A stretch of DNA of 64,000 bases, taken from NCBI RefSeq assembly GCF_963676275.1, contig NZ_OY781091.1, forward strand, positions 4,008,775 through 4,072,774, given 5' to 3'. Numbering within the stretch: the stretch's first letter is position 1; the number at the start of each line of letters is the position of its first letter. Below the pieces are notes generated by a model. The model worked only from the letters and a program-made list of their open reading frames with translations. It did no database searches and had not been told where the DNA came from. The position numbers were made by a program, and so were the translations under genes. The DNA is from an uncultured Cohaesibacter sp. GTDB lineage: Bacteria > Pseudomonadota > Alphaproteobacteria > Rhizobiales > Cohaesibacteraceae. Shown here piece after piece: positions 1 to 64,000 of the stretch.

Positions 1-214
1 ACTTGCCCATGAGTGTTTCTGCAGCATGCGCCAAACTCTCAAGTCTGGGCAGCCCCAGAAAGCCGCAAGTGCCCTTGATAGTATGTACAAGTCGGAAAAT
101 GTTATCGAGGATCTGAGCATTGTTTGGCTCTTGCTCAAACTTTACAAGCTCGACGTCTACGACATCAAGACTTTCATTTGTTTCCTCGATAAATTCACGT
201 AAAAGATCATCCAT
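1..214 (-). CDS. cheA: Chemotaxis-type histidine kinase CheA, N-terminal Hpt domain (partial)
   Basis: The first 71 codons of a minus-strand gene that runs off the left edge. The visible part is one Hpt domain; the phospho-accepting histidine is His44, inside VHTIKGTCGFL, the usual CheA P1 signature. The domain receives phosphate from the CheA kinase core and passes it to response regulators. The start ATG at 214 is followed by an acidic helix (MDDLLREFIEETNESLD) typical of CheA. It lies downstream of chpT on the same strand, an arrangement common in Hyphomicrobiales. The dimerisation, ATPase and CheW-like domains are outside the window, so CheA rather than another Hpt protein is inferred from motif and context. 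Confidence 0.85.
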   Translation of the reverse strand, partial: MDDLLREFIEETNESLDVVDVELVKFEQEPNNAQILDNIFRLVHTIKGTCGFLGLPRLESLAHAAETLMGK

Positions 215-288
215 GGCCTAAAACCCTGATTCTTGGCGGAAACCGGTCCGAACAGACAGTTATTCCGCTTCAGTCTCGGGCCAAAGCG

Positions 289-303
289 TTAATTTAAGCT
301 GAA
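289..303. promoter_or_regulatory. Possible CtrA-like box upstream of cheA
   Basis: The sequence reads TTAA-N7-TGAA, one mismatch from the TTAA-N7-TTAA consensus bound by CtrA. It lies about 75 bases upstream of the cheA start. A single near match may be chance. The rest of 215-476 is AT-rich and shows no other gene or clear terminator. Confidence 0.25.
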
Positions 304-476
304 GCAAAGGACACAAACATTCAAACTCGATGCATTTACCGTGGCATCTGTTTATAAATAGTTCGCGACTTTAGTATGAATGACTGGGATTGGTATATGT
401 AGAATAAATTCAATATTATAGATACAGTTCTGTCTAAAATATTGACCATTTACCATAAGTAGTTTTACCGAAGCTT

Positions 477-1187
477 TTAAACCGAAGTTGTTTCTCCGTT
501 CGGGATCGCCTGACCGATCATCTCGTCCGCGCTCGGAATGTGTACCGGCTTGGCCTGAATGGTGATGACATCATCCACCCAATCGAAGGCGAGGTCCATT
601 TTTGCTTCGCGCGCCAGCAGTCCGGTATAGTAGGGCTGGATGGAATTTGCCGTAAATCCCTGCTCATCGGCAGGACGACCGCGCAGCAGGCGATCAAGGC
701 TTGCCGGAATGCGCGCATTCTTGCCTTCGGACACCAGCTTGAAGGTCGGATATTTCGGATCGCCCTCATGGGATACCTTGATGGTGCCGCCGCGCGGAAT
801 GGTCGAAATACTGATCATGATCAGGTTGAGCAACAGCTTGACCAGATTTTTCGGCATCAGGACGCGGACGCCATCCCATTCGATTTCCGCCTTTTCGGAT
901 TTCATATAGCCGCGCGCCACACTTTCCGCGTCGCCCGTATCGATTTCCGCGCCAGCGGATCCGGCCGCACCAAAGGCAAGGCGGGCAAACTGCAATTTGG
1001 CCGATGCCGTACCGGCACTCTTGGTAATGAGCTCCATGGCGAAGGTCTGCATTTCCTCGCCATTATCTTCTTCCAGCACTTCCAGTCCATTGATAACGGC
1101 CCCGACAGGGCTGATGATATCGTGACAAACACGGCTACAAAGCAGCGCCGCCAGATCCATAGAAGACAGTGTTTCAATACCAGACAT
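477..1187 (-). CDS. chpT: Histidine phosphotransferase ChpT
   Basis: In alphaproteobacteria ChpT relays phosphate from the hybrid kinase CckA to the master regulator CtrA and to CpdR, linking the cell cycle to gene expression and proteolysis. The N-terminal helix carries the phospho-accepting histidine (His22, in SRVCHDIISPVGAV), followed by a second helix of a dimerising four-helix bundle. The C-terminal half resembles a degenerate kinase ATPase domain without a usable ATP site, the known ChpT architecture. The chosen ATG at 1187 gives 236 residues and has GAGGG five bases upstream; an in-frame ATG at 1214 would add nine residues but has no ribosome site. Located just upstream of cheA. CtrA-box-like sites elsewhere in the window suggest that its downstream regulon is partly encoded here. 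Confidence 0.92.
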   Translation of the reverse strand: MSGIETLSSMDLAALLCSRVCHDIISPVGAVINGLEVLEEDNGEEMQTFAMELITKSAGTASAKLQFARLAFGAAGSAGAEIDTGDAESVARGYMKSEKAEIEWDGVRVLMPKNLVKLLLNLIMISISTIPRGGTIKVSHEGDPKYPTFKLVSEGKNARIPASLDRLLRGRPADEQGFTANSIQPYYTGLLAREAKMDLAFDWVDDVITIQAKPVHIPSADEMIGQAIPNGETTSV

Positions 1188-1529
1188 TGCACCCTCTAAA
1201 AGCAGTGGCATCACTTTGGGCTCGGTTCAATATCAGATCCGGTTTCTGATACTCAACGGACCCCAAAGGTTAGCGGATTTGATAAAATACGAATCAACCT
1301 TTTCGCTCTATCAGAAGCATTACCTATTCGCTCCCCGCCTGCCAAGGCCAGAAGCATCACAATCGGATTGTTTCACAGGTGCCGGCAACCTTTCTCCCAC
1401 CTCGGAAACAGTCTGAAATCAATTCGGCAACTTTGTGAGCCCGTAATCGCCACAATGGCCCGCCATAGACTGGCCCAGAAACCAATCCAGAAACTGACAC
1501 AGAAATTTGGCTGGAAATTGGGCTGGAAG
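1188..1529. other. Intergenic region between a YHS gene and chpT
   Basis: No convincing gene. It includes the chpT leader and, at about 1470-1540, a run of imperfect direct repeats built on CCAGAAAC and TTGGCTGGAA just beyond the stop codon of the YHS gene. No clear hairpin terminator with a T-tract was found. Confidence 0.5.
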
Positions 1530-2000
1530 CTATCGCGAAAGGGTCGCCTCAATTTTCGGCCATTCCTCATCAGCCCGCTGAACATGCAGATCGACCGCTT
1601 CGGCCCATGCGGCGCGCGCTGTATAGGAATAGAAAAGAAACAGGCGATTTCTGTAGATTGCCCAGACATTGGGATTGCTGTCCGATGCATATCCCCTTGC
1701 CATCGCCAGAGCCCCATGGCCACCATATTGCGGCGCATAGACATCGGGATTCTGCATGAAGACAGCTTTGTTGGCTCTGGACTTGAACAGCCACGACACA
1801 CCATTCCAGACATATTCATGCTCGCGCAAGCCCGGAATGGCCGCATGTTCCGTATAATAAGCCACAGGGTCATAGCCATAGATGGCATAGCCGGAACGGG
1901 AATCCGTCACCACCCGCCGCGATTGCGCCGTGGCATCAGCCTGAGAATTCATCCCCATGACCGAGAAAGCCAGAACAAGCAGCATGATAAGAATGCGCAT
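1530..2000 (-). CDS. Secreted YHS-domain protein
   Basis: A 156-residue protein with an N-terminal signal sequence (hydrophobic residues 2-16, probable cleavage near residue 23), so exported to the periplasm. The body matches the YHS-like family: a GYDPVAYY motif near residue 42, then a YVWNGVSWLFKSRANK stretch and a YAPQYGGHGALAMARGY segment. Related YHS domains are associated with metal-handling proteins, but the cysteines of metal-binding YHS domains are absent and the biochemical role of this secreted branch is not established. ATG at 2000 is preferred, with AAGGA nine bases upstream; a GTG lies immediately before it. Divergent from eipA. Confidence 0.8.
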   Translation of the reverse strand: MRILIMLLVLAFSVMGMNSQADATAQSRRVVTDSRSGYAIYGYDPVAYYTEHAAIPGLREHEYVWNGVSWLFKSRANKAVFMQNPDVYAPQYGGHGALAMARGYASDSNPNVWAIYRNRLFLFYSYTARAAWAEAVDLHVQRADEEWPKIEATLSR

Positions 2001-2310
2001 CACAGACGATCCTTGCTGGCTTTCTCAACAAACCGAAAGCTGAGAAAATTGTGTTCTACACAAATTAATAGCCTTTTTGTCAGAAAAAAGGTGCAACATT
2101 GTTCGAAACACCCCGGCAATCACTTTTTTGCTCATATTCAGAGTTACACTCAGATTGTGAGTCTTTCGGTTAAATAAAAGTGTCCTCCGGCGATCATTGT
2201 AAACAAAAGCTTCTCATTTTCACTTGCAAGTGATGCGGCTCCTGTAAAAAATAGCGATGAACGCAAATGATGATCGGTGGAAAAGCTGCAAAACCACGAT
2301 AAGGATATAC
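2001..2310. promoter_or_regulatory. Divergent intergenic region, YHS gene / eipA
   Basis: About 300 AT-rich bases holding the promoters of two divergently transcribed envelope genes. No perfect CtrA box (TTAA-N7-TTAA) was found, and I see no further gene or strong hairpin. Confidence 0.45.
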
Positions 2311-2928
2311 ATGATGGCAAATCTGGCCTGGCCAAACGACTTGAAACATAAAGGCAATGAGCTGCTCGTAATTGCTTTGGCAATCGTAGCCCTTGCCATT
2401 TGTGCGACCACAGCGCGCGCCCAGTCAAATCGCGATCAATCAAACCATTACAGCATGCAGGAAATTGTCGACACAGGGCACAGTTTCTTCGGCACCGTGG
2501 CGGGAGGCCTCGCCTCTGCGGTCGAAAAGGCGGTTTCCAAATACGGACTTCCCAACGGCTATATCCTTGGTCAGGAAGGCAGCGGCGCATTTGTTGCTGG
2601 CGCCCGCTATGGCGAGGGCGACCTCTATACCAAGAATATGGGCAGCCACAAGGTCTTCTGGCAGGGTCCGTCCATTGGCTGGGATTTTGGTGGCGACGGC
2701 AACCGGACCATGATGCTGGTCTATCACCTCCCCAGTGTTGACTATCTCTATCGTCGCTGGGTCGGCGTCAACGGCTCGGCCTATCTTGTCGGCGGCTTCG
2801 GCTTCACGGTTCTCAGCCTTGAGCAGCAATATTATGTCGTGCCGATCCGTTCCGGCGTCGGAGCCAGACTTGGCGTCAATGTCGGATATTTGAAATTCAC
2901 CCGCAAGCCAACCTGGAATCCATTCTGA
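2311..2928 (+). CDS. eipA: Envelope integrity protein EipA (DUF1134)
   Basis: A 205-residue periplasmic protein of the DUF1134 family. In Brucella the homologue EipA is needed for envelope integrity and is synthetically linked to O-polysaccharide production and division genes. Residues 16-34 form a hydrophobic signal segment, with a probable peptidase site after ARA at 37. The rest is a small beta-rich domain with family features such as the EGSGAFVAGARYGEG stretch near residue 90 and GPSIGWDFGGDGNR near residue 120. ATG at 2311 is chosen because AAGGA sits six bases upstream; an in-frame ATG at 2257 lacks a ribosome site. Family assignment is firm; the mechanism is unknown. Confidence 0.88.
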   Translation: MMANLAWPNDLKHKGNELLVIALAIVALAICATTARAQSNRDQSNHYSMQEIVDTGHSFFGTVAGGLASAVEKAVSKYGLPNGYILGQEGSGAFVAGARYGEGDLYTKNMGSHKVFWQGPSIGWDFGGDGNRTMMLVYHLPSVDYLYRRWVGVNGSAYLVGGFGFTVLSLEQQYYVVPIRSGVGARLGVNVGYLKFTRKPTWNPF

Positions 2929-3210
2929 TTTCAAAATCCGAGGAGGCAAATCCCCCTCCCCGACGGCTGCATTTTTCTATTTTACCAGACAGGATTGACT
3001 GGTAACAAACAACTAGAGCTTCCCCGTTGGAGGGGCTAAACTGGCCGCTCCAACGGAAATGTGTTTTTATATTTGAGACTGTTCCATCGCAATCATGGCG
3101 CAAAGGCTTGCGCGCTCCATTGATCGAATGGAAACCGGGGCCGAGAGCGAACAGTCCAAACACCAAAGCAACCGCAACGCCAGATTAGAGTCAGCAAGGA
3201 AAAAGACACC

Positions 3211-4629
3211 GTGATTGCAATCATAATGTATATATTGCTCGGGATATTTGTCACTCTGCTGCTCATGCTGCTGGTCATTCCCATGATCTGGCGCCGCGCT
3301 GTTCGCCTGACCAAAAAAAGGCTTCAGGCAGAAATGCCCATGAGCTACAGCGAACTGCAGGCCGAGAAAGACCATATTCGCGCGGAAATGGCGGTCGACA
3401 TGCGCCGTCTTGAGGTCATTTCCAACCGCCGTCAGGAAGAATTGGCCAATAAGAGCATCAAGATAGACCGTCTTAATGTGGCCCTTGACGAGCGCGCATC
3501 CACGATCCTTCATCATCAAGAAGAAATCGACAGCCTCAAGGGCACCATTTCGGAGCAAAAAGAGGAAAGCCGCCAGATTTCTTCGCGACTGAATGATACG
3601 CGCAAAGAACTGCAACAGGCACACCAGACAATCTCCGATCTCGAAGGCGACAAGGATGATCTCAACAAGGAGATCTATTATCTGGAAACCAATGTCGACG
3701 AACAGAAAGTCGAACTGGCCGCCCAGATGGCCCGCATCGAGAATCTCAGGGAAGAAATCTCCAGCCTCACCGGCCTTTTGAACGAGCAGACCGGCGAACG
3801 TTCCAAGGCGGAAACCCAGTTGGGCCGCAAGACAGGAGAGCTGGATCGCACCAGAGAAAGATTGTCCAGCTTGCAGGAAAAAGTCGACGGACTGCAGGCC
3901 AGCCTTGCCGACAAGGACAGTGAAATCGACAATCTGAAAAGACAGCTGGAACGCGCCAACCAGCAACATGCTATGACCGGAGAGGAAAGCAACACGCTGC
4001 TTGCCGAAGCTGAAGCACGTCGTCTGGAAGCCGAAACCAAGATCGCCAATCTGGCCATGCAGCTCGAAACCCGGCAGAAACTGGAGGACGGAGGCAATCT
4101 GTCCACCGTCATCAAAGGTCTGGAAGAAGAAAAAGTGACCCTTCAGCAAGAATTGGACAAGGCTCTGGAAAGCAACAGCGATCTCGCCGAAAAACTGGCA
4201 GCGCTGCAAGAGAAATTGCAAGCAAAAGAGCAGCCGGAAACCCCGACGGGCGATTTGACCCCGAGAGAGCAACTGCTGCGAGACGAAATCAAAGAGATCG
4301 CCACACGCCTGACCGAATTCACCGCAGCCAGAGGCCAGAATAAAGAGGCCCTGAAGGCAACCGCTATTCGCGCCGCTCAAATCAGCGAGACCGTCGAGAA
4401 TGCGGCTCGGGGACGGAGCGAAGTTGCCGCCAGAGCGGGCAACAGCCCGGAAAATGGGGCTGGCAATGGGGCTGGCAATGGAGCAGACAACAAGACTCGC
4501 AATGAGACTGGCGAGCCACAAAATGAAGGCCCCGCAGGCAACGCAACCGTCCCAAAGCCCGCTGATCCATGGTCGCAGGTCTTCTCGCTCGCCGATCAGG
4601 TCCGTGAGCTGGAAAAAAGCTCGTCATAA
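3211..4629 (+). CDS. Membrane-anchored long coiled-coil protein, function unknown
   Basis: A 472-residue protein with one N-terminal membrane segment (about residues 4-25) and a cytoplasmic tail that is almost entirely heptad-repeat coiled coil from about residue 45 to 380, rich in Glu, Lys, Gln, Leu and Ala. The juxtamembrane stretch AEMPMSYSELQAEKDHIRAE resembles a conserved Hyphomicrobiales protein family of unknown function. The C-terminus is low complexity, with NGAGNGAGNGADN repeats near 412. GTG at 3211 is preferred because AAGGA lies ten bases upstream; ATG at 3226 is the alternative. The topology suggests a structural or tethering role, perhaps in envelope or division organisation; this is inference from shape and from the neighbouring eipA only. 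Confidence 0.75.
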   Translation: MIAIIMYILLGIFVTLLLMLLVIPMIWRRAVRLTKKRLQAEMPMSYSELQAEKDHIRAEMAVDMRRLEVISNRRQEELANKSIKIDRLNVALDERASTILHHQEEIDSLKGTISEQKEESRQISSRLNDTRKELQQAHQTISDLEGDKDDLNKEIYYLETNVDEQKVELAAQMARIENLREEISSLTGLLNEQTGERSKAETQLGRKTGELDRTRERLSSLQEKVDGLQASLADKDSEIDNLKRQLERANQQHAMTGEESNTLLAEAEARRLEAETKIANLAMQLETRQKLEDGGNLSTVIKGLEEEKVTLQQELDKALESNSDLAEKLAALQEKLQAKEQPETPTGDLTPREQLLRDEIKEIATRLTEFTAARGQNKEALKATAIRAAQISETVENAARGRSEVAARAGNSPENGAGNGAGNGADNKTRNETGEPQNEGPAGNATVPKPADPWSQVFSLADQVRELEKSSS

Positions 4630-4781
4630 GCCAACTCTTCACATCTGCGCAAAAGGAAGCATTTTGTTTGGCAACCCAAGCAGGGACTTGCCAACGAGCC
4701 CGGCTTTGTTTAAAGCCAGAGACGCATCGGATGCACGCATTCCCTTGCGCCTCCCCCACCCGGATTTCGGACAGACATTTC

Positions 4782-6605
4782 ATGGCACCACCGCTCCTGC
4801 ATCTTCAGAATACTCATCTGGCAATCGGCGGACAGGCCTTGCTGGCCGGCGCGGAACTGGCCGTGCATGAGGGCGATTCCATCGCGCTGGTCGGTCGCAA
4901 CGGGTCGGGCAAATCAACCCTGCTGAAAATCGCCGCCGCATTGGTCGAGCCGGACAAGGGCGAGCGCTTCTTCCAGCCCGGAACGACCCTGCGTTATTTG
5001 CCGCAGGAGCCGGACCTTTCTGCCTTTGCAACAGTGCTCGATTATGTCGAGGAAGGCCTCGCTCCGGGAGATGCCCATTATCGTGCGCAATATCTGCTTG
5101 ATGAACTGGGCCTGACCGGCAAGGAAAAGCCGGACGAAATTTCCGGCGGCGAAGCCCGCCGCGCCGCTATTGCCCGTGTGCTGGCCCCCGAGCCGGATAT
5201 TCTTTTGCTGGACGAGCCGACCAACCATCTCGATCTGCCTGCGATCGAATGGCTGGAAAGCGAATTGAAACAGATCCGCTCGGCCAAGGTCATCATCAGC
5301 CATGACCGCCGTTTTCTCGAAAATCTCACCCGCAATGTCGTCTGGATCGACCGCGGCACGGCCCGCCGTTCCAACCGTGGCTTTGCCCATTTCGAAGCAT
5401 GGCGCGATGAGGTCTTCGAGCTCGAACAGATCGAGGAGCAGAAGCTCAAACAGAAGATTCTGGCCGAAGAAGACTGGATCCGCTATGGTGTCACCGCCCG
5501 CCGCAAGCGCAATGTGCGCCGCCTGGGCGAGCTGGGAACCCTGCGCGAGAAGAAACAGCAGATGGCCCAGAACCGCCCGCAGGGCGATGTCAGAATGAGC
5601 GCGACCGAAGGCGAAAGCTCGGGCAAGTCCGTCATCAAGGCGCGCAATATCAGCAAGAGCTTTGACGGGCGCACCATTGTCCGGGATTTCTCCATCGAGA
5701 TCCTGCGCGGCGACCGCATCGGCATTGTCGGCCCCAATGGTGCGGGGAAATCCACGCTGATCAATCTGCTGACCGAAGGCCTTGTCCCAGACAGTGGAAC
5801 GGTCAAGCTGGGCACCAATCTGCAAATGGTAACCCTTGACCAGAAGCGCGAGAGCCTCAATCCCGACTGGACCCTCAAGGAAGCGCTGACCACCCACGAT
5901 GGCGACATGGTTCAGGTGGGAGACAGTTCCCGTCATGTTGTCGGTTACATGAAGGACTTCCTGTTCCGGCCAGAGCAGGCCCGCAGTCCGATTTCGGTGC
6001 TGTCAGGTGGAGAGCGCGGACGCCTGATGCTGGCCCGAGCGCTGGCCAAACCGTCCAACTTTCTCGTGCTTGACGAACCGACCAACGATCTTGATCTGGA
6101 AACCCTTGATCTGTTGCAGGAAGTCATTGCCGACTATTCCGGCACCGTGCTGCTTGTCAGCCACGACCGTGATTTCCTTGACCGCCTCTGCACGACAACC
6201 CTCTTTGCCGAAGGCGATGGCCGCTGGACAGAATATGCCGGTGGCTACTCCGACATGATCGCCCAGCGCGGCAGCGGCGTCACCGCCCGCAAGGGGGCAA
6301 AAAAGGAAAAGGCGGCAAAGTCACCAAACGCACCGTCTGAAACTGCACCAGCCCCCAAACAGCAGAAGGGCCTCACCTTCAAGGACAAGCATCTGCTTGA
6401 AACCCTGCCCGGCAAAATGGCAGAAATAGAGGCCAAGATCGAACGGCTGCGCGCCCGCCTCGAAGACCCCGAGCTGTTCAGCAAGGATCCCGAAACCTTC
6501 AACAAGGCCGCGAAAGCGCTTGAAGCACAGGAAGAGCTGCTGGCCAAGGCAGAAGAAAAGTGGCTAGAGCTGGAAATCCTTCAGGAAGAGCTGGGCGAAA
6601 GCTGA
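4782..6605 (+). CDS. uup: ABC-F ATPase Uup
   Basis: A soluble tandem-ATPase protein of the ABC-F family, 607 residues, without membrane segments. First cassette: Walker A GRNGSGKST at 38-46, signature ISGGEARR, Walker B LLLDEPTNHLDL. Second cassette: Walker A GPNGAGKST near 317, signature LSGGERGR, Walker B LVLDEPTNDLDL. A charged linker and a C-terminal coiled coil (about residues 530-605) match Uup rather than EttA. Uup-type proteins act on ribosomes or branched DNA; in E. coli, loss raises transposon excision. The start is at 4782, where homology begins; an upstream in-frame extension is Arg/Pro-rich and unlike the family. Confidence 0.9.
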   Translation: MAPPLLHLQNTHLAIGGQALLAGAELAVHEGDSIALVGRNGSGKSTLLKIAAALVEPDKGERFFQPGTTLRYLPQEPDLSAFATVLDYVEEGLAPGDAHYRAQYLLDELGLTGKEKPDEISGGEARRAAIARVLAPEPDILLLDEPTNHLDLPAIEWLESELKQIRSAKVIISHDRRFLENLTRNVVWIDRGTARRSNRGFAHFEAWRDEVFELEQIEEQKLKQKILAEEDWIRYGVTARRKRNVRRLGELGTLREKKQQMAQNRPQGDVRMSATEGESSGKSVIKARNISKSFDGRTIVRDFSIEILRGDRIGIVGPNGAGKSTLINLLTEGLVPDSGTVKLGTNLQMVTLDQKRESLNPDWTLKEALTTHDGDMVQVGDSSRHVVGYMKDFLFRPEQARSPISVLSGGERGRLMLARALAKPSNFLVLDEPTNDLDLETLDLLQEVIADYSGTVLLVSHDRDFLDRLCTTTLFAEGDGRWTEYAGGYSDMIAQRGSGVTARKGAKKEKAAKSPNAPSETAPAPKQQKGLTFKDKHLLETLPGKMAEIEAKIERLRARLEDPELFSKDPETFNKAAKALEAQEELLAKAEEKWLELEILQEELGES

Positions 6606-6857
6606 TCCTCTCCGCCTTTGTCATTCTGCGGCAACATTCGGCAGAAAAGCGACTGCTCACTTGCCTACGAAAATTGCGCAGCAAAAGGATATCCGGGAAG
6701 AGTAGCCCGCTTTTTTGATGGAAATTTCCGCCTCTTTCGCCTATGGTCCGGCGCAAATCGGACCCCATTGCGGTTGATCGCGCCTCCTGCACAAAACTGG
6801 CGCTGAGCACCGCACAAGAAAGCAGCCAGTGATCTGGCAGGAAAGATAAGACAGAAT

Positions 6858-8444
6858 ATGCCCGCATCTCATGAAATCCGTCGCACCTTCGCGATCATCT
6901 CGCATCCAGACGCCGGTAAGACCACGCTCACAGAAAAGCTGCTCTATTTCGGCGGCGCCATTCGCATGGCCGGTCAGGTCAAGGCCCGCGGTGAGAAGCG
7001 GCGCGCCAAATCCGACTGGATGAAGATCGAGCAGGAACGCGGCATTTCGGTCACCTCCTCGGTGATGACCTTCGAGCATAAGGATCTGATCTTCAACCTG
7101 CTCGACACGCCGGGCCATGAAGACTTTTCCGAAGACACCTACCGCACGCTGACTGCGGTCGACAGCGCCATCATGGTGATCGACGCCTCCAAGGGCATCG
7201 AGGCCCAGACGCTGAAGCTGTTCGAGGTCTGTCGCCTGCGCGACATTCCCATCATCACGCTGGTCAACAAATGCGACCGCGAGGCCAAGGATCCGTTCGA
7301 ACTGATGGACGAGATTCAGGAGACACTGGCGCTTGATGTTTCTCCCATCGTGCTGCCCATCGGCTCCGGCTCGACCTTTCATGGCTGCTACAATGTCACC
7401 AATGGCGACTATTACACCGCCAAGCACAAGGGCGAAGCCTTCGACACCATCGTCGAGACATCGGGCATCGAAGACAGCAAGCTGGACGCCCTTATCGACA
7501 GCCAACTGCTGGAAGAAAGCCGGGAGATGATCGAGCTGGCAACCGGCGGCTATTCCGAATTCGATCTGGAAAGCTACCGCGAAGGCCATCTCTCGCCAGT
7601 CATTTTCGGCTCGGCACTGAAGGATTTCGGCCCCACCGCGCTGCTTGACCTGATTGCAGACATTGCCCCCATGCCACGCCCTTCCCCGACCACGGTTCGC
7701 ACCGTTTCACCTGAGGAAAGCAAGGTATCCGGTTTTGTCTTCAAGGTGCAGGCCAACATGGATTCCCACCATCGCGACCGCGTCGCCTTCATGCGCATCT
7801 GTTCGGGCGACTTCAAGCGCGGCATGAAGCTGCGTCAGGTCCGCACCGGCAAGGATGTGATGGTTCATAGCCCGATCATGTTCTTTGCTCAGGATAGAGA
7901 AATTGCCGATGAGGCGGGACCGGGCGATGTGATCGGCATTCCCAACCATGGCACCATTCGCGTCGGCGACACCTTCACCGAGGGGGAAAATCTGCAATTT
8001 ACCGGCCTGCCCGCCTTTGCGCCTGAAGTCTTGCGCCGTGTTCGCCTGCCCGATGGTACCAAGGTCAAGCAATTGCGCCGTGCCCTTGAAGACCTTGCCG
8101 AGGAAGGCCTGACACAGGTTTTCAAACCCAATATCGGCTCAAACTGGATCATCGGTCTGGTCGGCATCCTGCAGCTGGACGTGCTGAAATCCCGCGCCAA
8201 GACGGAATATGGCGTGGAGATCGATTTCGAACCCATCACCTACAATATGGCGGTTTGGGTCAAGTCCAAGGATGAAGCCAAAATGAAGACCTTCCTGTCG
8301 GCCAACGTCAACAATATCGTCCATGACCGCGAAGGCAGCCCGGTTTTCCTTGCCAAGAGCCAATGGGAAATCGACTTCACCAAGGAACGTCATCCGGACA
8401 TCATTTTCATGAAGACCAGAGAATTGGTGCAAACCGAAGCCTGA
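6858..8444 (+). CDS. prfC: Peptide chain release factor 3
   Basis: RF3 is the translational GTPase that removes RF1 and RF2 from the ribosome after peptide release. The 528-residue length matches the E. coli protein. G1 SHPDAGKTTLTEKLL lies near residue 12, switch II DTPGHEDFSEDTYR near 80 and NKCD near 138. After the GTPase domain come the beta-barrel domain with an MDSHHRDRVAF motif and a C-terminal domain with the FEPITYNMAVW stretch, as in RF3 and unlike EF-G. The GTPase and barrel signatures make the assignment secure. It follows uup after 250 bases with no obvious terminator, so co-transcription is possible. Confidence 0.95.
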   Translation: MPASHEIRRTFAIISHPDAGKTTLTEKLLYFGGAIRMAGQVKARGEKRRAKSDWMKIEQERGISVTSSVMTFEHKDLIFNLLDTPGHEDFSEDTYRTLTAVDSAIMVIDASKGIEAQTLKLFEVCRLRDIPIITLVNKCDREAKDPFELMDEIQETLALDVSPIVLPIGSGSTFHGCYNVTNGDYYTAKHKGEAFDTIVETSGIEDSKLDALIDSQLLEESREMIELATGGYSEFDLESYREGHLSPVIFGSALKDFGPTALLDLIADIAPMPRPSPTTVRTVSPEESKVSGFVFKVQANMDSHHRDRVAFMRICSGDFKRGMKLRQVRTGKDVMVHSPIMFFAQDREIADEAGPGDVIGIPNHGTIRVGDTFTEGENLQFTGLPAFAPEVLRRVRLPDGTKVKQLRRALEDLAEEGLTQVFKPNIGSNWIIGLVGILQLDVLKSRAKTEYGVEIDFEPITYNMAVWVKSKDEAKMKTFLSANVNNIVHDREGSPVFLAKSQWEIDFTKERHPDIIFMKTRELVQTEA

Positions 8445-8473
8445 TGCGCCTTTGCCTTCGGCCTGAAGACAAG

Positions 8474-8507
8474 AAAAAACCGGCGAGGAGCGTCCTGCGC
8501 CGGGTTT
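8474..8507. terminator. Convergent hairpin terminator, prfC / secreted protein
   Basis: An imperfect GC-rich hairpin built from AAACCGGCG and CGCCGGGTTT arms around an 11-base loop. A run of six T follows it on the minus strand and GGGTTTGTT follows it on the plus strand, so it can end both converging genes. Confidence 0.75.
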
Positions 8508-8573
8508 GTTCATTTGAAGGCCTTGACGGGAAGTCATGCTCCCTACGCTTTGGCCCGTTCGATCCGCCCTTGA

Positions 8574-9770
8574 TCAGAATTTCAGGGCATTATCGACCTT
8601 GTTCAGCTTTCGCTCTTCAAAAGTCGCAAAATCCTGTTGCAGGGATGCGCTCTTGAACATGACGACACGAATGTCAAAGCCACCATCGATTTCCGCCACG
8701 TCGGCCTTATAGAAGACATCGCAGGTATCGACAGCCCCCTTCAGCCAGTCTGATGGCTCCGCATCGGGATTGTTGCGCGCTTCTTCGATCCGCTCGAGAA
8801 AAGTTTCGACATCGCTTATACGCGCCATTTTCAGCGCACAATTGGCATTGTCGCTGATGATCCTGTTCGGTGCCGCAATCAGTTCCGGATAGGCTTCAGC
8901 CAGCTTATTCTCGATGACGCTTTTTTCAACATCAACCATCAGCTCGGTATCGGAATCGAGCAGATAGATCGGCTGTCCTTCCTCTCGCAGCGAACGCCCG
9001 ATCGTGAAGCTTTTCTTCACGCCATTCTGTTCACTCGAGCAGGTAACGATCTCTCCGGCACCGGCGCAGTTGCCAAAGCCATTTTCTGCAAGGATACCGG
9101 CGGCATCATCATAATTGACACCAAGCGAGATGCCGGAGAAATTCGGCTCGCCCTTGGCAAAGCTCAGCTTGGTATTGGCGCCAGTCAGAGGTTTCAGGGG
9201 CTTCAGCGGCTTTTGTGATTTGGCATCGACGCTGGTCCCGCTCGTGGGGATCGCCTCTTCAATGACGGCAGCATTATCGGAAGCGCTTGCCTGACTGGAA
9301 CTGGAAGATACGGCTGAATTATCCTCGACAGGAGCCGACGACTGCTGCCGTGAGGCCTCAACCGTATCAAAATGCGCCTGTTCGAATTCAGGCGAAAACA
9401 GCACATCAAACTGATGATTGGTCAACCGGCCGGTTACCGGGAAACCGGCTTCATACTGGAAATCGGAAATCGCCGTGCGGGAACGCCGCCCCAAGACACC
9501 ATCCACATAACCGGCATTATAGCCCAGATAGTTCAGGCGGTGCTGAATATCCATATTATAGCGCACGGCTTCCGGCGTCTGATAGTAACGCGGCGGTGGC
9601 GGTGGTCTGCGAACCGGATGCGGATGAGCGGTAGCGCCCCCCAGCATGAAGCCCAATGTTCCGCCCACAAGGGCACCGGCGACAACATCGCCCCCACCGG
9701 CCAAGGCTGGGCCGGAGGCACTCGTTACGGCAAAGCCGAGCATCAGGGCAGCAATGAATTTCTTTTTCAT
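8574..9770 (-). CDS. Secreted protein: glycine zipper, PG-binding-like repeat, four-Cys domain (paralogue A)
   Basis: A 398-residue exported protein. Residues 1-24 are a signal peptide (KKKFIAALMLGFAVTSA), then a glycine-zipper-like GDVVAGALVGGTLGFMLGG. Residues about 75-130 form a peptidoglycan_binding_1-like repeat (QHRLNYLGYNAGYVDGVLGRR). A Ser/Ala/Gln-rich linker leads to a C-terminal domain of about 190 residues with conserved cysteines in FGNC, VTCS, NANC and VDTC contexts, probably disulphide-bonded in the periplasm. The last residues, KVDNALKF, are shared with the gene at 10126-11457. I recognise no function for the C-terminal domain. ATG at 9770 has GGAG eight bases upstream; the longer frame to 9860 lacks signal-peptide logic. 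Confidence 0.8.
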   Translation of the reverse strand: MKKKFIAALMLGFAVTSASGPALAGGGDVVAGALVGGTLGFMLGGATAHPHPVRRPPPPPRYYQTPEAVRYNMDIQHRLNYLGYNAGYVDGVLGRRSRTAISDFQYEAGFPVTGRLTNHQFDVLFSPEFEQAHFDTVEASRQQSSAPVEDNSAVSSSSSQASASDNAAVIEEAIPTSGTSVDAKSQKPLKPLKPLTGANTKLSFAKGEPNFSGISLGVNYDDAAGILAENGFGNCAGAGEIVTCSSEQNGVKKSFTIGRSLREEGQPIYLLDSDTELMVDVEKSVIENKLAEAYPELIAAPNRIISDNANCALKMARISDVETFLERIEEARNNPDAEPSDWLKGAVDTCDVFYKADVAEIDGGFDIRVVMFKSASLQQDFATFEERKLNKVDNALKF

Positions 9771-10002
9771 GGTCAATCTCCAGCCAACATCGTCGCCCCT
9801 CCCTGTCTGGAGGCACGCTCTATTCTGCAATTGCTCTGGGCGACATGTTAAAAGCAACAATGGGCATTATTATGGCATTGCCCATAAAAGAACCGCGTCC
9901 TTGCAAAAAGCAAAAGCAGGACGTCCGGCGCAAACGCTGGCAGCAAAATTGCCGTGCCCGAAGCAGAAGAAAGCAAGCTCCAAGCGTCAAGCATCAAGAC
10001 AG
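9771..10002. other. Leader of paralogue A with a 7-bp inverted repeat
   Basis: This stretch separates the two paralogous secreted-protein genes. It contains ATGGGCA / TGCCCAT arms at 9860-9866 and 9879-9885, about 90 bases upstream of the paralogue A start, which could be an operator or a leader hairpin. No gene is visible. Confidence 0.4.
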
Positions 10003-10046
10003 AAAAACCCGGCCAAGACATGACAGGACATGTCTGCACCGGGTTT
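10003..10046 (-). terminator. Hairpin terminator of paralogue B
   Basis: Nested arms AAAACCCGG / CCGGGTTTT with an inner AGACATG / CATGTCT stem. On the minus strand the hairpin is followed by TTTTTC, downstream of the gene at 10126-11457. Confidence 0.85.
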
Positions 10047-10125
10047 TCAAATGTCGCAAACCGAAATGGCGAAGGTGCGACAAAGGCGATCAACGCCTCT
10101 GCCCGACCACTTCGAACCGCCCATA

Positions 10126-11457
10126 TCAGAATTTCAGGGCATTATTGACCTTGTTGATATTCTGCTGGCCAAATCTGGCAATCTCGCCATCCAGATAGGA
10201 AGCGTCAAACATCACCACGCGCACGCGATATTGCTCGCCATCATGGTTGACATTGACCTTGTAGAAGGTATGGCAAACCGCAAGAGACTGTTCCAGCCAC
10301 TCATTGATCGGTTTTTCCTGCCCGCGAAGCTGCTCAAGCGCGCTGGCAAAGGCATCAATATTGTTCAGATCAGCCATATAGGCGGCGCATTCGGCACTGT
10401 TGCTCAGAATATGCTGGGGCGCTGCTGCAATCTCGGGATAGGCCTCGGCGATCTTTGCATCGATCACAGACTGATCAACATCGACCTTCAAAAGGGTTGT
10501 CCGGTCCATATAATAGACGGGGACATCGCCCTGTTGTAGCCCGCGCGCCAGCCGGATCGTCTCGCGCACCCCATTGCGCTGGGCCGCGCAGGAAATGAAT
10601 TCTTCCTGTCCCTGACAATTCTCATAGCCATTCTGCTCAAGTTTGGCCAAGCCGGAAGCAAAAGCCTCCCCCAGCTTGATGTCAAGGATAGCGGGCTGCC
10701 CGGACGCGAAAGAGAGATCGGTATTCTGCGTACTGATCGCAGAACCGCCCGCTCCTGCTCCCGGCATGGCACTATCGTTTGACACAGCCGGCATGCCGGT
10801 CACCGCCGCTGCCGTCCCCATTCCGGCGGAGCCGCCTGCCATCGGCTGACCGAATGATGCCGCCGGAGTGCCAAAGCTTGGCAACGTGCCGTTAAACTGG
10901 GCATTGGCTGGCGTTCCCACCTGCAACTGATTCACATTGGAACCACCAATGGCGGGAAATGCAGCCCCCGACGCCCCGGAACTTGTCATGCCATTGCTGA
11001 TAGCGGGAAAAGCTGCGCCTGCTCCGGGGATGACGGGCGCATTGCCCATCGCCTGCCCCTGACCGCTGGACAATTGATACAAAAGCGCGGTCTGGTCATT
11101 GGTCAACCGACCGGTAGGGGCCAGATCATTATCTCTCTGGAATGCGGAAATGGCCGCCCGAGACCGCCGCCCCATCACCCCGTCTGGGGTACCGGCATCA
11201 TAGCCGAGATCATTCAGCCGCTGCTGGATATCTCGATTATTCTCCCGCTGAACGTTATCGACAGGCCGGGAGGAAGAGGAAGAACTGTATTTCCGCTTGC
11301 TCTTTGCCTTGGCCTTGTTGGCACCGCTTGCGATCAGCCCGACAGCTCCGCCGACGATGGCTCCGGCCAGAAAATCTCCACTACCGGCATAAGCCGGTGC
11401 ACTCATGGGAGCGCATCCGAGCATATAGGCAGCGACAAGCAAAAGTCTCTTTTTCAT
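10126..11457 (-). CDS. Secreted protein: glycine zipper, PG-binding-like repeat, four-Cys domain (paralogue B)
   Basis: A 443-residue exported paralogue of the gene at 8574-9770 with the same order of parts: signal peptide (residues 1-24), glycine zipper GDFLAGAIVGGAVGLIASG, basic stretch, a peptidoglycan_binding_1-like repeat (QRLNDLGYDAGTPDGVMGRR) at about 78-125, a long Gly/Ala/Met/Pro-rich linker (about 130-250), and a C-terminal domain with cysteines in YENC, ISCA, SAEC and LAVC contexts ending in KVNNALKF. A cysteine near residue 15 in MLGC is a poor lipobox, so lipidation is uncertain. ATG at 11457 is preceded by GTG and by AAGGA. It starts 23 bases after the upstream gene, so the two are probably one operon. 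Confidence 0.8.
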   Translation of the reverse strand: MKKRLLLVAAYMLGCAPMSAPAYAGSGDFLAGAIVGGAVGLIASGANKAKAKSKRKYSSSSSSRPVDNVQRENNRDIQQRLNDLGYDAGTPDGVMGRRSRAAISAFQRDNDLAPTGRLTNDQTALLYQLSSGQGQAMGNAPVIPGAGAAFPAISNGMTSSGASGAAFPAIGGSNVNQLQVGTPANAQFNGTLPSFGTPAASFGQPMAGGSAGMGTAAAVTGMPAVSNDSAMPGAGAGGSAISTQNTDLSFASGQPAILDIKLGEAFASGLAKLEQNGYENCQGQEEFISCAAQRNGVRETIRLARGLQQGDVPVYYMDRTTLLKVDVDQSVIDAKIAEAYPEIAAAPQHILSNSAECAAYMADLNNIDAFASALEQLRGQEKPINEWLEQSLAVCHTFYKVNVNHDGEQYRVRVVMFDASYLDGEIARFGQQNINKVNNALKF

Positions 11458-11480
11458 CACACTGTCCTTCTAACGATCCA

Positions 11481-12494
11481 TCAGCGCTGCTGCTGAAATG
11501 ACAGGAGCCACTGGGCTGTTTCAACATCCCCCTTGGCTGCAAATTGGGAAACCATCACCTCGAGATGGGGGTGACTGCGCGCCAGTGCCGAAACCAGCTG
11601 CACACAGGCATTGGGGAAGGGTCTGTAATAGACGCGACCATCGGGATCCGGCTTGGCTGTAAGATTTTTGGCCCGAAAATTCTCGCGCAGATCCATCAAA
11701 TAGCTCAGATAGTCAAAGCTGGGCGCGAATTTCTGCGCCGTATGGGAAATGAAGGAACAGATCAGCTCGTCCCTGCGGCTCAGCGCCAGAGCATCCAGTT
11801 CAAATCTGTGATATCGGCCATAGTCATCTTCATTCACATTGCCGAGAGAAATGGCCAGCATATCCATGAAATGGAAGGAGGTGACAGACCCGGTATCCAG
11901 CGGCAACACGATTTTGCGCATGTCCGGATCAGCCAGCACGCTGGGATCATAAAGCTCGTCACCAAACACCATCCCGAGCGCAGTCAGTTGGTTGATGTTG
12001 GCCAGACTATACATCTTGCTGCCCAGACGATTGACGATCAGGAAAGGTGCGGGCACCTTATTCTCGTAAACCGCATTGAGATTGAGTCCCCGCTGGGCAT
12101 AAAACTGGAACAGCGCCACAGAGTGTCCTCTGGCGAGCTGATTGAGCAAATAGCAGGGCGTATCATATTTGTCGCTTCCCGGCCGACGACACATGAACTG
12201 GCGATTGAGGTCAATCGGTTTGAGGGCATTGAGATATTGAAATATCTGCGGCAGCGCCAGAACCTCATCATTCAACTTCTTGACGGCCATATGGAAATAG
12301 ATCTCCGAAGTGTCGAGATCTTCCTGCCGCACATATCCTTGCCGCAAATAGAAATTGGCCTGCGTGAAATTCTTCGTTTCCACAAAACTCGTAAAGGCGG
12401 CCAGATGCTCTGAAGAGGCGCTTGCTGAAAAAGACCATGAAATCAGTCCGAAAAACAACAACAAACCGGGCTTGAGACGTCGAAGGAAATTCAT
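11481..12494 (-). CDS. Secreted protein of unknown function
   Basis: A 337-residue protein with a basic start and a hydrophobic segment (about residues 9-25, cleavage near SASA), so probably periplasmic. The body is mostly helical, with FTQANFYLRQGYV near 45 and GLNLNAVYENKVPAPFLIVN near 135, which faintly recalls degenerate ankyrin-like helix pairs; I would not call it that. It has several cysteines. ATG at 12494 has TGGAG nine bases upstream. It is the first gene of an apparent two-gene operon with paralogue B, so the two products may work together in the envelope. No family recognised. Confidence 0.7.
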   Translation of the reverse strand: MNFLRRLKPGLLLFFGLISWSFSASASSEHLAAFTSFVETKNFTQANFYLRQGYVRQEDLDTSEIYFHMAVKKLNDEVLALPQIFQYLNALKPIDLNRQFMCRRPGSDKYDTPCYLLNQLARGHSVALFQFYAQRGLNLNAVYENKVPAPFLIVNRLGSKMYSLANINQLTALGMVFGDELYDPSVLADPDMRKIVLPLDTGSVTSFHFMDMLAISLGNVNEDDYGRYHRFELDALALSRRDELICSFISHTAQKFAPSFDYLSYLMDLRENFRAKNLTAKPDPDGRVYYRPFPNACVQLVSALARSHPHLEVMVSQFAAKGDVETAQWLLSFQQQR

Positions 12495-12568
12495 TCGAAC
12501 ACTCCAAGATTTTAAAAATGAAAAAAACAACTCCTGTTCGCTTATATCATCAATTTTCAGAAAGCATC

Positions 12569-12600
12569 AAAAAACCCGGAAGCATTGCTCCCGGGTTTTA
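12569..12600 (-). terminator. ilvD terminator
   Basis: AAAACCCGG / CCGGGTTTT arms around a GC-containing loop, followed on the minus strand by a T-run (TTTTTTG), 36 bases past the ilvD stop codon. Confidence 0.85.
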
Positions 12601-12635
12601 CACAACCAATGAAGGAAAAAACGCAAATTGCGTTA

Positions 12636-14489
12636 TCAATCCGTTCTTTTCAACCCGGTAAGGTCTCTTACGGCCCCCTTGTCGGCAGATGTTGCCATCA
12701 GGGCATAGGCCTGAAGTGAACGGGAGACGATGCGCTCGCGCGTCTCTGCCGGTTTCCAGCCCTCAGCACCCTTGCCATTCATCGCAGCGCGGCGCTCATC
12801 CAGCACCGCGTCGGAGACGGCGACATTCATCGAGCGGTTCGGGATGTCGATTTCAATGCGATCGCCCTCCTCGATCAGGCCAATCGCGCCACCTGCGGCA
12901 GCTTCTGGCGAAACATGACCGATGGACAGTCCCGAGGTACCGCCGGAGAAGCGGCCATCGGTGATCAAAGCGCATTCCTTGCCCAGTCCCATGGATTTGA
13001 GATAGGAGGTCGGATAGAGCATTTCCTGCATGCCCGGACCACCACGCGGCCCTTCATAGCGGATGATGACCACATCGCCAGACTGGATCTTGCCGCCGAT
13101 GATGCCTTTCACAGCCGCTTCCTGACTTTCAAAAATCCGGGCCGGACCGGAGAATTTCAGAATGCTTTCGTCCACGCCAGCGGTTTTGACGATACAGCCA
13201 TCCAGCGCGATATTGCCGAACAGAACCGCAAGGCCGCCATCCTGACTATAGGCATGTTCCTTGTCACGAATGCAGCCGTCGGCGCGATCCTTGTCCAGCT
13301 CCTTGTAGCGGCTGGCCTGCGAGAAGGCCTCGATGGAACGCACCCCGCCCGGAGCCGCCTTGTAGAGCGTTTCCACCTCGGCGCTTGGTGCGCGCATGAT
13401 GTCATAAAGCTCGATGGCATCGCCAAGGGTCTTCGTATGCACCGTGCCGCAATCCCGATTGAGAAGACCTGCCCGGTCCAGCTCGCCCAGAATGCCGAAG
13501 ATACCACCGGCGCGGTGGCAATTCTCGATGTGATATTTCTGCGTTGTCGGTGCCAGCTTGCACAGGTTCGGTACCTTGCGCGACAACCGGTCGATGTCGG
13601 CCATGGTGAAATCGACCTCGCCTTCCTGAGCAATCGCCAGGAGATGCAGAACCGTGTTGGTCGATCCGCCCATGGCGATATCCAGTGTCATGGCATTCTC
13701 GAAGGCACCGAAGGTGGCGATATTGCGCGGCAGGACGCTTTCATCCTCCTGCTTGTAATAGCGCTTGCACATCTCGACCGCCTTGCGGCCAGCTTCAAGA
13801 AACAGCTCCTTGCGGTCCGCATGGGTGGCAACGACGGTGCCATTGCCCGGCAATCCAAGCCCCAGCGCCTCGGCAAGACAGTTCATCGAGTTGGCCGTGA
13901 ACATGCCCGAGCAGGAACCACAGGTCGGACAGGCAGCTTCCTCAATCTGCGCCACGGTCTCGTCCGAGACCTGCGGATCGGCCCCCATAATCATGGCGTC
14001 GATCAGGTCAAGACCATGGTCCATACCCGGAATACGCCCCGCTTCCATCGGGCCACCGGAGACAAAGATTGCGGGAATATTGAGCCGCATGGCAGCCATC
14101 ATCATGCCCGGTGTGATCTTGTCGCAGTTGGAAATGCAGACCATGGCGTCGACGCAATGGGCATTGACCATATATTCAACCGAGTCGGCAATGATCTCGC
14201 GCGAAGGCAGCGAATAGAGCATGCCGTCATGGCCCATGGCGATGCCGTCATCAACGGCGATGGTATTCATTTCCTTGGCGATGCCGCCTGCCGCCTCGAT
14301 TTCGCGGGCCACCATCTGCCCCAGATCCTTCAGATGCACATGCCCGGGCACAAACTGGGTGAAGGAGTTGACCACCGCGATAATCGGCTTGCCAAAATCC
14401 TCATTGGCAACACCGGTCGCACGCCAGAGCGCACGGGCACCAGCCATATTGCGGCCATGGGTCGAAGTCTTGGAACGATAGTCAGGCAT
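12636..14489 (-). CDS. ilvD: Dihydroxy-acid dehydratase
   Basis: The enzyme dehydrates 2,3-dihydroxy-3-methylbutanoate and its homologue to the 2-keto acids that become valine, leucine and isoleucine. The 617-residue length matches E. coli IlvD (616). Iron-sulphur cysteines appear in [12 protein letters not shown] near residue 122 and [17 protein letters not shown] near 195, followed by a [13 protein letters not shown] loop near 270 and the C-terminal [15 protein letters not shown] signature. ATG at 14489 is chosen because GAAGGA lies seven bases upstream and the protein then begins [17 protein letters not shown], as in the family. It stands alone, with its own terminator; no other ilv gene is nearby. 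Confidence 0.97.
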
Positions 14490-14686
14490 TGTGAAGTCCT
14501 TCAGAGGAAAGGTTGACACTCGTCAGTCAAGCGAGATGAGTCAGCATGTGCGGGTCCTTGCGTCACAAGACCATGGCCAAGGACGCAATCGGTTGCCCCT
14601 TGTTTAAACCAAAGCAGAAAGCACTGACAATAGCATTTCTTTCAAAAACTGTATCATCTGCGCACAAATCGAAAAGAAAATTGCAT

Positions 14687-14720
14687 AAATACCGACAATC
14701 TGGAGGGATTGTCGGTATTT
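14687..14720 (-). terminator. Hairpin terminator of the trpB paralogue
   Basis: A perfect 13-bp inverted repeat (AAATACCGACAAT and its complement) around an 8-base loop, 25 bases past the stop codon of the minus-strand gene. The T-tract on the minus strand is short (GTATTTATG), so termination is likely but not textbook. Confidence 0.7.
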
Positions 14721-14744
14721 ACTTCTAGCATCGGAGATGGCGTC

Positions 14745-15956
14745 TCAAAGCTCGAAATTCTCGCCGAAACCGAAATTCTCCGTCACATAGTCAATGTCCT
14801 TGTCGCCACGACCGGACAAATTGACCAGAATGCTCTCGCCCGGATGCGCCTGCGCCATCTTCATGGCATAGGCCACAGCGTGGGAGCTTTCCAGCGCCGG
14901 AATGATGCCCTCATATTTGCTCAGCGCATAGAAGGCCTTGAGCGTTTCATCATCACTGGCGGTGCCATAATTGACCTTGCCGATGGTGTGCAAATAGGAA
15001 TGCTCCGGCCCGACACCGGGATAATCAAGCCCGGAAGCAATGGAATGAACCGGTGCCGGATCGCCATTCTCGTCGGTCAGGACAAGGCATTTGAAGCCGT
15101 GGATTTCTCCCGGATGCCCATAGGAAATCGTGGCCGCATGCTGCCCCAGTTCAGAGCCCTTGCCATGCGGCTCGACGCCATAAAGCTTGACCTCGTCATT
15201 ATCGAGGAAACCGGAAAACAGCCCCATGGCATTGGAGCCACCACCCACGCAGGCAACCACATGGTCAGGATCCAGCCCGGTCATGGCCTTGAACTGATCC
15301 CGCGCCTCGAAACCGACAACCGACTGGAAGTCGCGCACCATTTTCGGGAAGGGATGCGGCCCGACAACGGAGCCGATGGCATAAATGGCTTCGTCGGCCT
15401 GCTCCAGATAGGCCATGAAGGCGCTGTCCACTGCTTCCTTGAGGGTCTTGCCGCCAAAGGAAACGGGCACCACTTCGGCCCCGAGCAGCTTCATGCGGAT
15501 CACATTCGGATGCTCCTTGGCAATGTCCACTTCACCCATGTGAATTTCACATTCCATGCCGAAATAGGCCGCCGCCGTGGCCAGCGCCACCCCGTGCTGA
15601 CCGGCACCGGTTTCAGCGATCAGTTTCTTCTTGCCCATGAATTTGGCAAGCAGCGCTTCGCCCATGCAATGATTGAGCTTATGTGCGCCGGAATGGTTCA
15701 GATCCTCGCGCTTGAGGTAAATCTGCGCCCCGCCCATCTTCTCGGACAGATTCTTGGCATGCTGCACCGGTGTCGGGCGGCCCTGAAAATGTTCGCGAAT
15801 ATAGCGCAGCTCGGCAATGAACGAGCTGTCAACGGCAATGCGCTCATAGGCTTCCCCGATTGCCTTGAAATGAGGCACGAGCTGGGGCGGCAGAAATGCT
15901 CCGCCAAACTCGCCAAAATAGCCTTCCTTATTAGGAAATTGCTTCAAATATCCCAT
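14745..15956 (-). CDS. trpB: Stand-alone tryptophan synthase beta-chain paralogue
   Basis: A PLP enzyme of the TrpB family, 403 residues. TrpB joins indole and serine to make tryptophan, normally in complex with TrpA. Catalytic features are intact: the PLP lysine in GAHKLNH near 87, the catalytic Glu in AETGAGQHG near 110, phosphate loop GGGSNAMG near 235, [11 protein letters not shown] near 305 and SGRGDKD near 380. The sequence departs from ordinary TrpB in the region after the active-site Glu ([17 protein letters not shown]) and in [17 protein letters not shown], and no trpA or trpF is adjacent. I infer a paralogue that may act without TrpA, for example as an indole-salvage enzyme. ATG at 15956 begins [19 protein letters not shown]; the longer frame is implausible. 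Confidence 0.85.
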
Positions 15957-16230
15957 AATATTTCTCCGACTGTTTTTATGGTATTTGCTTTTTTTGTGCC
16001 TCCACCCTACCCAATCGGAAGCGGTCTGGATAGCGCCAACTGCAACCGTCCAGTCGACAAATGGCCCCCCTGTACAGATGCAGCGAATATGATATGTGTT
16101 ATAAGCGAAATATTGCTTGCACTGGCAAAGGCTTTCCGCCATATGCAGGCTAACAAAGGTGCATAAGGCGCCACAGGAACCAAAGCCCGGGAACGGGCTG
16201 TTTTTTCATCAAGAGGACGGGCGATTGAGC
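15957..16230. promoter_or_regulatory. Divergent promoter region, trpB paralogue / speA
   Basis: About 270 bases between two divergently transcribed genes; both promoters must lie here. I saw no known riboswitch, no Trp-codon leader peptide and no strong hairpin. Confidence 0.4.
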
Positions 16231-18123
16231 ATGACCGAACAGGAGGCTCCCTGCGCAATTTACGGCATTGAACGCTGGGGCAATGACCGGTTCGAGGTAC
16301 TGGACAATGGCAACATTGGACTCATCACGGATCATGAATCTGGACCGGTGACAACCGATCTGACATCAATCTTGCATTCGCTGGAAGAACGCGGCATTGC
16401 ATCTCCCATTCTGCTGCGCGTTGCAAACAGCCTGAAGAGCCAGATCGACCGTATCAACGGCAGCTTTGCAAATGCGATCAAGGAACTGAACTACGACGCG
16501 AATTATCGCGGCGTATTTCCGGTCAAGGTCAATCAGCAGGCCCATGTGATCGAGAAAATCGTCGAATATGGCGCGCCGCATAATTTCGGCCTTGAAGTCG
16601 GCTCCAAACCTGAACTGATCATTGCCCTTGGCCAGCGCCTTTCCAAGGATGCGCTGCTGATCTGCAATGGCATCAAGGACAGCGAGTTCATCAATCTCGC
16701 CCTGCTCTCGCGCAAGCTTGGCTTCAACACGATCATCGTGCTGGAAAGCAAGTCCGAGCTTGATCTGGTGTTGTCTGAGTCCAAGAAGCTGAAGATCCGT
16801 CCGCAGCTGGGCATCCGCATCAAGCTGAACAACCGCATCACCGGCAACTGGGCCTCCTCTTCGGGCGACCGCTCCGCATTCGGCCTGTCCGCACCGGACG
16901 TGCTCCATGTCGTCGATCGTCTGAAGGCGGAAGGCTATCTTGATTGCCTGCAATTGCAGCATTTCCACCTCGGCAGCCAGGTGCCTGACATCATCGACGT
17001 GCGCCGCAGCGCAGCCGAAGCCTGCCGCTTCTTTGTCGAATTGCGCAAGGAAGGCGCGCCGCTCAACTATATCGATCTGGGCGGCGGTCTGGGTATCGAC
17101 TATACCGGCGAGCATAAATCCACCGAGAACTCCATCAACTACAGCACCGACGAATATTGCTATTCCATCGTCGAAGCCGTGAAAAACACGATGGATGATG
17201 CCAAACAGAAGCATCCCACGATCGTTACCGAGAGTGGCCGTGCCACTGTGGCCTACAGCTCCATGCTGCTCTTCAACATCATCGACGTCACCCACTATGA
17301 GGGCAACAATGTCGTTGAGGTAACCGAGGAAGACAATCGCTCCATTCGCGACATGCGCGATGTGGAAGGCTATCTTACGCCCTCGCGCCTGCAGGAATGT
17401 CTCAACGACGTGACCTTCTATCGCGACGAAGTGCGCCGCAATTTCGGTCGCGGCGAAGTGGGCCTGCGCGATCTGGCCAAGGCCGAGAAACTCTATCTCA
17501 GCCTGCTCGCCAAGATGCGCAAGGCGACGCAGTCCGACGAATGGATTTCCGATGACGTGCTGACGGCCCTCGAAGCAGCCGCCGACATCTACCACGCCAA
17601 CTTCTCGCTGTTCCAGTCGCTGCCCGATGTCTGGGCCATTGACCAGCTGCATCCGATCATTCCGATCCAGCGCCTCAATGAAGCCCCGACACGTCGGGCC
17701 ATCCTCAGCGACATCACCTGCGACAGCGACGGCAAGGTCGACAAATTCGTGCTTGCCGACGGCATTTCCCAGTCCCTGCCGGTTCACACCCTCTCCGAAG
17801 ACGAGCATTATTGCATGGCCGTCTTCTTTGTCGGTGCCTATCAGGAAACGCTGGGCGATCTGCATAATCTGTTCGGTGACACCAACGTGGCCACCATCGA
17901 GATCAAGCCAAACGGCGATTTCAACCTCATTCACGAAGTGGAAGGGGACACCATCTCCGAAGTGCTGAGCTATGTGGAATATAATCCCGTTGCCCTGTCC
18001 AACAGCTTCAAGCAGATGGTTGAGGAAGCCGTCTCCAACAAGAAGCTGACCGTCAAGGAACGCAAAGCCATGATGAATGCTTTCAAGGAAAGCATGAATG
18101 GCTATACCTATTTCGAACATTGA
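16231..18123 (+). CDS. speA: Biosynthetic arginine decarboxylase
   Basis: This PLP enzyme decarboxylates arginine to agmatine, the first step of polyamine synthesis. At 630 residues it is close to E. coli SpeA (658). The barrel domain carries the PLP lysine in GVFPVKVNQQ near residue 103 and FHLGSQ near 247; the C-terminal half has the catalytic-cysteine motif TCDSDG near 497. The start is either ATG at 16231 (13 bases after GAGGA) or TTG at 16225 (7 bases after it). The downstream order of dehydrogenase, decarboxylase and agmatinase places it at the head of a complete arginine-to-spermidine route. Confidence 0.95.
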   Translation: MTEQEAPCAIYGIERWGNDRFEVLDNGNIGLITDHESGPVTTDLTSILHSLEERGIASPILLRVANSLKSQIDRINGSFANAIKELNYDANYRGVFPVKVNQQAHVIEKIVEYGAPHNFGLEVGSKPELIIALGQRLSKDALLICNGIKDSEFINLALLSRKLGFNTIIVLESKSELDLVLSESKKLKIRPQLGIRIKLNNRITGNWASSSGDRSAFGLSAPDVLHVVDRLKAEGYLDCLQLQHFHLGSQVPDIIDVRRSAAEACRFFVELRKEGAPLNYIDLGGGLGIDYTGEHKSTENSINYSTDEYCYSIVEAVKNTMDDAKQKHPTIVTESGRATVAYSSMLLFNIIDVTHYEGNNVVEVTEEDNRSIRDMRDVEGYLTPSRLQECLNDVTFYRDEVRRNFGRGEVGLRDLAKAEKLYLSLLAKMRKATQSDEWISDDVLTALEAAADIYHANFSLFQSLPDVWAIDQLHPIIPIQRLNEAPTRRAILSDITCDSDGKVDKFVLADGISQSLPVHTLSEDEHYCMAVFFVGAYQETLGDLHNLFGDTNVATIEIKPNGDFNLIHEVEGDTISEVLSYVEYNPVALSNSFKQMVEEAVSNKKLTVKERKAMMNAFKESMNGYTYFEH

Positions 18124-18178
18124 TTAAGGCCGCCAGCAAGAGCGACTAAATATAATCCGAATTAACTGGCTGGAGCGT

Positions 18179-18204
18179 CAGGGATGTCAGCAATGATATC
18201 CCTG
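18179..18204 (+). terminator. Weak hairpin between speA and the carboxyspermidine dehydrogenase gene
   Basis: CAGGGAT / ATCCCTG arms with a 12-base loop, 55 bases past the speA stop. There is no T-tract, so it may be a transcript-processing or attenuator hairpin rather than a strong terminator. Confidence 0.4.
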
Positions 18205-18276
18205 GCCTATCCCCGGCATTCGTCATATCTGTCAATAAGGCAGGTTGCCCTCTGAAAAGAAGGACATTGAATTGAA

Positions 18277-19482
18277 ATGAACAAAGTTCTGGTAATTGGC
18301 GCTGGTGGCGTCGGCTCTGTTGTCATTCACAAGATGGCACAGCTTTCCGAAATCTTCTCTGACATCACTCTGGCCTCCCGCCGCATTTTCAAATGCGACG
18401 AGATCGCAGCTTCCGTCAAGGAACGCACAGGGGTCACCATCAAGACCGCAGAAGTGGACGCCGATGACGTGGATGCCCTTTCGGCTCTGATCGACAAGCT
18501 GGGCGTGTCTCTGGTCGTCAATGTGGCCCTGCCTTATCAGGACCTCAACATCATGGATGCGTGCCTGAAGTCTGGCGTCAACTATCTTGACACCGCCAAC
18601 TATGAGCCGCGCGATGTTGCCAAGTTCGAATATAGCTGGCAGTGGGCCTATCAGCAGCGTTTCGAGGAAGCAGGCCTGATGGCGCTGCTCGGCTCCGGCT
18701 TTGATCCGGGCGTGACCAACGTCTATACCGCCTATGCCAAGAAGCATCTGCTCGACACAATCGAGTATCTCGACATTCTCGATTGCAACGGCGGCGACCA
18801 TGGCCAGCATTTCGCCACCAACTTCAACCCGGAAATCAACATCCGCGAAGTGACCGCTCCTGTGCATCACTGGGAAAATGGCGACTGGGTCACCACCCCG
18901 GCCATGGGCAACAAGCAGGTCTTCGACTTCCCCGCCGTGGGCGAGAAGAACATGTATCAGATGTATCACGAGGAGCTGGAAAGCCTTGTGAAGCATCTGC
19001 CCGAGATCAAGCGCGCCCGCTTCTGGATGACATTCGGCGATGCCTATATCAAGCATCTCGAAGTGCTCCAGAATGTCGGCATGACCCGAATTGATCCGGT
19101 GATCTATGAAGGCAAGGAAATCATTCCGCTGCAGTTCCTCAAGGCCGTTCTGCCAAATCCGGGCGATCTGGGCAAGACCACCAAGGGCAAGACCTGCATC
19201 GGTAACATCATGACCGGCGAGAAGGATGGTCAGAAAAAGACCGTCTATGTCTATAATATCTGCGACCATGAAGAATGCTTCGCAGAAGTGGGCTCGCAGG
19301 CCATTTCCTACACCACCGGCGTTCCGGCCATGATCGGCGCTGCCCTGATGCTGACCGGGGCATGGTCCGCCAAGGGCGTCTACAACATGGAACAGATGGA
19401 CCCGGATCCCTTCATGGACATGCTCAACAAGCATGGCCTTCCATGGGAAGTACACGAGCTGGACAAGCCGCTGGACTTCTGA
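18277..19482 (+). CDS. Carboxy(nor)spermidine dehydrogenase (saccharopine dehydrogenase family)
   Basis: A 401-residue NAD(P)-dependent enzyme of the saccharopine dehydrogenase family. Its N-terminus is a Rossmann fold (VLVIGAGGVGSVVIHKMAQ, residues 3-21), followed by a LGSGFDPGVTNVY motif near 140 and a DCNGGDHG loop near 170. The family reductively condenses aspartate semialdehyde with putrescine (or diaminopropane) to carboxyspermidine (or carboxynorspermidine). The cognate decarboxylase follows directly, and arginine decarboxylase and agmatinase flank the pair, so carboxyspermidine from putrescine is the likely product. No diaminopropane-forming gene is visible. AAGGA is 12 bases before the ATG, a slightly long spacing. 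Confidence 0.9.
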   Translation: MNKVLVIGAGGVGSVVIHKMAQLSEIFSDITLASRRIFKCDEIAASVKERTGVTIKTAEVDADDVDALSALIDKLGVSLVVNVALPYQDLNIMDACLKSGVNYLDTANYEPRDVAKFEYSWQWAYQQRFEEAGLMALLGSGFDPGVTNVYTAYAKKHLLDTIEYLDILDCNGGDHGQHFATNFNPEINIREVTAPVHHWENGDWVTTPAMGNKQVFDFPAVGEKNMYQMYHEELESLVKHLPEIKRARFWMTFGDAYIKHLEVLQNVGMTRIDPVIYEGKEIIPLQFLKAVLPNPGDLGKTTKGKTCIGNIMTGEKDGQKKTVYVYNICDHEECFAEVGSQAISYTTGVPAMIGAALMLTGAWSAKGVYNMEQMDPDPFMDMLNKHGLPWEVHELDKPLDF

Positions 19483-19620
19483 TCCGGATCCGGGACAAAC
19501 ACGCAGAGCCTGGCAATTGCCGGGCTCTTTTGTCCCGGCCCTCACAAGAGCCCGAATACAAGTCCCAGACCAAATACAAGTCCAATCCCAAAGCCCCGCG
19601 CTTGAATGGAGAAAACCGAC

Positions 19621-20814
19621 ATGACCGATGCGCCAGTTATGGAAACGCAGGCAGGAGATGCCGGCGCTTTTGCAAAATTCGATCTCGCCCGCGTTCCCTC
19701 GCCCTGTTTCGTCATCGACAAGGTCGCGATCCGGCGCAATCTGCGCATTCTCTCCAAGGTCGGGGAACAGGCAGATGTGAAAGTTCTGCTGGCCCTCAAG
19801 GCCTTCTCCTGCTGGGCCTTGGGCGACATGATCAGCAATTATCTCGATGGCACCTGCGCTTCCGGCCTGTGGGAAGCAAAGCTTGCCCGCGAACAGTTCG
19901 GCGGTGAGCTGGCCACCTATTCGGCCGGTTTCAAAGCCGATGAAATGCCGGAAATTCTCGAGCTGTCCGATCATCTGATCTTCAACAGCCCGGCCCAGTT
20001 CCTGCGCTTTGAAAGAGAAATCAAGGCCGCCCGCAAATGGGGTTATGCGCCTGATTTCGGCATCAGGATCAATCCCGAACATTCCGAGGGCCATATTGCC
20101 AAATATGACCCCTGCGCCCTTGGCTCCCGTCTCGGCACACCTATCAGCCAGTTGACCGACGAGGATATGACGCCCTTCTCCGGCATTCACATGCATACCC
20201 TGTGCGAACAGGATTTCGCGCCACTGAAGCGCACCTTCGAAGCGGTGGAAGAGCGCCTCGCGCCATGGCTCAAGCGCATGAAATGGCTCAATTTCGGCGG
20301 TGGTCATCACATTACCCGCTCCGACTATCAGCGCGATGAGCTGGTCGATTTCTTCAAAACCGTCAAGGCGAAATATGATGTCGAGATCTATCTCGAACCC
20401 GGCGAAGCCGTCGCCCTTGACACAGGTATTCTGGTGGGCGAAGTGCTCGACGTGAACCGCAATGGCAAAACCGACATCGCCATTCTGGATATTTCGGCCA
20501 CCTGCCACATGCCCGATGTGATCGAAGCGCCCTATCGGCCGGCATTGCTCGGCGAAACCAAGAAGGGCAAGACCTATCGACTGGGTGGCCCCTCATGCCT
20601 TGCCGGAGACGTCATCGGCGATTTCAGATTTGCCAATGAACTGGAGATTGGCCAACGCATCGCCTTTCTCGATCAGGCCCATTATTCCATGGTCAAGACC
20701 AACACCTTCAACGGTGTGCGCCTGCCAGCCATTGCCATTTGGGATTCAGAGACCGACAAGCTTGAGGTCATTCGCGAATTTTCCTATGCCGAATTTCGTG
20801 ATCGCCTCTCCTAG
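19621..20814 (+). CDS. nspC: Carboxy(nor)spermidine decarboxylase
   Basis: A PLP enzyme of the alanine-racemase fold that decarboxylates carboxyspermidine to spermidine, replacing the S-adenosylmethionine route (SpeD/SpeE). Length is 397 residues. The PLP lysine is in LLALKAFSCWA near 60; GGGHHI near 227 and EPGEAVALDTG near 260 bind the phosphate; the catalytic cysteine is in ATCHMPDVIEAPYRP near 300. ATG at 19621 has GGAG eight bases upstream; an upstream ATG at 19606 overlaps that ribosome site. The gene follows the dehydrogenase after 138 bases and precedes agmatinase by 23 bases, so at least nspC-speB is one transcript. Confidence 0.93.
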   Translation: MTDAPVMETQAGDAGAFAKFDLARVPSPCFVIDKVAIRRNLRILSKVGEQADVKVLLALKAFSCWALGDMISNYLDGTCASGLWEAKLAREQFGGELATYSAGFKADEMPEILELSDHLIFNSPAQFLRFEREIKAARKWGYAPDFGIRINPEHSEGHIAKYDPCALGSRLGTPISQLTDEDMTPFSGIHMHTLCEQDFAPLKRTFEAVEERLAPWLKRMKWLNFGGGHHITRSDYQRDELVDFFKTVKAKYDVEIYLEPGEAVALDTGILVGEVLDVNRNGKTDIAILDISATCHMPDVIEAPYRPALLGETKKGKTYRLGGPSCLAGDVIGDFRFANELEIGQRIAFLDQAHYSMVKTNTFNGVRLPAIAIWDSETDKLEVIREFSYAEFRDRLS

Positions 20815-20837
20815 GACAGACAGAAGGGAACACCGCC

Positions 20838-21716
20838 ATGCTTGATTTGACCTACCCTGCCTTTCTGGCTTCAGAACTCACCGATAAGGAGAGCAATCCT
20901 GAAACGGCACTTTTTGAAGTCATTCCCTGCCCGCTGGAGAAAACCGTATCCTATGGTGCGGGAACGGCAGCCGGACCTCTGGCGCTGTTGCAGGCCAGCC
21001 AGGAGCTGGAACGCTATGATGGCAAGGGCTTTCCGATCAAGAAGGGCATCATCACCTCCGACGTGATCAATTGCGATGCCCCAATCGAGCAGGTGATGAA
21101 AGAATTGCGCGCGCGCACCGCGGCCAGTGTCAAGGCAGGCCGCATTCCGGTCACCCTTGGCGGCGAGCATAGCCTGTCCTATGGCGCCATCATGGGCGTG
21201 GTCGATGCACTGGAAGAGCCGGTCGGCATCATTCAGATAGACGCCCATGCAGACCTGCGCGTGGCCTATCAGGGCCAGAAGCATTCCCACGCTTCGGTGA
21301 TGCATCTCTGCTCGGTGGAGCGCCGCCTGCCACTGATGCAATTGGGCATCCGCGCCCTTTGCAGCGAGGAGCAGGATTCGCGCATGAATGAGCCCCATAT
21401 CCAGTTTGTGGATGCGGAAAAGCTTGTCACCGAAGGGATCACAGCCGTCGACCTGCCCGAAGATTTCCCCCAGCATGTCTATATCACCTTTGATGTGGAT
21501 GGGCTGGACCCTTCCATCATGCCGGCAACAGGAACCCCGGTTCCCGGTGGCCTTGGCTATTACCAGAGCCTGCAACTGATTGCCCATGCGCTCAAGGGGC
21601 GGCGCTGTGTTGGTTTCGACGTGGTGGAACTGGCCCCGATCGAAGGCCAATGGGCATGGGATTTCACTGCCGCCAATCTGACCTATCGCCTGATGGGCAT
21701 GGTGGGCGGGCGCTGA
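20838..21716 (+). CDS. speB: Agmatinase (ureohydrolase family)
   Basis: A 292-residue binuclear-manganese hydrolase that cuts agmatine to putrescine and urea. Metal ligands appear in order: GGEHSLSYG near 115, DAHADLR near 136 and FDVDGLDPSIMPATGTP near 218, followed by GFDVVELAP near 260. Substrate preference within the family cannot be read with certainty, but the clustered arginine decarboxylase makes agmatine the natural choice over arginine or guanidinobutyrate. It starts 23 bases after nspC. Its product is the substrate of the dehydrogenase three kilobases upstream, which closes the pathway. Confidence 0.92.
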   Translation: MLDLTYPAFLASELTDKESNPETALFEVIPCPLEKTVSYGAGTAAGPLALLQASQELERYDGKGFPIKKGIITSDVINCDAPIEQVMKELRARTAASVKAGRIPVTLGGEHSLSYGAIMGVVDALEEPVGIIQIDAHADLRVAYQGQKHSHASVMHLCSVERRLPLMQLGIRALCSEEQDSRMNEPHIQFVDAEKLVTEGITAVDLPEDFPQHVYITFDVDGLDPSIMPATGTPVPGGLGYYQSLQLIAHALKGRRCVGFDVVELAPIEGQWAWDFTAANLTYRLMGMVGGR

Positions 21717-21776
21717 GCCTGCCCGTTTCATCCGTGATCGCAAGACCATCTGCCAGATATAGAAACGGCATCCTAA

Positions 21777-21810
21777 ACAAAACGGGGAGCAGCCCTCAGG
21801 CAACTCCCCG
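21777..21810 (-). terminator. Terminator of the secreted coiled-coil gene
   Basis: CGGGGAG / CTCCCCG stem with a 14-base loop; on the minus strand it is followed by TTTTGTTT. It lies 11 bases past the stop codon of the gene at 21822-22436. Confidence 0.85.
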
Positions 21811-21821
21811 AAAAAAATCCC

Positions 21822-22436
21822 TTACCAGTCGGTTATTCTGGTGATCAACTCGTCGCCCTTCTTCCAGACATAAGAGAAATATCCCTCATCCTGAGCGGCC
21901 TTTTTCTCGGGCTTTGCCCTGTTCGCATCTCCGGCTTCCAGCGGTGTGAGCGGAGCAGTTTCCACCACCTCCCCCTTTGCGGCTTTTTGCTTAAGAAGAC
22001 TTTCCGGCGCTTTCACCTCACCCACGACAGGGCCAACAGGCAGTGGCGGTGTGGGCTGGGCAGGCTTGGCTTCGCCTCCATTTGCGACAGCTTCAGGGGC
22101 CCCGACCGGAACAGCCGGATAGCCAGCACTGACCAATTGTGCCTGCATGCCATCAAGGCGCTGGGTGAGGCGATCCACCTTGGCTGCCAGATTGGCATTC
22201 TCCTTGCGTTGCTTTTCCAGATCCAGCGCCAGCCGGGTCAATTCGCTCAACAGAGCCTTGGTGCTGACGTCATTATGCCAGTCATCATCCATCGGTTCCG
22301 CAGCCACTTGTGGTGCCATCTCTTCCTTTGCGGTCTGGGCTGACAAAGGTTGGCCAGCAGACAGCAGCAACAGAGACGCAAAAATCGCCCGATAGGCAAA
22401 CAGGCGCTTCACTCTGAAATCAATATGGCTCAGCAT
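21822..22436 (-). CDS. Secreted coiled-coil protein, function unknown
   Basis: A 204-residue exported protein. The hydrophobic signal segment is at about residues 14-30 (AIFASLLLLSAG), with cleavage near LSA-Q. A short coiled coil follows (about 60-100, LTRLALDLEKQRKENANLAAKVDRLTQRLD), then a Pro/Ala/Val-rich linker and a compact C-terminus ending YFSYVWKKGDELITRITDW. No family recognised. ATG at 22436 sits just after a purine-rich GAAGGGAAGAAGAG. It has its own terminator and no obvious partner gene; the overall plan resembles periplasmic adaptor or trimerising proteins, but nothing more can be claimed. Confidence 0.72.
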   Translation of the reverse strand: MLSHIDFRVKRLFAYRAIFASLLLLSAGQPLSAQTAKEEMAPQVAAEPMDDDWHNDVSTKALLSELTRLALDLEKQRKENANLAAKVDRLTQRLDGMQAQLVSAGYPAVPVGAPEAVANGGEAKPAQPTPPLPVGPVVGEVKAPESLLKQKAAKGEVVETAPLTPLEAGDANRAKPEKKAAQDEGYFSYVWKKGDELITRITDW

Positions 22437-22618
22437 TCTCTTCTTCCCTTCACGACACATCCGGTAAAAGCCGCCCCTCGGTCGGCAGACCATCACAAAC
22501 ACGGCATCTGTGGCAACAATATGTGCATTCGCGCCATTTCTCAGCCCGACCCGCTTTGCAAAGCCGTCACATTGTCACAAGAATCAGCCATTCGCAGAAA
22601 AGCAATTTGAGGGACAAA

Positions 22619-23035
22619 ATGGATCACACGCTTTATCAACTCACCAACAAGACGCCACCACTGGCCGATTTTCTGCGCCTGCGACAGATAACAGGCCTCA
22701 CCGTCTATTCCCGCGAGGCGGCAAAAGCGGGCCTTGAGGGCACCATTGCGGCAGCGACAATTTATCACGCCGATCAAGTGGTCGGCATTGGCCGCCTCGT
22801 TGGTGATGGCGGCTGCGTCTTCGTCATCAGCGACATCGCCGTCGATCCGGCCCATCAGGGCAAGGGATTGGGAAGGGCGATCATGCAAAGCCTCATGGAC
22901 TATGTGAACAGCGAATTGAAGTCCAAGGCCTATATTTCGATCATCGCCGATGTCCCCGCCAACCGGCTTTATGAGCAATTCGGCTTTGAGGAAACCGCAC
23001 CCGAATCCATCGGCATGGCCTACAGGGTTTCCTGA
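22619..23035 (+). CDS. GNAT-family N-acetyltransferase
   Basis: A 138-residue acetyltransferase of the small GNAT type. The acetyl-CoA pyrophosphate loop is HQGKGLGRAIM near residue 80, preceded by the strand VISDIAVDP, and the fold ends with RLYEQFGFEE near 120. Substrate is unknown; similar small GNATs act on amines or aminoacyl groups. ATG at 22619 has GAGGG five bases upstream. It is convergent with ybaK, with only 17 bases between the stop codons. Confidence 0.85.
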   Translation: MDHTLYQLTNKTPPLADFLRLRQITGLTVYSREAAKAGLEGTIAAATIYHADQVVGIGRLVGDGGCVFVISDIAVDPAHQGKGLGRAIMQSLMDYVNSELKSKAYISIIADVPANRLYEQFGFEETAPESIGMAYRVS

Positions 23036-23052
23036 AGCCTCATCTCTCTCAC

Positions 23053-23526
23053 TCAGCGCACCAGATCGGCAACCACACAGCCCATATGGGCAACCAGCGC
23101 CTTCGGCTCGACCCTGATCTGTAAACCGCGCTGGCCACCATTGATGTGAATGAGCCCGCGGCCCATGGCGCTCTCATCAAGCGCGGTGCGAACCCGCTTG
23201 CGCTGCCCCAGCGGACTGATTCCCCCCACCTTGTAGCCGGTGATCCGTTCCGCATCGACCGGCTGCATCATGGCAGCATGCTTGCCGCCCAAAGCCTTGG
23301 CCAGCTTTTTCATATTGACCTCACAGTCAGAAGGCACCACCGCACAAACCGGTTTGCCGTCCAGCTCGATCATCAACGACTTGAACACCTCCGAAGGATC
23401 CGCCCCGATCGCCTCGGCTGCCTGTAGCCCGACCCTTTCCGCATCATGATCATAATCATAATGCAGCAGGGTGAAATCCACCTTGCCCTTTTGCAGGGCC
23501 TTGGTTGCCGGGGTACTGTCTGACAT
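23053..23526 (-). CDS. ybaK: Cys-tRNA(Pro) deacylase YbaK/EbsC
   Basis: A 157-residue single-domain editing protein that hydrolyses Cys-tRNA(Pro) made in error by prolyl-tRNA synthetase. YbaK features are clear: residues 18-40 (FTLLHYDYDHD), KSLMIELDGKPVCAVVPSD near 55 with the conserved lysine, and the GGISPLGQRKRV loop near 105. The start MSDSTPATKAL at 23526 follows AAAGGAAAG. It begins 11 bases after the RES-domain gene on the same strand, so it is probably transcribed with the toxin-antitoxin pair; whether that is functional or incidental is unclear. Confidence 0.92.
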   Translation of the reverse strand: MSDSTPATKALQKGKVDFTLLHYDYDHDAERVGLQAAEAIGADPSEVFKSLMIELDGKPVCAVVPSDCEVNMKKLAKALGGKHAAMMQPVDAERITGYKVGGISPLGQRKRVRTALDESAMGRGLIHINGGQRGLQIRVEPKALVAHMGCVVADLVR

Positions 23527-23537
23527 GGGACTTTCCT

Positions 23538-24230
23538 TTACAGCCACTCGACATCATAGTGAGGGCTGCCTTTCCAAATGATTTTCAAACTGGCTCCGGG
23601 CCGGACATTCTGGACAATGCCCGGATCAAAGGCCACGAAACAGCGTCCGCCAGGCTTGCGCGCGGATGGATATAACAAGCCCCGATGCCCTTCTTTTCTG
23701 AGGGAAAGCGCCAGAATCTGGCCGGAAGGATAGCCAATCTCGGGGTCCGGATCCAAGGCGACATGGGTCGGCTCATCGGACAGGTCGGGAAAGCGGCCGG
23801 AAAAATCGGCCAGCAGCGCAACATAACGCGCCTCATCCTCGAACAGGCCGATATAGGAAAGCTCTCGCGTTCGGTGATAGGCCACTTCCTCGGTCGAGAT
23901 CAGGATATCATAGCTGCAATACCATGCCCCCCGATCACCGGAATTGAAGCGGTTGCCACTGGAACGGGTGTAGGTGAAGGCCGCATTCACATGACTATGA
24001 CCATAGACGCGGAGATCATGATCGCGACGCAAAAAGGCAAGCTCCCTGCGATCAAGCGCCGGGCTCCCTTCCCGCTCGGCAATGAGCCGTGCGCTGGTCT
24101 CGCCCTCCAGCTCGGCCAGAATACCCATCTCTTCGTCACTATCCACCAGCCCGCGCAAAACGGGAGGCTTGTGGCGTGTTTCCGGGATCAGACGGACAAG
24201 AGCCCGGTCATTGATGGTAACCAGCTTCAC
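23538..24230 (-). CDS. RES-domain toxin (NAD-depleting type)
   Basis: A 230-residue RES protein. RES toxins of type II systems consume cellular NAD+ and arrest growth. The conserved Arg-Glu-Ser elements fit: an Arg in the RSSGNRFNSGDRGAWYCS segment near 90-105, Glu in STEEVAYHR near 113, and a Ser later in the chain. The gene starts with GTG at 24230, overlapping the antitoxin stop as GTGA, which implies translational coupling. It is longer than many RES toxins (about 150-200) owing to an N-terminal extension. Partner and order (antitoxin first) match Xre-RES operons. Toxicity is inferred, not shown. Confidence 0.85.
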   Translation of the reverse strand: MKLVTINDRALVRLIPETRHKPPVLRGLVDSDEEMGILAELEGETSARLIAEREGSPALDRRELAFLRRDHDLRVYGHSHVNAAFTYTRSSGNRFNSGDRGAWYCSYDILISTEEVAYHRTRELSYIGLFEDEARYVALLADFSGRFPDLSDEPTHVALDPDPEIGYPSGQILALSLRKEGHRGLLYPSARKPGGRCFVAFDPGIVQNVRPGASLKIIWKGSPHYDVEWL

Positions 24231-24619
24231 ATCCCGCCCCGCAATGCATCCAGATAGCTGCGCACACGCATGATCTTGGGCAAACCGCCTGACACCATGG
24301 CATCAAGAGGCCGTTGCCCGTCAAATTCAGGCCCCTGATTGCGCAACTTGACCCATTGGCGGGCGATTGTCGGGCTGAAATAAAGCTCCAGCGCTTTATA
24401 AAGACCAACAAGGGCGCTCAACCGGAGCATCTGGTCGCGGGACAGATCGCCCGAGAAACTGGACTTCTTGATCCGCTTCCAGGTGGATTCGGAAAGATCT
24501 GCCAGCTCTGCGGCTTCACGCCCCGTAAGCGCCCAGGCATCAGCAATCCGCCGATAGGCCTTGAGAGCAACGCTCTGCGCGTCCGGCACATATTTCTCTT
24601 CCTTCAGGGCAACCTGCAT
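24227..24619 (-). CDS. Xre/MbcA/ParS-type antitoxin of the RES toxin
   Basis: A 130-residue DNA-binding antitoxin with the DUF2384 C-terminal domain. Residues about 20-65 form an Xre-like helix-turn-helix region (ALTGREAAELADLSESTWKRIKK), and the C-terminal part (YFSPTIARQWVKLRNQG, RPLDAMVSGG) is the MbcA/ParS/Xre toxin-binding domain. ATG at 24619 has AGGAG eight bases upstream, while ATG at 24625 would sit only two bases from it. Its stop overlaps the toxin start. A palindromic site just upstream fits autoregulation. Confidence 0.87.
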   Translation of the reverse strand: MQVALKEEKYVPDAQSVALKAYRRIADAWALTGREAAELADLSESTWKRIKKSSFSGDLSRDQMLRLSALVGLYKALELYFSPTIARQWVKLRNQGPEFDGQRPLDAMVSGGLPKIMRVRSYLDALRGGM

Positions 24620-24645
24620 ATCCATATCTCCTGCCCATAAAATAA

Positions 24646-24679
24646 GGCCATTTGACCACAAATTCAAGACCAAATGACC
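24646..24679. promoter_or_regulatory. Palindromic operator-like site of the RES-Xre operon
   Basis: Two inverted 12-base arms, GGCCATTTGACC at 24646-24657 and GACCAAATGACC at 24668-24679, match at 9 of 12 positions around a core of CATTTG / CAAATG. Their centres are 22 bases apart, about two helical turns, which suits a dimeric Xre repressor. It lies 27 bases upstream of the antitoxin start. Confidence 0.55.
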
Positions 24680-24709
24680 CTCGACCTATGAGACCAAAGC
24701 AAGAATGCG

Positions 24710-25141
24710 CTACGCTATGACCTCATATTCAATGCCGCAATCCTTGAAAATTTCTTCGCTGCGGGTGGTATCAAATCGCCCCTGAATGCCGTCATTATGG
24801 CGCCAGACGATTTTGGCCACCTGATGGGCCGCGAGAAATTTCGTACATTCCTTGCAAGGCGGATGGGTGACATAAACGATGCAGCCCTTGGCCGGTTCCT
24901 TCATCGCGGCCAGCGCATTCATTTCGGCATGAATAACCCGGTCATATTTCTCTTCGCGGGTCTCATACCATTCCGGCCTGTCCTCCATCGAACGGGGAAA
25001 ACCGTTATAACCCACCGCAGCAAAGCTCTTGTCGGGCCGAACAATAACACAACCAACCTTGGTCGATGGATCCCGGCTGCGTTTGGCAACCGCATCGGCA
25101 CAATCAAGCACCCATTCATCAAATCCGGGTCTGCTAGCCAT
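24710..25141 (-). CDS. dCMP/cytidine deaminase-family protein
   Basis: A 143-residue zinc-dependent deaminase, closest in pattern to dCMP deaminases and ComEB. The zinc and catalytic residues are in HAEMNALAAM near 72 and THPPCKECTKFL near 93. The N-terminal RPGFDEWVLDCADAVAKRSRDPSTKVGCVIV is the dCMP deaminase signature. dCMP deaminase supplies dUMP for thymidylate synthesis. ATG at 25141 follows GAGGGG. It lies upstream of the antitoxin gene on the same strand, 90 bases apart, with the operator-like site between. Confidence 0.88.
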   Translation of the reverse strand: MASRPGFDEWVLDCADAVAKRSRDPSTKVGCVIVRPDKSFAAVGYNGFPRSMEDRPEWYETREEKYDRVIHAEMNALAAMKEPAKGCIVYVTHPPCKECTKFLAAHQVAKIVWRHNDGIQGRFDTTRSEEIFKDCGIEYEVIA

Positions 25142-25276
25142 CTGCCCCTCACAAAATGAAATTGATAATATCAAGAACTGGCTGAAATTTGCGATGCTCA
25201 CCAGCAAAATGCAAGGAAAATTACCGCGCGTGTCGCAGCAAGCAGATCAACAAGACCGGCCCACAGGCAGGACGGC

Positions 25277-25331
25277 AAAAAAGCGCCAAAGCCCAAAAAG
25301 CACCAAAGCCCCCAAAAAAACACCAAAGCTA
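25277..25331 (-). repeat. CCAAAGC direct repeats downstream of tRNA-Glu(CUC)
   Basis: Three spaced copies of a CCAAAGC motif separated by A-runs. On the minus strand this becomes a run of seven T shortly after the tRNA 3' end and could end tRNA transcription. Confidence 0.45.
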
Positions 25332-25345
25332 TCAGTGAGAAGATT

Positions 25346-25421
25346 TGGCACGCCCTACGGGGTTCGAACCCGTGTTGCCGCCGTGAGAGGGCGGCGTCCT
25401 AGACCACTAGACGAAGGGCGC
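25346..25421 (-). tRNA. tRNA-Glu (anticodon CUC)
   Basis: A 76-base cloverleaf with the 3' CCA encoded. The acceptor GCGCCCT pairs with AGGGCGT (closing G-U wobble), the anticodon stem is CCGCC / GGCGG and the loop CUCUCAC places anticodon CUC for GAG codons; the T arm is ACGGGTTCGAACCCCGT. Confidence 0.95.
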
Positions 25422-25641
25422 ACAAATTATGATCAAGCGAAAAGAGAAATGCCCCTTCGCTCTCGATGTGAGACGCACTCTAGACCTCGAAAAAAGCTAT
25501 TTCAAACAAAAAGTCTGGAAAAGCAGACAATTAAACAAGAAAAGAAACAGGCATAAATGATATCCGCATTTTGCCCCGAACGAAACAGCCCATCCTTTCG
25601 AAAAGCTGAAACAACAGCTTCTCCTTGACCGCCCAAGAAAC

Positions 25642-25682
25642 AAAAAAGCCCTCGCAACTGATTGAGTTGCGAAGGCTTTTTG
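25642..25682. terminator. Terminator downstream of tRNA-Glu(UUC)
   Basis: AAAAAGCCTTCGCAACT paired with AGTTGCGAGGGCTTTTTT around a short loop. On the minus strand it lies just past the tRNA 3' end; flanking A and T runs make it usable in both directions. Confidence 0.85.
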
Positions 25683-25689
25683 AAGCGAT

Positions 25690-25764
25690 TGGTACGCCCT
25701 ACGGGACTCGAACCCGTGTTACCGCCGTGAAAGGGCGGCGTCCTAACCGCTAGACGAAGGGCGC
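25690..25764 (-). tRNA. tRNA-Glu (anticodon UUC)
   Basis: A 75-base cloverleaf almost identical to the neighbouring gene, with encoded CCA. The loop CUUUCAC gives anticodon UUC, reading GAA and GAG; the D loop is one base shorter than in the CUC gene. The pair probably arose by duplication and covers both glutamate codons. Confidence 0.95.
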
Positions 25765-25840
25765 TCATCAATCGGTGAGGCGGTTTATAGGGAGCTTTGA
25801 GATAAAGCGCAAGAGACGAACTTGACGAATCTGTGAATAT

Positions 25841-26215
25841 TCATTGCCCCTGTGGAATAAACTCTATGCGGCGTGTCACCGCCCCTGATTTCTTGTCAAC
25901 CAGCATCAGCGATGTCATCTCCTGCCCATCAACCAGCAGATAGATTGTGCCATTCTCCACGATCATCGAGCGGATGCTTTCGCCTGCCTTGAGCTGGTTC
26001 CCAACCGAAGTGGTTACCGCTTGACCATTTCCCGCACTTTCATTATTGGCTACGCTCTTGTAGATAATAACACCAAGTATGGAAAAGATACCAAGGCCCA
26101 TGATCAGGATCGAAGAGACAACCATCATGCGGATCTTGCGTTGAACATCCAGCATTTCCGGGCTCTGAAAGGACTCATCGCCGGGCATTTGTTCGTCGGT
26201 AGTTTGTTGCACCAT
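25841..26215 (-). CDS. Small single-pass membrane protein, function unknown
   Basis: A 124-residue protein with an acidic N-terminal 35 residues, one membrane segment (about residues 39-62, MVVSSILIMGLGIFSILGVIIY) and a periplasmic C-terminal domain of about 60 residues containing MIVENGTIYLLVDGQEM. Conserved small proteins of this shape accompany rluD in some alphaproteobacteria, but I recognise no function. The ATG at 26215 overlaps the start codon of the divergent rluD gene within one CATG, so each gene's leader lies inside the other. Confidence 0.7.
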   Translation of the reverse strand: MVQQTTDEQMPGDESFQSPEMLDVQRKIRMMVVSSILIMGLGIFSILGVIIYKSVANNESAGNGQAVTTSVGNQLKAGESIRSMIVENGTIYLLVDGQEMTSLMLVDKKSGAVTRRIEFIPQGQ

Positions 26216-27248
26216 GTCTGACTCTTGTTCTGATAGTGAAAATGAAATCCTGACTTTCCTTGTCGAGGAAGCTGACGCGGGCAAACGCCTTGATGCTGTT
26301 ATCGCCAACAGGGAAACGCGCTTTTCCCGCTCTCGCTTCAAAAGCCTGATCAAGGAAGGCCATGTCACTTTGGCGCGCCCCGAACAGGCTGAGCGGACGA
26401 TACTGGAGCCAAACCAGCGGGTCAATGTGGGTGATCGTCTAACCATCACCCTGCCCCCACCTGAAGACCCCGCCCCCAAGGGGGAAGACATTCCGCTTGA
26501 TGTGGTTTTCGAGGATGATCACCTGATCGTCATCAACAAGCCCGCTGGCCTTGTGGTGCATCCGGCAGCAGGCAACTGGACCGGCACATTGGTCAATGCC
26601 CTCATCCATCATTGCGGCGACAGCCTGTCCGGCATCGGCGGCGTCAGGCGACCGGGCATCGTTCACCGGCTCGACAAGGAGACATCCGGCCTTCTGGTGG
26701 TTGCCAAAACGGACGCAGCCCACAAGGGGCTGAGCGAACAATTTGCCGACCATGGCCGCTCCGGGCCGCTGGTGCGCGCCTATCAGGCTCTGGTCTGGGG
26801 CAAGCTGAAGAGCAAAAAGGGAACCATCGACACCCAGATCGGCCGCTCCCAGCATAATCGCCTCAAGCAAAAAGTGCTCAAGGAAGGTGGTCGACAGGCC
26901 ATCACCCATTATCAGCTGTTGCAGGAATATGTCACAGAAGGCGAATGTCTCGCCTCGCTGGTCGAATGCAGGCTGGAAACGGGCCGCACTCACCAGATCC
27001 GTGTCCATATGGCCCATATTGGCCACCCTTTGCTGGGAGACCCGGAATATGGGCAGGGTTTCAAATCAAAACTCAACAAACTGCCACAGGATCTCGCCCG
27101 CGACATAGAAAGCAGCAAACGGCAAGCCCTGCATGCAGGCCTCTTGGGATTTGCGCATCCGATTTCCGGTAAAGAGCTCATTTTTAAAAGCGAAATGCCT
27201 CAAGATTTACAAAATGTAATGAATCTATTGCAGAAAATGTCGATTTAA
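26214..27248 (+). CDS. rluD: RluA-family 23S rRNA pseudouridine synthase (RluD-like)
   Basis: RluD converts uridines of helix 69 of 23S rRNA to pseudouridine. The 344-residue protein has an N-terminal S4 RNA-binding domain (about 15-75, GKRLDAVIAN...SRSRFKSLIKEGHV) and a catalytic domain with the HRLDKETSGLLVVAK motif near 150, where the Asp is the nucleophile, and the RTHQIRVHMAHIGHPLLGD motif near 260. The ATG at 26214 lacks a ribosome-binding site and shares CATG with the divergent neighbour, so the true start could be a little further in. rpoH follows after 109 bases, a common alphaproteobacterial order. Confidence 0.92.
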   Translation: MSDSCSDSENEILTFLVEEADAGKRLDAVIANRETRFSRSRFKSLIKEGHVTLARPEQAERTILEPNQRVNVGDRLTITLPPPEDPAPKGEDIPLDVVFEDDHLIVINKPAGLVVHPAAGNWTGTLVNALIHHCGDSLSGIGGVRRPGIVHRLDKETSGLLVVAKTDAAHKGLSEQFADHGRSGPLVRAYQALVWGKLKSKKGTIDTQIGRSQHNRLKQKVLKEGGRQAITHYQLLQEYVTEGECLASLVECRLETGRTHQIRVHMAHIGHPLLGDPEYGQGFKSKLNKLPQDLARDIESSKRQALHAGLLGFAHPISGKELIFKSEMPQDLQNVMNLLQKMSI

Positions 27249-27357
27249 TTGGGTGCAGACCCTGTAATTGTCAAAATTCGCTCTATATTGGTTATGTCCG
27301 CAGGCTTCGGCTGCGCAACTCGTCCTGCCAGTTCGGGGGATAAGAGGAGTAGGCAAA

Positions 27358-28248
27358 ATGGCAAAAGATTCAAGTGGTAACATCCCGGCGCTCTCTTCCG
27401 AAGGAGGATTGAGCAGCTATCTCAACGAAATTCGACGCTTCCCGATGCTTGAGCCGCAAGAAGAATATATGCTGGCCAAGCGTTATGCCGATTATGGCGA
27501 CGGCAACGCGGCCCACAAGCTCGTCACGAGCCATTTGCGCCTTGTCGCCAAGATCGCCATGGGCTATCGCGGCTATGGCTTGCCGGTCAGTGAAGTGGTC
27601 TCTGAGGGCAATGTCGGCCTCATGCAGGCCGTAAAGCGCTTCGATGCGGACAAGGGCTTCCGTCTGGCCACCTATGCCATGTGGTGGATCAGGGCATCCA
27701 TTCAGGAATATATTCTGCGTTCCTGGTCTCTCGTTAAAATGGGCACCACCGCCAACCAGAAGCGCCTCTTCTTTAACCTGCGCAAGGTGAAGGGCCAGAT
27801 TCAGGCTCTGGAAGATGGCGATCTGAAGCCGGATCAGGTGGACTATATCGCCGAGAAGCTCGGCGTCTCCAACGAGGAAGTCATATCCATGAATCGCCGC
27901 CTGTCAGGCGATGCTTCCCTCAACGCCCCCCTCAAATCGGATGGCGAAAGCGGGCAGTGGCAGGATTGGCTTGTTGACGACAGCGAAAGTCAGGAGACCG
28001 TACTCGCCGACAGGGAAGAGTTCGACCACCGCATGGAATTGCTCAACAACGCGATGGATGTTCTCAATGATCGCGAACGCCGGATCTTCGAGGCCCGACG
28101 CCTCGCGGAAAAGCCGGCAACGCTGGAAGAGCTTTCCGAGGAATTCGACGTCAGCCGTGAGCGCATTCGGCAGATCGAGGTGCGCGCCTTCGAAAAAGTG
28201 CAAAAGGAAGTGCAGGACGCTGCTGCCAAGGCGCTTGAAACGGCCTGA
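27358..28248 (+). CDS. rpoH: Heat-shock sigma factor RpoH (sigma-32)
   Basis: RpoH directs RNA polymerase to heat-shock promoters. The 296-residue protein has sigma region 2 (LVTSHLRLVAKIAMGYRGYGLP near 58; YAMWWIRASIQEYILRSW near 110), the RpoH box QKRLFFNLR near 140 that distinguishes it from RpoD, and a region 4 helix-turn-helix LSEEFDVSRERIRQIE near 265. ATG at 27358 has AGGAG nine bases upstream. The protease FtsH, which degrades RpoH in many bacteria, is encoded 11 kb away in the same window. Alphaproteobacteria often have two RpoH copies; only one is visible here. Confidence 0.96.
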   Translation: MAKDSSGNIPALSSEGGLSSYLNEIRRFPMLEPQEEYMLAKRYADYGDGNAAHKLVTSHLRLVAKIAMGYRGYGLPVSEVVSEGNVGLMQAVKRFDADKGFRLATYAMWWIRASIQEYILRSWSLVKMGTTANQKRLFFNLRKVKGQIQALEDGDLKPDQVDYIAEKLGVSNEEVISMNRRLSGDASLNAPLKSDGESGQWQDWLVDDSESQETVLADREEFDHRMELLNNAMDVLNDRERRIFEARRLAEKPATLEELSEEFDVSRERIRQIEVRAFEKVQKEVQDAAAKALETA

Positions 28249-28297
28249 TAGTTCACCCCGCCCCTTCGGGGCAAAGCGGTCGAAGTCACCAAACAAT

Positions 28298-28336
28298 AAA
28301 AAAGACTGCCGGAAACCATCCGGCAGTCTTTTTTTT
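28298..28336. terminator. Bidirectional terminator between rpoH and a membrane-protein gene
   Basis: A perfect GACTGCCGG / CCGGCAGTC stem with an 8-base loop, flanked by six A and eight T, so it ends transcription from either side. Confidence 0.95.
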
Positions 28337-28419
28337 ATGTGCAGCGCAATCCCATCTGGCCAAAGGCCACCGTCCATCGCAAAGAGCAGGGACTTGAGGA
28401 GCCTAGGAGGCTCTTGCCA

Positions 28420-30054
28420 TCACTGGCCGGTCCAGGCCTGAATTGCCTGCGTGATCACCCGATCGCCAGCCTCACCCTTCTCCAGAGTGAGAATCGCCCG
28501 CCGACCGGTCTTGTACTGAATCGGAATATCGATCCAGCCGCGCAAATGCAGAAGCTCCAGATTATAACGCTCCTCGCGATCCCCCGATGTCAGGGCGACC
28601 CAATGCAGGTCATCAGCGATGCGAATCGCAGCACCGACAAGCCCTTCGCCACGGCTCTGTTCTGTCGGCTTGAGAATGAGGCCGGGAATCTTGACAATGG
28701 CCTTGTCCGCATCATTGTCACCATGAGTGGCAGAAATCTCGATCAGATGAGAGGCAGGCAATTCTGCATCCTGATTCTTTTTCATGGTGATATTGAAGCT
28801 CATATTCTTGTCCGGAATGCTCGCCTCGATCGTAACGACCGCGCTGTCGCCATCCCCTTCAACGGCCCAGATCACCTCACCGCCATTGGCCGAGCCGGGT
28901 TCACTTTCCCCTCCCGGTTCTTCGTAAAGAATGGCACGCTGGGCAACGGAAATCCCTGCATCATTGGCCCCGACATTCGCGGTCAGCCCTTGAAGCGGCA
29001 CAGTATCAGCCACCGGAGCCGTTACATCGCTCTGTGGCAAAGCGCTGTCATCAGACCGCGCCCCATCATCTTCCGAAGGAGGTGTCACGGTAATCGTCTT
29101 GACCGATTTGGCGGCCATGTCAAACTGCCCGGAGCCAGAAGAGGTATCCCCCGACTGGGTCTTTTCAACCTGCGCCGAGCCATCCGAACCGGTCTCCTGC
29201 ACGCTCGCCGTGTCAGAGCCAAGAAAGGCATCCATATTGGAATAGAGCAGATAGCCGCTGCCAGCCAGAACGACGAGCAGCACCATGACAATGGCAATCA
29301 GACCAAAACGGGACTTGGAGCCCTGATCATCGCTGTCTTCATCATTGCTGTATCCGGGGCGTTCTGAAACACCATCCTCGATACTGTTGCGCTTGTAGGT
29401 CTTTGACTGGGACACCACCGCATCGCCAAGTGTCGGCTCGATGCGCGCGGCTTCTCCACCGTCACGCTCCTCCCCGACCGCATCGGCGGCATCCTGCGCA
29501 TGACGGACGGCCTTGTTTGTGGCTTCGCCCAGCGCATTGGCATCCCTGACGGCATTTTTCAGCACATCCTGCCCGGCGCGACGGACAACCTTGTCTGATG
29601 GAGATTTCTCTTCAAGAATCTCCTGTCTGGGCTTGTCCATGGCGGCTGGCTTGTAGGGCTGCGGCGCAGAAGCACCCTTGGGTGCGGCATCAGCCTGAGC
29701 ATGCCCATGGTCGGCGCGGGCTTCCTCACCCGCTCTGGCCCTTGGGACCGCAGGCGCGGACGCAGAACGCTCGGACATGCGCCCGTCCCCCATCTCCTTT
29801 TCTTCCTCATGAGAGGAAGCCTGAGCAGATACGGCAGAGGCTGCCGCACTCAAATCCCGCTCGACAGCCCGCACGGCCTCTTCGAGCGCCATGCGTTGCT
29901 TGGAAATGTCAGCCGGAGGCAATGGCGGATCCATATTCTGAAGCTTCGTCAAGAGCGCCTTGCGCGCCTTGTCGTAGATCGTCTGCCGCTGTTCCCGGTT
30001 TTGGGTGGGCACAGCTTCTACGGCCCGCTTCAAAATTGCGTAATAGTCCGCCAT
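28420..30054 (-). CDS. Large single-pass membrane protein, function unknown
   Basis: A 544-residue protein with three parts: a conserved N-terminal domain of about 75 residues (MADYYAILKRAVEAVPTQN, then TIYDKARKALLTKLQ), a long polar and mainly disordered stretch, one membrane segment near residues 247-270 (FGLIAIVMVLLVVLAGSGYLLY), and a C-terminal domain of about 200 residues, probably periplasmic. The N-terminal domain is widespread in Hyphomicrobiales proteins annotated as hypothetical. It follows purA on the same strand after 79 bases and may be co-transcribed. The last 150 residues look like a beta-rich folded domain. No function can be named. Confidence 0.75.
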   Translation of the reverse strand: MADYYAILKRAVEAVPTQNREQRQTIYDKARKALLTKLQNMDPPLPPADISKQRMALEEAVRAVERDLSAAASAVSAQASSHEEEKEMGDGRMSERSASAPAVPRARAGEEARADHGHAQADAAPKGASAPQPYKPAAMDKPRQEILEEKSPSDKVVRRAGQDVLKNAVRDANALGEATNKAVRHAQDAADAVGEERDGGEAARIEPTLGDAVVSQSKTYKRNSIEDGVSERPGYSNDEDSDDQGSKSRFGLIAIVMVLLVVLAGSGYLLYSNMDAFLGSDTASVQETGSDGSAQVEKTQSGDTSSGSGQFDMAAKSVKTITVTPPSEDDGARSDDSALPQSDVTAPVADTVPLQGLTANVGANDAGISVAQRAILYEEPGGESEPGSANGGEVIWAVEGDGDSAVVTIEASIPDKNMSFNITMKKNQDAELPASHLIEISATHGDNDADKAIVKIPGLILKPTEQSRGEGLVGAAIRIADDLHWVALTSGDREERYNLELLHLRGWIDIPIQYKTGRRAILTLEKGEAGDRVITQAIQAWTGQ

Positions 30055-30133
30055 TTCCTATTCCATTCACTTGTCCGCCGGAACCATCTCACTTGAAAAG
30101 ATCGCACCAACCGGGACAATAGGCAACCCTATG

Positions 30134-31429
30134 CTAGTCTTCGTAAGGATCCTGCACGAGAATCGTGTCCTCCCTTTCGGGAGACGTTGACAGAAGCGCA
30201 ACCGGCGCCCCAATCAATTCTTCGACATGACGGACATATTTGACCGCCTGTGCGGGAAGTTCCTTCCAACTGCGCGCACCCGCAGTTGATTCCGACCAGC
30301 CTTCAAGACTTTCGTAAATCGGCTCGACACGTGCCTGCGCCCCTTGCGAAGCGGGCAGATAATCGATTCGCTCACCATCCAGCATATATCCGACGCATAT
30401 CTTGATTTCTTCAAGTCCGTCAAGCACATCAAGTTTTGTCAGAGCGATGCCGGTAATGCCGGAGGTGCAAACTGTCTGGCGCACCAGAACGGCGTCGAAC
30501 CAGCCGCAACGACGCTTACGGCCCGTGACCACGCCAAATTCCTTGCCCTTTTCGCCAAGAAACTGGCCGACTTCATCGAACAGTTCCGTCGGGAAAGGCC
30601 CCTCGCCCACACGGGTCGTATAGGCTTTGGTGATGCCCAGAACATAATTCAGCGCCGAAGGGCCAAGGCCCGAACCGGCAGCTGCCTGACCGGCAGATGT
30701 GTGTGAAGAGGTAACGAACGGATAAGTGCCATGATCGACATCGAGCAAAGCCCCTTGCGCCCCTTCAAACAGGATGCGCTTGCCAGCCTTGCGAGCCTGA
30801 TCGAGAAGGCGCCAGCTCTGATCCATGAACACCAGCACCTGATCGGCAACGCTCATCAATTCTTCATAAATGTCTTCGCGCTTGATTTCAGCCACGCCCA
30901 AACCGCGACGCAGCGGATTGTGGTGAGCCAGCAGGCGATCGATCTTGGCAGGCAAGGTTGCCGGATCGGCCAGATCCATCACCCGCACCGCGCGACGGCC
31001 AACCTTGTCTTCATAAGCCGGGCCAATGCCGCGTTTGGTGGTGCCGATCTTGGTTCCGGCAGACGCGGCTTCCTCGCGCATCGCGTCGAGTTCGCGGTGC
31101 AGCGACAGAATGAGAGAGGCATTTTCGGCAATGCGCAGATTATCGCGGGAAACCGTGACGCCCTGTTCGGCAAGACGGCCGATTTCAGCGACCAGCGCAT
31201 GAGGATCGAGCACAACACCATTGCCGATCACGCCCATTGTTCCCGGACGCACAACGCCGGAAGGCAGCAGGCTGAGCTTGTAGCTGACACCATCGATGAC
31301 CAACGTATGACCGGCATTATGTCCGCCCTGAAAGCGCACCACGATATCGGCTCGCTCCGACAGCCAGTCTACAATCTTGCCTTTTCCCTCGTCGCCCCAC
31401 TGCGACCCGACGACCACAACATTTGCCAT
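30134..31429 (-). CDS. purA: Adenylosuccinate synthetase
   Basis: It converts IMP and aspartate, with GTP, to adenylosuccinate, the first committed step to AMP. The 431-residue length is standard. The N-terminal [17 protein letters not shown] (residues 8-24) contains the catalytic Asp and the GTP-binding loop, HNAGHTL is near 41, [11 protein letters not shown] near 127 and [14 protein letters not shown] near 300. ATG at 31429 has AAAGGAG ten bases upstream. A conserved membrane-protein gene follows on the same strand. Confidence 0.97.
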
Positions 31430-31835
31430 CGATGCGAGCTCCTTTAATCCGTTTATGTTTGAAAGGGATCGGCCCGATTGCTTCTAAAAGCAGATTAGGA
31501 GTTGACGGAAAACCGGCCAACACCTTCGCATCAGCCAACCCAATCCCATAGAACAGCGCCTTGCATAATCTATCTGGTTAATCAAGACACACCCCTTGCT
31601 GACAGGCCGCGCCAGATCGGCACACCCCTCTCACCAAGCGAGCAGGACTATAGACAATTCTTTTATATGAAGCGAGTAGGAAAGGGGCTTTTTAATGGCT
31701 TGAACACCATAGATCATGCATATTTTTACCCCTTTATGCTGCATTTGCACAGCGCAAGGCTGTCCTGCTCGCCCAATCGCACCGCAACAGCATATTTCCG
31801 TCTGCTTTCTCGCCAAAAGAGACTCAAAAGAACAG
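31430..31835. other. Intergenic region upstream of purA
   Basis: About 400 bases holding the purA promoter and leader. Short frames here (for example a 120-codon plus-strand frame at 31502-31864) have atypical composition and run into the serA terminator, so they are not called. No known purine riboswitch is visible. Confidence 0.45.
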
Positions 31836-31877
31836 CAGAAAAAAGGCGCCTCGCAATCCGTTGACTGCGAAACGCCT
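31836..31877 (-). terminator. serA terminator
   Basis: A 12-bp stem with two G-U pairs (AGGCGTTTCGCA with TGCGAGGCGCCT) followed by TTTTTT on the minus strand, about 50 bases past the serA stop. Confidence 0.88.
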
Positions 31878-31929
31878 CGCCATTTTCAGCCTCCAAATGC
31901 TTGCGCCGCAGACAAAGTGGCAGAAGCGA

Positions 31930-33519
31930 TTAGACAGAGAATTTCAGCGCCTTGGCCTGCACAACACCTTCCAGTGCTTCGATCTGGGAAATCACCTTGT
32001 CGCTGATATTGCCATCGATCTCGATCAGGGCAATCGCATCGTCACCGGCCTGTTTACGGCCCAGATTGAAGGTCGCGATATTGAGTTCCGAGGTGCCCAG
32101 CAAGGTGCCCAGACGGCCAATGAAACCCGGCTTGTCCTTGTTGGTGATGTAAAGCATATTCTCGCCCAGCTCGGCTTCCATATTGATGCCCTTGATCTGG
32201 ATGATACGCGGCTTGGCATCGCCGAACACCGTACCGGCAACGGAGCGTTCCTGCCGTTCGGTGACCAGCGTCAGGCGAATGTAATTCTCATAGTTGCCTT
32301 GCTGCTCGCGGCGGGTTTCCTCAATGGTGATGCCGCGTTCCTTGGCAACGGCAGGGGCGGAAACCATATTGACGGTCTGCAACAACGGTTTGAGAACGCC
32401 AGCCAGAACCACCGAGGTGAGCGCACGGGTATTCATCTCGGCCACATCGCCTTCATATTCGATGCGAATGCCCTTGAGCCCGCTTTCGGTCAACTGACCG
32501 GCAAAGGAGCCAAGCTGATCGGCCAGTTTGATGAATGGCGTCAGGCGCGGCGCTTCTTCGGCGGTGATGGACGGCATGTTGAGCGCGTTGGAAACTGCGC
32601 CATTGACCAGATAATCAGCCATCTGCTCGGCCACCTGAATGGCAACATTTTCCTGCGCTTCCGAGGTCGATGCGCCAAGATGCGGCGTGCAGACCACATT
32701 GGGCAGACCGAACAGCGGATTTTCCTTGGCCGGTTCTTCGGTAAACACGTCAAACGCAGCGCCTGCCACCTTGCCTGCCTTGATGGCTTCGGCCAGCGCC
32801 ACTTCATCCACCAGACCACCGCGGGCGCAGTTGATGATGCGGACGCCGTCCTTCATGGTCGCAATGGCTTCAGCAGAAACGATATTGCGGGTCTTGTCGG
32901 TCAGTGGTGTATGCAGGGAGATGAAATCGGCGCGCTTGAACAGATCGGCAAGCTCGACCTTTTCCACGCCAAGCTCGACAGCGCGCTCGGGCGACAGGAA
33001 CGGATCAAAGGCGATGACTTTCATCTTGAGACCAACCGCACGGGTGGCAACGATGCCGCCGATATTGCCGCAACCGATGATGCCCAGTGTCTTGGATGTG
33101 ATCTCGACACCCATGAATTTGGATTTTTCCCACTTGCCTGCCTGCGTGGAAGCATCAGCGGCCGGGATCTGACGGGCCACGGCAAACATCATGGCAATGG
33201 CATGCTCGGCGGTGGTGATCGAATTGCCAAACGGCGTATTCATCACGATGATACCGCGCTGGGTGGCTTTCTCGATATCAACATTGTCCACGCCGATACC
33301 GGCGCGGCCGATGACCTTGAGATTGTCTGCCGCAGCAATAACCTTTTCGGTTGCCTTGGTGGCGGAACGAATGGCCAGACCATCATACTGACCGATAATC
33401 TCGATCAGCTTGTCCTTGTCCTTGCCAAGATCTGGCAGATAGTCAACCTCGACGCCCTTGTCCTTGAAGATCTGAACGGCGGTTGGCGACAATTTGTCGG
33501 AAATCAGAACTTTAGCCAT
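31930..33519 (-). CDS. serA: D-3-phosphoglycerate dehydrogenase
   Basis: This enzyme oxidises 3-phosphoglycerate to 3-phosphohydroxypyruvate, opening serine biosynthesis. The 529-residue length is the long form with an intervening domain and a C-terminal ACT domain. The NAD loop is GIIGCGNIGG near 145; substrate and catalytic residues lie in NCARGGLVDE near 230, the Glu in the following segment and CTPHLGAST near 280. The ACT domain (last 75 residues, NKDKPGFIGRLGTLLG) suggests serine feedback. The start at 33519 follows AGGATATTCCC. serC lies just upstream on the same strand. Confidence 0.96.
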   Translation of the reverse strand: MAKVLISDKLSPTAVQIFKDKGVEVDYLPDLGKDKDKLIEIIGQYDGLAIRSATKATEKVIAAADNLKVIGRAGIGVDNVDIEKATQRGIIVMNTPFGNSITTAEHAIAMMFAVARQIPAADASTQAGKWEKSKFMGVEITSKTLGIIGCGNIGGIVATRAVGLKMKVIAFDPFLSPERAVELGVEKVELADLFKRADFISLHTPLTDKTRNIVSAEAIATMKDGVRIINCARGGLVDEVALAEAIKAGKVAGAAFDVFTEEPAKENPLFGLPNVVCTPHLGASTSEAQENVAIQVAEQMADYLVNGAVSNALNMPSITAEEAPRLTPFIKLADQLGSFAGQLTESGLKGIRIEYEGDVAEMNTRALTSVVLAGVLKPLLQTVNMVSAPAVAKERGITIEETRREQQGNYENYIRLTLVTERQERSVAGTVFGDAKPRIIQIKGINMEAELGENMLYITNKDKPGFIGRLGTLLGTSELNIATFNLGRKQAGDDAIALIEIDGNISDKVISQIEALEGVVQAKALKFSV

Positions 33520-33648
33520 GGGAATATCCTCACTGGTTTGCGGCGCGCGCCATCTCTCCCCGGCGCAGCAAGTCGCATGAAACGAAAATGATGTCTTGAA
33601 ATCTTGCAACGGCCCTGCCCTGCAGAGCCGTCCCTTTGGCGTCGAGCG

Positions 33649-34812
33649 TTAGAGCGCGGCCTTTTCCTGCGCAAATGCCCAGTCGAGCCACTTGGTCAAG
33701 GCTTCCAGATCGGAAGTCTCGATCGTGGCACCGGCCCAGATGCGAAGACCGGTCGGAGCATCGCGATAGGCGCCGATATCATAGGCGACGCCTTCCTTGT
33801 CGAGACGCGCAACCAAAGCCTTGGCGAATTTGGCCTGAGCCTCGGCATCAAGCGCCACCACATCCTTGTCCGCAATGGTAAAGCAGACCGACGTATTGGA
33901 GCGGATCGCCTTGTCTTTGGCAAGAAAGTCAATCCAGGCTGTCTTGTCAGCCCAGGCTTCCAGAGCCGCCAGATTGTCGTCGGCGCGCTTCATCAGCCCA
34001 GCCAGACCACCGATTTCCTTGGCCCATTTCAGCGCATCGAGATAATCCTCGACACAGAGCATGGACGGTGTATTGATCGTTTCACCCCGGAAGATGCCCT
34101 CGATCAGCTTGCCGCCTTTGGTCATGCGGAAAATCTTCGGCATCGGCCATACAGGCACATAGCTTTCCAGTCGCTCGACAGCGCGCGGGGAAAGGATCAG
34201 CATGCCATGAGCGGCTTCGCCACCCAGCACTTTCTGCCAGCTATAGGTCACAACGTCGAGCTTGTCCCAGGCAAGATCCTGAGCGAAAGCGGCAGAGGTT
34301 GCATCGCAAATGGTCAGGCCTTCACGGTCTGCGGCGATCCAGTCACCGTTGGGAACGCGCACACCGGATGTGGTTCCGTTCCAGGTGAAGACCACGTCGC
34401 GGGAGAAATCAACCGCGCCAAGATCCGGGATCTGGCCGTAATCGGCTTTCATCACGCGCACGTCATCCAGCTTGAGCTGCTTGACCACGTCGGTTGCCCA
34501 GCCAGCACCGAAGCTTTCCCAAACGAGAATATCGGTTCCGCGTGCACCAAGCAGCGACCACAGGGCCATCTCGACGGCACCAGTATCGGATGCCGGAACG
34601 ACGCCAATGCGGTAATCATCCGGCACGCCAAGAACTTCGCGTGTCAGATCAATCGCTTCCTGCAATTTGGACTTGCCGAGTTTTGCGCGATGAGAACGGC
34701 CCAGCGGCGCATCGGACAGACTGTCGAAAGACCAGCCTGGACGCTTGGAGCATGGACCAGAAGAGAAATGGGGATTGTTCGGCCGCACGGCCGGTATAAT
34801 GATATCGCTCAT
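33649..34812 (-). CDS. serC: Phosphoserine aminotransferase
   Basis: A PLP enzyme that transaminates 3-phosphohydroxypyruvate to phosphoserine, the second serine step. The 387-residue length fits the alphaproteobacterial branch. Substrate-binding [12 protein letters not shown] opens the protein (near 16), and the PLP lysine is in [15 protein letters not shown] near 195. Translation starts at 34812, directly after an element that resembles the serC RNA motif. serA follows in the same direction 129 bases downstream, so the two serine enzymes may share a transcript. Confidence 0.95.
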
Positions 34813-34814
34813 GT

Positions 34815-34875
34815 AAGCTACCCTCACAGATAGTTGCCTCTCGTTGGGGAGAGGTGTCCCACTGACCGGGTTACT
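34815..34875 (-). ncRNA. serC-motif leader RNA (candidate cis-regulator)
   Basis: The leader immediately before serC contains a perfect CCTCTC / GAGAGG hairpin with a six-base loop (34837-34854), the segment CCGGTCAGTGGGACA before it and CAACTATCTGTGAGGG just before the start codon. These match my memory of the serC motif, a conserved alphaproteobacterial RNA upstream of serC whose second helix overlaps the ribosome site. A covariance search would confirm it. Confidence 0.7.
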
Positions 34876-35030
34876 CTTCTTTTTGATAGCCGTCAAACGG
34901 ATTTTCGAAATTGAACACCGGATTGCGACGAGAGTTGCACTTATATCGCATAACAAAACTCCCTCCCATGCTCAAATCAGGCAAGCCCCTCCCCGAACTG
35001 GGCGCAATCTGCGGCCGCAACACCCCCAAA

Positions 35031-35072
35031 TCGATGAAGGCGATCAGCATAATAACTGATCGCCTTCATCGA
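35031..35072 (-). terminator. Perfect 17-bp hairpin between the barrel gene and serC
   Basis: A 17-bp perfect inverted repeat (TCGATGAAGGCGATCAG and complement) with an 8-base loop, about 130 bases past the barrel-gene stop. The T-tract is weak on the minus strand. The rest of 34876-35205 holds the serC promoter side and no gene. Confidence 0.6.
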
Positions 35073-35205
35073 GAGGAGCATCTAGATCTGCCTCTACCAG
35101 CCAAACTTGTTGCCGCAAACAGGGTGCCTTGACGGCATCCCGCAGCTCACCGGCTATGGCTGGCAACTCAAGACAGAATTGCCCAGACCAACAATAGTGC
35201 CCAGA

Positions 35206-35952
35206 CTAGTTGAGGTCGTAGCGCAGACCTACGCGGAATTCATGCGCATAGAGGTCTTTAAACTTGACCGGATTCGGCTGGGAAGAAACGGAAGAATGAC
35301 CGGTACGGGCCTTTCCGAATGACATCAGGCGATAATTGGTATCAAGCTTGAGCTGATCGGTAATATCGAATGCAGCACCAGCCATGACGTTCCAGGCAAA
35401 ATTCACCTTACCCTTGTTTGCAAAGGTCTGGTAAGCGGCATCGGTCGCATAATCGGTTGTCCTCAGATAGGCCAAACCAGCACCGGCACCGACATAAGGC
35501 GTGATAGCGCTCCAGGTTCCGAAATCGTAATAACCGTTCAGCATCAATGTCCAGGCGCTGAATTTGACGCTTTCATTGGAGGTCAAGCAAGGTGATCCGC
35601 AAGGAGCGGAAGCCTTGTATTTGACCTTGCCATGATAATCAAGGGTCACATCGCCACGCAGATGTTCACTGAAATAGTAACCGGCACCAATACCAGCCAG
35701 CCAGCCGTTATCAATGCTCTCATTATGAAATTCCCATTTCTGCGCGCTGGAATCCACCCAGGACCCACCGGCGCCCGTATAAACGGCAACACCAAGGTCT
35801 CCACGCAGGTACCAGCCGGATCCAATTTCGACTGGAACTTCAGGTTCGTATTCGATGATCGGCGGCGCAGGCAAATCTGCTGCAAATGCAACAGAAGCTG
35901 ACATAGCGGCCCCGAACACGCTCAAAAACAGATTTTTTTTGAGGCTGCTCAT
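35206..35952 (-). CDS. Outer-membrane beta-barrel protein (Omp25/Omp31-like)
   Basis: A 248-residue outer-membrane protein. The signal peptide is residues 1-24 (KKNLFLSVFGAAMSASVAFA, cleavage after AFA), followed by a short Pro-rich stretch and an eight-stranded-barrel pattern: GSGWYLRGDLGVAVY near 45, GWLAGIGAGYYF near 83, ITPYVGAGAGLAYL near 158 and the terminal LYAHEFRVGLRYDLN, whose aromatic ending suits assembly. Two cysteines (KASAPCGSPCLTS) sit in one extracellular loop. The Hyphomicrobiales barrel pattern resembles Omp25 of Brucella. ATG at 35952 follows AGAGGAAAAGAG. A consensus CtrA box is upstream. Confidence 0.85.
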   Translation of the reverse strand: MSSLKKNLFLSVFGAAMSASVAFAADLPAPPIIEYEPEVPVEIGSGWYLRGDLGVAVYTGAGGSWVDSSAQKWEFHNESIDNGWLAGIGAGYYFSEHLRGDVTLDYHGKVKYKASAPCGSPCLTSNESVKFSAWTLMLNGYYDFGTWSAITPYVGAGAGLAYLRTTDYATDAAYQTFANKGKVNFAWNVMAGAAFDITDQLKLDTNYRLMSFGKARTGHSSVSSQPNPVKFKDLYAHEFRVGLRYDLN

Positions 35953-36027
35953 CTCTTTTCCTCTCGACACAAAGGTTTGAACATGAATTAGAGCTATTCA
36001 TTCAAGAGTAAAGATCACAGAATATTC

Positions 36028-36042
36028 TTAATACTGAATTAA
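36028..36042. promoter_or_regulatory. CtrA binding box, perfect consensus
   Basis: TTAATACTGAATTAA is an exact TTAA-N7-TTAA match, 76 bases upstream of the barrel-gene start, where it could control that gene. Confidence 0.65.
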
Positions 36043-36129
36043 CTACGATTGTTAAACATAACTACATCGTAAAATAATGTATTCAGTAAGTTGAAATAGA
36101 TAAAATCGTGCAATTTGCGAATTTCATTA

Positions 36130-36144
36130 TTAACAAAACGTTAC
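36130..36144. promoter_or_regulatory. Second CtrA-like box
   Basis: TTAACAAAACGTTAC matches TTAA-N7-TTAA at 7 of 8 fixed positions. It is 102 bases from the consensus box in the same intergenic region. Confidence 0.4.
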
Positions 36145-36304
36145 GATCTCTCAAAAGCGCGCTATTGACCCGAGCGTTCCTGCACCCATCCGCGACAAAA
36201 GAGGCAATTATTCTTCTTTCTGCCTTTGACACCTTGCCAGCATGGGGCATTGCCGATATAGCCACTCATGCCCACCCTCCCATAGCGGACCTTTTGAAAA
36301 GATC

Positions 36305-37207
36305 ATGCAGAAACACGCAATCCGTCACTGGCTCATTCTTGCCTTTCTTATCCTTTGCTGGGCTTCTGCCATCATTCTCACGCGCGTCATAGCCACGGAC
36401 ATCACCCCCATATGGCTGACGGCGGCCCGCGTCAGCTCCGGCGCGCTGGCGCTGATCCTTTACAGAATATTGGTGGTCAGGAAACCCTGGTCACTGGGCA
36501 GGCATCACATCCCATGGGTCATCTGGCTGGCGCTGATCAGCTCCGCCGTGCCCTTTGTCTTTCTGGCGTGGGGCTCCCAATATACCAGCTCGGCCATCGC
36601 CGGCATATTGATCGGCACAGTGCCCCTTTCCGTTCTGGGGATGGCACATTTCCTGCTGCCGGACGAAAAGATGACCCGCAACAAGGCAATTGGCTTCATC
36701 ATCGGCTTTGCCGGTCTGATCCTGATCATCAAGCCCGATGCTGGACCTGCCTCGCCTGAGCACCATCTCGAACTGCTGGGAGAATTGGCAATCTTTGTCT
36801 GTAGCCTGTGCTACGCAATGAACACGGTTTCCTCGCGCATGATTCCCCCGGCGGACAATCTGGACAAGGCGACGGCCGTTGTGGCCACCTCTTCATGCCT
36901 TTTGCTGACCGCCGGTTTCTTTCTGGAACCCTCTGACGCCCTGCTCAATGCCAGCCTTGATCGCTGGCTCATACTGATCTATCTGGGCATTGTGCCAACG
37001 GCGCTGGCCACTCTGATGATTTTCGTGCTGCTTTCCCAGACTACGGCAACCTTTCTGGCAACCAGCAACTATCTCATCCCGATCGCCACCGCGCTGGGTG
37101 GTATCCTGTTTCTGGGTGAAAGCCTGTCATGGATCGTCTGGCTGGGATTTGCCATCATTCTTATCGGCGTTGCCATCAGCAGCCGCCCCTCGCGCCAATC
37201 CGCATAG
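36305..37207 (+). CDS. EamA/DMT-family membrane transporter
   Basis: A 300-residue integral membrane protein with ten predicted membrane segments arranged as two EamA repeats, typical of drug/metabolite transporters such as RhaT or YdcZ relatives. N-terminal helix residues 7-26 carry CWASAIILTR, a DMT-type opening; the second half contains YLGIVPTALATLMIF near 235 and LGESLSWIVWLGFAIILIGV near 275. The substrate cannot be told from sequence. ATG at 36305 has only a weak ribosome-binding site. It is divergent from the barrel gene and ends at a terminator shared with glmM. Confidence 0.85.
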   Translation: MQKHAIRHWLILAFLILCWASAIILTRVIATDITPIWLTAARVSSGALALILYRILVVRKPWSLGRHHIPWVIWLALISSAVPFVFLAWGSQYTSSAIAGILIGTVPLSVLGMAHFLLPDEKMTRNKAIGFIIGFAGLILIIKPDAGPASPEHHLELLGELAIFVCSLCYAMNTVSSRMIPPADNLDKATAVVATSSCLLLTAGFFLEPSDALLNASLDRWLILIYLGIVPTALATLMIFVLLSQTTATFLATSNYLIPIATALGGILFLGESLSWIVWLGFAIILIGVAISSRPSRQSA

Positions 37208-37237
37208 CCGAAAACCCTGCCAGCAAAAGACTGCAAC

Positions 37238-37270
37238 AAAAAAGCCGCCCAACTTCCTTGCGCGGCTTTT
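37238..37270. terminator. Bidirectional terminator, EamA gene / glmM
   Basis: AAAAAAGCCGC / GCGGCTTTT arms around a 13-base loop, with T runs in both directions, between convergent genes. Confidence 0.9.
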
Positions 37271-37316
37271 CCTCGATATAAAATCTCTTGCGACCTATTG
37301 GCCGCCAGCAGTGAGC

Positions 37317-38660
37317 CTAGCTGCTGACCTTGCGCACCTCATCGCAAATGTCATTGACAACCTCAGCCACCAGATCGGAATCATCACCTTCAGCCATCAC
37401 GCGAATGAGCGGTTCGGTGCCGGATTTGCGAATGACCAGACGGCCACCCTCACCCAGCTTTTCCTCACCGGCGGCAATCGCCTTCTTGACGGCATCATGT
37501 TCCAGCGGCGCACCCTCAAAATAGCGCACATTCTTGAGCAATTGCGGCACAGGCTCAAAACGGTTGCAAACCTCGCTGACCGGCTTGCCCATCTTCACCA
37601 CCACGGCCAGAATCTGCAAGGCGGCAATCAAGCCGTCACCAGTGGTGGAATAGTCGCTCAGCACAATATGGCCAGACTGCTCACCGCCCACATTATAATG
37701 ATGCTTGCGCATATGCTCGACCACATAGCGGTCGCCGACCTTGGTGCGCACCAGAGACAGTTTGAGACTTTTCAGATAGCGCTCAAGCCCGAGATTGGAC
37801 ATGACGGTTGCCACGATCCCCGGCGAGGTCAGCAATCCTTCACGGAACCAGCTCTCGGCGACCACGGCCATCAGCTGATCACCATCGACCACAGCGCCGG
37901 TTTCATCAACGATGATCACCCGGTCCGCATCACCATCAAGGGCAATGCCGATATCGGCGCGCACTTCGCGCACCTTTGACACCAGCGCCCCCACCGAGGT
38001 CGAGCCGCAATTGTCATTGATGTTGAAGCCATTTGGATCGACGCCGATCTTGACCACTTCGGCCCCCAGCTCCCAGAGCGCATCAGGCGCCACGCGATAG
38101 GCCGCGCCATTGGCGCAATCGATGACCACACGCAGGCCTTCCAGCGACAGATCCTTCGGCATCGTCCGCTTGGCAAATTCGATATAGCGGTCATAGACGC
38201 TATCTATGCGCTTGGTGCGACCAAGCCGCTTGGGATTAACCAGACTGCTCAGCATGTCCGTTTCGATCAGTTCCTCGATTTCTGCCTCGATCGCATCAGA
38301 CAGCTTGTAGCCATCCGGCCCGAAAAGCTTGATCCCGTTATCTTCGAACGGATTGTGCGAAGCGGAGATCATCACGCCGAGGTCAGCGCGCAGAGAGCGG
38401 GTCAGCATGGCCACGCCCGGCGTCGGAACCGGGCCGAGCAGGAAGACATCCATGCCCATCGCGGTGAGACCCGCAGTCAGGGCCGGTTCCAGCATATAGC
38501 CGGAAAGGCGCGTATCCTTGCCAATGACCACCCGATGGCGGAAATCTCCCCGACGAAAGATCTTGCCGGTCGCCATTCCGACCTTCATTGCAATTTCCGG
38601 TGTCATTGGGAAACGATTGGCGCAGCCCCGAATACCGTCTGTTCCAAAATATTTAGCCAT
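37317..38660 (-). CDS. glmM: Phosphoglucosamine mutase
   Basis: GlmM converts glucosamine-6-phosphate to glucosamine-1-phosphate for UDP-N-acetylglucosamine, peptidoglycan and lipopolysaccharide synthesis. Length is 447 residues, the usual size. The phosphoserine loop is [14 protein letters not shown] near 100, the metal-binding loop DGDADR near 245 and the phosphate-binding [12 protein letters not shown] near 415. The protein begins [10 protein letters not shown], as in the family. Encoded downstream of ftsH on the same strand, the classical order; a terminator lies between them. Confidence 0.96.
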
Positions 38661-38965
38661 CAGCCTCAACCAACCTTTCAAGCAGCAAATAACATTTCCG
38701 GGGCGGCGCTCAGTCCGTTTGCAATGAAGCAAGTCCGCGCCAGCCCTAAAAAACAAAAGAGCCAATATGCCACGATCCTAGAAAGGAACTCGCTAAGGCC
38801 CAGTAAATCCTTCCCCATTCCTACGCTTTTTATATGTTAAATTGAGAAAGAATTGACGATCATCCATTCAAACTTTGTTTCCTGTTGTTACAGCTCGGGC
38901 CCAATGGGCCAGAATGCTGCGCCCCTTAGACCATCACAACAGACAACGAATCCAAGTAGGCAAAG

Positions 38966-38991
38966 AAAAAGCGCCCCGGAAGGGCGCTTTT
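38966..38991 (-). terminator. ftsH terminator
   Basis: AAAAGCGCCC / GGGCGCTTTT-type stem around a short loop, followed by T5 on the minus strand, about 45 bases past the ftsH stop. The rest of 38661-38965 shows no gene. Confidence 0.9.
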
Positions 38992-39035
38992 ATATTCTTC
39001 ATTTCACAGTGCCAGAAAGGCAGCATCAGCCTGCA

Positions 39036-40958
39036 TCAGGCTTCTGGCTGAGGCGTTGCGCCAGAGCCATCTGCCTCACCGCCCTTCTTGATCGATCCGG
39101 CGGAAGGAACAGCAGACCCTTTGGGGGTAACCGGACCATCATCGCTTTCGCGGATCGGGGCAGTGCCTTCCAGAAGGTCGCGGATTTCCTGCCCGGACAG
39201 GGTTTCATATTCAAGAAGCCCCTGAGCAATGGTTTCCAGCTGATCCTTATGCTCGGTCAGAATCTCCTGAGCCTTCTTGTAGCCCTCGTCAACGAACCGC
39301 TTGATCTCGGCATCCACCAGCTTCTGGGTGTCATCGGACACATTCTGCTGCTTGGCAACCGAATGGCCAAGGAAGACTTCTTCCTCATTCTCGGCATAGA
39401 GCAATGGCCCCAGAAGATCGGACATGCCGAACTGCGTCGCCATGGCCTTTGAAAGCCGCGTTGCCATCTGGATATCGCCAGAAGCACCCGAGGTGACCTT
39501 TTCATAGCCGAAGATCAGTTCTTCTGCGACACGACCACCCATGGCAACCGCAAGGTCGGCATAGCATTTGGCGCGGGTCAGCGAAACCTGATCCTTCTCC
39601 GGCAGACGCATCACCATACCCAGCGCACGACCGCGCGGGATGATGGTGGCCTTGTGGATCGGGTCGGACGCAGGCATGTGAAGGGCGACCAGAGCATGAC
39701 CGGCCTCATGATAGGCGGTCAGCTTCTTCTCTTCCTCGCTCATCACCAGCGTGCGGCGCTCGGCACCCATCATGACCTTGTCCTTGGCATCCTCGAATTC
39801 AGCCATGGAAACCAGACGGCGATCCCGGCGGGCAGCCAGAAGAGCAGCTTCGTTCACAAGGTTCATCAGATCGGCACCCGAGAAGCCCGGCGTACCGCGC
39901 GCAAGGGTTTTCAGATCCACATCCGGAGCCAGCGGAACATTGCGCATATGCACCTTGAGGATCTTTTCACGACCCGTGATATCCGGGTTTGGCACAACGA
40001 TCTGACGGTCGAAACGACCCGGACGCATCAGGGCCGGGTCAAGCACGTCCGGACGGTTGGTGGCAGCAACAAGGATAACACCCTCGTTAGCCTCAAAGCC
40101 GTCCATCTCGACCAGCAACTGGTTCAGCGTCTGTTCGCGTTCGTCATTGCCGCCGCCAAGACCGGCACCACGATGGCGACCCACCGCATCGATCTCGTCG
40201 ATGAAGATGATGCAAGGAGCATTCTTCTTGGCCTGCTCGAACATGTCACGCACGCGCGACGCACCGACACCAACGAACATTTCCACGAAATCAGAGCCGG
40301 AAATCGAGAAGAATGGCACATTGGCTTCGCCTGCGATCGCCTTGCCCAGAAGCGTCTTACCGGTACCCGGAGGGCCAACCAGCAACACGCCACGCGGGAT
40401 ACGACCGCCCAGACGCTGGAATTTCTGCGGATCACGCAGGAACTCGACAATCTCCTGCAAATCTTCCTTGGCTTCGTCCACACCGGCCACATCGTCAAAC
40501 ACGACGCGTCCCTGCGCTTCGGTCAGCAGCTTGGCCTTGGATTTGCCAAAGCCCATCGCCTTGCCACCGCCCTGCATCTGCCGCATGAAGAATATCCATA
40601 CCGCAAGGATCAGGATCATCGGGAACCAGGAAATCAGCGCATTGAGCAGCGAGAAGCTCTCGGTTTGAGGTTTGGCTGTAATGGAAACACCATTTTTCTG
40701 CAGCAAAGGGATAAGCGTCGTGTCATTTTGCGGAAGATAGGTCTGGAATCCGCTACTGTCCGACATTTGTCCGGTGACCTGCTGACCGACAATCGTGACT
40801 GCCTTGACGCGACCTTGCTCCACGTCAGTCACAAACTGCGAAAATGGAATCTCCTGAGAATTGGCTTGCTGCGCCGGGCTTTGAAACAGCTGGAACAATG
40901 CCACCAGCAACAGGCCGATTATGACCCACAAAGCCAGACTGCGGAAATTCGCGTTCAT
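39036..40958 (-). CDS. ftsH: ATP-dependent zinc metalloprotease FtsH
   Basis: A membrane-anchored AAA+ protease that degrades unneeded membrane proteins, LpxC and sigma-32. The 640 residues contain membrane segments at about 6-25 and 105-125 around a periplasmic domain, Walker [14 protein letters not shown] near 195, Walker [16 protein letters not shown] near 250, the second region of homology, and zinc motif HEAGHAL near 417 with a downstream Asp ligand. The C-terminal tail is Pro/Gly-rich. rpoH, a known FtsH substrate in E. coli, is nearby in the window. Confidence 0.97.
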
Positions 40959-41213
40959 ATGTTATCCCTTGGTTCCTCAGATACAGGGTCGCTTTGTTCC
41001 GAAAGCGATCCCGTCTCTCTCTTTTCACCGGAAGCTGCAAACATGCTATCGCGATGCGATGCAATTCTTACGACATTCCGGAATTCCGTGGCAGCCCCGA
41101 AAATCAGATGAAATTCACAAGGCGCCTATGTTCGTTCTCGATGAATTTAGGGTCTCGATTGGTACTTGCCAAGGCAAGCGCCCCCCTTTTCTGCATTATT
41201 ATAGTAATAAGAT

Positions 41214-42656
41214 TTACTCTATGGTTTCATTTGCTCGGAAATTCGAATGTTTTTCCTCACATTCAACGCAGAAATCACCAGTTTGATCAACTTTCGGCCA
41301 ATCAGCCACCCATAGCAGGCGATCATCCTGCCAAATGGAAGGCAAGGCCTCTACAACCCCTCTGGGCATATCTGGGCAAGACAGATCATCCAGGGATGCA
41401 GAATCGCCCCGTCCGAGCCCTGCGGAGAAAAGATGTCCCTCTCTGGCCAGAAACCTGCGTCCATCCTCGCCCAGCGGCCGCAACACCGGCTGGTTGGAGA
41501 GACCCGCATCTCCTTGCCCCCCTCGCCTCGTCAGCTTTACGCGATAAAGCCCCAGCCAGTTCACCACCTCGCCCAAAGGCAGCAGCATTTGCGCTCTCTG
41601 CCGTCCCTGCTCCCGATAGACCCAAAGACCTTGTCCCGTCAGCTCGAAGCAGCAACCTGCCATCGTGCGCTTGAAGCCCTCACCATCATGACAAGAAGCG
41701 CAGATGTCCGCATCAAGCAGCATGAGTTTTTCTTCGCGCGGCGGATAGGACGGGCCCGCAACAAAGGAGATCATCAGCCGCAGCAGCCGCAACCTTATTT
41801 CCTCGGTCTCCCCGGTAAACAGCGCAGCCGGGAAACAAAGCGAATGGCCCGGACCGATCCCGACATTGGCTTGAGCGAATTTCAGCGCGATGGCATCCAG
41901 CGCCAGATCAGCTCTTTGCAGCCGCCTTGCCGTGGCCGCCAGCCGCGCAGAATCGCACCCCTCCTCGGCCAACAGCGGCAACAGTGAGCGCACGCGTACC
42001 CGCAAATAGCTGCGGCTCTGATTGCTGGGATCCTCGATCCAGCCAACGGAGCGTGCCATCAGGCTGACCTTGAGACGCGCCTTGGGAAAGGCCATCAGCG
42101 GACGCACCAGCGCCACAGCACCAAAGGGCTGAACCGGTCTCATTGCCGCCAGTCCGGTCACGCCGGACCCACGGATCAGCCGCATCAGCAGAGTTTCCGC
42201 CTGATCATCCTGATGATGGGCGATGGCAATATGTCTGCAACGGATCGAGAGGGCATGGTCTGTCAGCAATCGGTAGCGCGCGTCGCGCGCCAGCCCCTGA
42301 ATGTTGGAATGGGATTTCTCCTCCTCCCAGACAAGAGTCGCATGGCCGAGCCCCAACTGGCGAGCAAGAGCACCAACATAGGCGCATTCATCCCCCGCTT
42401 GCGGACGCAAACGATGATCGACGCTGGCAACAAAAAGCTGAACTGGAAGGTGATTGCGCTCCACCCATTCGTGGCACAGGATCATCAGCGCCAGAGAATC
42501 GGCGCCACCGGAAACAGCCAGCAAGAGCCGCGCGGGCGCATGACCATTCTCGTGAGCATCAATCAGAAAAGAAAAGGCCGCGTCCAATTCTTCATCAGAC
42601 AGCGGCGCGACATTCAAAAGGCCATCTTCGGCTTTGGTCAACTCAACATTTGGCAC
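41214..42656 (-). CDS. tilS: tRNA(Ile)-lysidine synthetase
   Basis: TilS attaches lysine to C34 of tRNA-Ile(CAU), so that the tRNA reads AUA. The N-terminal PP-loop SGGADSLALMILCHEW near residue 48 binds ATP. GHATLVWEEEKSHSNIQGLARDARYRL and HHQDDQAETLLMRLIRGSG follow, both typical of TilS. The C-terminal domain is longer and weaker. GTG at 42656 is the best start, overlapping the cpoB stop by 14 bases; TTG at 42641 is the alternative. Frames extending to 42755 lie inside cpoB and lack homology. Probable length 480 residues. Confidence 0.9.
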   Translation of the reverse strand: MPNVELTKAEDGLLNVAPLSDEELDAAFSFLIDAHENGHAPARLLLAVSGGADSLALMILCHEWVERNHLPVQLFVASVDHRLRPQAGDECAYVGALARQLGLGHATLVWEEEKSHSNIQGLARDARYRLLTDHALSIRCRHIAIAHHQDDQAETLLMRLIRGSGVTGLAAMRPVQPFGAVALVRPLMAFPKARLKVSLMARSVGWIEDPSNQSRSYLRVRVRSLLPLLAEEGCDSARLAATARRLQRADLALDAIALKFAQANVGIGPGHSLCFPAALFTGETEEIRLRLLRLMISFVAGPSYPPREEKLMLLDADICASCHDGEGFKRTMAGCCFELTGQGLWVYREQGRQRAQMLLPLGEVVNWLGLYRVKLTRRGGQGDAGLSNQPVLRPLGEDGRRFLAREGHLFSAGLGRGDSASLDDLSCPDMPRGVVEALPSIWQDDRLLWVADWPKVDQTGDFCVECEEKHSNFRANETIE

Positions 42657-43662
42657 TTTGAATCTCTGCACGAACACGCTGCAGAATGGCGGGAGAGGCA
42701 GTGGGGAATTTCTGCAGCAATTCCTCATAGGTGGCGCAGGCTGCGTCACGCTCATTGATCTGGCGAAGCGACATGCCGGTTCTCAGCAGCATATCGGGAG
42801 CCTTCTGTGAATTGGGAAATTTCGAATAGGCATCCAGAAAGACCTGAATCGCATCGCGATATTTGCCCTGCTGGAATTTCGCCTCACCAAGCCAATAATA
42901 ACCATCCGAAGCCCGACGGTCCTGACCGTAGGCACCGACAAATTGTTCAAAGGCACCCTCCGCCGCCACATAATCGCTTTGCAGCATATAGCCATAGGCG
43001 ACATCATAATCGGCGGCCGGGTCGCCGGTCAGCCCTCCCGAAGCGCCACCGGAATAGCCACCATTGCTGGCCGCGGGCGGATTTCCGCCCCCATTCAGCA
43101 TGGAGGACAGATCTATCGGAGCTGCACCATTGCTGCCGCCGCCTGGTGCCTGTCCGATCAGATTCGGACTGGCGAAATCGCTGTCCTGTGGGGCCTGATT
43201 GCCAGACAGGGTGCCGAGATTCTGTGGCGGGCTGCCAAGCTGCTCAAACTGCTGCGGTGCCGGATTGGCAGGCGCGGAAAGATTGCTGGATGACTGGCGT
43301 GGCGTCTTGCCCCCTTCCAGATCGCGGAAACGGAACTCTGAATCTTCCTGAAAACGCTGCAATTGTTCCTGCAACTGGCGAACGCGGAAATTCAGCTCTT
43401 CTATCTGACCATTATACTGGCGCATCTGCTCTTCAAGGCGATCCACCCGAACCGCCAGATCAGCAGCAGACTGGGCAACCTGCATGGGCTTTGCCGTCTC
43501 ATCGATTGGCATTGGAGGCAATGGCACACCATGATCGACCACTTGCGTTTCGAGCGCATTCACCCGACCGGACAATGCGTCCCACGAATTGTTGCTGGAA
43601 GCCAGAACGGCACCATTTCCGCCAACAATCAGCGCCACTGCGGCGACTAAAAATCTATTCAT
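42643..43662 (-). CDS. cpoB: Cell division coordinator CpoB (YbgF)
   Basis: CpoB couples outer-membrane constriction by Tol-Pal to peptidoglycan synthesis at the septum. The 339-residue protein has a signal peptide (residues 1-17, AVALIVGGNGAVLA), an N-terminal trimerising coiled coil (about 48-105), a long Gly/Pro/Asn-rich linker and C-terminal TPR repeats (about 215-335: YDVAYGYMLQSDYVAAEGAF, GYYWLGEAKFQQGKYRDAI). ATG at 43662 is preferred. It lies downstream of pal in the same direction, separated by a terminator, and overlaps tilS. Confidence 0.92.
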   Translation of the reverse strand: MNRFLVAAVALIVGGNGAVLASSNNSWDALSGRVNALETQVVDHGVPLPPMPIDETAKPMQVAQSAADLAVRVDRLEEQMRQYNGQIEELNFRVRQLQEQLQRFQEDSEFRFRDLEGGKTPRQSSSNLSAPANPAPQQFEQLGSPPQNLGTLSGNQAPQDSDFASPNLIGQAPGGGSNGAAPIDLSSMLNGGGNPPAASNGGYSGGASGGLTGDPAADYDVAYGYMLQSDYVAAEGAFEQFVGAYGQDRRASDGYYWLGEAKFQQGKYRDAIQVFLDAYSKFPNSQKAPDMLLRTGMSLRQINERDAACATYEELLQKFPTASPAILQRVRAEIQSAKC

Positions 43663-44007
43663 GAAAATCCCCATTCAATCATCAGCGAACCATGAACACC
43701 CGTTGAGTCCTTTTTGTGACCGGCCTGACCGACTGTCACAACCCCAGACGCACCGATTATGCCACAAGACTATGCCATAAAATGTCGGCCCGTCCCGGCA
43801 ATCCTGCCCTCTGGAAAAAGGCTTCATGAAACACCAGATGGCGCAAAACATAATTTGCACCAAATATAGGAAAATGTGTGGCACCATGCAATGAAACAAA
43901 AAGGACCGGTATAAAACCGGCCCTTTCATCAAGCATTGATGCTTGTCTGCTCACCTGACCGGCTCTGAGGGCATACCCCGTACAGAGCCAATCCAGAAGC
44001 CGAAGGC
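43663..44007. other. Intergenic region pal / cpoB
   Basis: It contains the pal terminator and the cpoB promoter region. No gene is visible and no CtrA box was noticed. Confidence 0.4.
43898..43926 (-). terminator. pal terminator
   Basis: AAAGGACCGGT / ACCGGCCCTTT stem with a 4-base loop and flanking A/T runs (TTTTTG on the minus strand), 80 bases past the pal stop. Confidence 0.88.
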
Positions 44008-44487
44008 CTAGTTGGCCAGCGTCGTAACGGCGCGGCGGTTCTGAGACCAGCAGGAAATGTCGTTGCAGACAGCAACCGGGCGTTCCTTACCGAATGACTT
44101 GGTGCTCAGACGGTTGGAAGGAATCCCCTTGGAGACAAGATAGTTGCGCACTGCGTTGGCACGACGGGCACCAAGCGCAATGTTATATTCACGCGTACCG
44201 CGTTCGTCAGCATGGCCTTCAATCGCGATCCGGTAATTCGGATATTGCTGAAGCCATACGGACTGTTTGTCCAGGGTAGCCTGAGCGGAATAGTTCAGGT
44301 CGGAACTGTCCGTTTCAAAGAAAACGCGGTCGCCAACATTGACCACGAAATCCTGAGCTGATCCCGGGGTTGCCGAGTTCAGGCCTGCACCACTCAGCTT
44401 GTCTGGCGTCGAAGAACAGGCTGCCAATGCAGCGAGCAGAGCGACGCCGAATACTACACGAATGGAAGTTTTTGCACGATTTGACAT
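44008..44487 (-). CDS. pal: Peptidoglycan-associated lipoprotein Pal
   Basis: A 159-residue outer-membrane lipoprotein. The signal ends in a lipobox with LAACSS, Cys near residue 24. The OmpA-like domain follows (RVFFETDSSDLNY, IAIEGHADERGTREYNIALGARRA, SFGKERPV), which binds peptidoglycan. With TolB and CpoB it anchors the envelope and aids constriction. ATG at 44487 is used. A near-consensus CtrA box sits 88 bases upstream; CtrA control of Pal is plausible because it is reported in Brucella. Confidence 0.96.
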   Translation of the reverse strand: MSNRAKTSIRVVFGVALLAALAACSSTPDKLSGAGLNSATPGSAQDFVVNVGDRVFFETDSSDLNYSAQATLDKQSVWLQQYPNYRIAIEGHADERGTREYNIALGARRANAVRNYLVSKGIPSNRLSTKSFGKERPVAVCNDISCWSQNRRAVTTLAN

Positions 44488-44574
44488 CTGATTGTCCTTC
44501 GAATTTGTCTGAGATCGTAACTTGTCGAGCGCCATAATAAAAAATTTAGGTTAACCGGCGGTTCGCAAACATGG

Positions 44575-44589
44575 TTACCAGATCGTTAA
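44575..44589. promoter_or_regulatory. CtrA-like box upstream of pal
   Basis: TTACCAGATCGTTAA matches TTAA-N7-TTAA at 7 of 8 fixed positions, 88 bases upstream of the pal start. Confidence 0.5.
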
Positions 44590-44763
44590 TTCCTATGTGC
44601 CATTAACCAACTTGTCCTCCTGATCGAATCAAAAAATGGCCAGACTGAGGCACAGGAGAGCAACCGCAGCTTTTCCATCTCCAGTTATTTCGGCATCCAC
44701 ATCAATCCACCGCGGCAGCAACAATTTACGCCCCGCCGGTGCCCCGTTAACGCAATAGAAACC

Positions 44764-44805
44764 AAAAAGCCTCCCGGAGTGGCGATAAGCCAGCCCGGAA
44801 GGCTT
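44764..44805 (-). terminator. tolB terminator
   Basis: AAGCCTTCCGG / CCGGGAGGCTT arms with a long loop and TTTTTGG on the minus strand, 50 bases past the tolB stop. The rest of 44488-44856 holds only the pal control region. Confidence 0.8.
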
Positions 44806-44856
44806 GATCGGTAAAGCCTGAGGGAACGCCCCCCGGCTTGTCGAATTTTCAGTTCA

Positions 44857-46215
44857 TCAGTCGATCAGCGGCGACCATGCCGGGTCGGACGCAAAGGCCG
44901 GTGTCGGCACCTGATATTTGTTGCGCCCGGTCAGATCGATGGAATAAAGCTTGGGCCCGCCATTCTCCCCCTGACTCTCGGAGAAGAACATCAGCACGCG
45001 CCCATTCGGTGCCCAGGTCGGTCCCTCATTATGGAAGCTGCTGACAAGGATACGCTCGCGTGAGCCATCCGTCTGCATGACCCCGATCTGGAACTCGCCC
45101 TTATACTGCTTGGTGAAGGCAATCAGATCGCCTCTGGGCGACCAGACCGGCGTGGAATAGCTGCCCTCGCCAAAGCTGATCCGCTGCACGTTGGAGCCAT
45201 CTGCTCCCATGACATAGATCTGCTGCTTGCCGCCACGGTCACTCTCGAAGGTGATGTAGCGCCCGTCCGGCGAAAAGCTCGGACTGGTGTCAATGGAGGC
45301 GGAGTTGGTCAGACGGGTGATCTTGCCATTGCGCAAATCCATCCGGTAGATGTTGGCATCGCCTCCCTGCTGCAGGCTGAGGGCAATGCTCTGGCCATCA
45401 GGCGAGAAGCGAGAGGAAAAGCTCATGCCCGGAAACTGGCCGACAACGGAACGGCGGCCGGATTCGATATCGAGCAGATAGGCCCGCGGCTCACCATTTT
45501 CCAGTGCCATATAGGTGATTTCCTGCTTGGATGGCGAAAAACGCGGCGTCAGCACAAGATCATGGCCATCGGTCAGATAGCGCACATTGGCTCCATCCTG
45601 ATCCATGATAGCCAGACGCTTGACGCGCCCGTCCTTGGGGCCGCTCTCGTCAACAAACACGATGCGCGTATCGAAATAGCCCTTTTCACCGGTCAGACGC
45701 TCATAAATGGCATCGGCGATGATGTGAGCCACACGACGCCAGTTTTCCTGCGTGGTGAAAAACTGCTGCCCCGTCATCTGCTTGCCCGCATAAACGTCCC
45801 ACAGACGAAACTCCGCTTTCAGGCGCCCATCAGCTTCGCTGGTCACGGTTCCCGTCACCAGAGCCTGCGCATTGATGACAGTCCAGTTGGCAAAGGAGGG
45901 CACAGAGGAGGAAGACAGGTCCTTCTGCAAAAATGTGTTCCGGTCCAGTGGTGCAAAAAGGCCGGAACGCTGAAGATCAGCCTCGATCACCTTGGAAATC
46001 TCCACCCCTTGCGCCACACCGCTAAAATCGGTGATGGCGATTGGCATGGGCTGGATATTGCCTTGTGTGATATCGATTTCGATCAGGGCATAGCCGGGCC
46101 GGACCATGACCATGCTGGACAGAAGGGTGACCGCAAGAAACGGCAAGAATGAAGCTTTTACACTCGAATAGGCCTTGAAGAAACCGGTGAGCATTAAATG
46201 TCGTAGCTGTTTCAT
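44857..46215 (-). CDS. tolB: Tol-Pal system beta-propeller protein TolB
   Basis: A 452-residue periplasmic protein: signal segment to about residue 42, an N-terminal alpha/beta domain ([10 protein letters not shown] near 54, [10 protein letters not shown] near 84) and a six-bladed WD40-like beta-propeller made of repeated FSPDGQ or FSPSKQ elements (about 200-420). TolB contacts Pal, TolA and the porin layer. ATG at 46215 is preceded by GTG and AGGA. It follows tolA on the same strand, after 104 bases. Confidence 0.96.
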
Positions 46216-46319
46216 CACAATAATTGTCCTGTCCTGTCCAGACCGATAGGGTCCGCTTGATGAATGAACATCATTGATTTCGTCAATCCAGAAAGCCTCA
46301 GCTTACCGGAAAATTCGTT

Positions 46320-47303
46320 CTAGAACATGTCGCGCGGGTCAAAATTGATCCTGACGCGGCGCCATGCCTCATATTTGTCAGCCGGCAGCGTGTAGGGAGC
46401 GCACCGACGCACTGCGCGCATGGCGCTTTCTGCAGCGGCAACCCCGAACTGGCTTGCAGGATACTCGATCGGCTGAGGCCCGAAATTCACGTTCCCCTGC
46501 TGATCAAGTCCAAACTCGATCTTGACAGCCAATTGTGACGCATCGGCGGCACCAACCGGTGGTGACCAGCACCGCGCGACCTGAGCCCGCAGCGCATCCA
46601 GTTCGCTTTGTGTCATGGCTGCCGCCTCGGTACCATTTCTGGAACCGAACGTGGCTTTTTGATCCTGCTCCCCACTCTCGGCGGGGGCGGCATTATCAGC
46701 CTTGTTGGCAAGCGCCTTCAGGGCATTGACGTCAAATTCGCGCTTTTCTTCTTCCTGCTTTGCTGGCGGGCGCGGCGCTGGCGGCTTTGTCCGCGGCAGG
46801 GCGGCGACCGGCTTGGGCGGCTGCTCGACCGGCTTTTCAGGCTCCGGCTCTGGCTGAGGCTGTGGTTCCGGTTGCTCTTTCGGCTCCGGTTCAGGCGTCG
46901 GCTCAGGCTGTGGCACTGGTTCCGGCTTTGGCGCGGGATCTGGTTTTGGTGCAGGTTCAGGCTTTGGCGCAGGAACCGGATCAGGCTTGACTTCCGGAGG
47001 CTGTGGCGCGGCCTGCTCCTTGGGCGCTGCCTTCTTGGGTTCAGGCGCAACCTTGGGCGCTGGCTCGGGCTTTTTCTCCACCGGCTCAGGTGCCTTCTTG
47101 GTCGCTTTCTTGACCTCTTTCTTCACCTCGGCCGTTGCCTCCCCCTTGACCACATCGGTCACATCGGAGATGGAAACCAGCTCGATAGGCAGAATTTCGA
47201 GATCGCTGGCGTCATTCGCACTTGGAGACGGCAGACTGATCAGCGCCCACGCAAGCACCAGGGCATGACCAACACTCGAAACAATGAGACCGACATTCTT
47301 CAA
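46320..47303 (-). CDS. tolA: Tol-Pal energy-transducing protein TolA
   Basis: A 327-residue inner-membrane protein linking the TolQR motor to TolB and Pal. Membrane segment residues 4-22 (VGLIVSSVGHALVLAWALI), then an acidic/charged stretch, a long Lys-Glu-Pro region at about 65-175 with PKPEPAPKPDPAP-type repeats, and a C-terminal domain (QSELDALRAQVARCWSPPVG, IEYPASQFGVAAAESAMRA). The start is TTG at 47303, two bases after the tolR stop codon; no in-frame ATG lies near. Proline-rich rather than coiled-coil domain II is common in Hyphomicrobiales. Confidence 0.92.
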   Translation of the reverse strand: MKNVGLIVSSVGHALVLAWALISLPSPSANDASDLEILPIELVSISDVTDVVKGEATAEVKKEVKKATKKAPEPVEKKPEPAPKVAPEPKKAAPKEQAAPQPPEVKPDPVPAPKPEPAPKPDPAPKPEPVPQPEPTPEPEPKEQPEPQPQPEPEPEKPVEQPPKPVAALPRTKPPAPRPPAKQEEEKREFDVNALKALANKADNAAPAESGEQDQKATFGSRNGTEAAAMTQSELDALRAQVARCWSPPVGAADASQLAVKIEFGLDQQGNVNFGPQPIEYPASQFGVAAAESAMRAVRRCAPYTLPADKYEAWRRVRINFDPRDMF

Positions 47304-47305
47304 GG

Positions 47306-47758
<453 letters not shown>

Positions 47759-47761
47759 GGC

Positions 47762-48472
47762 TTATCCCCTCTCGTCCATCAGACGCGACAAAATCGCGGA
47801 GAACTCGTCGGCAAAGCCTTCAAGGCGCATGGCATGCTGGGAGGCAATGGAAGCCAGCTTGTTATAGGCAATAACGGCAGGAATAGCAGCCACAAGCCCG
47901 ATCGCCGTGGCGAACAGGGCTTCGGCAATACCCGGGGCAACCACCGCCAGCGACGTATTCTTGGAAGCGGCAATGCCCTGAAAGGCGCTCATGATGCCCC
48001 AGACCGTACCGAACAGACCGACAAAGGGCGCCGCCGAACCGACAGTTGCCAGAAACAGCAAACGCTTCTCCAGCCGGTCAACCTCGCGCGACAGGGTCAC
48101 ATCAAGCACTTTCTCAAGGCGGGTTGGCAGCCCGGCAACAGAACGGGCATGTCCCTCAAAACTTCTCTTCCATTCGCGCATCGCCGCCACAAACAGCGCA
48201 GCCATGGCATGATTGGGTCGTCCGGAGAGCGTCTTGTAGAGATCCTCAAGCGACTGGCCAGACCAGAAAACCTTCTCAAAGCGGTCCATCTGGCGCTTTG
48301 TGCGCATATAGAGCAGGCTTTTGTCGATAATGATCGCCCACGACCAGACCGACGCGGACATCAGGCCAATCATCACCAGCTTGACCACAATATGAGCCTG
48401 CATGAACAGGGTCATCAGAGAGACGTCGGCAGTGGCATTGGCCAGGGCTGTTTGCACAACCTCATTGGGCAT
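47762..48472 (-). CDS. tolQ: Tol-Pal motor subunit TolQ
   Basis: A 236-residue inner-membrane protein of the TolQ/ExbB/MotA family with three membrane segments (about 22-45, 140-163, 176-200). The conserved central features are FLATVGSAAPFVGLFGTVWGIM near 140 and ALFATAIGLVAAIPAVIAYN near 185. It forms a pentamer around a TolR dimer. AAGGA lies nine bases before the ATG at 48472. An exact CtrA box sits about 260 bases upstream, on the presumed tolQRAB promoter side. Confidence 0.96.
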   Translation of the reverse strand: MPNEVVQTALANATADVSLMTLFMQAHIVVKLVMIGLMSASVWSWAIIIDKSLLYMRTKRQMDRFEKVFWSGQSLEDLYKTLSGRPNHAMAALFVAAMREWKRSFEGHARSVAGLPTRLEKVLDVTLSREVDRLEKRLLFLATVGSAAPFVGLFGTVWGIMSAFQGIAASKNTSLAVVAPGIAEALFATAIGLVAAIPAVIAYNKLASIASQHAMRLEGFADEFSAILSRLMDERG

Positions 48473-48795
48473 GAAACTTCGTCCTTTCTAGCGCATGCCC
48501 GTAACGGAAAAGCGACCGGCCTTCCATCGGTTGCATGCATGAAAACAGGGCCTTTTATATCTGTGACAGGCGCAGCCCTGCGGCGCGTGTCCAGACCGGA
48601 TCAACCATGCGCAATCCGCCGCCCCGGGTTAACCTTAATGACAGTGTCTGTCATCCGAATTTGTCAAAACTAGGGTCGGCAAACGCGTACGAACACAAAG
48701 AATACGCTCTGTGACAAGGCACGATTATGGTTAATGAAAGTTTAAGGAAAGTGAACAGAGCCGAAAGGAAAGGCTTCTACTTCAGATTTTTTCAA
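48473..48795. promoter_or_regulatory. Intergenic region ybgC / tolQ
   Basis: About 320 bases. It holds the tolQ promoter, the CtrA box and, at 48638-48654, a short ATGACAG-TGT-CTGTCAT inverted repeat that could be a second operator. No gene is seen. Confidence 0.45.
48731..48745. promoter_or_regulatory. CtrA binding box, perfect consensus, upstream of tolQ
   Basis: TTAATGAAAGTTTAA is an exact TTAA-N7-TTAA match, 259 bases upstream of tolQ, at a distance that requires a long tolQ leader or an additional start site. Confidence 0.5.
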
Positions 48796-49254
48796 TCAGT
48801 AGCCAAAAATGCTTCGCATTCTCTCCGGCAGGCGACGCGGCTTGCCATCTCGATTGATGGTCACAACGGTAACTTGCGCAGTGAACAGGATTTCATCCCC
48901 TCGCAGGATCTGCTGATCCAGAATCATCCGCGCTCCCTTGACCATGTTGACCCGGGTTTCGACTGACAGGATATCGTCGATATGGGCAGATCGGAGGAAA
49001 TTGATATCCATATGCCGCACAGCCAGCGCCAGACGTTCTCCATCCTCACCATCATCCAGCGCGCTATGCTCGATACCAAGCAGACGGATATAGTCCGAGC
49101 GGCCTCTTTCTATGAAGCGCAAATAGGAAGCGTGATACACGATGCCGGAAAAATCGGTGTCTTCATAATAGACCCGGATCATCTGGCGGTGTCCGAAATC
49201 CGTCAATCGACCGGCAAGATCTGGCCAGTCGCCTTCATTGCGATGCTCAGGCAT
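48796..49254 (-). CDS. ybgC: Acyl-CoA thioesterase YbgC
   Basis: A 152-residue hotdog-fold thioesterase of the Tol-Pal cluster; it hydrolyses short-chain acyl-CoA and interacts with phospholipid-synthesis enzymes in E. coli. The active-site signature is [27 protein letters not shown] (cited in part: [13 protein letters not shown]) near residue 28, with the catalytic Asp in TDFSG. ATG at 49254 has AAGGA seven bases upstream (another ATG lies three bases before). The start overlaps the end of ruvB by eight bases, so it is expressed with the ruv genes. Confidence 0.93.
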
Positions 49255-50299
49255 CATCAAGTCCTTCAGCAAACAGGCCCATTTGTGGAGGAGTGTCTTT
49301 CCGAGGCACAGCCAACCCAAGATGGGCAAAAGCCTTGGCAGCCAGCAGACGTCCGCGCGGGGTGCGCTGGATGAATCCCTGCTGGATCAGGTAAGGCTCT
49401 ATAATTTCTTCAATTGCGTCCCGGGGTTCCGAGAGCGCAGCGGCTATGGTCTCTACTCCAACCGGCCCGCCACCAAAGGAGGTCGCGATCAAGGTCAGAT
49501 AACGTCTGTCTAGGGCGTCAAGGCCCTCATTGTCAACTTCCAGCATCTGAAGGGCCCGGTCGGCCAGTTCGCGGCTGATTTCACCCCCGGCCTGAACGAT
49601 GGCCACATCCCGCACGCGGCGCAGAAGCCTGCCAGCGATGCGGGGCGTGCCGCGGGAACGACGGGCGATCTCGACCGCACCATCCTTGGTGATGGATACC
49701 CCCATCAGACGGGCCCCGCGTGTGACAATATATTCCAGTTCATCCACAGTATAAAAATTGAGCCGGACCGGAATGCCGAAACGATCCCGCAAAGGCGTGG
49801 TCAGAAGCCCAAGGCGCGTGGTTGCCGCAACAAGGGTGAATTTTGCCAGATCGATCTTCACGGAGCGGGCAGCAGGCCCCTCACCGATGATCAGATCAAG
49901 CTGGAAATCTTCCATCGCCGGATAGAGAATTTCCTCGACCGCCGGATTGAGGCGATGAATCTCGTCGATGAAGAGAACGTCATTTTCTTCCAGATTGGTC
50001 AGCAGAGCCGCCAGATCGCCGGCCTTGGCGATCACCGGCCCGGAGGTGGACTTGAAATTCACCCCCAATTCGCGCGAGACGATCTGCGCCAGCGTCGTCT
50101 TACCCAGTCCCGGAGGGCCGACAAACAACACATGATCCAGCGCTTCCTTGCGCGCCCTTGCCGCTTCGATAAAAATGGCCAGATTGGCCCGCGCCTGCGC
50201 CTGCCCGACAAAATCATCCAGCATTTGCGGCCGCAGGGCACGATCGGTATCTTCCTCACGCGTCGCTGCCGAAACAAGGCGCTCTTCGTCTTCAATCAT
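49247..50299 (-). CDS. ruvB: Holliday junction branch-migration ATPase RuvB
   Basis: A 350-residue AAA+ motor that drives branch migration of Holliday junctions, loaded by RuvA. Walker A is [14 protein letters not shown] near 62, Walker [12 protein letters not shown] near 110, sensor and arginine-finger region [26 protein letters not shown] near 150 (split: [18 protein letters not shown]), then a C-terminal winged-helix domain with TPRGR. It overlaps ruvA by four bases (ATGA) and ybgC by eight, so ruvC-ruvA-ruvB-ybgC form one unit. No SOS box was noted in front of ruvC. Confidence 0.97.
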
Positions 50300-50913
50300 T
50301 GGCTAAGCTCCTTGAGCGCATGGCGAATGAGAGCAGCCGTACCCAGCCCCTCTCCTTCCCGCTTGATAATGGTGGCAACCGCAGCACCTGCCTGAACCTG
50401 AGAATATCCCAGATTGGTGAGCGCGGAAACCGCCTCGGCCATCGCCTTGGGTGCGCCCACAGCATCGATCTCGGCCTGCAGATTGGCCACCGCACTATCG
50501 GTTGCGGCAAGGCTCGGTGTCTTGTCCTTCAATTCCGAGACAATGCGCTGGGCCACCTTGGGGCCAACCCCCGGCGTGCGAGCCACCATCGCCTTGTCCT
50601 GCAGCGCAATGGCAGAAGTCAGCTCGGAAATCTTCAGCGTGGAAAGAATGGCCAGCGCCACCTTCTGCCCGACCCCTTGCACGGTGGTCAGCAGCCGAAA
50701 CCAGTCGCGCTCGAGCGAGGTGGCAAAGCCAAAAAGCTTGATCTGGTCTTCCCGCACATGGGTTTCGATCAGCACCGTTGCCGCTTCCCCGACGCTGGGC
50801 AGGGATTGCAGGGTCTGGTTGGAACAATGCACCTCATAGCCGACGCCACCGACATCGACGATGACATAACCATCGGCATATTCGTCAATCAGACCCTTCA
50901 GCTTGCCAATCAT
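50296..50913 (-). CDS. ruvA: Holliday junction DNA-binding protein RuvA
   Basis: A 205-residue protein forming tetramers that hold the Holliday junction in square-planar form. The N-terminal OB-fold begins [28 protein letters not shown]; helix-hairpin-helix motifs lie at [14 protein letters not shown] near 78 and [19 protein letters not shown] near 113. The C-terminal domain III (about 150-205) binds RuvB. It overlaps the ruvB start by four bases. Confidence 0.97.
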
Positions 50914-50957
50914 CGGCCATCATCCTCATTCTCAATATCAACAACTCAAGCGCTCAA

Positions 50958-51461
50958 TCAGGCGATCTTGTAGCTCTTCTGCCCGCGCTGATGTGCATGA
51001 CAAATGGCAATGGCAAGCGCGTCGGCGGCATCCTCGCTGTCAAAGGTCGCCTTTGGCAGCAGCATCTTGACCATCACCTGCACCTGCTTCTTGTCCGCAT
51101 GGCCAACCCCGACCACCGTCTTTTTCACTGCATTGGGGGCATATTCGGAAACCGGCAGCCCCAGCTGGGCAGGTGCCAGAAGCGACACGGCACGGGCATG
51201 ACCAAGCTTCAGGGTCGCGGTCGCGTCCTTGTTGACAAAAGTCTGCTCGACAGCCACTTCCTGCGGTTCATATGTCTGCAAAACATTCATGACGCCGTTA
51301 TGCAGCTCCAGCAAACGGGAAGCGAGATCGTTCTTGCCGTCGGACGTGATCAGCCCCGAACCGACAAAAATCAGCCGATTGCCGACCACATCGATCGCGC
51401 CCCAACCTGTCTTGCGCAGTCCGGGGTCGAAGCCGACGATTCTGGTAGGATGCTCTATCAT
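50958..51461 (-). CDS. ruvC: Holliday junction resolvase RuvC
   Basis: A 167-residue endonuclease that cleaves Holliday junctions symmetrically. Four metal-binding acidic residues are visible: Asp in [14 protein letters not shown] near 12, Glu in [13 protein letters not shown] near 73, and Asp residues in [18 protein letters not shown] near 146. ATG at 51461 has GGAAG six bases upstream. First gene of the ruvCAB group; YebC lies further upstream on the same strand but is separated by a plus-strand gene. Confidence 0.96.
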
Positions 51462-51656
51462 ATGTCTTCCATAGCCAACAAATATGAACAATACCAGAAC
51501 AAACTAACAGTTCAAACAGGATTTCAGCAAAGCCGGGCGAAGCCTCTCCAACCGGAGGCTTGCCATGAATGGCCGAAAGGGGTTGACTGGTTGCATATTT
51601 GCAATCTCACCAACTGAATTTTCAAAATTGACTTTCCCTGACAGGACCATTCTTTC

Positions 51657-52325
51657 ATGCCCGACCTGATCAAATCCTCCTTCAAGACAATTGCGCTTCT
51701 TTTGACCTCACTGCTTGTGTGCATATGGATGACCAACGAAATCAGCATTGGCTGGGGTGGCTTTCTGTTTCTGGTCCTTGCCGTCTTTGTCGGCATTCCC
51801 ATGTCAGGGGCTGACAGTTCACGCTATCTTCGCATGGCAATCTATATGGCCGCCATGATCTTTTTCTGCGTCTATACCGTCGTCTTCATAAAATATGACC
51901 CGCTTTCGCGTGCGGTTCTTTTCGCCGGAGAAAGGCTGGCCAGTCAGGATATCACCATCGAACTGAGCTATTACCGGCAATTCAGAAAGCGAAAATCCCA
52001 TCTCTATTATGAAGCCTATAGTCGGGATGGGAATCTCTACTGGGCAGAGACTGGCTATGACGCCACAAGCGCCAGCGAATATCACGGCTATTTCATTGCC
52101 GCGCCCGATACGATGCGCGATTTTGTCATCGAGAAACTGGGCCAGCAGGCCTCCGCCCATCCCGATGAGATCAAATTTGTCGGCCAATTCTCCGGCGACA
52201 GCATGGCCGTTACCTCCCAAAATATGGTCATCATGCTGGTTGTCTTCCTGTTCGCCGCAGCCTTCATATTGGAAGAAGCAAGGGCGAGACGGAAATCCGC
52301 GAGCAAAGACAGCGGCGGGAAATGA
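51657..52325 (+). CDS. Small polytopic membrane protein, function unknown
   Basis: A 222-residue protein with three N-terminal membrane segments (about 8-25, 30-48, 60-80), a central soluble domain of about 100 residues (ITIELSYYRQFRKRKSHLYYEAYSR, with Tyr/Arg-rich composition; quoted part: LSYYRQFRKRKSHLYY) and a fourth segment near 185-205 before a basic tail. No family recognised. It is the only plus-strand gene in this stretch, between ruvC and yebC, and has AGGA about ten bases before its ATG. The layout suggests an envelope sensor or a DUF membrane protein; I would not guess further. Confidence 0.7.
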   Translation: MPDLIKSSFKTIALLLTSLLVCIWMTNEISIGWGGFLFLVLAVFVGIPMSGADSSRYLRMAIYMAAMIFFCVYTVVFIKYDPLSRAVLFAGERLASQDITIELSYYRQFRKRKSHLYYEAYSRDGNLYWAETGYDATSASEYHGYFIAAPDTMRDFVIEKLGQQASAHPDEIKFVGQFSGDSMAVTSQNMVIMLVVFLFAAAFILEEARARRKSASKDSGGK

Positions 52326-52405
52326 CAATCGACATCTTGAGATCGCGCGAAGCCCTACACGATATCAGGCGAGATATCGGACAATTGCAGAGCGACCCTG
52401 AAAGC

Positions 52406-52435
52406 AAAAACCCCGCATGGATGCATGCGGGGTTT
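52406..52435. terminator. Terminator of yebC and of the membrane-protein gene
   Basis: A perfect 12-bp AAACCCCGCATG / CATGCGGGGTTT stem with a 4-base loop; TTTTTGC follows on the minus strand. Confidence 0.9.
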
Positions 52436-52462
52436 CATGATTTCCAAAAGGAAAGCGAAAAA

Positions 52463-53212
52463 TCAGCCTTCCAGAGAAGCGGCCACTTCGTCGCTCATGG
52501 TGAAGTTTGAATAGACATTCTGCACGTCGTCATCATCTTCCAGAGCGTTCATCAGCTTCATGATCTTTTCGGCTTTTTCCGCATCCACATCGATTTCATT
52601 CTGCGGCTTCCAGATGGCCTTCTGAGATTCCGGCTCCTTGCCGAATGCCTCTTCCAGAGCCTTGCCCACCTCGATCATGTCTTCAAATGTGGTGTAGATG
52701 GTGTGCCCGTCTTCATCGCTGATGACATCATCGGCACCTGCCTCGATGGCAGCTTCCAGCACGCTGTCGGCATCGCCCACATCAGCAGGATAAACCAGTT
52801 CGCCAACACGGTCGAACATGAAGGCAACTGAGCCGGTTTCGCCAAGCGAGCCGCCGCTCTTGGTAAAGGCAGCGCGCACATTCGAAGCGGTGCGGTTGCG
52901 ATTATCCGTCAGGGCTTCCACGACAACAGCGGTACCAGCCGGGCCGTAACCCTCGTAACGGACCTCATCGAAGTTGCCTTCATCACCTGCTTCGGCCTTC
53001 TTGATGGCACGATCGATATTGTCCTTGGGCATGGACTGACCGCGGGCGTTCTGGATGGCCAGACGCAGGCGGGCGTTCGCATCCGGATCGCCTCCGCCCA
53101 TCTTCGCGGCAACGGTGATTTCCTTGGAAAGTTTGGAGAACAGCTTGGACCGCTTGGCATCCTGTGCGCCCTTGCGATACATGATGTTCTTGAATTTTGA
53201 ATGGCCTGCCAT
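52463..53212 (-). CDS. yebC: YebC/PmpR-family regulator
   Basis: A 249-residue protein of the widely conserved YebC family; members act as transcriptional regulators or help ribosomes through proline stretches. The N-terminal signature is [21 protein letters not shown] and [14 protein letters not shown] near 28, then [17 protein letters not shown] near 53. The acidic C-terminal end ([16 protein letters not shown]) fits the family. ATG at 53212. The gene is located upstream of ruvC in minus-strand order, as in many alphaproteobacteria. Confidence 0.95.
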
Positions 53213-53331
53213 ATCCTACATTCCGTAATTGCTTTGCTCGTCGCGCGTCCTACGCAATATTTGCTGCCGGTCATGCCACAATATGACGGCAAAGATCAAG
53301 TGACCTTGAACGCGACGATGGGTGGTTTGCT

Positions 53332-54165
53332 TCAATTCCCGCTCTTTTCCCAGAAAGAGGGTATATGACGGGATAAATGGCCACCGATCCGCACAGGTTC
53401 GGCCGCCAGCGCAAGTCCCGTCCGGTCGTCGGTATCAACGGCGAAACCACACAGGGTCGCCTCCCCCAATGCAGGGCTGTAACGCGATGACGAGAATTTG
53501 CGCAAGAAGCGGTGAATGGGTTCTTCCTTGTCCATGCCGAGCACGGAATCATAATCTCCGCACATGCCCGCATCGGTCAGATAGGCGGTACCCGCTGGCA
53601 GAATCCGGTGATCCGAGGTCGGCGTATGGGTGTGGGTCCCCACCACCATGCTAACCCGGCCATCAAGATAATAGCCCATGGCCTGCTTCTCCGATGTGGC
53701 CTCGGCATGGAAATCCAGAATGATCACATCGGCAAATTCGCCCAGCGGACAGGCTGCCAGTTCCTTGTCCACCGCATGGAAAGGACAATCCAGCGCATCC
53801 ATATAGACCCGCCCCATGGCATTCATCACCAGCACTGAGGCGCCATTGCGCGCATGATAGAGATTGGCCCCCTTGCCCGGAGCGCCCGCGGGAAAATTGA
53901 TCGGCCGCAGAAAGGCTGGCTGGCGATCACAATAGACCATCGCATCGCGTTGATCCCAGACATGATTGCCGGTGGTGATGACATCTGCGCCAGCATCGAC
54001 GAGATTTTGCAAGATTGTCTCGGTAATGCCAAATCCGCCCGCTGCATTCTCGCCGTTGATCACGACGAAATCGAGGCCATATTGCTCGATCAGTCCCGGC
54101 AGTTTCTCTTCAACGATCACCCGCCCGGACCGTCCAACAATGTCTCCAACAAACAGCAGTCGCAT
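53332..54165 (-). CDS. YmdB-type metallophosphoesterase (TIGR00282 family)
   Basis: A 277-residue binuclear metallophosphoesterase. The family, including YmdB of Bacillus, has phosphodiesterase activity toward 2',3'-cyclic nucleotides and affects biofilm and motility decisions. Metal ligands appear in LFVGDIVGRSGR near 8, VINGENAAGGFGIT near 38, TTGNHVWDQ near 66, DFHAEATSEKQAMG near 147 and GTHTHTPTSDH near 172. The start at 54165 gives the family opening MRLLFVGDIVG. It lies downstream of fau on the same strand. Confidence 0.92.
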   Translation of the reverse strand: MRLLFVGDIVGRSGRVIVEEKLPGLIEQYGLDFVVINGENAAGGFGITETILQNLVDAGADVITTGNHVWDQRDAMVYCDRQPAFLRPINFPAGAPGKGANLYHARNGASVLVMNAMGRVYMDALDCPFHAVDKELAACPLGEFADVIILDFHAEATSEKQAMGYYLDGRVSMVVGTHTHTPTSDHRILPAGTAYLTDAGMCGDYDSVLGMDKEEPIHRFLRKFSSSRYSPALGEATLCGFAVDTDDRTGLALAAEPVRIGGHLSRHIPSFWEKSGN

Positions 54166-54209
54166 ATATTCCCGCTCAATCTAACCGGCCCATACAGTCT
54201 GAGCATTTG

Positions 54210-54260
54210 CCAGTCTGCCAGTCTCTCTGTCTGTCAGTCTGTCTGGCTTGCTGCCTGTCA
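54210..54260. repeat. CAGTCTG-type low-complexity repeat between fau and the phosphoesterase gene
   Basis: Repeated CAGTCTG / GTCTGTC units with varied spacing, unlike surrounding coding DNA and unlike a hairpin terminator. Confidence 0.6.
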
Positions 54261-54851
54261 GGCCGGAACAACTATTTCTTTTTCCGTCAAAATGGCGTCT
54301 AGCGGAAGGTCATACTCCCCAACAGGTATCTTGTCCAGTTTCTGCAAGGCAAAAGCCAGACCAACCAGATGGGGACGGGAATTCTGAATGATGCGTTCGG
54401 AAATATAGCGATCATAATGCCCGGCACCATAGCCAAGGCGATTGCATCGGGAATCGAACGCCAGAAGCGGCATCAACAGGCAGTCCGGCAACATCTCGGG
54501 AGCGCTGACATCCGGCCCGACGGTGCCATATCCAGCATCCACCAATCCGGCCCCCTCTTCCCAGAGCCGAAAGATCATGCCGGTCGCTCCCACCGTTACC
54601 GGCAGAGCCAGCCGACAGCCACGCGCGCGCAGCGGTGCTTCAAGCAGGGCGACATTGACCTCGGACTGGACGGGCGAAAACAACCCGATGCATGCCGTCT
54701 CCGGCAGGCTGGCCATAGCGAGATATTTCAGGAGATTGTTGCAGATTGCCGCGCTGGCGGTCGCATGATCGTCAGGAGAAATGGCATTTCTGAGAGACCG
54801 CATCCGGCGCCGTGCGTCCCGCTTGCTATCCCTTGTTGCTATGTCGTCCAT
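54258..54851 (-). CDS. fau: 5-formyltetrahydrofolate cyclo-ligase
   Basis: A 197-residue enzyme that converts 5-formyltetrahydrofolate with ATP to 5,10-methenyltetrahydrofolate. Typical family features are a basic opening (RDSKRDARRRMRSLRNAIS), CIGLFSPVQSEVN near 57 and GYGAGHYDRYI near 140. ATG at 54851 is the chosen start though its ribosome site is weak; a TTG at 54911 would add 20 residues inside the 6S RNA side. In alphaproteobacteria fau often lies downstream of zapA and the 6S RNA gene, as here. Confidence 0.9.
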   Translation of the reverse strand: MDDIATRDSKRDARRRMRSLRNAISPDDHATASAAICNNLLKYLAMASLPETACIGLFSPVQSEVNVALLEAPLRARGCRLALPVTVGATGMIFRLWEEGAGLVDAGYGTVGPDVSAPEMLPDCLLMPLLAFDSRCNRLGYGAGHYDRYISERIIQNSRPHLVGLAFALQKLDKIPVGEYDLPLDAILTEKEIVVPA

Positions 54852-54928
54852 CGGTCGAATACCAGCTGATTGTAAAAGAGCGGCAGATCCGGAAAGGATC
54901 GCCGCTCCCAAACTGAAAGCCGCAACGA

Positions 54929-55060
54929 CCGTCGACGCTTTTCATGATCCTGGGACACCTGAATTACAGGTGGGTGCCAGTTGAAACGGACCACGGTCCA
55001 GATCAGCGCCAGCTCCCGTTCGGATCTTTAAGGCCCCGAGGAAAAGTTGCATCTAACGGG
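54929..55060 (-). ncRNA. ssrS: 6S RNA (SsrS)
   Basis: A candidate 6S RNA between zapA and fau, its usual place. The transcript can fold into a long closing stem, CCGT...GATGC...TTTTC with GAAAAG-CGTC-ACGG, an internal GATCC / GGATC pair, and a central region with GGACCGTGGTCC and CACCCACCTG...CAGGTG, similar to alphaproteobacterial 6S sequences I recall. 6S RNA binds housekeeping RNA polymerase and moderates it in stationary phase. The ends are estimates from the stem; the real transcript may be 10-30 bases longer, since the family is usually 150 bases or more. Confidence 0.75.
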
Positions 55061-55125
55061 AAGTGCAGCAAGCTTTCCATATATAAAGTATCCGCAATGG
55101 AATTTCCAGTCCGATTGTTGTCTCA

Positions 55126-55485
55126 TCAACTTTCGAGCAACACTTTTGACAAGCGCTCCAGTTGTTCGGCCGCTTTGTCGATTCGTTCTGCCAGCGCTTC
55201 CTGATCCCCTTCGGATTTTTCCTGCACCGCAGAGCGCGCATCGCGCAGGGCCGAAATCTCCTGATCAAGGCGTCTGACCTTGCCGTCCGCCTCGGCCAGC
55301 AGATCCATCGCCATGATGCCAGCCATGACGGTCAGGCGCTGATCACCGATCTCGCCAAAGCTTTCCTTAAGCTGCGAAATCATGTCATCGAACCTGCGCG
55401 CCAACGATTGCAAATGCTCTTCCTGACCATCTTCGCAGGCCATTCGGTAGGCGCGTCCGTTGATGCTGACACTGACTTGAACCAT
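55126..55485 (-). CDS. zapA: Cell division protein ZapA
   Basis: A 119-residue FtsZ-binding protein that bundles protofilaments in the Z ring. The N-terminal domain begins VQVSVSINGRAYRMACEDG and contains RFDDMISQLKES near 31 and LTVMAGIMAMDLL near 51; a C-terminal coiled coil follows (about 65-119). GGAG lies upstream of the ATG at 55485. It sits downstream of a small coiled-coil gene and upstream of the 6S RNA gene and fau. Confidence 0.95.
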   Translation of the reverse strand: MVQVSVSINGRAYRMACEDGQEEHLQSLARRFDDMISQLKESFGEIGDQRLTVMAGIMAMDLLAEADGKVRRLDQEISALRDARSAVQEKSEGDQEALAERIDKAAEQLERLSKVLLES

Positions 55486-55522
55486 CTGCTACTCCAGCCG
55501 ACCTCTCTGGCGGATTTCTTTT

Positions 55523-55804
55523 TTACCCACCATGGCGATCCAGGACTGCCCGGACCGATTCCATCGCAGCACCAAGCCTGCGGGACACTTCAGCATTGGC
55601 CCCTTCAAGCTTCTCTGCACGCAGCTTCTGTTTTTCGAGCGAGCCGGTCAGTTCTGATCGCTCCTTCGTCATGCGTTGCAGATCATCCTGCAAGGCCTTG
55701 ACCGACAAATCTCTGGTCTGTCGCTTCTCGATCGACTGGGTGAGTGTTTCAATCGCCCTGTCGAGTCTTCCCAGCGCCGCCCCCACGCGTGTATCTTCAC
55801 TCAT
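55523..55804 (-). CDS. Small coiled-coil protein beside zapA (ZauP-like, DUF4164)
   Basis: A 93-residue almost wholly helical coiled-coil protein (about residues 8-90: DLSVKALQDDLQRM, LTGSLEKQKLRAEKLEG). In Caulobacter the gene directly upstream of zapA encodes ZauP, a coiled-coil partner of ZapA that focuses the Z ring. Position, size and composition match that, but sequence identity to ZauP cannot be judged here. GGGGG precedes the ATG by a few bases. 37 bases separate it from zapA. Confidence 0.8.
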   Translation of the reverse strand: MSEDTRVGAALGRLDRAIETLTQSIEKRQTRDLSVKALQDDLQRMTKERSELTGSLEKQKLRAEKLEGANAEVSRRLGAAMESVRAVLDRHGG

Positions 55805-56395
55805 AACACCCCCAAAAACACAACAGACGGCTCTCTTTCTTCATCAATAGCAACGACCAATATCCAGCTCTCTGCCTTTCACAGGTCTCGGTTCTCTCAA
55901 AAGACCAAACTACCAATAACCGGAAATTCAGCGATCACCAAGTTGAAACTGCCCAATTTACGTAGTTCCAAGGACCGACAAGTCCCATTTTCAGGCGCTT
56001 CCCAACCCTTATCCAGACAGATATGCGCATGAGTCGGCAGAACTCACAAAGGTGAATCGCGCAAGATTCTTTATCGCATTCAAATTTAGGAGACAGAATC
56101 GAACTTCGTCAATGCCGCCCGTTCGTCAACAGTCCAAGTCCACAGACGAATGAAATGTCGCCTTTAAATTATGCAAATACTGCTGTTTTGATCGATTGCC
56201 CTTTTGAGCGGATTGACTCTGGACGCCCTGATGATAAATGTCAGGGCGTTTGTAAAACGCCTCTGTCTGCCGGGCTTGCTAAGTGGCAAGGCAGATCCTG
56301 TTTAACCAGATTGCGTTCGCATGTAGAAACGACAATGGACAATTTTTTCGCATTTCCAGGTCGAAAGCATAGGACAATATCCAGAAGCAGAGTTC
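55805..56395. promoter_or_regulatory. Long leader/intergenic region upstream of tkt
   Basis: About 590 bases between two divergent genes. Apart from the hairpin pair at 56223-56261 I see no gene. Frames here lack normal codon patterns. The tkt promoter and the ZauP-like gene's promoter must both be in this stretch. Confidence 0.5.
56223..56261 (+). promoter_or_regulatory. Two mutually exclusive hairpins in the tkt leader
   Basis: Hairpin A pairs ACGCCCTGA (56223-56231) with TCAGGGCGT (56241-56249). Hairpin B pairs GGCGTTT (56245-56251) with AAACGCC (56255-56261). They share GGCGT, so only one can form, as in attenuators or riboswitches. They lie about 135 bases before the tkt start. Confidence 0.4.
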
Positions 56396-58381
56396 ATGAA
56401 CAACATGGATAAACAGACTCGCATGGCACATGCGATCCGCTTTCTTTCAATGGATGCCGTTGAGAAAGCAAACTCCGGACACCCTGGCCTTCCAATGGGT
56501 GCAGCGGACGTTGCTACCGTTCTTTTCACCAAATTCATGCGCATTGATCCGACCAGCCCGAAATGGGCCGATCGTGACCGTTTCGTGATGTCTGGTGGCC
56601 ACGGCTCAATGCTGCTCTACTCCCTGCTGCATCTGCTGGGTTATGAAGACATGACAATCGAGGATCTGGCCAATTTCCGCCAGCTCGGCGCCAAGACCGC
56701 CGGCCATCCCGAATATGGTCATGCCGCAGGCATCGAAACCACAACCGGCCCGCTGGGTCAGGGCATCGCAAATGCTGTCGGCATGGCGATCTCGGAAAAA
56801 TTGCTGGCCGCCAAGTTCGGTGACGATCTGGTAGACCACCGCACCTATGTTCTGGCCGGAGACGGCTGCCTGATGGAAGGCATCAGCCAGGAAGCAATCG
56901 CTCTGGCGGGCCATCTCAAGCTCAACAAGCTGATCCTGCTGTGGGATGACAACAACATCACCATCGACGGCAATGTCAGCGTGTCTGATTCGACCGACCA
57001 GCATGCGCGCTTCAAGGCCTGCAACTGGAACACCATGAGTGTTGACGGTCACGATCAGAAGGCCATCGAAGAAGCCATCGCAGCGGCTCAGGACAGCGAC
57101 AAGCCAACCATGATCGCCTGCAAGACGGTGATCGGCTTCGGCTCCCCCAACAAGGCCGGTACCAATAAGGTGCATGGCGCACCATTGGGTGCAGAGGAAA
57201 TCGCGGCAACCCGCGAAGCTCTTGGCTGGGACTGCGAACCGTTCGACGTGCCCGCAGACATTCGCGATGCATGGCGCATTGCCGGTCTGAATGCGGCTCA
57301 GGCTCACAAGGAATGGCAAAAGCGGCTTGAAGCTGCCGATCCGGAACTGCGCGCCGAATTCGAGCGTCGCATGCGCGGCGATCTGCCATCCGGCTTCGAA
57401 GATGCCATGGCTGCATACAAGAAGTCGCTGGCAGAAGACCCCAAGAATGTGGCAACCCGCAAGGCCTCCGAGATGGCGCTCAACGTCATCACCGAAGCCG
57501 TACCGGAAACCATTGGCGGCTCCGCCGACCTGACCGGCTCGAACAATACCAAGACCCCGTCCACCCTATCGGTCACCCCGGACGACTTCTCCGGTCGTTA
57601 CATGAACTGGGGCATCCGCGAGCATGGCATGGCCTCGGCCATGAACGGCATGGCCCTGCATGGCGGCGTCATTCCTTACGGCGGCACCTTCCTCGTCTTT
57701 GCCGACTATATGCGTGGTGCGATGCGTCTTTCCGCCCTGATGGAACAGCGTGTCATCTATGTTCTGACCCATGACTCCATAGGTCTTGGCGAAGACGGGC
57801 CGACTCACCAGCCGGTTGAAACCCTCGCATCCCTGCGGGCCATCCCGAATATGCTGGTCTTCCGTCCGGCAGACGCCATGGAAACAGCAGAATGCTGGGA
57901 AATCGCCATCAAGTCGGCACATAACCCAAGCTCTCTGGCGCTGACCCGTCAAGGTCTGACCCCGTATCGCACCGAATATTCCGAAGAGAATCTGTGCGCA
58001 CGCGGTGCCTATGTGCTTTCCGACTGCGACGGCGATGCAGAAGTCTCGATCTTTGCATCAGGCTCCGAAGTCGAAATCGCCATGGCAGCCCAGGCCGCTC
58101 TTGCGGAACAGGACATTCTGACCCGCGTCGTCTCCGTGCCATGCTTTGAGCTGTTCGAGGCACAATCGGAAGAATATAAGAAAGACATTCTGGGCACAGC
58201 CAAGGTCAATGTCGGCATCGAGGCAGCCCTTCGCATGGGATGGGACCGCTTCATCGGCTCTGACGGTATCTTTGTCGGCATGGACAGCTTCGGCGCTTCC
58301 GGCCCATATAAAGAACTATATGAAAAATTCGGCATCACCTCCGACAATGTTGTCGCAAAGGTTGTAGAACGCCTAAAATAA
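56396..58381 (+). CDS. tkt: Transketolase
   Basis: A thiamine-diphosphate enzyme of the pentose phosphate and Calvin-type sugar reshuffling pathways; 661 residues, the normal size. The TPP motif is GDGCLMEG near 155 with NN (DDNNITIDG) at the end, the N-terminal substrate region has [13 protein letters not shown] near 28, and the pyrimidine-domain region carries [19 protein letters not shown] near 405 (quoted part: [13 protein letters not shown]). ATG at 56396 is used; a second ATG lies nine bases on. It heads the tkt-gap-pgk carbon-metabolism group and has a long structured leader. Confidence 0.96.
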
Positions 58382-58406
58382 GCGTAAACACTTATCACAC
58401 ACATGC

Positions 58407-58441
58407 AATTGGCAGGAAAAATTTGTTTTTTTCTGCCAATT
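58407..58441 (+). terminator. Hairpin terminator of tkt
   Basis: AATTGGCAG...CTGCCAATT with A5 and T6 extending the stem to 15 pairs with one mismatch, 26 bases past the tkt stop. The T-run is inside the stem, so this is an A/T-framed hairpin of moderate strength. The rest of 58442-58609 is the gap promoter region. Confidence 0.65.
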
Positions 58442-58609
58442 CGCTTGGCAGAGATGTTGAATTGTCATACGACAAAAGTATATTGTCCACCTAATATGAG
58501 ATCGATCAAGGCGCGGACATAAACCCTCTTATATCACGCGTTCATCAAGTTGATCTAAGTGCAAGACCGGCTCGATAAGATAAAGTGCCGGCTAAATCAG
58601 GAGAAAGTC

Positions 58610-59620
58610 ATGACTGTTAAAGTGGCGATCAATGGTTTCGGTCGTATTGGCCGTAACGTGCTTCGTGCTATCATCGAATCCGGCCGTACCGACATCGAAG
58701 TTGTTGCTATCAACGACCTCGGCCCAGTTGAAACCAACGCTCATCTGGTACGTTTCGACTCTGTACATGGCAAATTCCCTGGCACCGTTACCGTTGACGG
58801 CGACACCATCGACGTAGGTCGTGGTCCGATCAAGGTAACCGCCATCCGCAACCCTGAAGAACTGCCTTGGGGCGAACTGGGTGTTGACGTTGCAATGGAA
58901 TGCACCGGCATCTTCACCGCCAAGGAAAAAGCTTCCATGCACCTGACCGCTGGTGCAAAACGCGTTCTGGTTTCCGCACCTGCTGCAGGCGCTGACAAAA
59001 CCATCGTTTATGGCGTCAACCACGACACCCTGACTGCTGAAGATCTGGTCGTTTCCAACGCCTCTTGCACCACCAACTGCCTGTCTCCGGTTGCTTATGC
59101 ACTGAACGAAGCTGTTGGCATTGAAAAAGGCTTCATGACCACCATTCACTCCTACACGGGTGACCAGCCTACTCTCGACACCATGCACAAGGACCTGTAT
59201 CGCGCACGCGCTGCTGCCCTGTCCATGATCCCGACCTCTACCGGCGCTGCAAAAGCTGTTGGTCTGGTTCTGCCTGAACTGGCTGGCAAGCTGGACGGTG
59301 TTGCAATCCGCGTTCCGACCCCGAACGTATCGGTTGTCGACCTGGTATTCGAAGCCAAGAAAGACACCACCGTTGAAGAAATCAACGCTGCGGTCAGAGC
59401 TGCTGCCGACGGCAAACTGAAGGGCGTTCTGGGCTACACCGATCTGCCGAACGTTTCCTCCGACTTCAACCATGACAGCCACTCTTCCATCTTCCACATG
59501 GATCAGACCAAAGTCATGGACGGCCGCATGGTTCGTATCCTGAGCTGGTACGACAACGAATGGGGCTTCTCCAACCGTATGGGCGACACTGCAGTCGCTA
59601 TGGCTAAACTCATCAAATAA
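58610..59620 (+). CDS. gap: Glyceraldehyde-3-phosphate dehydrogenase
   Basis: The glycolytic/gluconeogenic enzyme that interconverts glyceraldehyde-3-phosphate and 1,3-bisphosphoglycerate. The 336-residue protein has the NAD loop [16 protein letters not shown] near 4, the catalytic cysteine in [12 protein letters not shown] near 150 and the catalytic histidine in the following segment (IHSYTGDQ near 177). AGGAG precedes the ATG by nine bases. Codon use differs from its neighbours, with more GTT, GCT and CGT, typical of highly expressed genes. It is followed by a strong compound terminator before pgk. Confidence 0.97.
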
Positions 59621-59635
59621 TTGATGACAGCCTTT

Positions 59636-59731
59636 TCTGCCGGAGCAATCCGGCAGAATGTGAAATCTTCAAAGGCGCTGTTTTAGAGACAAAACCGGAC
59701 TAGCGGTTTTTAGTCCGGAAACAGCGCCTTT
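59636..59731 (+). terminator. Compound terminator between gap and pgk
   Basis: A 10-bp TTCTGCCGGA / TCCGGCAGAA hairpin at 59636-59659, then a large one: outer AAGGCGCTGTTT / AAACAGCGCCTT arms (59672-59683 and 59719-59730) enclosing an inner CCGGACTA / TAGTCCGG stem, followed by TTTT. pgk starts 150 bases later. Confidence 0.88.
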
Positions 59732-59880
59732 TCTACTTCATGAGCGGCAGACATGCCGCGCCTGAAAAGGCAGCATGGGTAGGGCACCCGACCTGAAGCC
59801 TTGGCCGGTCCGCAAAAGACCGAGAGGCTTTTATCAGACACCCAGCCGAGAAAAGCTCGGCCAGACTGTAGGATCATCCA

Positions 59881-61074
59881 ATGGCGAATTTCAAAACCCT
59901 TGATGATGTAGAACTCTCCGGCAAACGCGTGCTCGTTCGCGTTGACCTCAATGTCCCGATGAAAGACGGTGAAGTAACCGATACCACCCGTATCGACCGC
60001 ATCGTCCCGACCCTTTCGGAAATCTCCGAAAAAGGTGGCAAGGTGATCATTCTTGCCCATTTCGGTCGCCCCAAGGGCGAGAAGGTTCCAGAAATGAGCC
60101 TCAAGCAGGTTGTTCCGGCGCTCTCCAAGGCCCTCAAGATGCCGGTCGGCTTCGCTGAAGACTGCATCGGTGAAGTGGCAAAGGCCGCCATCGACAATAT
60201 GGCAAATGGCGACATTCTTGTTCTTGAAAATACCCGCTATTACAAGGGCGAAGAAAAGAACGATCCTGAATTTGCCGCACAGCTGGGTGCCAATGGCGAT
60301 CTGCTCGTAGCCGACGCTTTCTCCGTCTCCCACCGTGCCCATGTTTCCACCGAAGGCCTCTGCCATCATATGCCAGCCGTTGCCGGCCGCACCATGCAGC
60401 AGGAACTCGAAGCCCTTGATTCCGCACTCGGCACCCCGAACCGTCCGGTTCTGGCTGTTGTCGGCGGCGCCAAGGTTTCCACCAAGATCGACCTGCTCGA
60501 AAATCTTGTCACCAAGGTTGACGGTCTGGTCATTGGCGGCGGCATGGCAAACACCTTCCTCGCCGCTCAGGGCAAGGATGTTGGCAAGTCCCTTTGCGAA
60601 CATGATCTGGCTGAAACCGCAAAACGCATTCTGGCTGCTGCCGAGAAAGCCGGCTGCGAAATCATCCTGCCGGTTGACGCTCTCGTCGCCAAGGAATTCG
60701 CCGCCAACGCCCCTCACGAAGTGCTTGACGTCGACAGCATTCCCGCTGACGGCATGATGCTCGACGTTGGACCGAAATCCGTGGAAGCCGTTGTTGCCTG
60801 GATCAAAAAGGCCAACACCGTGGTCTGGAACGGCCCGCTCGGTGCCTTTGAAATCGCTCCGTTTGACACAGCAACCGTTGCTGCCGCCAAGGCTGCCGCC
60901 GAGCAGACCAAGGCTGGCAAGCTGACCTCCGTTGCCGGTGGTGGCGACACCGTTGCCGCCCTCAACCATGCCGGTGTCTATGACGACTTCTCCTACATCT
61001 CCACCGCTGGCGGTGCATTCCTTGAATGGATGGAAGGCAAGGCCCTTCCGGGTGTTGAAGTTCTCAAGGCCTGA
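59881..61074 (+). CDS. pgk: Phosphoglycerate kinase
   Basis: It catalyses 1,3-bisphosphoglycerate plus ADP to 3-phosphoglycerate plus ATP. Length 397 residues. The signature [19 protein letters not shown] near 22, HFGRPKGEK near 60, and the ATP-binding [10 protein letters not shown] near 355 and GPLGAFE near 320 are present. The start [22 protein letters not shown] at 59881 fits the family. pgk ends in a hairpin terminator. Its 3-phosphoglycerate feeds serA, encoded 27 kb away on the other strand. Confidence 0.97.
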
Positions 61075-61098
61075 TAGCCGAAGCGTTTGAAATGAAAG

Positions 61099-61131
61099 AT
61101 GCGCCGATCCCACGGATTGGCGCATTTTTTA
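61099..61131 (+). terminator. pgk terminator
   Basis: ATGCGCC / GGCGCAT stem with an inner GATCC / GGATT near-pair, followed by TTTTTT, 25 bases past the pgk stop. Confidence 0.9.
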
Positions 61132-61224
61132 TGTCAGCGCCCTTGTTCCCCTTGCAACAGGGGCGCTTTTGCGAGATATGAGAGCAACGAAAGAGATCCA
61201 CCCAATCCAAAAGGCAGTCACATC

Positions 61225-61863
61225 ATGGAGCCCACCCAGATTTATCTCGTTACCCCGCGGCACATTGATCTGGAAACCTTCCCGGCCCAATTGCAGGCAG
61301 CCATGGAGGGCGGCGAGATCGCAGCACTGCTGATCGATTGCGAAACCGGCAATGACAATGAATTGCAGAAGATCGCCCAGACCATCGCGCCGATAGCCCA
61401 GAAAAAGGACATTGCCGTGGTTCTGCGCGGCGATTCCCGCGTGGCCGGTCGCACCAAATGCGATGGCCTGCATATCGATGGCGATCTGACCGACATCCGC
61501 AATGGTGTCGAGGATTATGCAAACCGCTTCATGCTCGGCGCTGAAGGCGGCAACAAACGCCATACGGCCATGGAAATCGGCGAAAGCGGCATCGACTATA
61601 TCATGTTCGGACGTCTGGACGCACCGACCGCCGAGACCATTCATGAAAAGTCTCTCGAAATGGCCGACTGGTGGTCGAGCCTGTTCGAAGTCCCTGCGGT
61701 CATTGTCGGCGGCATGGATCTTTCAGAATGCACAAAGGTATCAGCCATGGCTATCGAATTCATTGCCCTGCGCGAAGCCATCTGGGAGCATGAAGCCGGA
61801 CCTCAGGTCGCAATTCAGGAAGCCCTGAGCCTGCTCGCCGAAGGGGCGAAAGAGCAATCCTGA
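61225..61863 (+). CDS. Thiamine-phosphate synthase-like protein (ThiE family)
   Basis: A 212-residue TIM-barrel protein of the ThiE/TenI superfamily. ThiE joins the pyrimidine and thiazole parts of thiamine. The opening YLVTPRHIDLETFPAQL (near 7), KKDIAVVLRGDSRVAGRTKCDGLHIDG near 65 (quoted part: LRGDSRVAGRTKCDGLHIDG) and VIVGGMDLSE near 160 follow the pattern, but several ThiE consensus residues are only partly met, so a paralogous role is possible. Its place after pgk occurs in other Hyphomicrobiales. ATG at 61225 is preferred; the longer frame starts inside the terminator. Confidence 0.7.
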   Translation: MEPTQIYLVTPRHIDLETFPAQLQAAMEGGEIAALLIDCETGNDNELQKIAQTIAPIAQKKDIAVVLRGDSRVAGRTKCDGLHIDGDLTDIRNGVEDYANRFMLGAEGGNKRHTAMEIGESGIDYIMFGRLDAPTAETIHEKSLEMADWWSSLFEVPAVIVGGMDLSECTKVSAMAIEFIALREAIWEHEAGPQVAIQEALSLLAEGAKEQS

Positions 61864-61976
61864 CGCCGCATCTGCCCCGGCAAGGACAAAAGACCACAGA
61901 ATAGCCGAAATTGGTTGTCAAACCACACTGCACCGGGCATATCGTCAGCCCTGCAACGACGTCTGATTACAAGGTC

Positions 61977-63170
61977 ATGTTTCCAAACAACATATCTGCC
62001 TCTGGCACGACCCCGCTCACATCCCGCCCTCTGCGGCACCTTTGTTCCGGCTCGACATTCGCTTCGGCCCCGGCGCAGACACGGGTGCAGAAACTGGCTC
62101 TATCTCTGGCGCTGATGCTCGCTTTTGCCTTAACGCCCTTGCATGCCATGGCACAGGGCATGGGCGTACAGGTCACACCGACACCCATTTTCGGAAGCAA
62201 TTCTGAGACGGATGAGAGCAGCGCGACCGCCACCGCATCGGATGGGAGTGATCAGGAAAATGGCGAGACAAACACGCTTCAGGATGGTTCCGCATCGATC
62301 ACTGATCCGACCAATCCATTCGAAGTGCCTCGTTTTGTGCTCAAGACAACCTCTGCCTATTCCGCCTACCAGCGCGGCTTCTATCTGACAGCCTTTGCGC
62401 TGGCGACCAAACAGGCCGGTCTGGGCGACATCTACTCCCAGACCCTGCTTGGCGAGCTCTATCTGATGGGCAACGGCGTCGAGCAGGACCCAAAGGAAGC
62501 TGCCAGCTGGTTCGAGCTTGCCGCAGACAAGGGTGACCGAGAGGCACAGTTCAGCCTCGGCATGCTCTATGCGCGTGGCGAAGGCGTCGACAAGGATCTC
62601 AACAAGGCGCTCTTCTATTTCCAGAAGGCCGCAGCCCAGCATCAGAAAAATGCCCAGTTCAATCTGGGCCTGTTGTATCTGCGCGGCCAGATGGTCGAAC
62701 CCGACGTGACAAAAGCCATGGACCTTTTGACCAAATCGGCCCAGCAGGGGGTTGCGGCAGCGCAATATACTTTGGCCAATCTGTATCAGTCGGATTATTT
62801 CCCCGCCCCCAATCTCGATCAGGCGGCCTATTGGATGCATCGGGCGGCACAGGGCGGCTTTCTCGACGCACAGCTTGAATTCGGCCTCATGCTATTCAAC
62901 GGCAAGGGCGTGCAGCAGGATTTCCCCGCCGCGCGCGCATGGCTCAAACAGGCAGCAGACGCTGGCAGCATTCTGGCCCAGAACCGTCTGGCCCGCATTC
63001 TGGCCAGAGGCTATGGAGAGCCCCCTGCCCCGGTGGATGCCGCCAAATATTATCTCCTGTCCAAACGCGCAGGCAAAAGCGACGAATGGCTGGAGAAATT
63101 CTTCAAGGAATTGCCGGACAAGGAAAAGCAGCTGGCAATCAAGGCGCTCAAAAATCAAACATTCTGGTAA
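61977..63170 (+). CDS. Secreted Sel1/TPR-repeat protein
   Basis: A 397-residue protein with a signal segment (about residues 38-58, LALSLALMLAFALTPLHAMA), a polar Ser/Thr-rich stretch and at least six Sel1-like repeats of about 36 residues from about 130 to 350 (AASWFELAADKGDREAQFSLG, GEGVDKDLNKALFYFQKAA as examples). Sel1 repeats mediate protein-protein contacts, often in envelope quality control or signalling. The start is uncertain: ATG at 61977 or the earlier frame start at 61911; the signal peptide is preceded by about 37 residues either way. Function unknown. Confidence 0.8.
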   Translation: MFPNNISASGTTPLTSRPLRHLCSGSTFASAPAQTRVQKLALSLALMLAFALTPLHAMAQGMGVQVTPTPIFGSNSETDESSATATASDGSDQENGETNTLQDGSASITDPTNPFEVPRFVLKTTSAYSAYQRGFYLTAFALATKQAGLGDIYSQTLLGELYLMGNGVEQDPKEAASWFELAADKGDREAQFSLGMLYARGEGVDKDLNKALFYFQKAAAQHQKNAQFNLGLLYLRGQMVEPDVTKAMDLLTKSAQQGVAAAQYTLANLYQSDYFPAPNLDQAAYWMHRAAQGGFLDAQLEFGLMLFNGKGVQQDFPAARAWLKQAADAGSILAQNRLARILARGYGEPPAPVDAAKYYLLSKRAGKSDEWLEKFFKELPDKEKQLAIKALKNQTFW

Positions 63171-63418
63171 GCGATTTGCGCTTCTGAGTGCCTGACCTGG
63201 GCGCTCAGTTGCGGATTTCGAAAGCATTTAGGCAGTTTTACGCCAGAAAATCTGCCAAAAGCCTTGCAAAAAGACCCTGAATATGGTCCTACAAGGCACA
63301 CCTGCCCCGAAACTCTTCAGACTTGATTGAACCGTGCGGGGCCTTTTCACCCTATGGCAATATTACAGGATCGCTGCAGCCGTATTCGTCTCGCGTCCTG
63401 TCAGCAAGATGGCTTGTT

Positions 63419-63982
63419 ATGAAGATCAATGGCAACGAAATCCGTCCTGGCAACGTAATCGAACATCAGAGCACGATCTGGGTCGCGGTGAAAGTGAATG
63501 CAGTCAAACCCGGCAAGGGCGGCGCATTTGCTCAGGTTGAACTGAAAAACCTTCTCGATGGCCGCAAGCTCAACGAACGCTTCCGCGCCAGCGAAACCGT
63601 CGAGCGCGTGCGTCTGGAGCAGAAAGACTTCACATTCCTCTATGAAGAAGGTGAGAATCTGGTCTTCATGGACACCGAATCCTATGAGCAGCTCGAGCTG
63701 AACAAGGATTTCGTCGGCGAACGCGCCGCATTCCTGCAAGACGGCATGCCCGTTGTTGTCGAACTCTATGAAGAAAAGCCGATCGGCATCGATCTGCCCG
63801 ATCAGGTCGTTCTGGAAGTGACAGAGACCGAGCCGACCATCAAGGGTCAGACCCAGTCTTCTTCCTACAAGCCGGCAATGCTGGAAAATGGCGTGCGCTG
63901 CATGGTTCCGCCATTCATCACCACCGGCGAAAAGATTGTCGTCGACACCAACGAAATCGTCTATATGAAACGCGCCGAATAG
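63419..63982 (+). CDS. efp: Elongation factor P
   Basis: EF-P relieves ribosome stalling at consecutive prolines. The 187-residue length matches the family. The three domains are present: KOW-like N-terminal domain with the modifiable lysine in [16 protein letters not shown] near 32-34, OB domain [20 protein letters not shown] near 61, and the C-terminal domain ending [17 protein letters not shown] at 63419 starts [17 protein letters not shown]. It is the last gene in the window. No yjeA-type lysyltransferase is in view. Confidence 0.96.
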
Positions 63983-64000
63983 GCCGCTTTCATTTTCCGG

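Follow-up and report, generated by a model that had tools for sequence, protein, structure and literature searches.

The window, the whole stretch of 64,000 nucleotides that was analysed, comes from an uncultured Cohaesibacter sp. with a single-contig genome of 5,033,865 bases. Between the flanking genes prfC and ilvD (these names, like those of uup, trpB and speA, were given by recognition and are presumptive) it contains three minus-strand open reading frames at the positions originally given, hereafter called P0001, P0002 and P0003 (Table 1). The signal peptides of the three proteins were judged by eye and their secretion is presumed; in-frame start codons are also present upstream.

P0001 and P0002 are paralogues, as had been proposed from their shared order of parts, and could be aligned end to end with 35 % amino acid identity (E 2e-75). 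Both matched the peptidoglycan-binding family PG_binding_1 (PF01471) above its curated cut-off, both carry four cysteines at corresponding positions of the C-terminal domain, and their C-termini are nearly identical (KVDNALKF in P0001 and KVNNALKF in P0002). P0001 contains exactly four cysteines, which from their spacing would be expected to pair as 235-244 and 311-350, and P0002 has a fifth, Cys 15, inside the presumed signal peptide. The linkers have strongly diverged, as predicted, differing in length and showing a similarity which was reached by 61 of 200 shuffles. The glycine zipper ascribed to both proteins was recovered as a hydrophobic stretch of 19 residues with two to three GxxxG patterns, but neither protein matched a Pfam glycine-zipper family at E values up to 1, and the term is therefore kept as a descriptive name only. 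P0003 lies upstream of P0002, separated from it by the expected 23 nucleotides (11458-11480). A promoter and terminator scan of positions 8400-12760 gave no more signals than were found in shuffled sequence.

Table 1 Features of the prfC-ilvD region, with positions in the window
Feature	Position	Strand	Description
prfC	6858..8444	+	528-aa flanking gene, one edge of the variable slot
P0001 (A type)	8574..9770	-	398 aa; signal peptide, glycine-rich hydrophobic helix, PG_binding_1, 72-residue linker, four-Cys C-terminal domain, LKF end
Four-Cys C-terminal domain of P0001, aa 198-398	8577..9179	-	Cys 235, 244, 311, 350
PG_binding_1 match in P0001, aa 74-123	9402..9551	-	41.2 bits, cut-off 23
P0002 (B type)	10126..11457	-	443 aa; order of parts as in P0001; 116-residue linker with Phe-Pro motifs
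Four-Cys C-terminal domain of P0002, aa 244-443	10129..10728	-	Cys 281, 290, 357, 395
Linker of P0002, aa 128-243	10729..11076	-	
Second Phe-Pro motif of P0002	10948..10962	-	AFPAI, 17 residues after the first
First Phe-Pro motif of P0002	10999..11013	-	AFPAI
PG_binding_1 match in P0002, aa 72-124	11086..11244	-	53.6 bits, cut-off 23
Glycine-rich hydrophobic helix of P0002, aa 25-47	11317..11385	-	After the presumed signal peptide; limits by eye
P0003	11481..12494	-	337 aa, presumed secreted; conserved Cys 102, 114, 246, 297; first gene of the P0003-P0002 pair
ilvD	12636..14519	-	627-aa flanking gene, opposite edge of the variable slot

The PF01471 matches make P0001 and P0002 putative peptidoglycan binders. 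The match covers only about 50 residues and no attached enzyme domain was found, and the C-terminal domain and P0003 fall in no Pfam family. The genome contains PG_binding_1 at 15 places in 8 loci; of the seven loci read besides that of P0002, four yielded the protein, and none of these four resembled the P0001/P0002 family.

The C-terminal domain had been described as belonging to no known family, and profile and sequence searches of Pfam, NCBIfam and PDB sequences bore this out, giving no significant match. A Pfam scan of 18 members of the domain gave scattered families, the best with E 0.021 and none above its curated cut-off, and the best PDB sequence had E 0.15. The NCBIfam matches lay mostly in the PG_binding_1 region, with a few weak ones elsewhere outside the C-terminal domain, and all were under the cut-off. 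A search of a collection of open-access papers for Cohaesibacter together with peptidoglycan binding found none, and the combination of glycine zipper, peptidoglycan-binding domain and periplasm led there only to papers on type IV secretion and flagellar stators. The searches of Pfam and NCBIfam gave no model for either the domain or P0003, two protein families that can now be defined by their alignments, cysteines, distribution and gene partnership.

All 22 complete C-terminal domains contained the four cysteines, with eight residues in every case separating the first two, and all ended in [LI][KTS]F, i.e. [L/I]-x-F, preceded by a tail that was variable in length and sequence. The copy from G043, the gene of which is cut at its 5' end by the contig start, ends in LRF, in agreement with the complete copies. 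Outer membrane proteins have a C-terminal consensus with a terminal Phe and a hydrophobic residue two positions before it. A terminal Phe with a hydrophobic residue at that distance was present in 22 of 22 complete domains; no beta-barrel is evident in the four-cysteine proteins. The final Phe also resembles the carboxyl ends of MucE and of outer membrane protein signals (PMC8545111 and PMC3582582), and reading of the C-termini of outer membrane proteins and MucE by AlgW is described in PMC8545111. By analogy with this precedent, the four-cysteine domain could be an envelope sensor, its exposed [L/I]-x-F end being recognized by a periplasmic protease with a PDZ domain. The constancy of the end after tails so different in length and sequence, including that of G043, is consistent with such a role; however, the end might do no more than pack onto the domain, and we consider the sensor unlikely.

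The suggestion that the system is specific to these bacteria was not supported, since 9 of the 379 genomes sampled from the order outside the genus Cohaesibacter carried the C-terminal domain. The wider profile detected it in 20 of the 397 genomes sampled from the whole order (18 in the first profile search of the same genomes), including 11 of the 18 genomes of the genus; a first scan of genome contigs with P0002 alone had given no match. In the complete distant members a PG_binding_1-like motif is joined to the C-terminal domain by a linker that ranges from 23 to 187 residues in length. In a class-wide search of 347 genomes, clear matches to the domain came from the genome of the window only; two weak partial profile matches (E about 0.002) were seen elsewhere in the class, in G477 and G739 (L108, L109). 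Redundant members from the genus and the copies from G357 were excluded from alignments A4 and A9.

Tandem copies of four-cysteine proteins also occur in G334 (three) and G357 (two), which belong to the same genus. A presumed secreted protein of approximately 421 amino acids, without a match to the P0003 profile, is encoded between the tandem copies in both genomes (L068:9722-10987, L073:8964-10232). In the second copy of G357 (L073:10672-11778) an in-frame TAG close to the C-terminus leaves the open reading frame without the last residues of the domain. Carriage on plasmids was also considered and rejected: a tblastn search of 72,556 plasmid records with P0002 hit 17 of them, covering no more than 23 % of the query and only within or immediately after the part with PG_binding_1, and P0003 and two of its homologues had no match.

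Eight strong P0003 homologues, from three lineages, were present in the 397 sampled genomes of the order, P0003 itself included. Three were in the 18 genomes of the genus (that of the window, G002 and G010) and five in further genomes of the order, namely G056 (35 % identity over 320 residues, E 5e-63) and, in another family, G162, G188, G209 and G321 (E about 1e-51). A weak ninth match, in G094 (E 0.006), was set aside from the counts. In the 347 genomes of the class P0003 was found only in the genome of the window, and among 15 genomes of the family of G162 only in the three already known; the family of G056 was represented by one genome, so that these searches added no lineage to the three. 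All eight homologues retain the four cysteines.

The link suggested between the third gene and the second was seen in all three lineages. Each of the eight P0003 homologues lies directly upstream of, and on the same strand as, a gene for a protein in which a signal peptide and a glycine-rich helix precede a PG_binding_1-like domain and a linker, at a distance of 23 (the window), 25, 25 or 13 nucleotides or, in G162, G188, G209 and G321, with an overlap of 17 nucleotides. The surroundings of the pair differ between the three lineages. PF01471 was confirmed in P0002 and in the partner from G162 (38.7 bits, above the cut-off of 23, making this too a putative peptidoglycan binder), the domain in the other partners being PG_binding_1-like. 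This pairing with a secreted PG_binding_1/linker protein, in eight of eight strong homologues from three lineages, is the new observation here. Four of the eight partners (G162, G188, G209 and G321) have no four-cysteine domain, and the P0001-type proteins have the domain without a P0003 beside them; P0003 thus tracks the anchor-linker protein and not the four-cysteine domain. The partners without the domain share another conserved C-terminal stretch, QFVEINGQRFYMN (L101:5842-6966, L102:5929-7233, L103:6320-7357, L104:6585-7676).

P0003 had no match in Pfam, either at E up to 1 or up to 5, no match among PDB sequences and no significant match in NCBIfam, and thus no detectable known binding fold. 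Ankyrin-like stretches were seen by eye, but hhalign to the designed ankyrin consensus scored 13.9, compared with up to 15.9 for 40 column shuffles. The corresponding scores were 13.2 for TPR (shuffles up to 15.2) and 7.1 for Sel1 (shuffles up to 15.3), and P0003 matched neither in Pfam. Because no score was better than those of shuffled columns, all three assignments were rejected.

The linkers of the partnered proteins contain a Phe-Pro motif, [AST]FPx[ILVM], which was defined after the linkers had been inspected. All eight partnered linkers contained it, with 16 copies over a total of 1549 residues, as against none of the 18 unpartnered ones (1235 residues), the partnered linkers coming from three lineages that may not be independent. 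The 26 proteins compared leave out the copy from G043, truncated by the contig start, and the interrupted second copy from G357, which is unpartnered and has a linker without FP. One unpartnered linker, that of G016, contains a single plain FP. The count of full motifs was reached in none of 5000 within-linker shuffles for P0002, G002, G010, G056 and G162; G188, G209 and G321 have the full motif once each, with a shuffle fraction of about 0.05. For plain FP the fractions were 0.06-0.07 in the genus, which is weak, 0.003 in G056 and at most 0.0012 in G162, G188, G209 and G321.

Spacing was tested in five of the eight partnered linkers. Pairs of FP 17-18 residues apart were more frequent than under random placement, with fractions of 0.03 (P0002), 0.03 (G002), 0.0014 (G056), 0.0002 (G162) and 0.0011 (G188), which rose to 0.07, 0.07, 0.004, 0.002 and 0.02, respectively, with a spacing window of 16-20. 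TRF found no tandem DNA array in the linker of P0002, and in that of G056 nothing beyond 27 nt made up of a repeated 12-nt unit; a tandem DNA repeat of 51 nt in the linker of G162 accounts for part of its FP spacing. When six of the 26 linkers were compared with each other, shuffles reached the observed similarity in 1 of 200 cases for P0002 and G162, 0 of 200 for G002 and G162, and 1 of 200 for G056 and G162, in 23 of 200 for P0002 and G056 and 61 of 200 for G002 and G056, and in 0 of 200 for the linker of P0001 and that of G056. Since some partnered linkers from different lineages are thus more alike than shuffles, the Phe-Pro motifs may be descended from one ancestral linker.

The conserved pairing and the distribution of the motif point to a possible periplasmic complex, made by P0003 and P0002 as a conserved two-gene unit, in which P0002 would be a wall-bound tether and its Phe-Pro linker the docking site of P0003. 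P0002 would be exported, held near a membrane by its glycine-rich hydrophobic helix and bound to peptidoglycan through PG_binding_1, exposing a flexible linker along which Phe-Pro motifs recur at intervals of about 17-18 residues. P0003, presumably a disulfide-bonded periplasmic protein, would dock on these motifs and so be held at the cell wall. The four-cysteine domain would be a separate, optional module terminating the tether, its own carboxyl end being the invariant [L/I]-x-F after a tail of variable length, and P0001 a paralogue that retained the anchor and the end module, without motifs and partner. We give this reading a probability of a little under 0.4; the motif distribution is a lead to docking and not proof of it.

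The same pairs could also reflect a common process for which P0003 and the PG_binding_1 protein are co-expressed but make no contact, the Phe-Pro repeats being inherited features of a low-complexity linker. Ancestry can explain the motifs where linkers of different lineages are alike beyond shuffles, Phe is commoner in partnered linkers, and the linker of G162 holds DNA tandem repeats. On the other hand, the full motifs lie far above within-linker shuffles in five of the linkers and the FP spacing is similar across lineages, which suggests that the motifs have been kept by selection. Co-expression without contact is a serious possibility, although short of even odds.

Should the Phe-Pro motifs prove to be docking sites, the system would amount to a wall-attached scaffold of short linear motifs in the periplasm. 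The P0003-P0002 pair is a candidate for an undescribed cell-envelope complex, its partnership being kept in distant relatives, and envelope partners are still being discovered in Rhizobiales. In Pal of the Tol-Pal system, one side of the linker is an anchor. The likeness of P0002 to Pal, in which a disordered linker adjoins the peptidoglycan-binding part (PMC12826056), would be one of layout only, and the domains differ. Rhizobiales include pole-growing bacteria, mostly without MreB, and according to PMC7327166 RgsD of Sinorhizobium meliloti is a novel periplasmic peptidoglycan-binding protein and RgsF a TPR/Sel1 protein. The present proteins can be likened to these polar-growth proteins, by description only, as putative periplasmic and apparently non-enzymatic peptidoglycan binders from the same order; unlike RgsB-RgsF, reported as well conserved in Rhizobiales (PMC7327166), the C-terminal domain was found in 20 of the 397 genomes sampled.

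In each of the ten other genomes of the genus that have the domain, the single gene or the pair adjoins ilvD, and prfC is on the other side in eight; in G016 other open reading frames lie between the four-cysteine gene and prfC, approximately 3 kb away, and in G006 prfC was not found in the stretch fetched. The content of the slot differs: it is a single P0001-type gene in eight of the ten, P0003-P0002 without P0001 in G002 and G010, and all three genes in the genome of the window. Seven genomes of the genus are without the domain. In five of these prfC was found, and in four of the five the slot up to ilvD is filled by genes without a match to the P0001/P0002 family; in the other, G017, there was no ilvD within the 16 kb fetched.

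Near-identical species carry either the P0001-type gene or P0003-P0002 in this one prfC-ilvD slot. G003, with an A-type slot of about 1.5 kb, grouped with G002 and G010 (100 %) when housekeeping proteins, at most four per genome, were used to build a tree, and its flanks are 94.6 % and 96.8 % identical to those of G002, the slot of which, with P0003 and the B-type gene, is about 2.6 kb; the switch at the slot borders is sharp. In a combined tree of PG_binding_1 and the C-terminal domain all twelve proteins of the genus formed one clade (100/99), within which A and B were separate clades (91/94 and 92/90). In the tree of the C-terminal domain alone, A and B were not resolved, and the distant members were on long branches.

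The difference between such close relatives, with flanks 94-97 % identical and sharp borders, and the patchy presence in the genus would fit a variable surface or competition locus at which P0001-type and P0003-P0002 cassettes are swapped under diversifying selection. However, A, B and P0003 occur together in the genome of the window, and A and B form separate clades within the genus; swapping is judged improbable. Because one genome holds all three genes, differential loss from an ancestral A-B-P0003 array explains the same pattern and is its simplest account. Joined with the docking reading, these results would outline a modular periplasmic docking system of Hyphomicrobiales, with a peptidoglycan-anchored tether, a degenerate Phe-Pro array of 17-18-residue units recognized by secreted partners of a new class (P0003), an optional and exchangeable end module, and cassettes alternating at one slot between sister species; in this full form the proposal is doubtful, if conceivable.

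On the far side of prfC, G002, G003 and G010 have two open reading frames (138 and 302 amino acids) between uup and prfC that were unmatched among the open reading frames of the window (L022:5004-6237, L031:5093-6326, L023:11063-12296).
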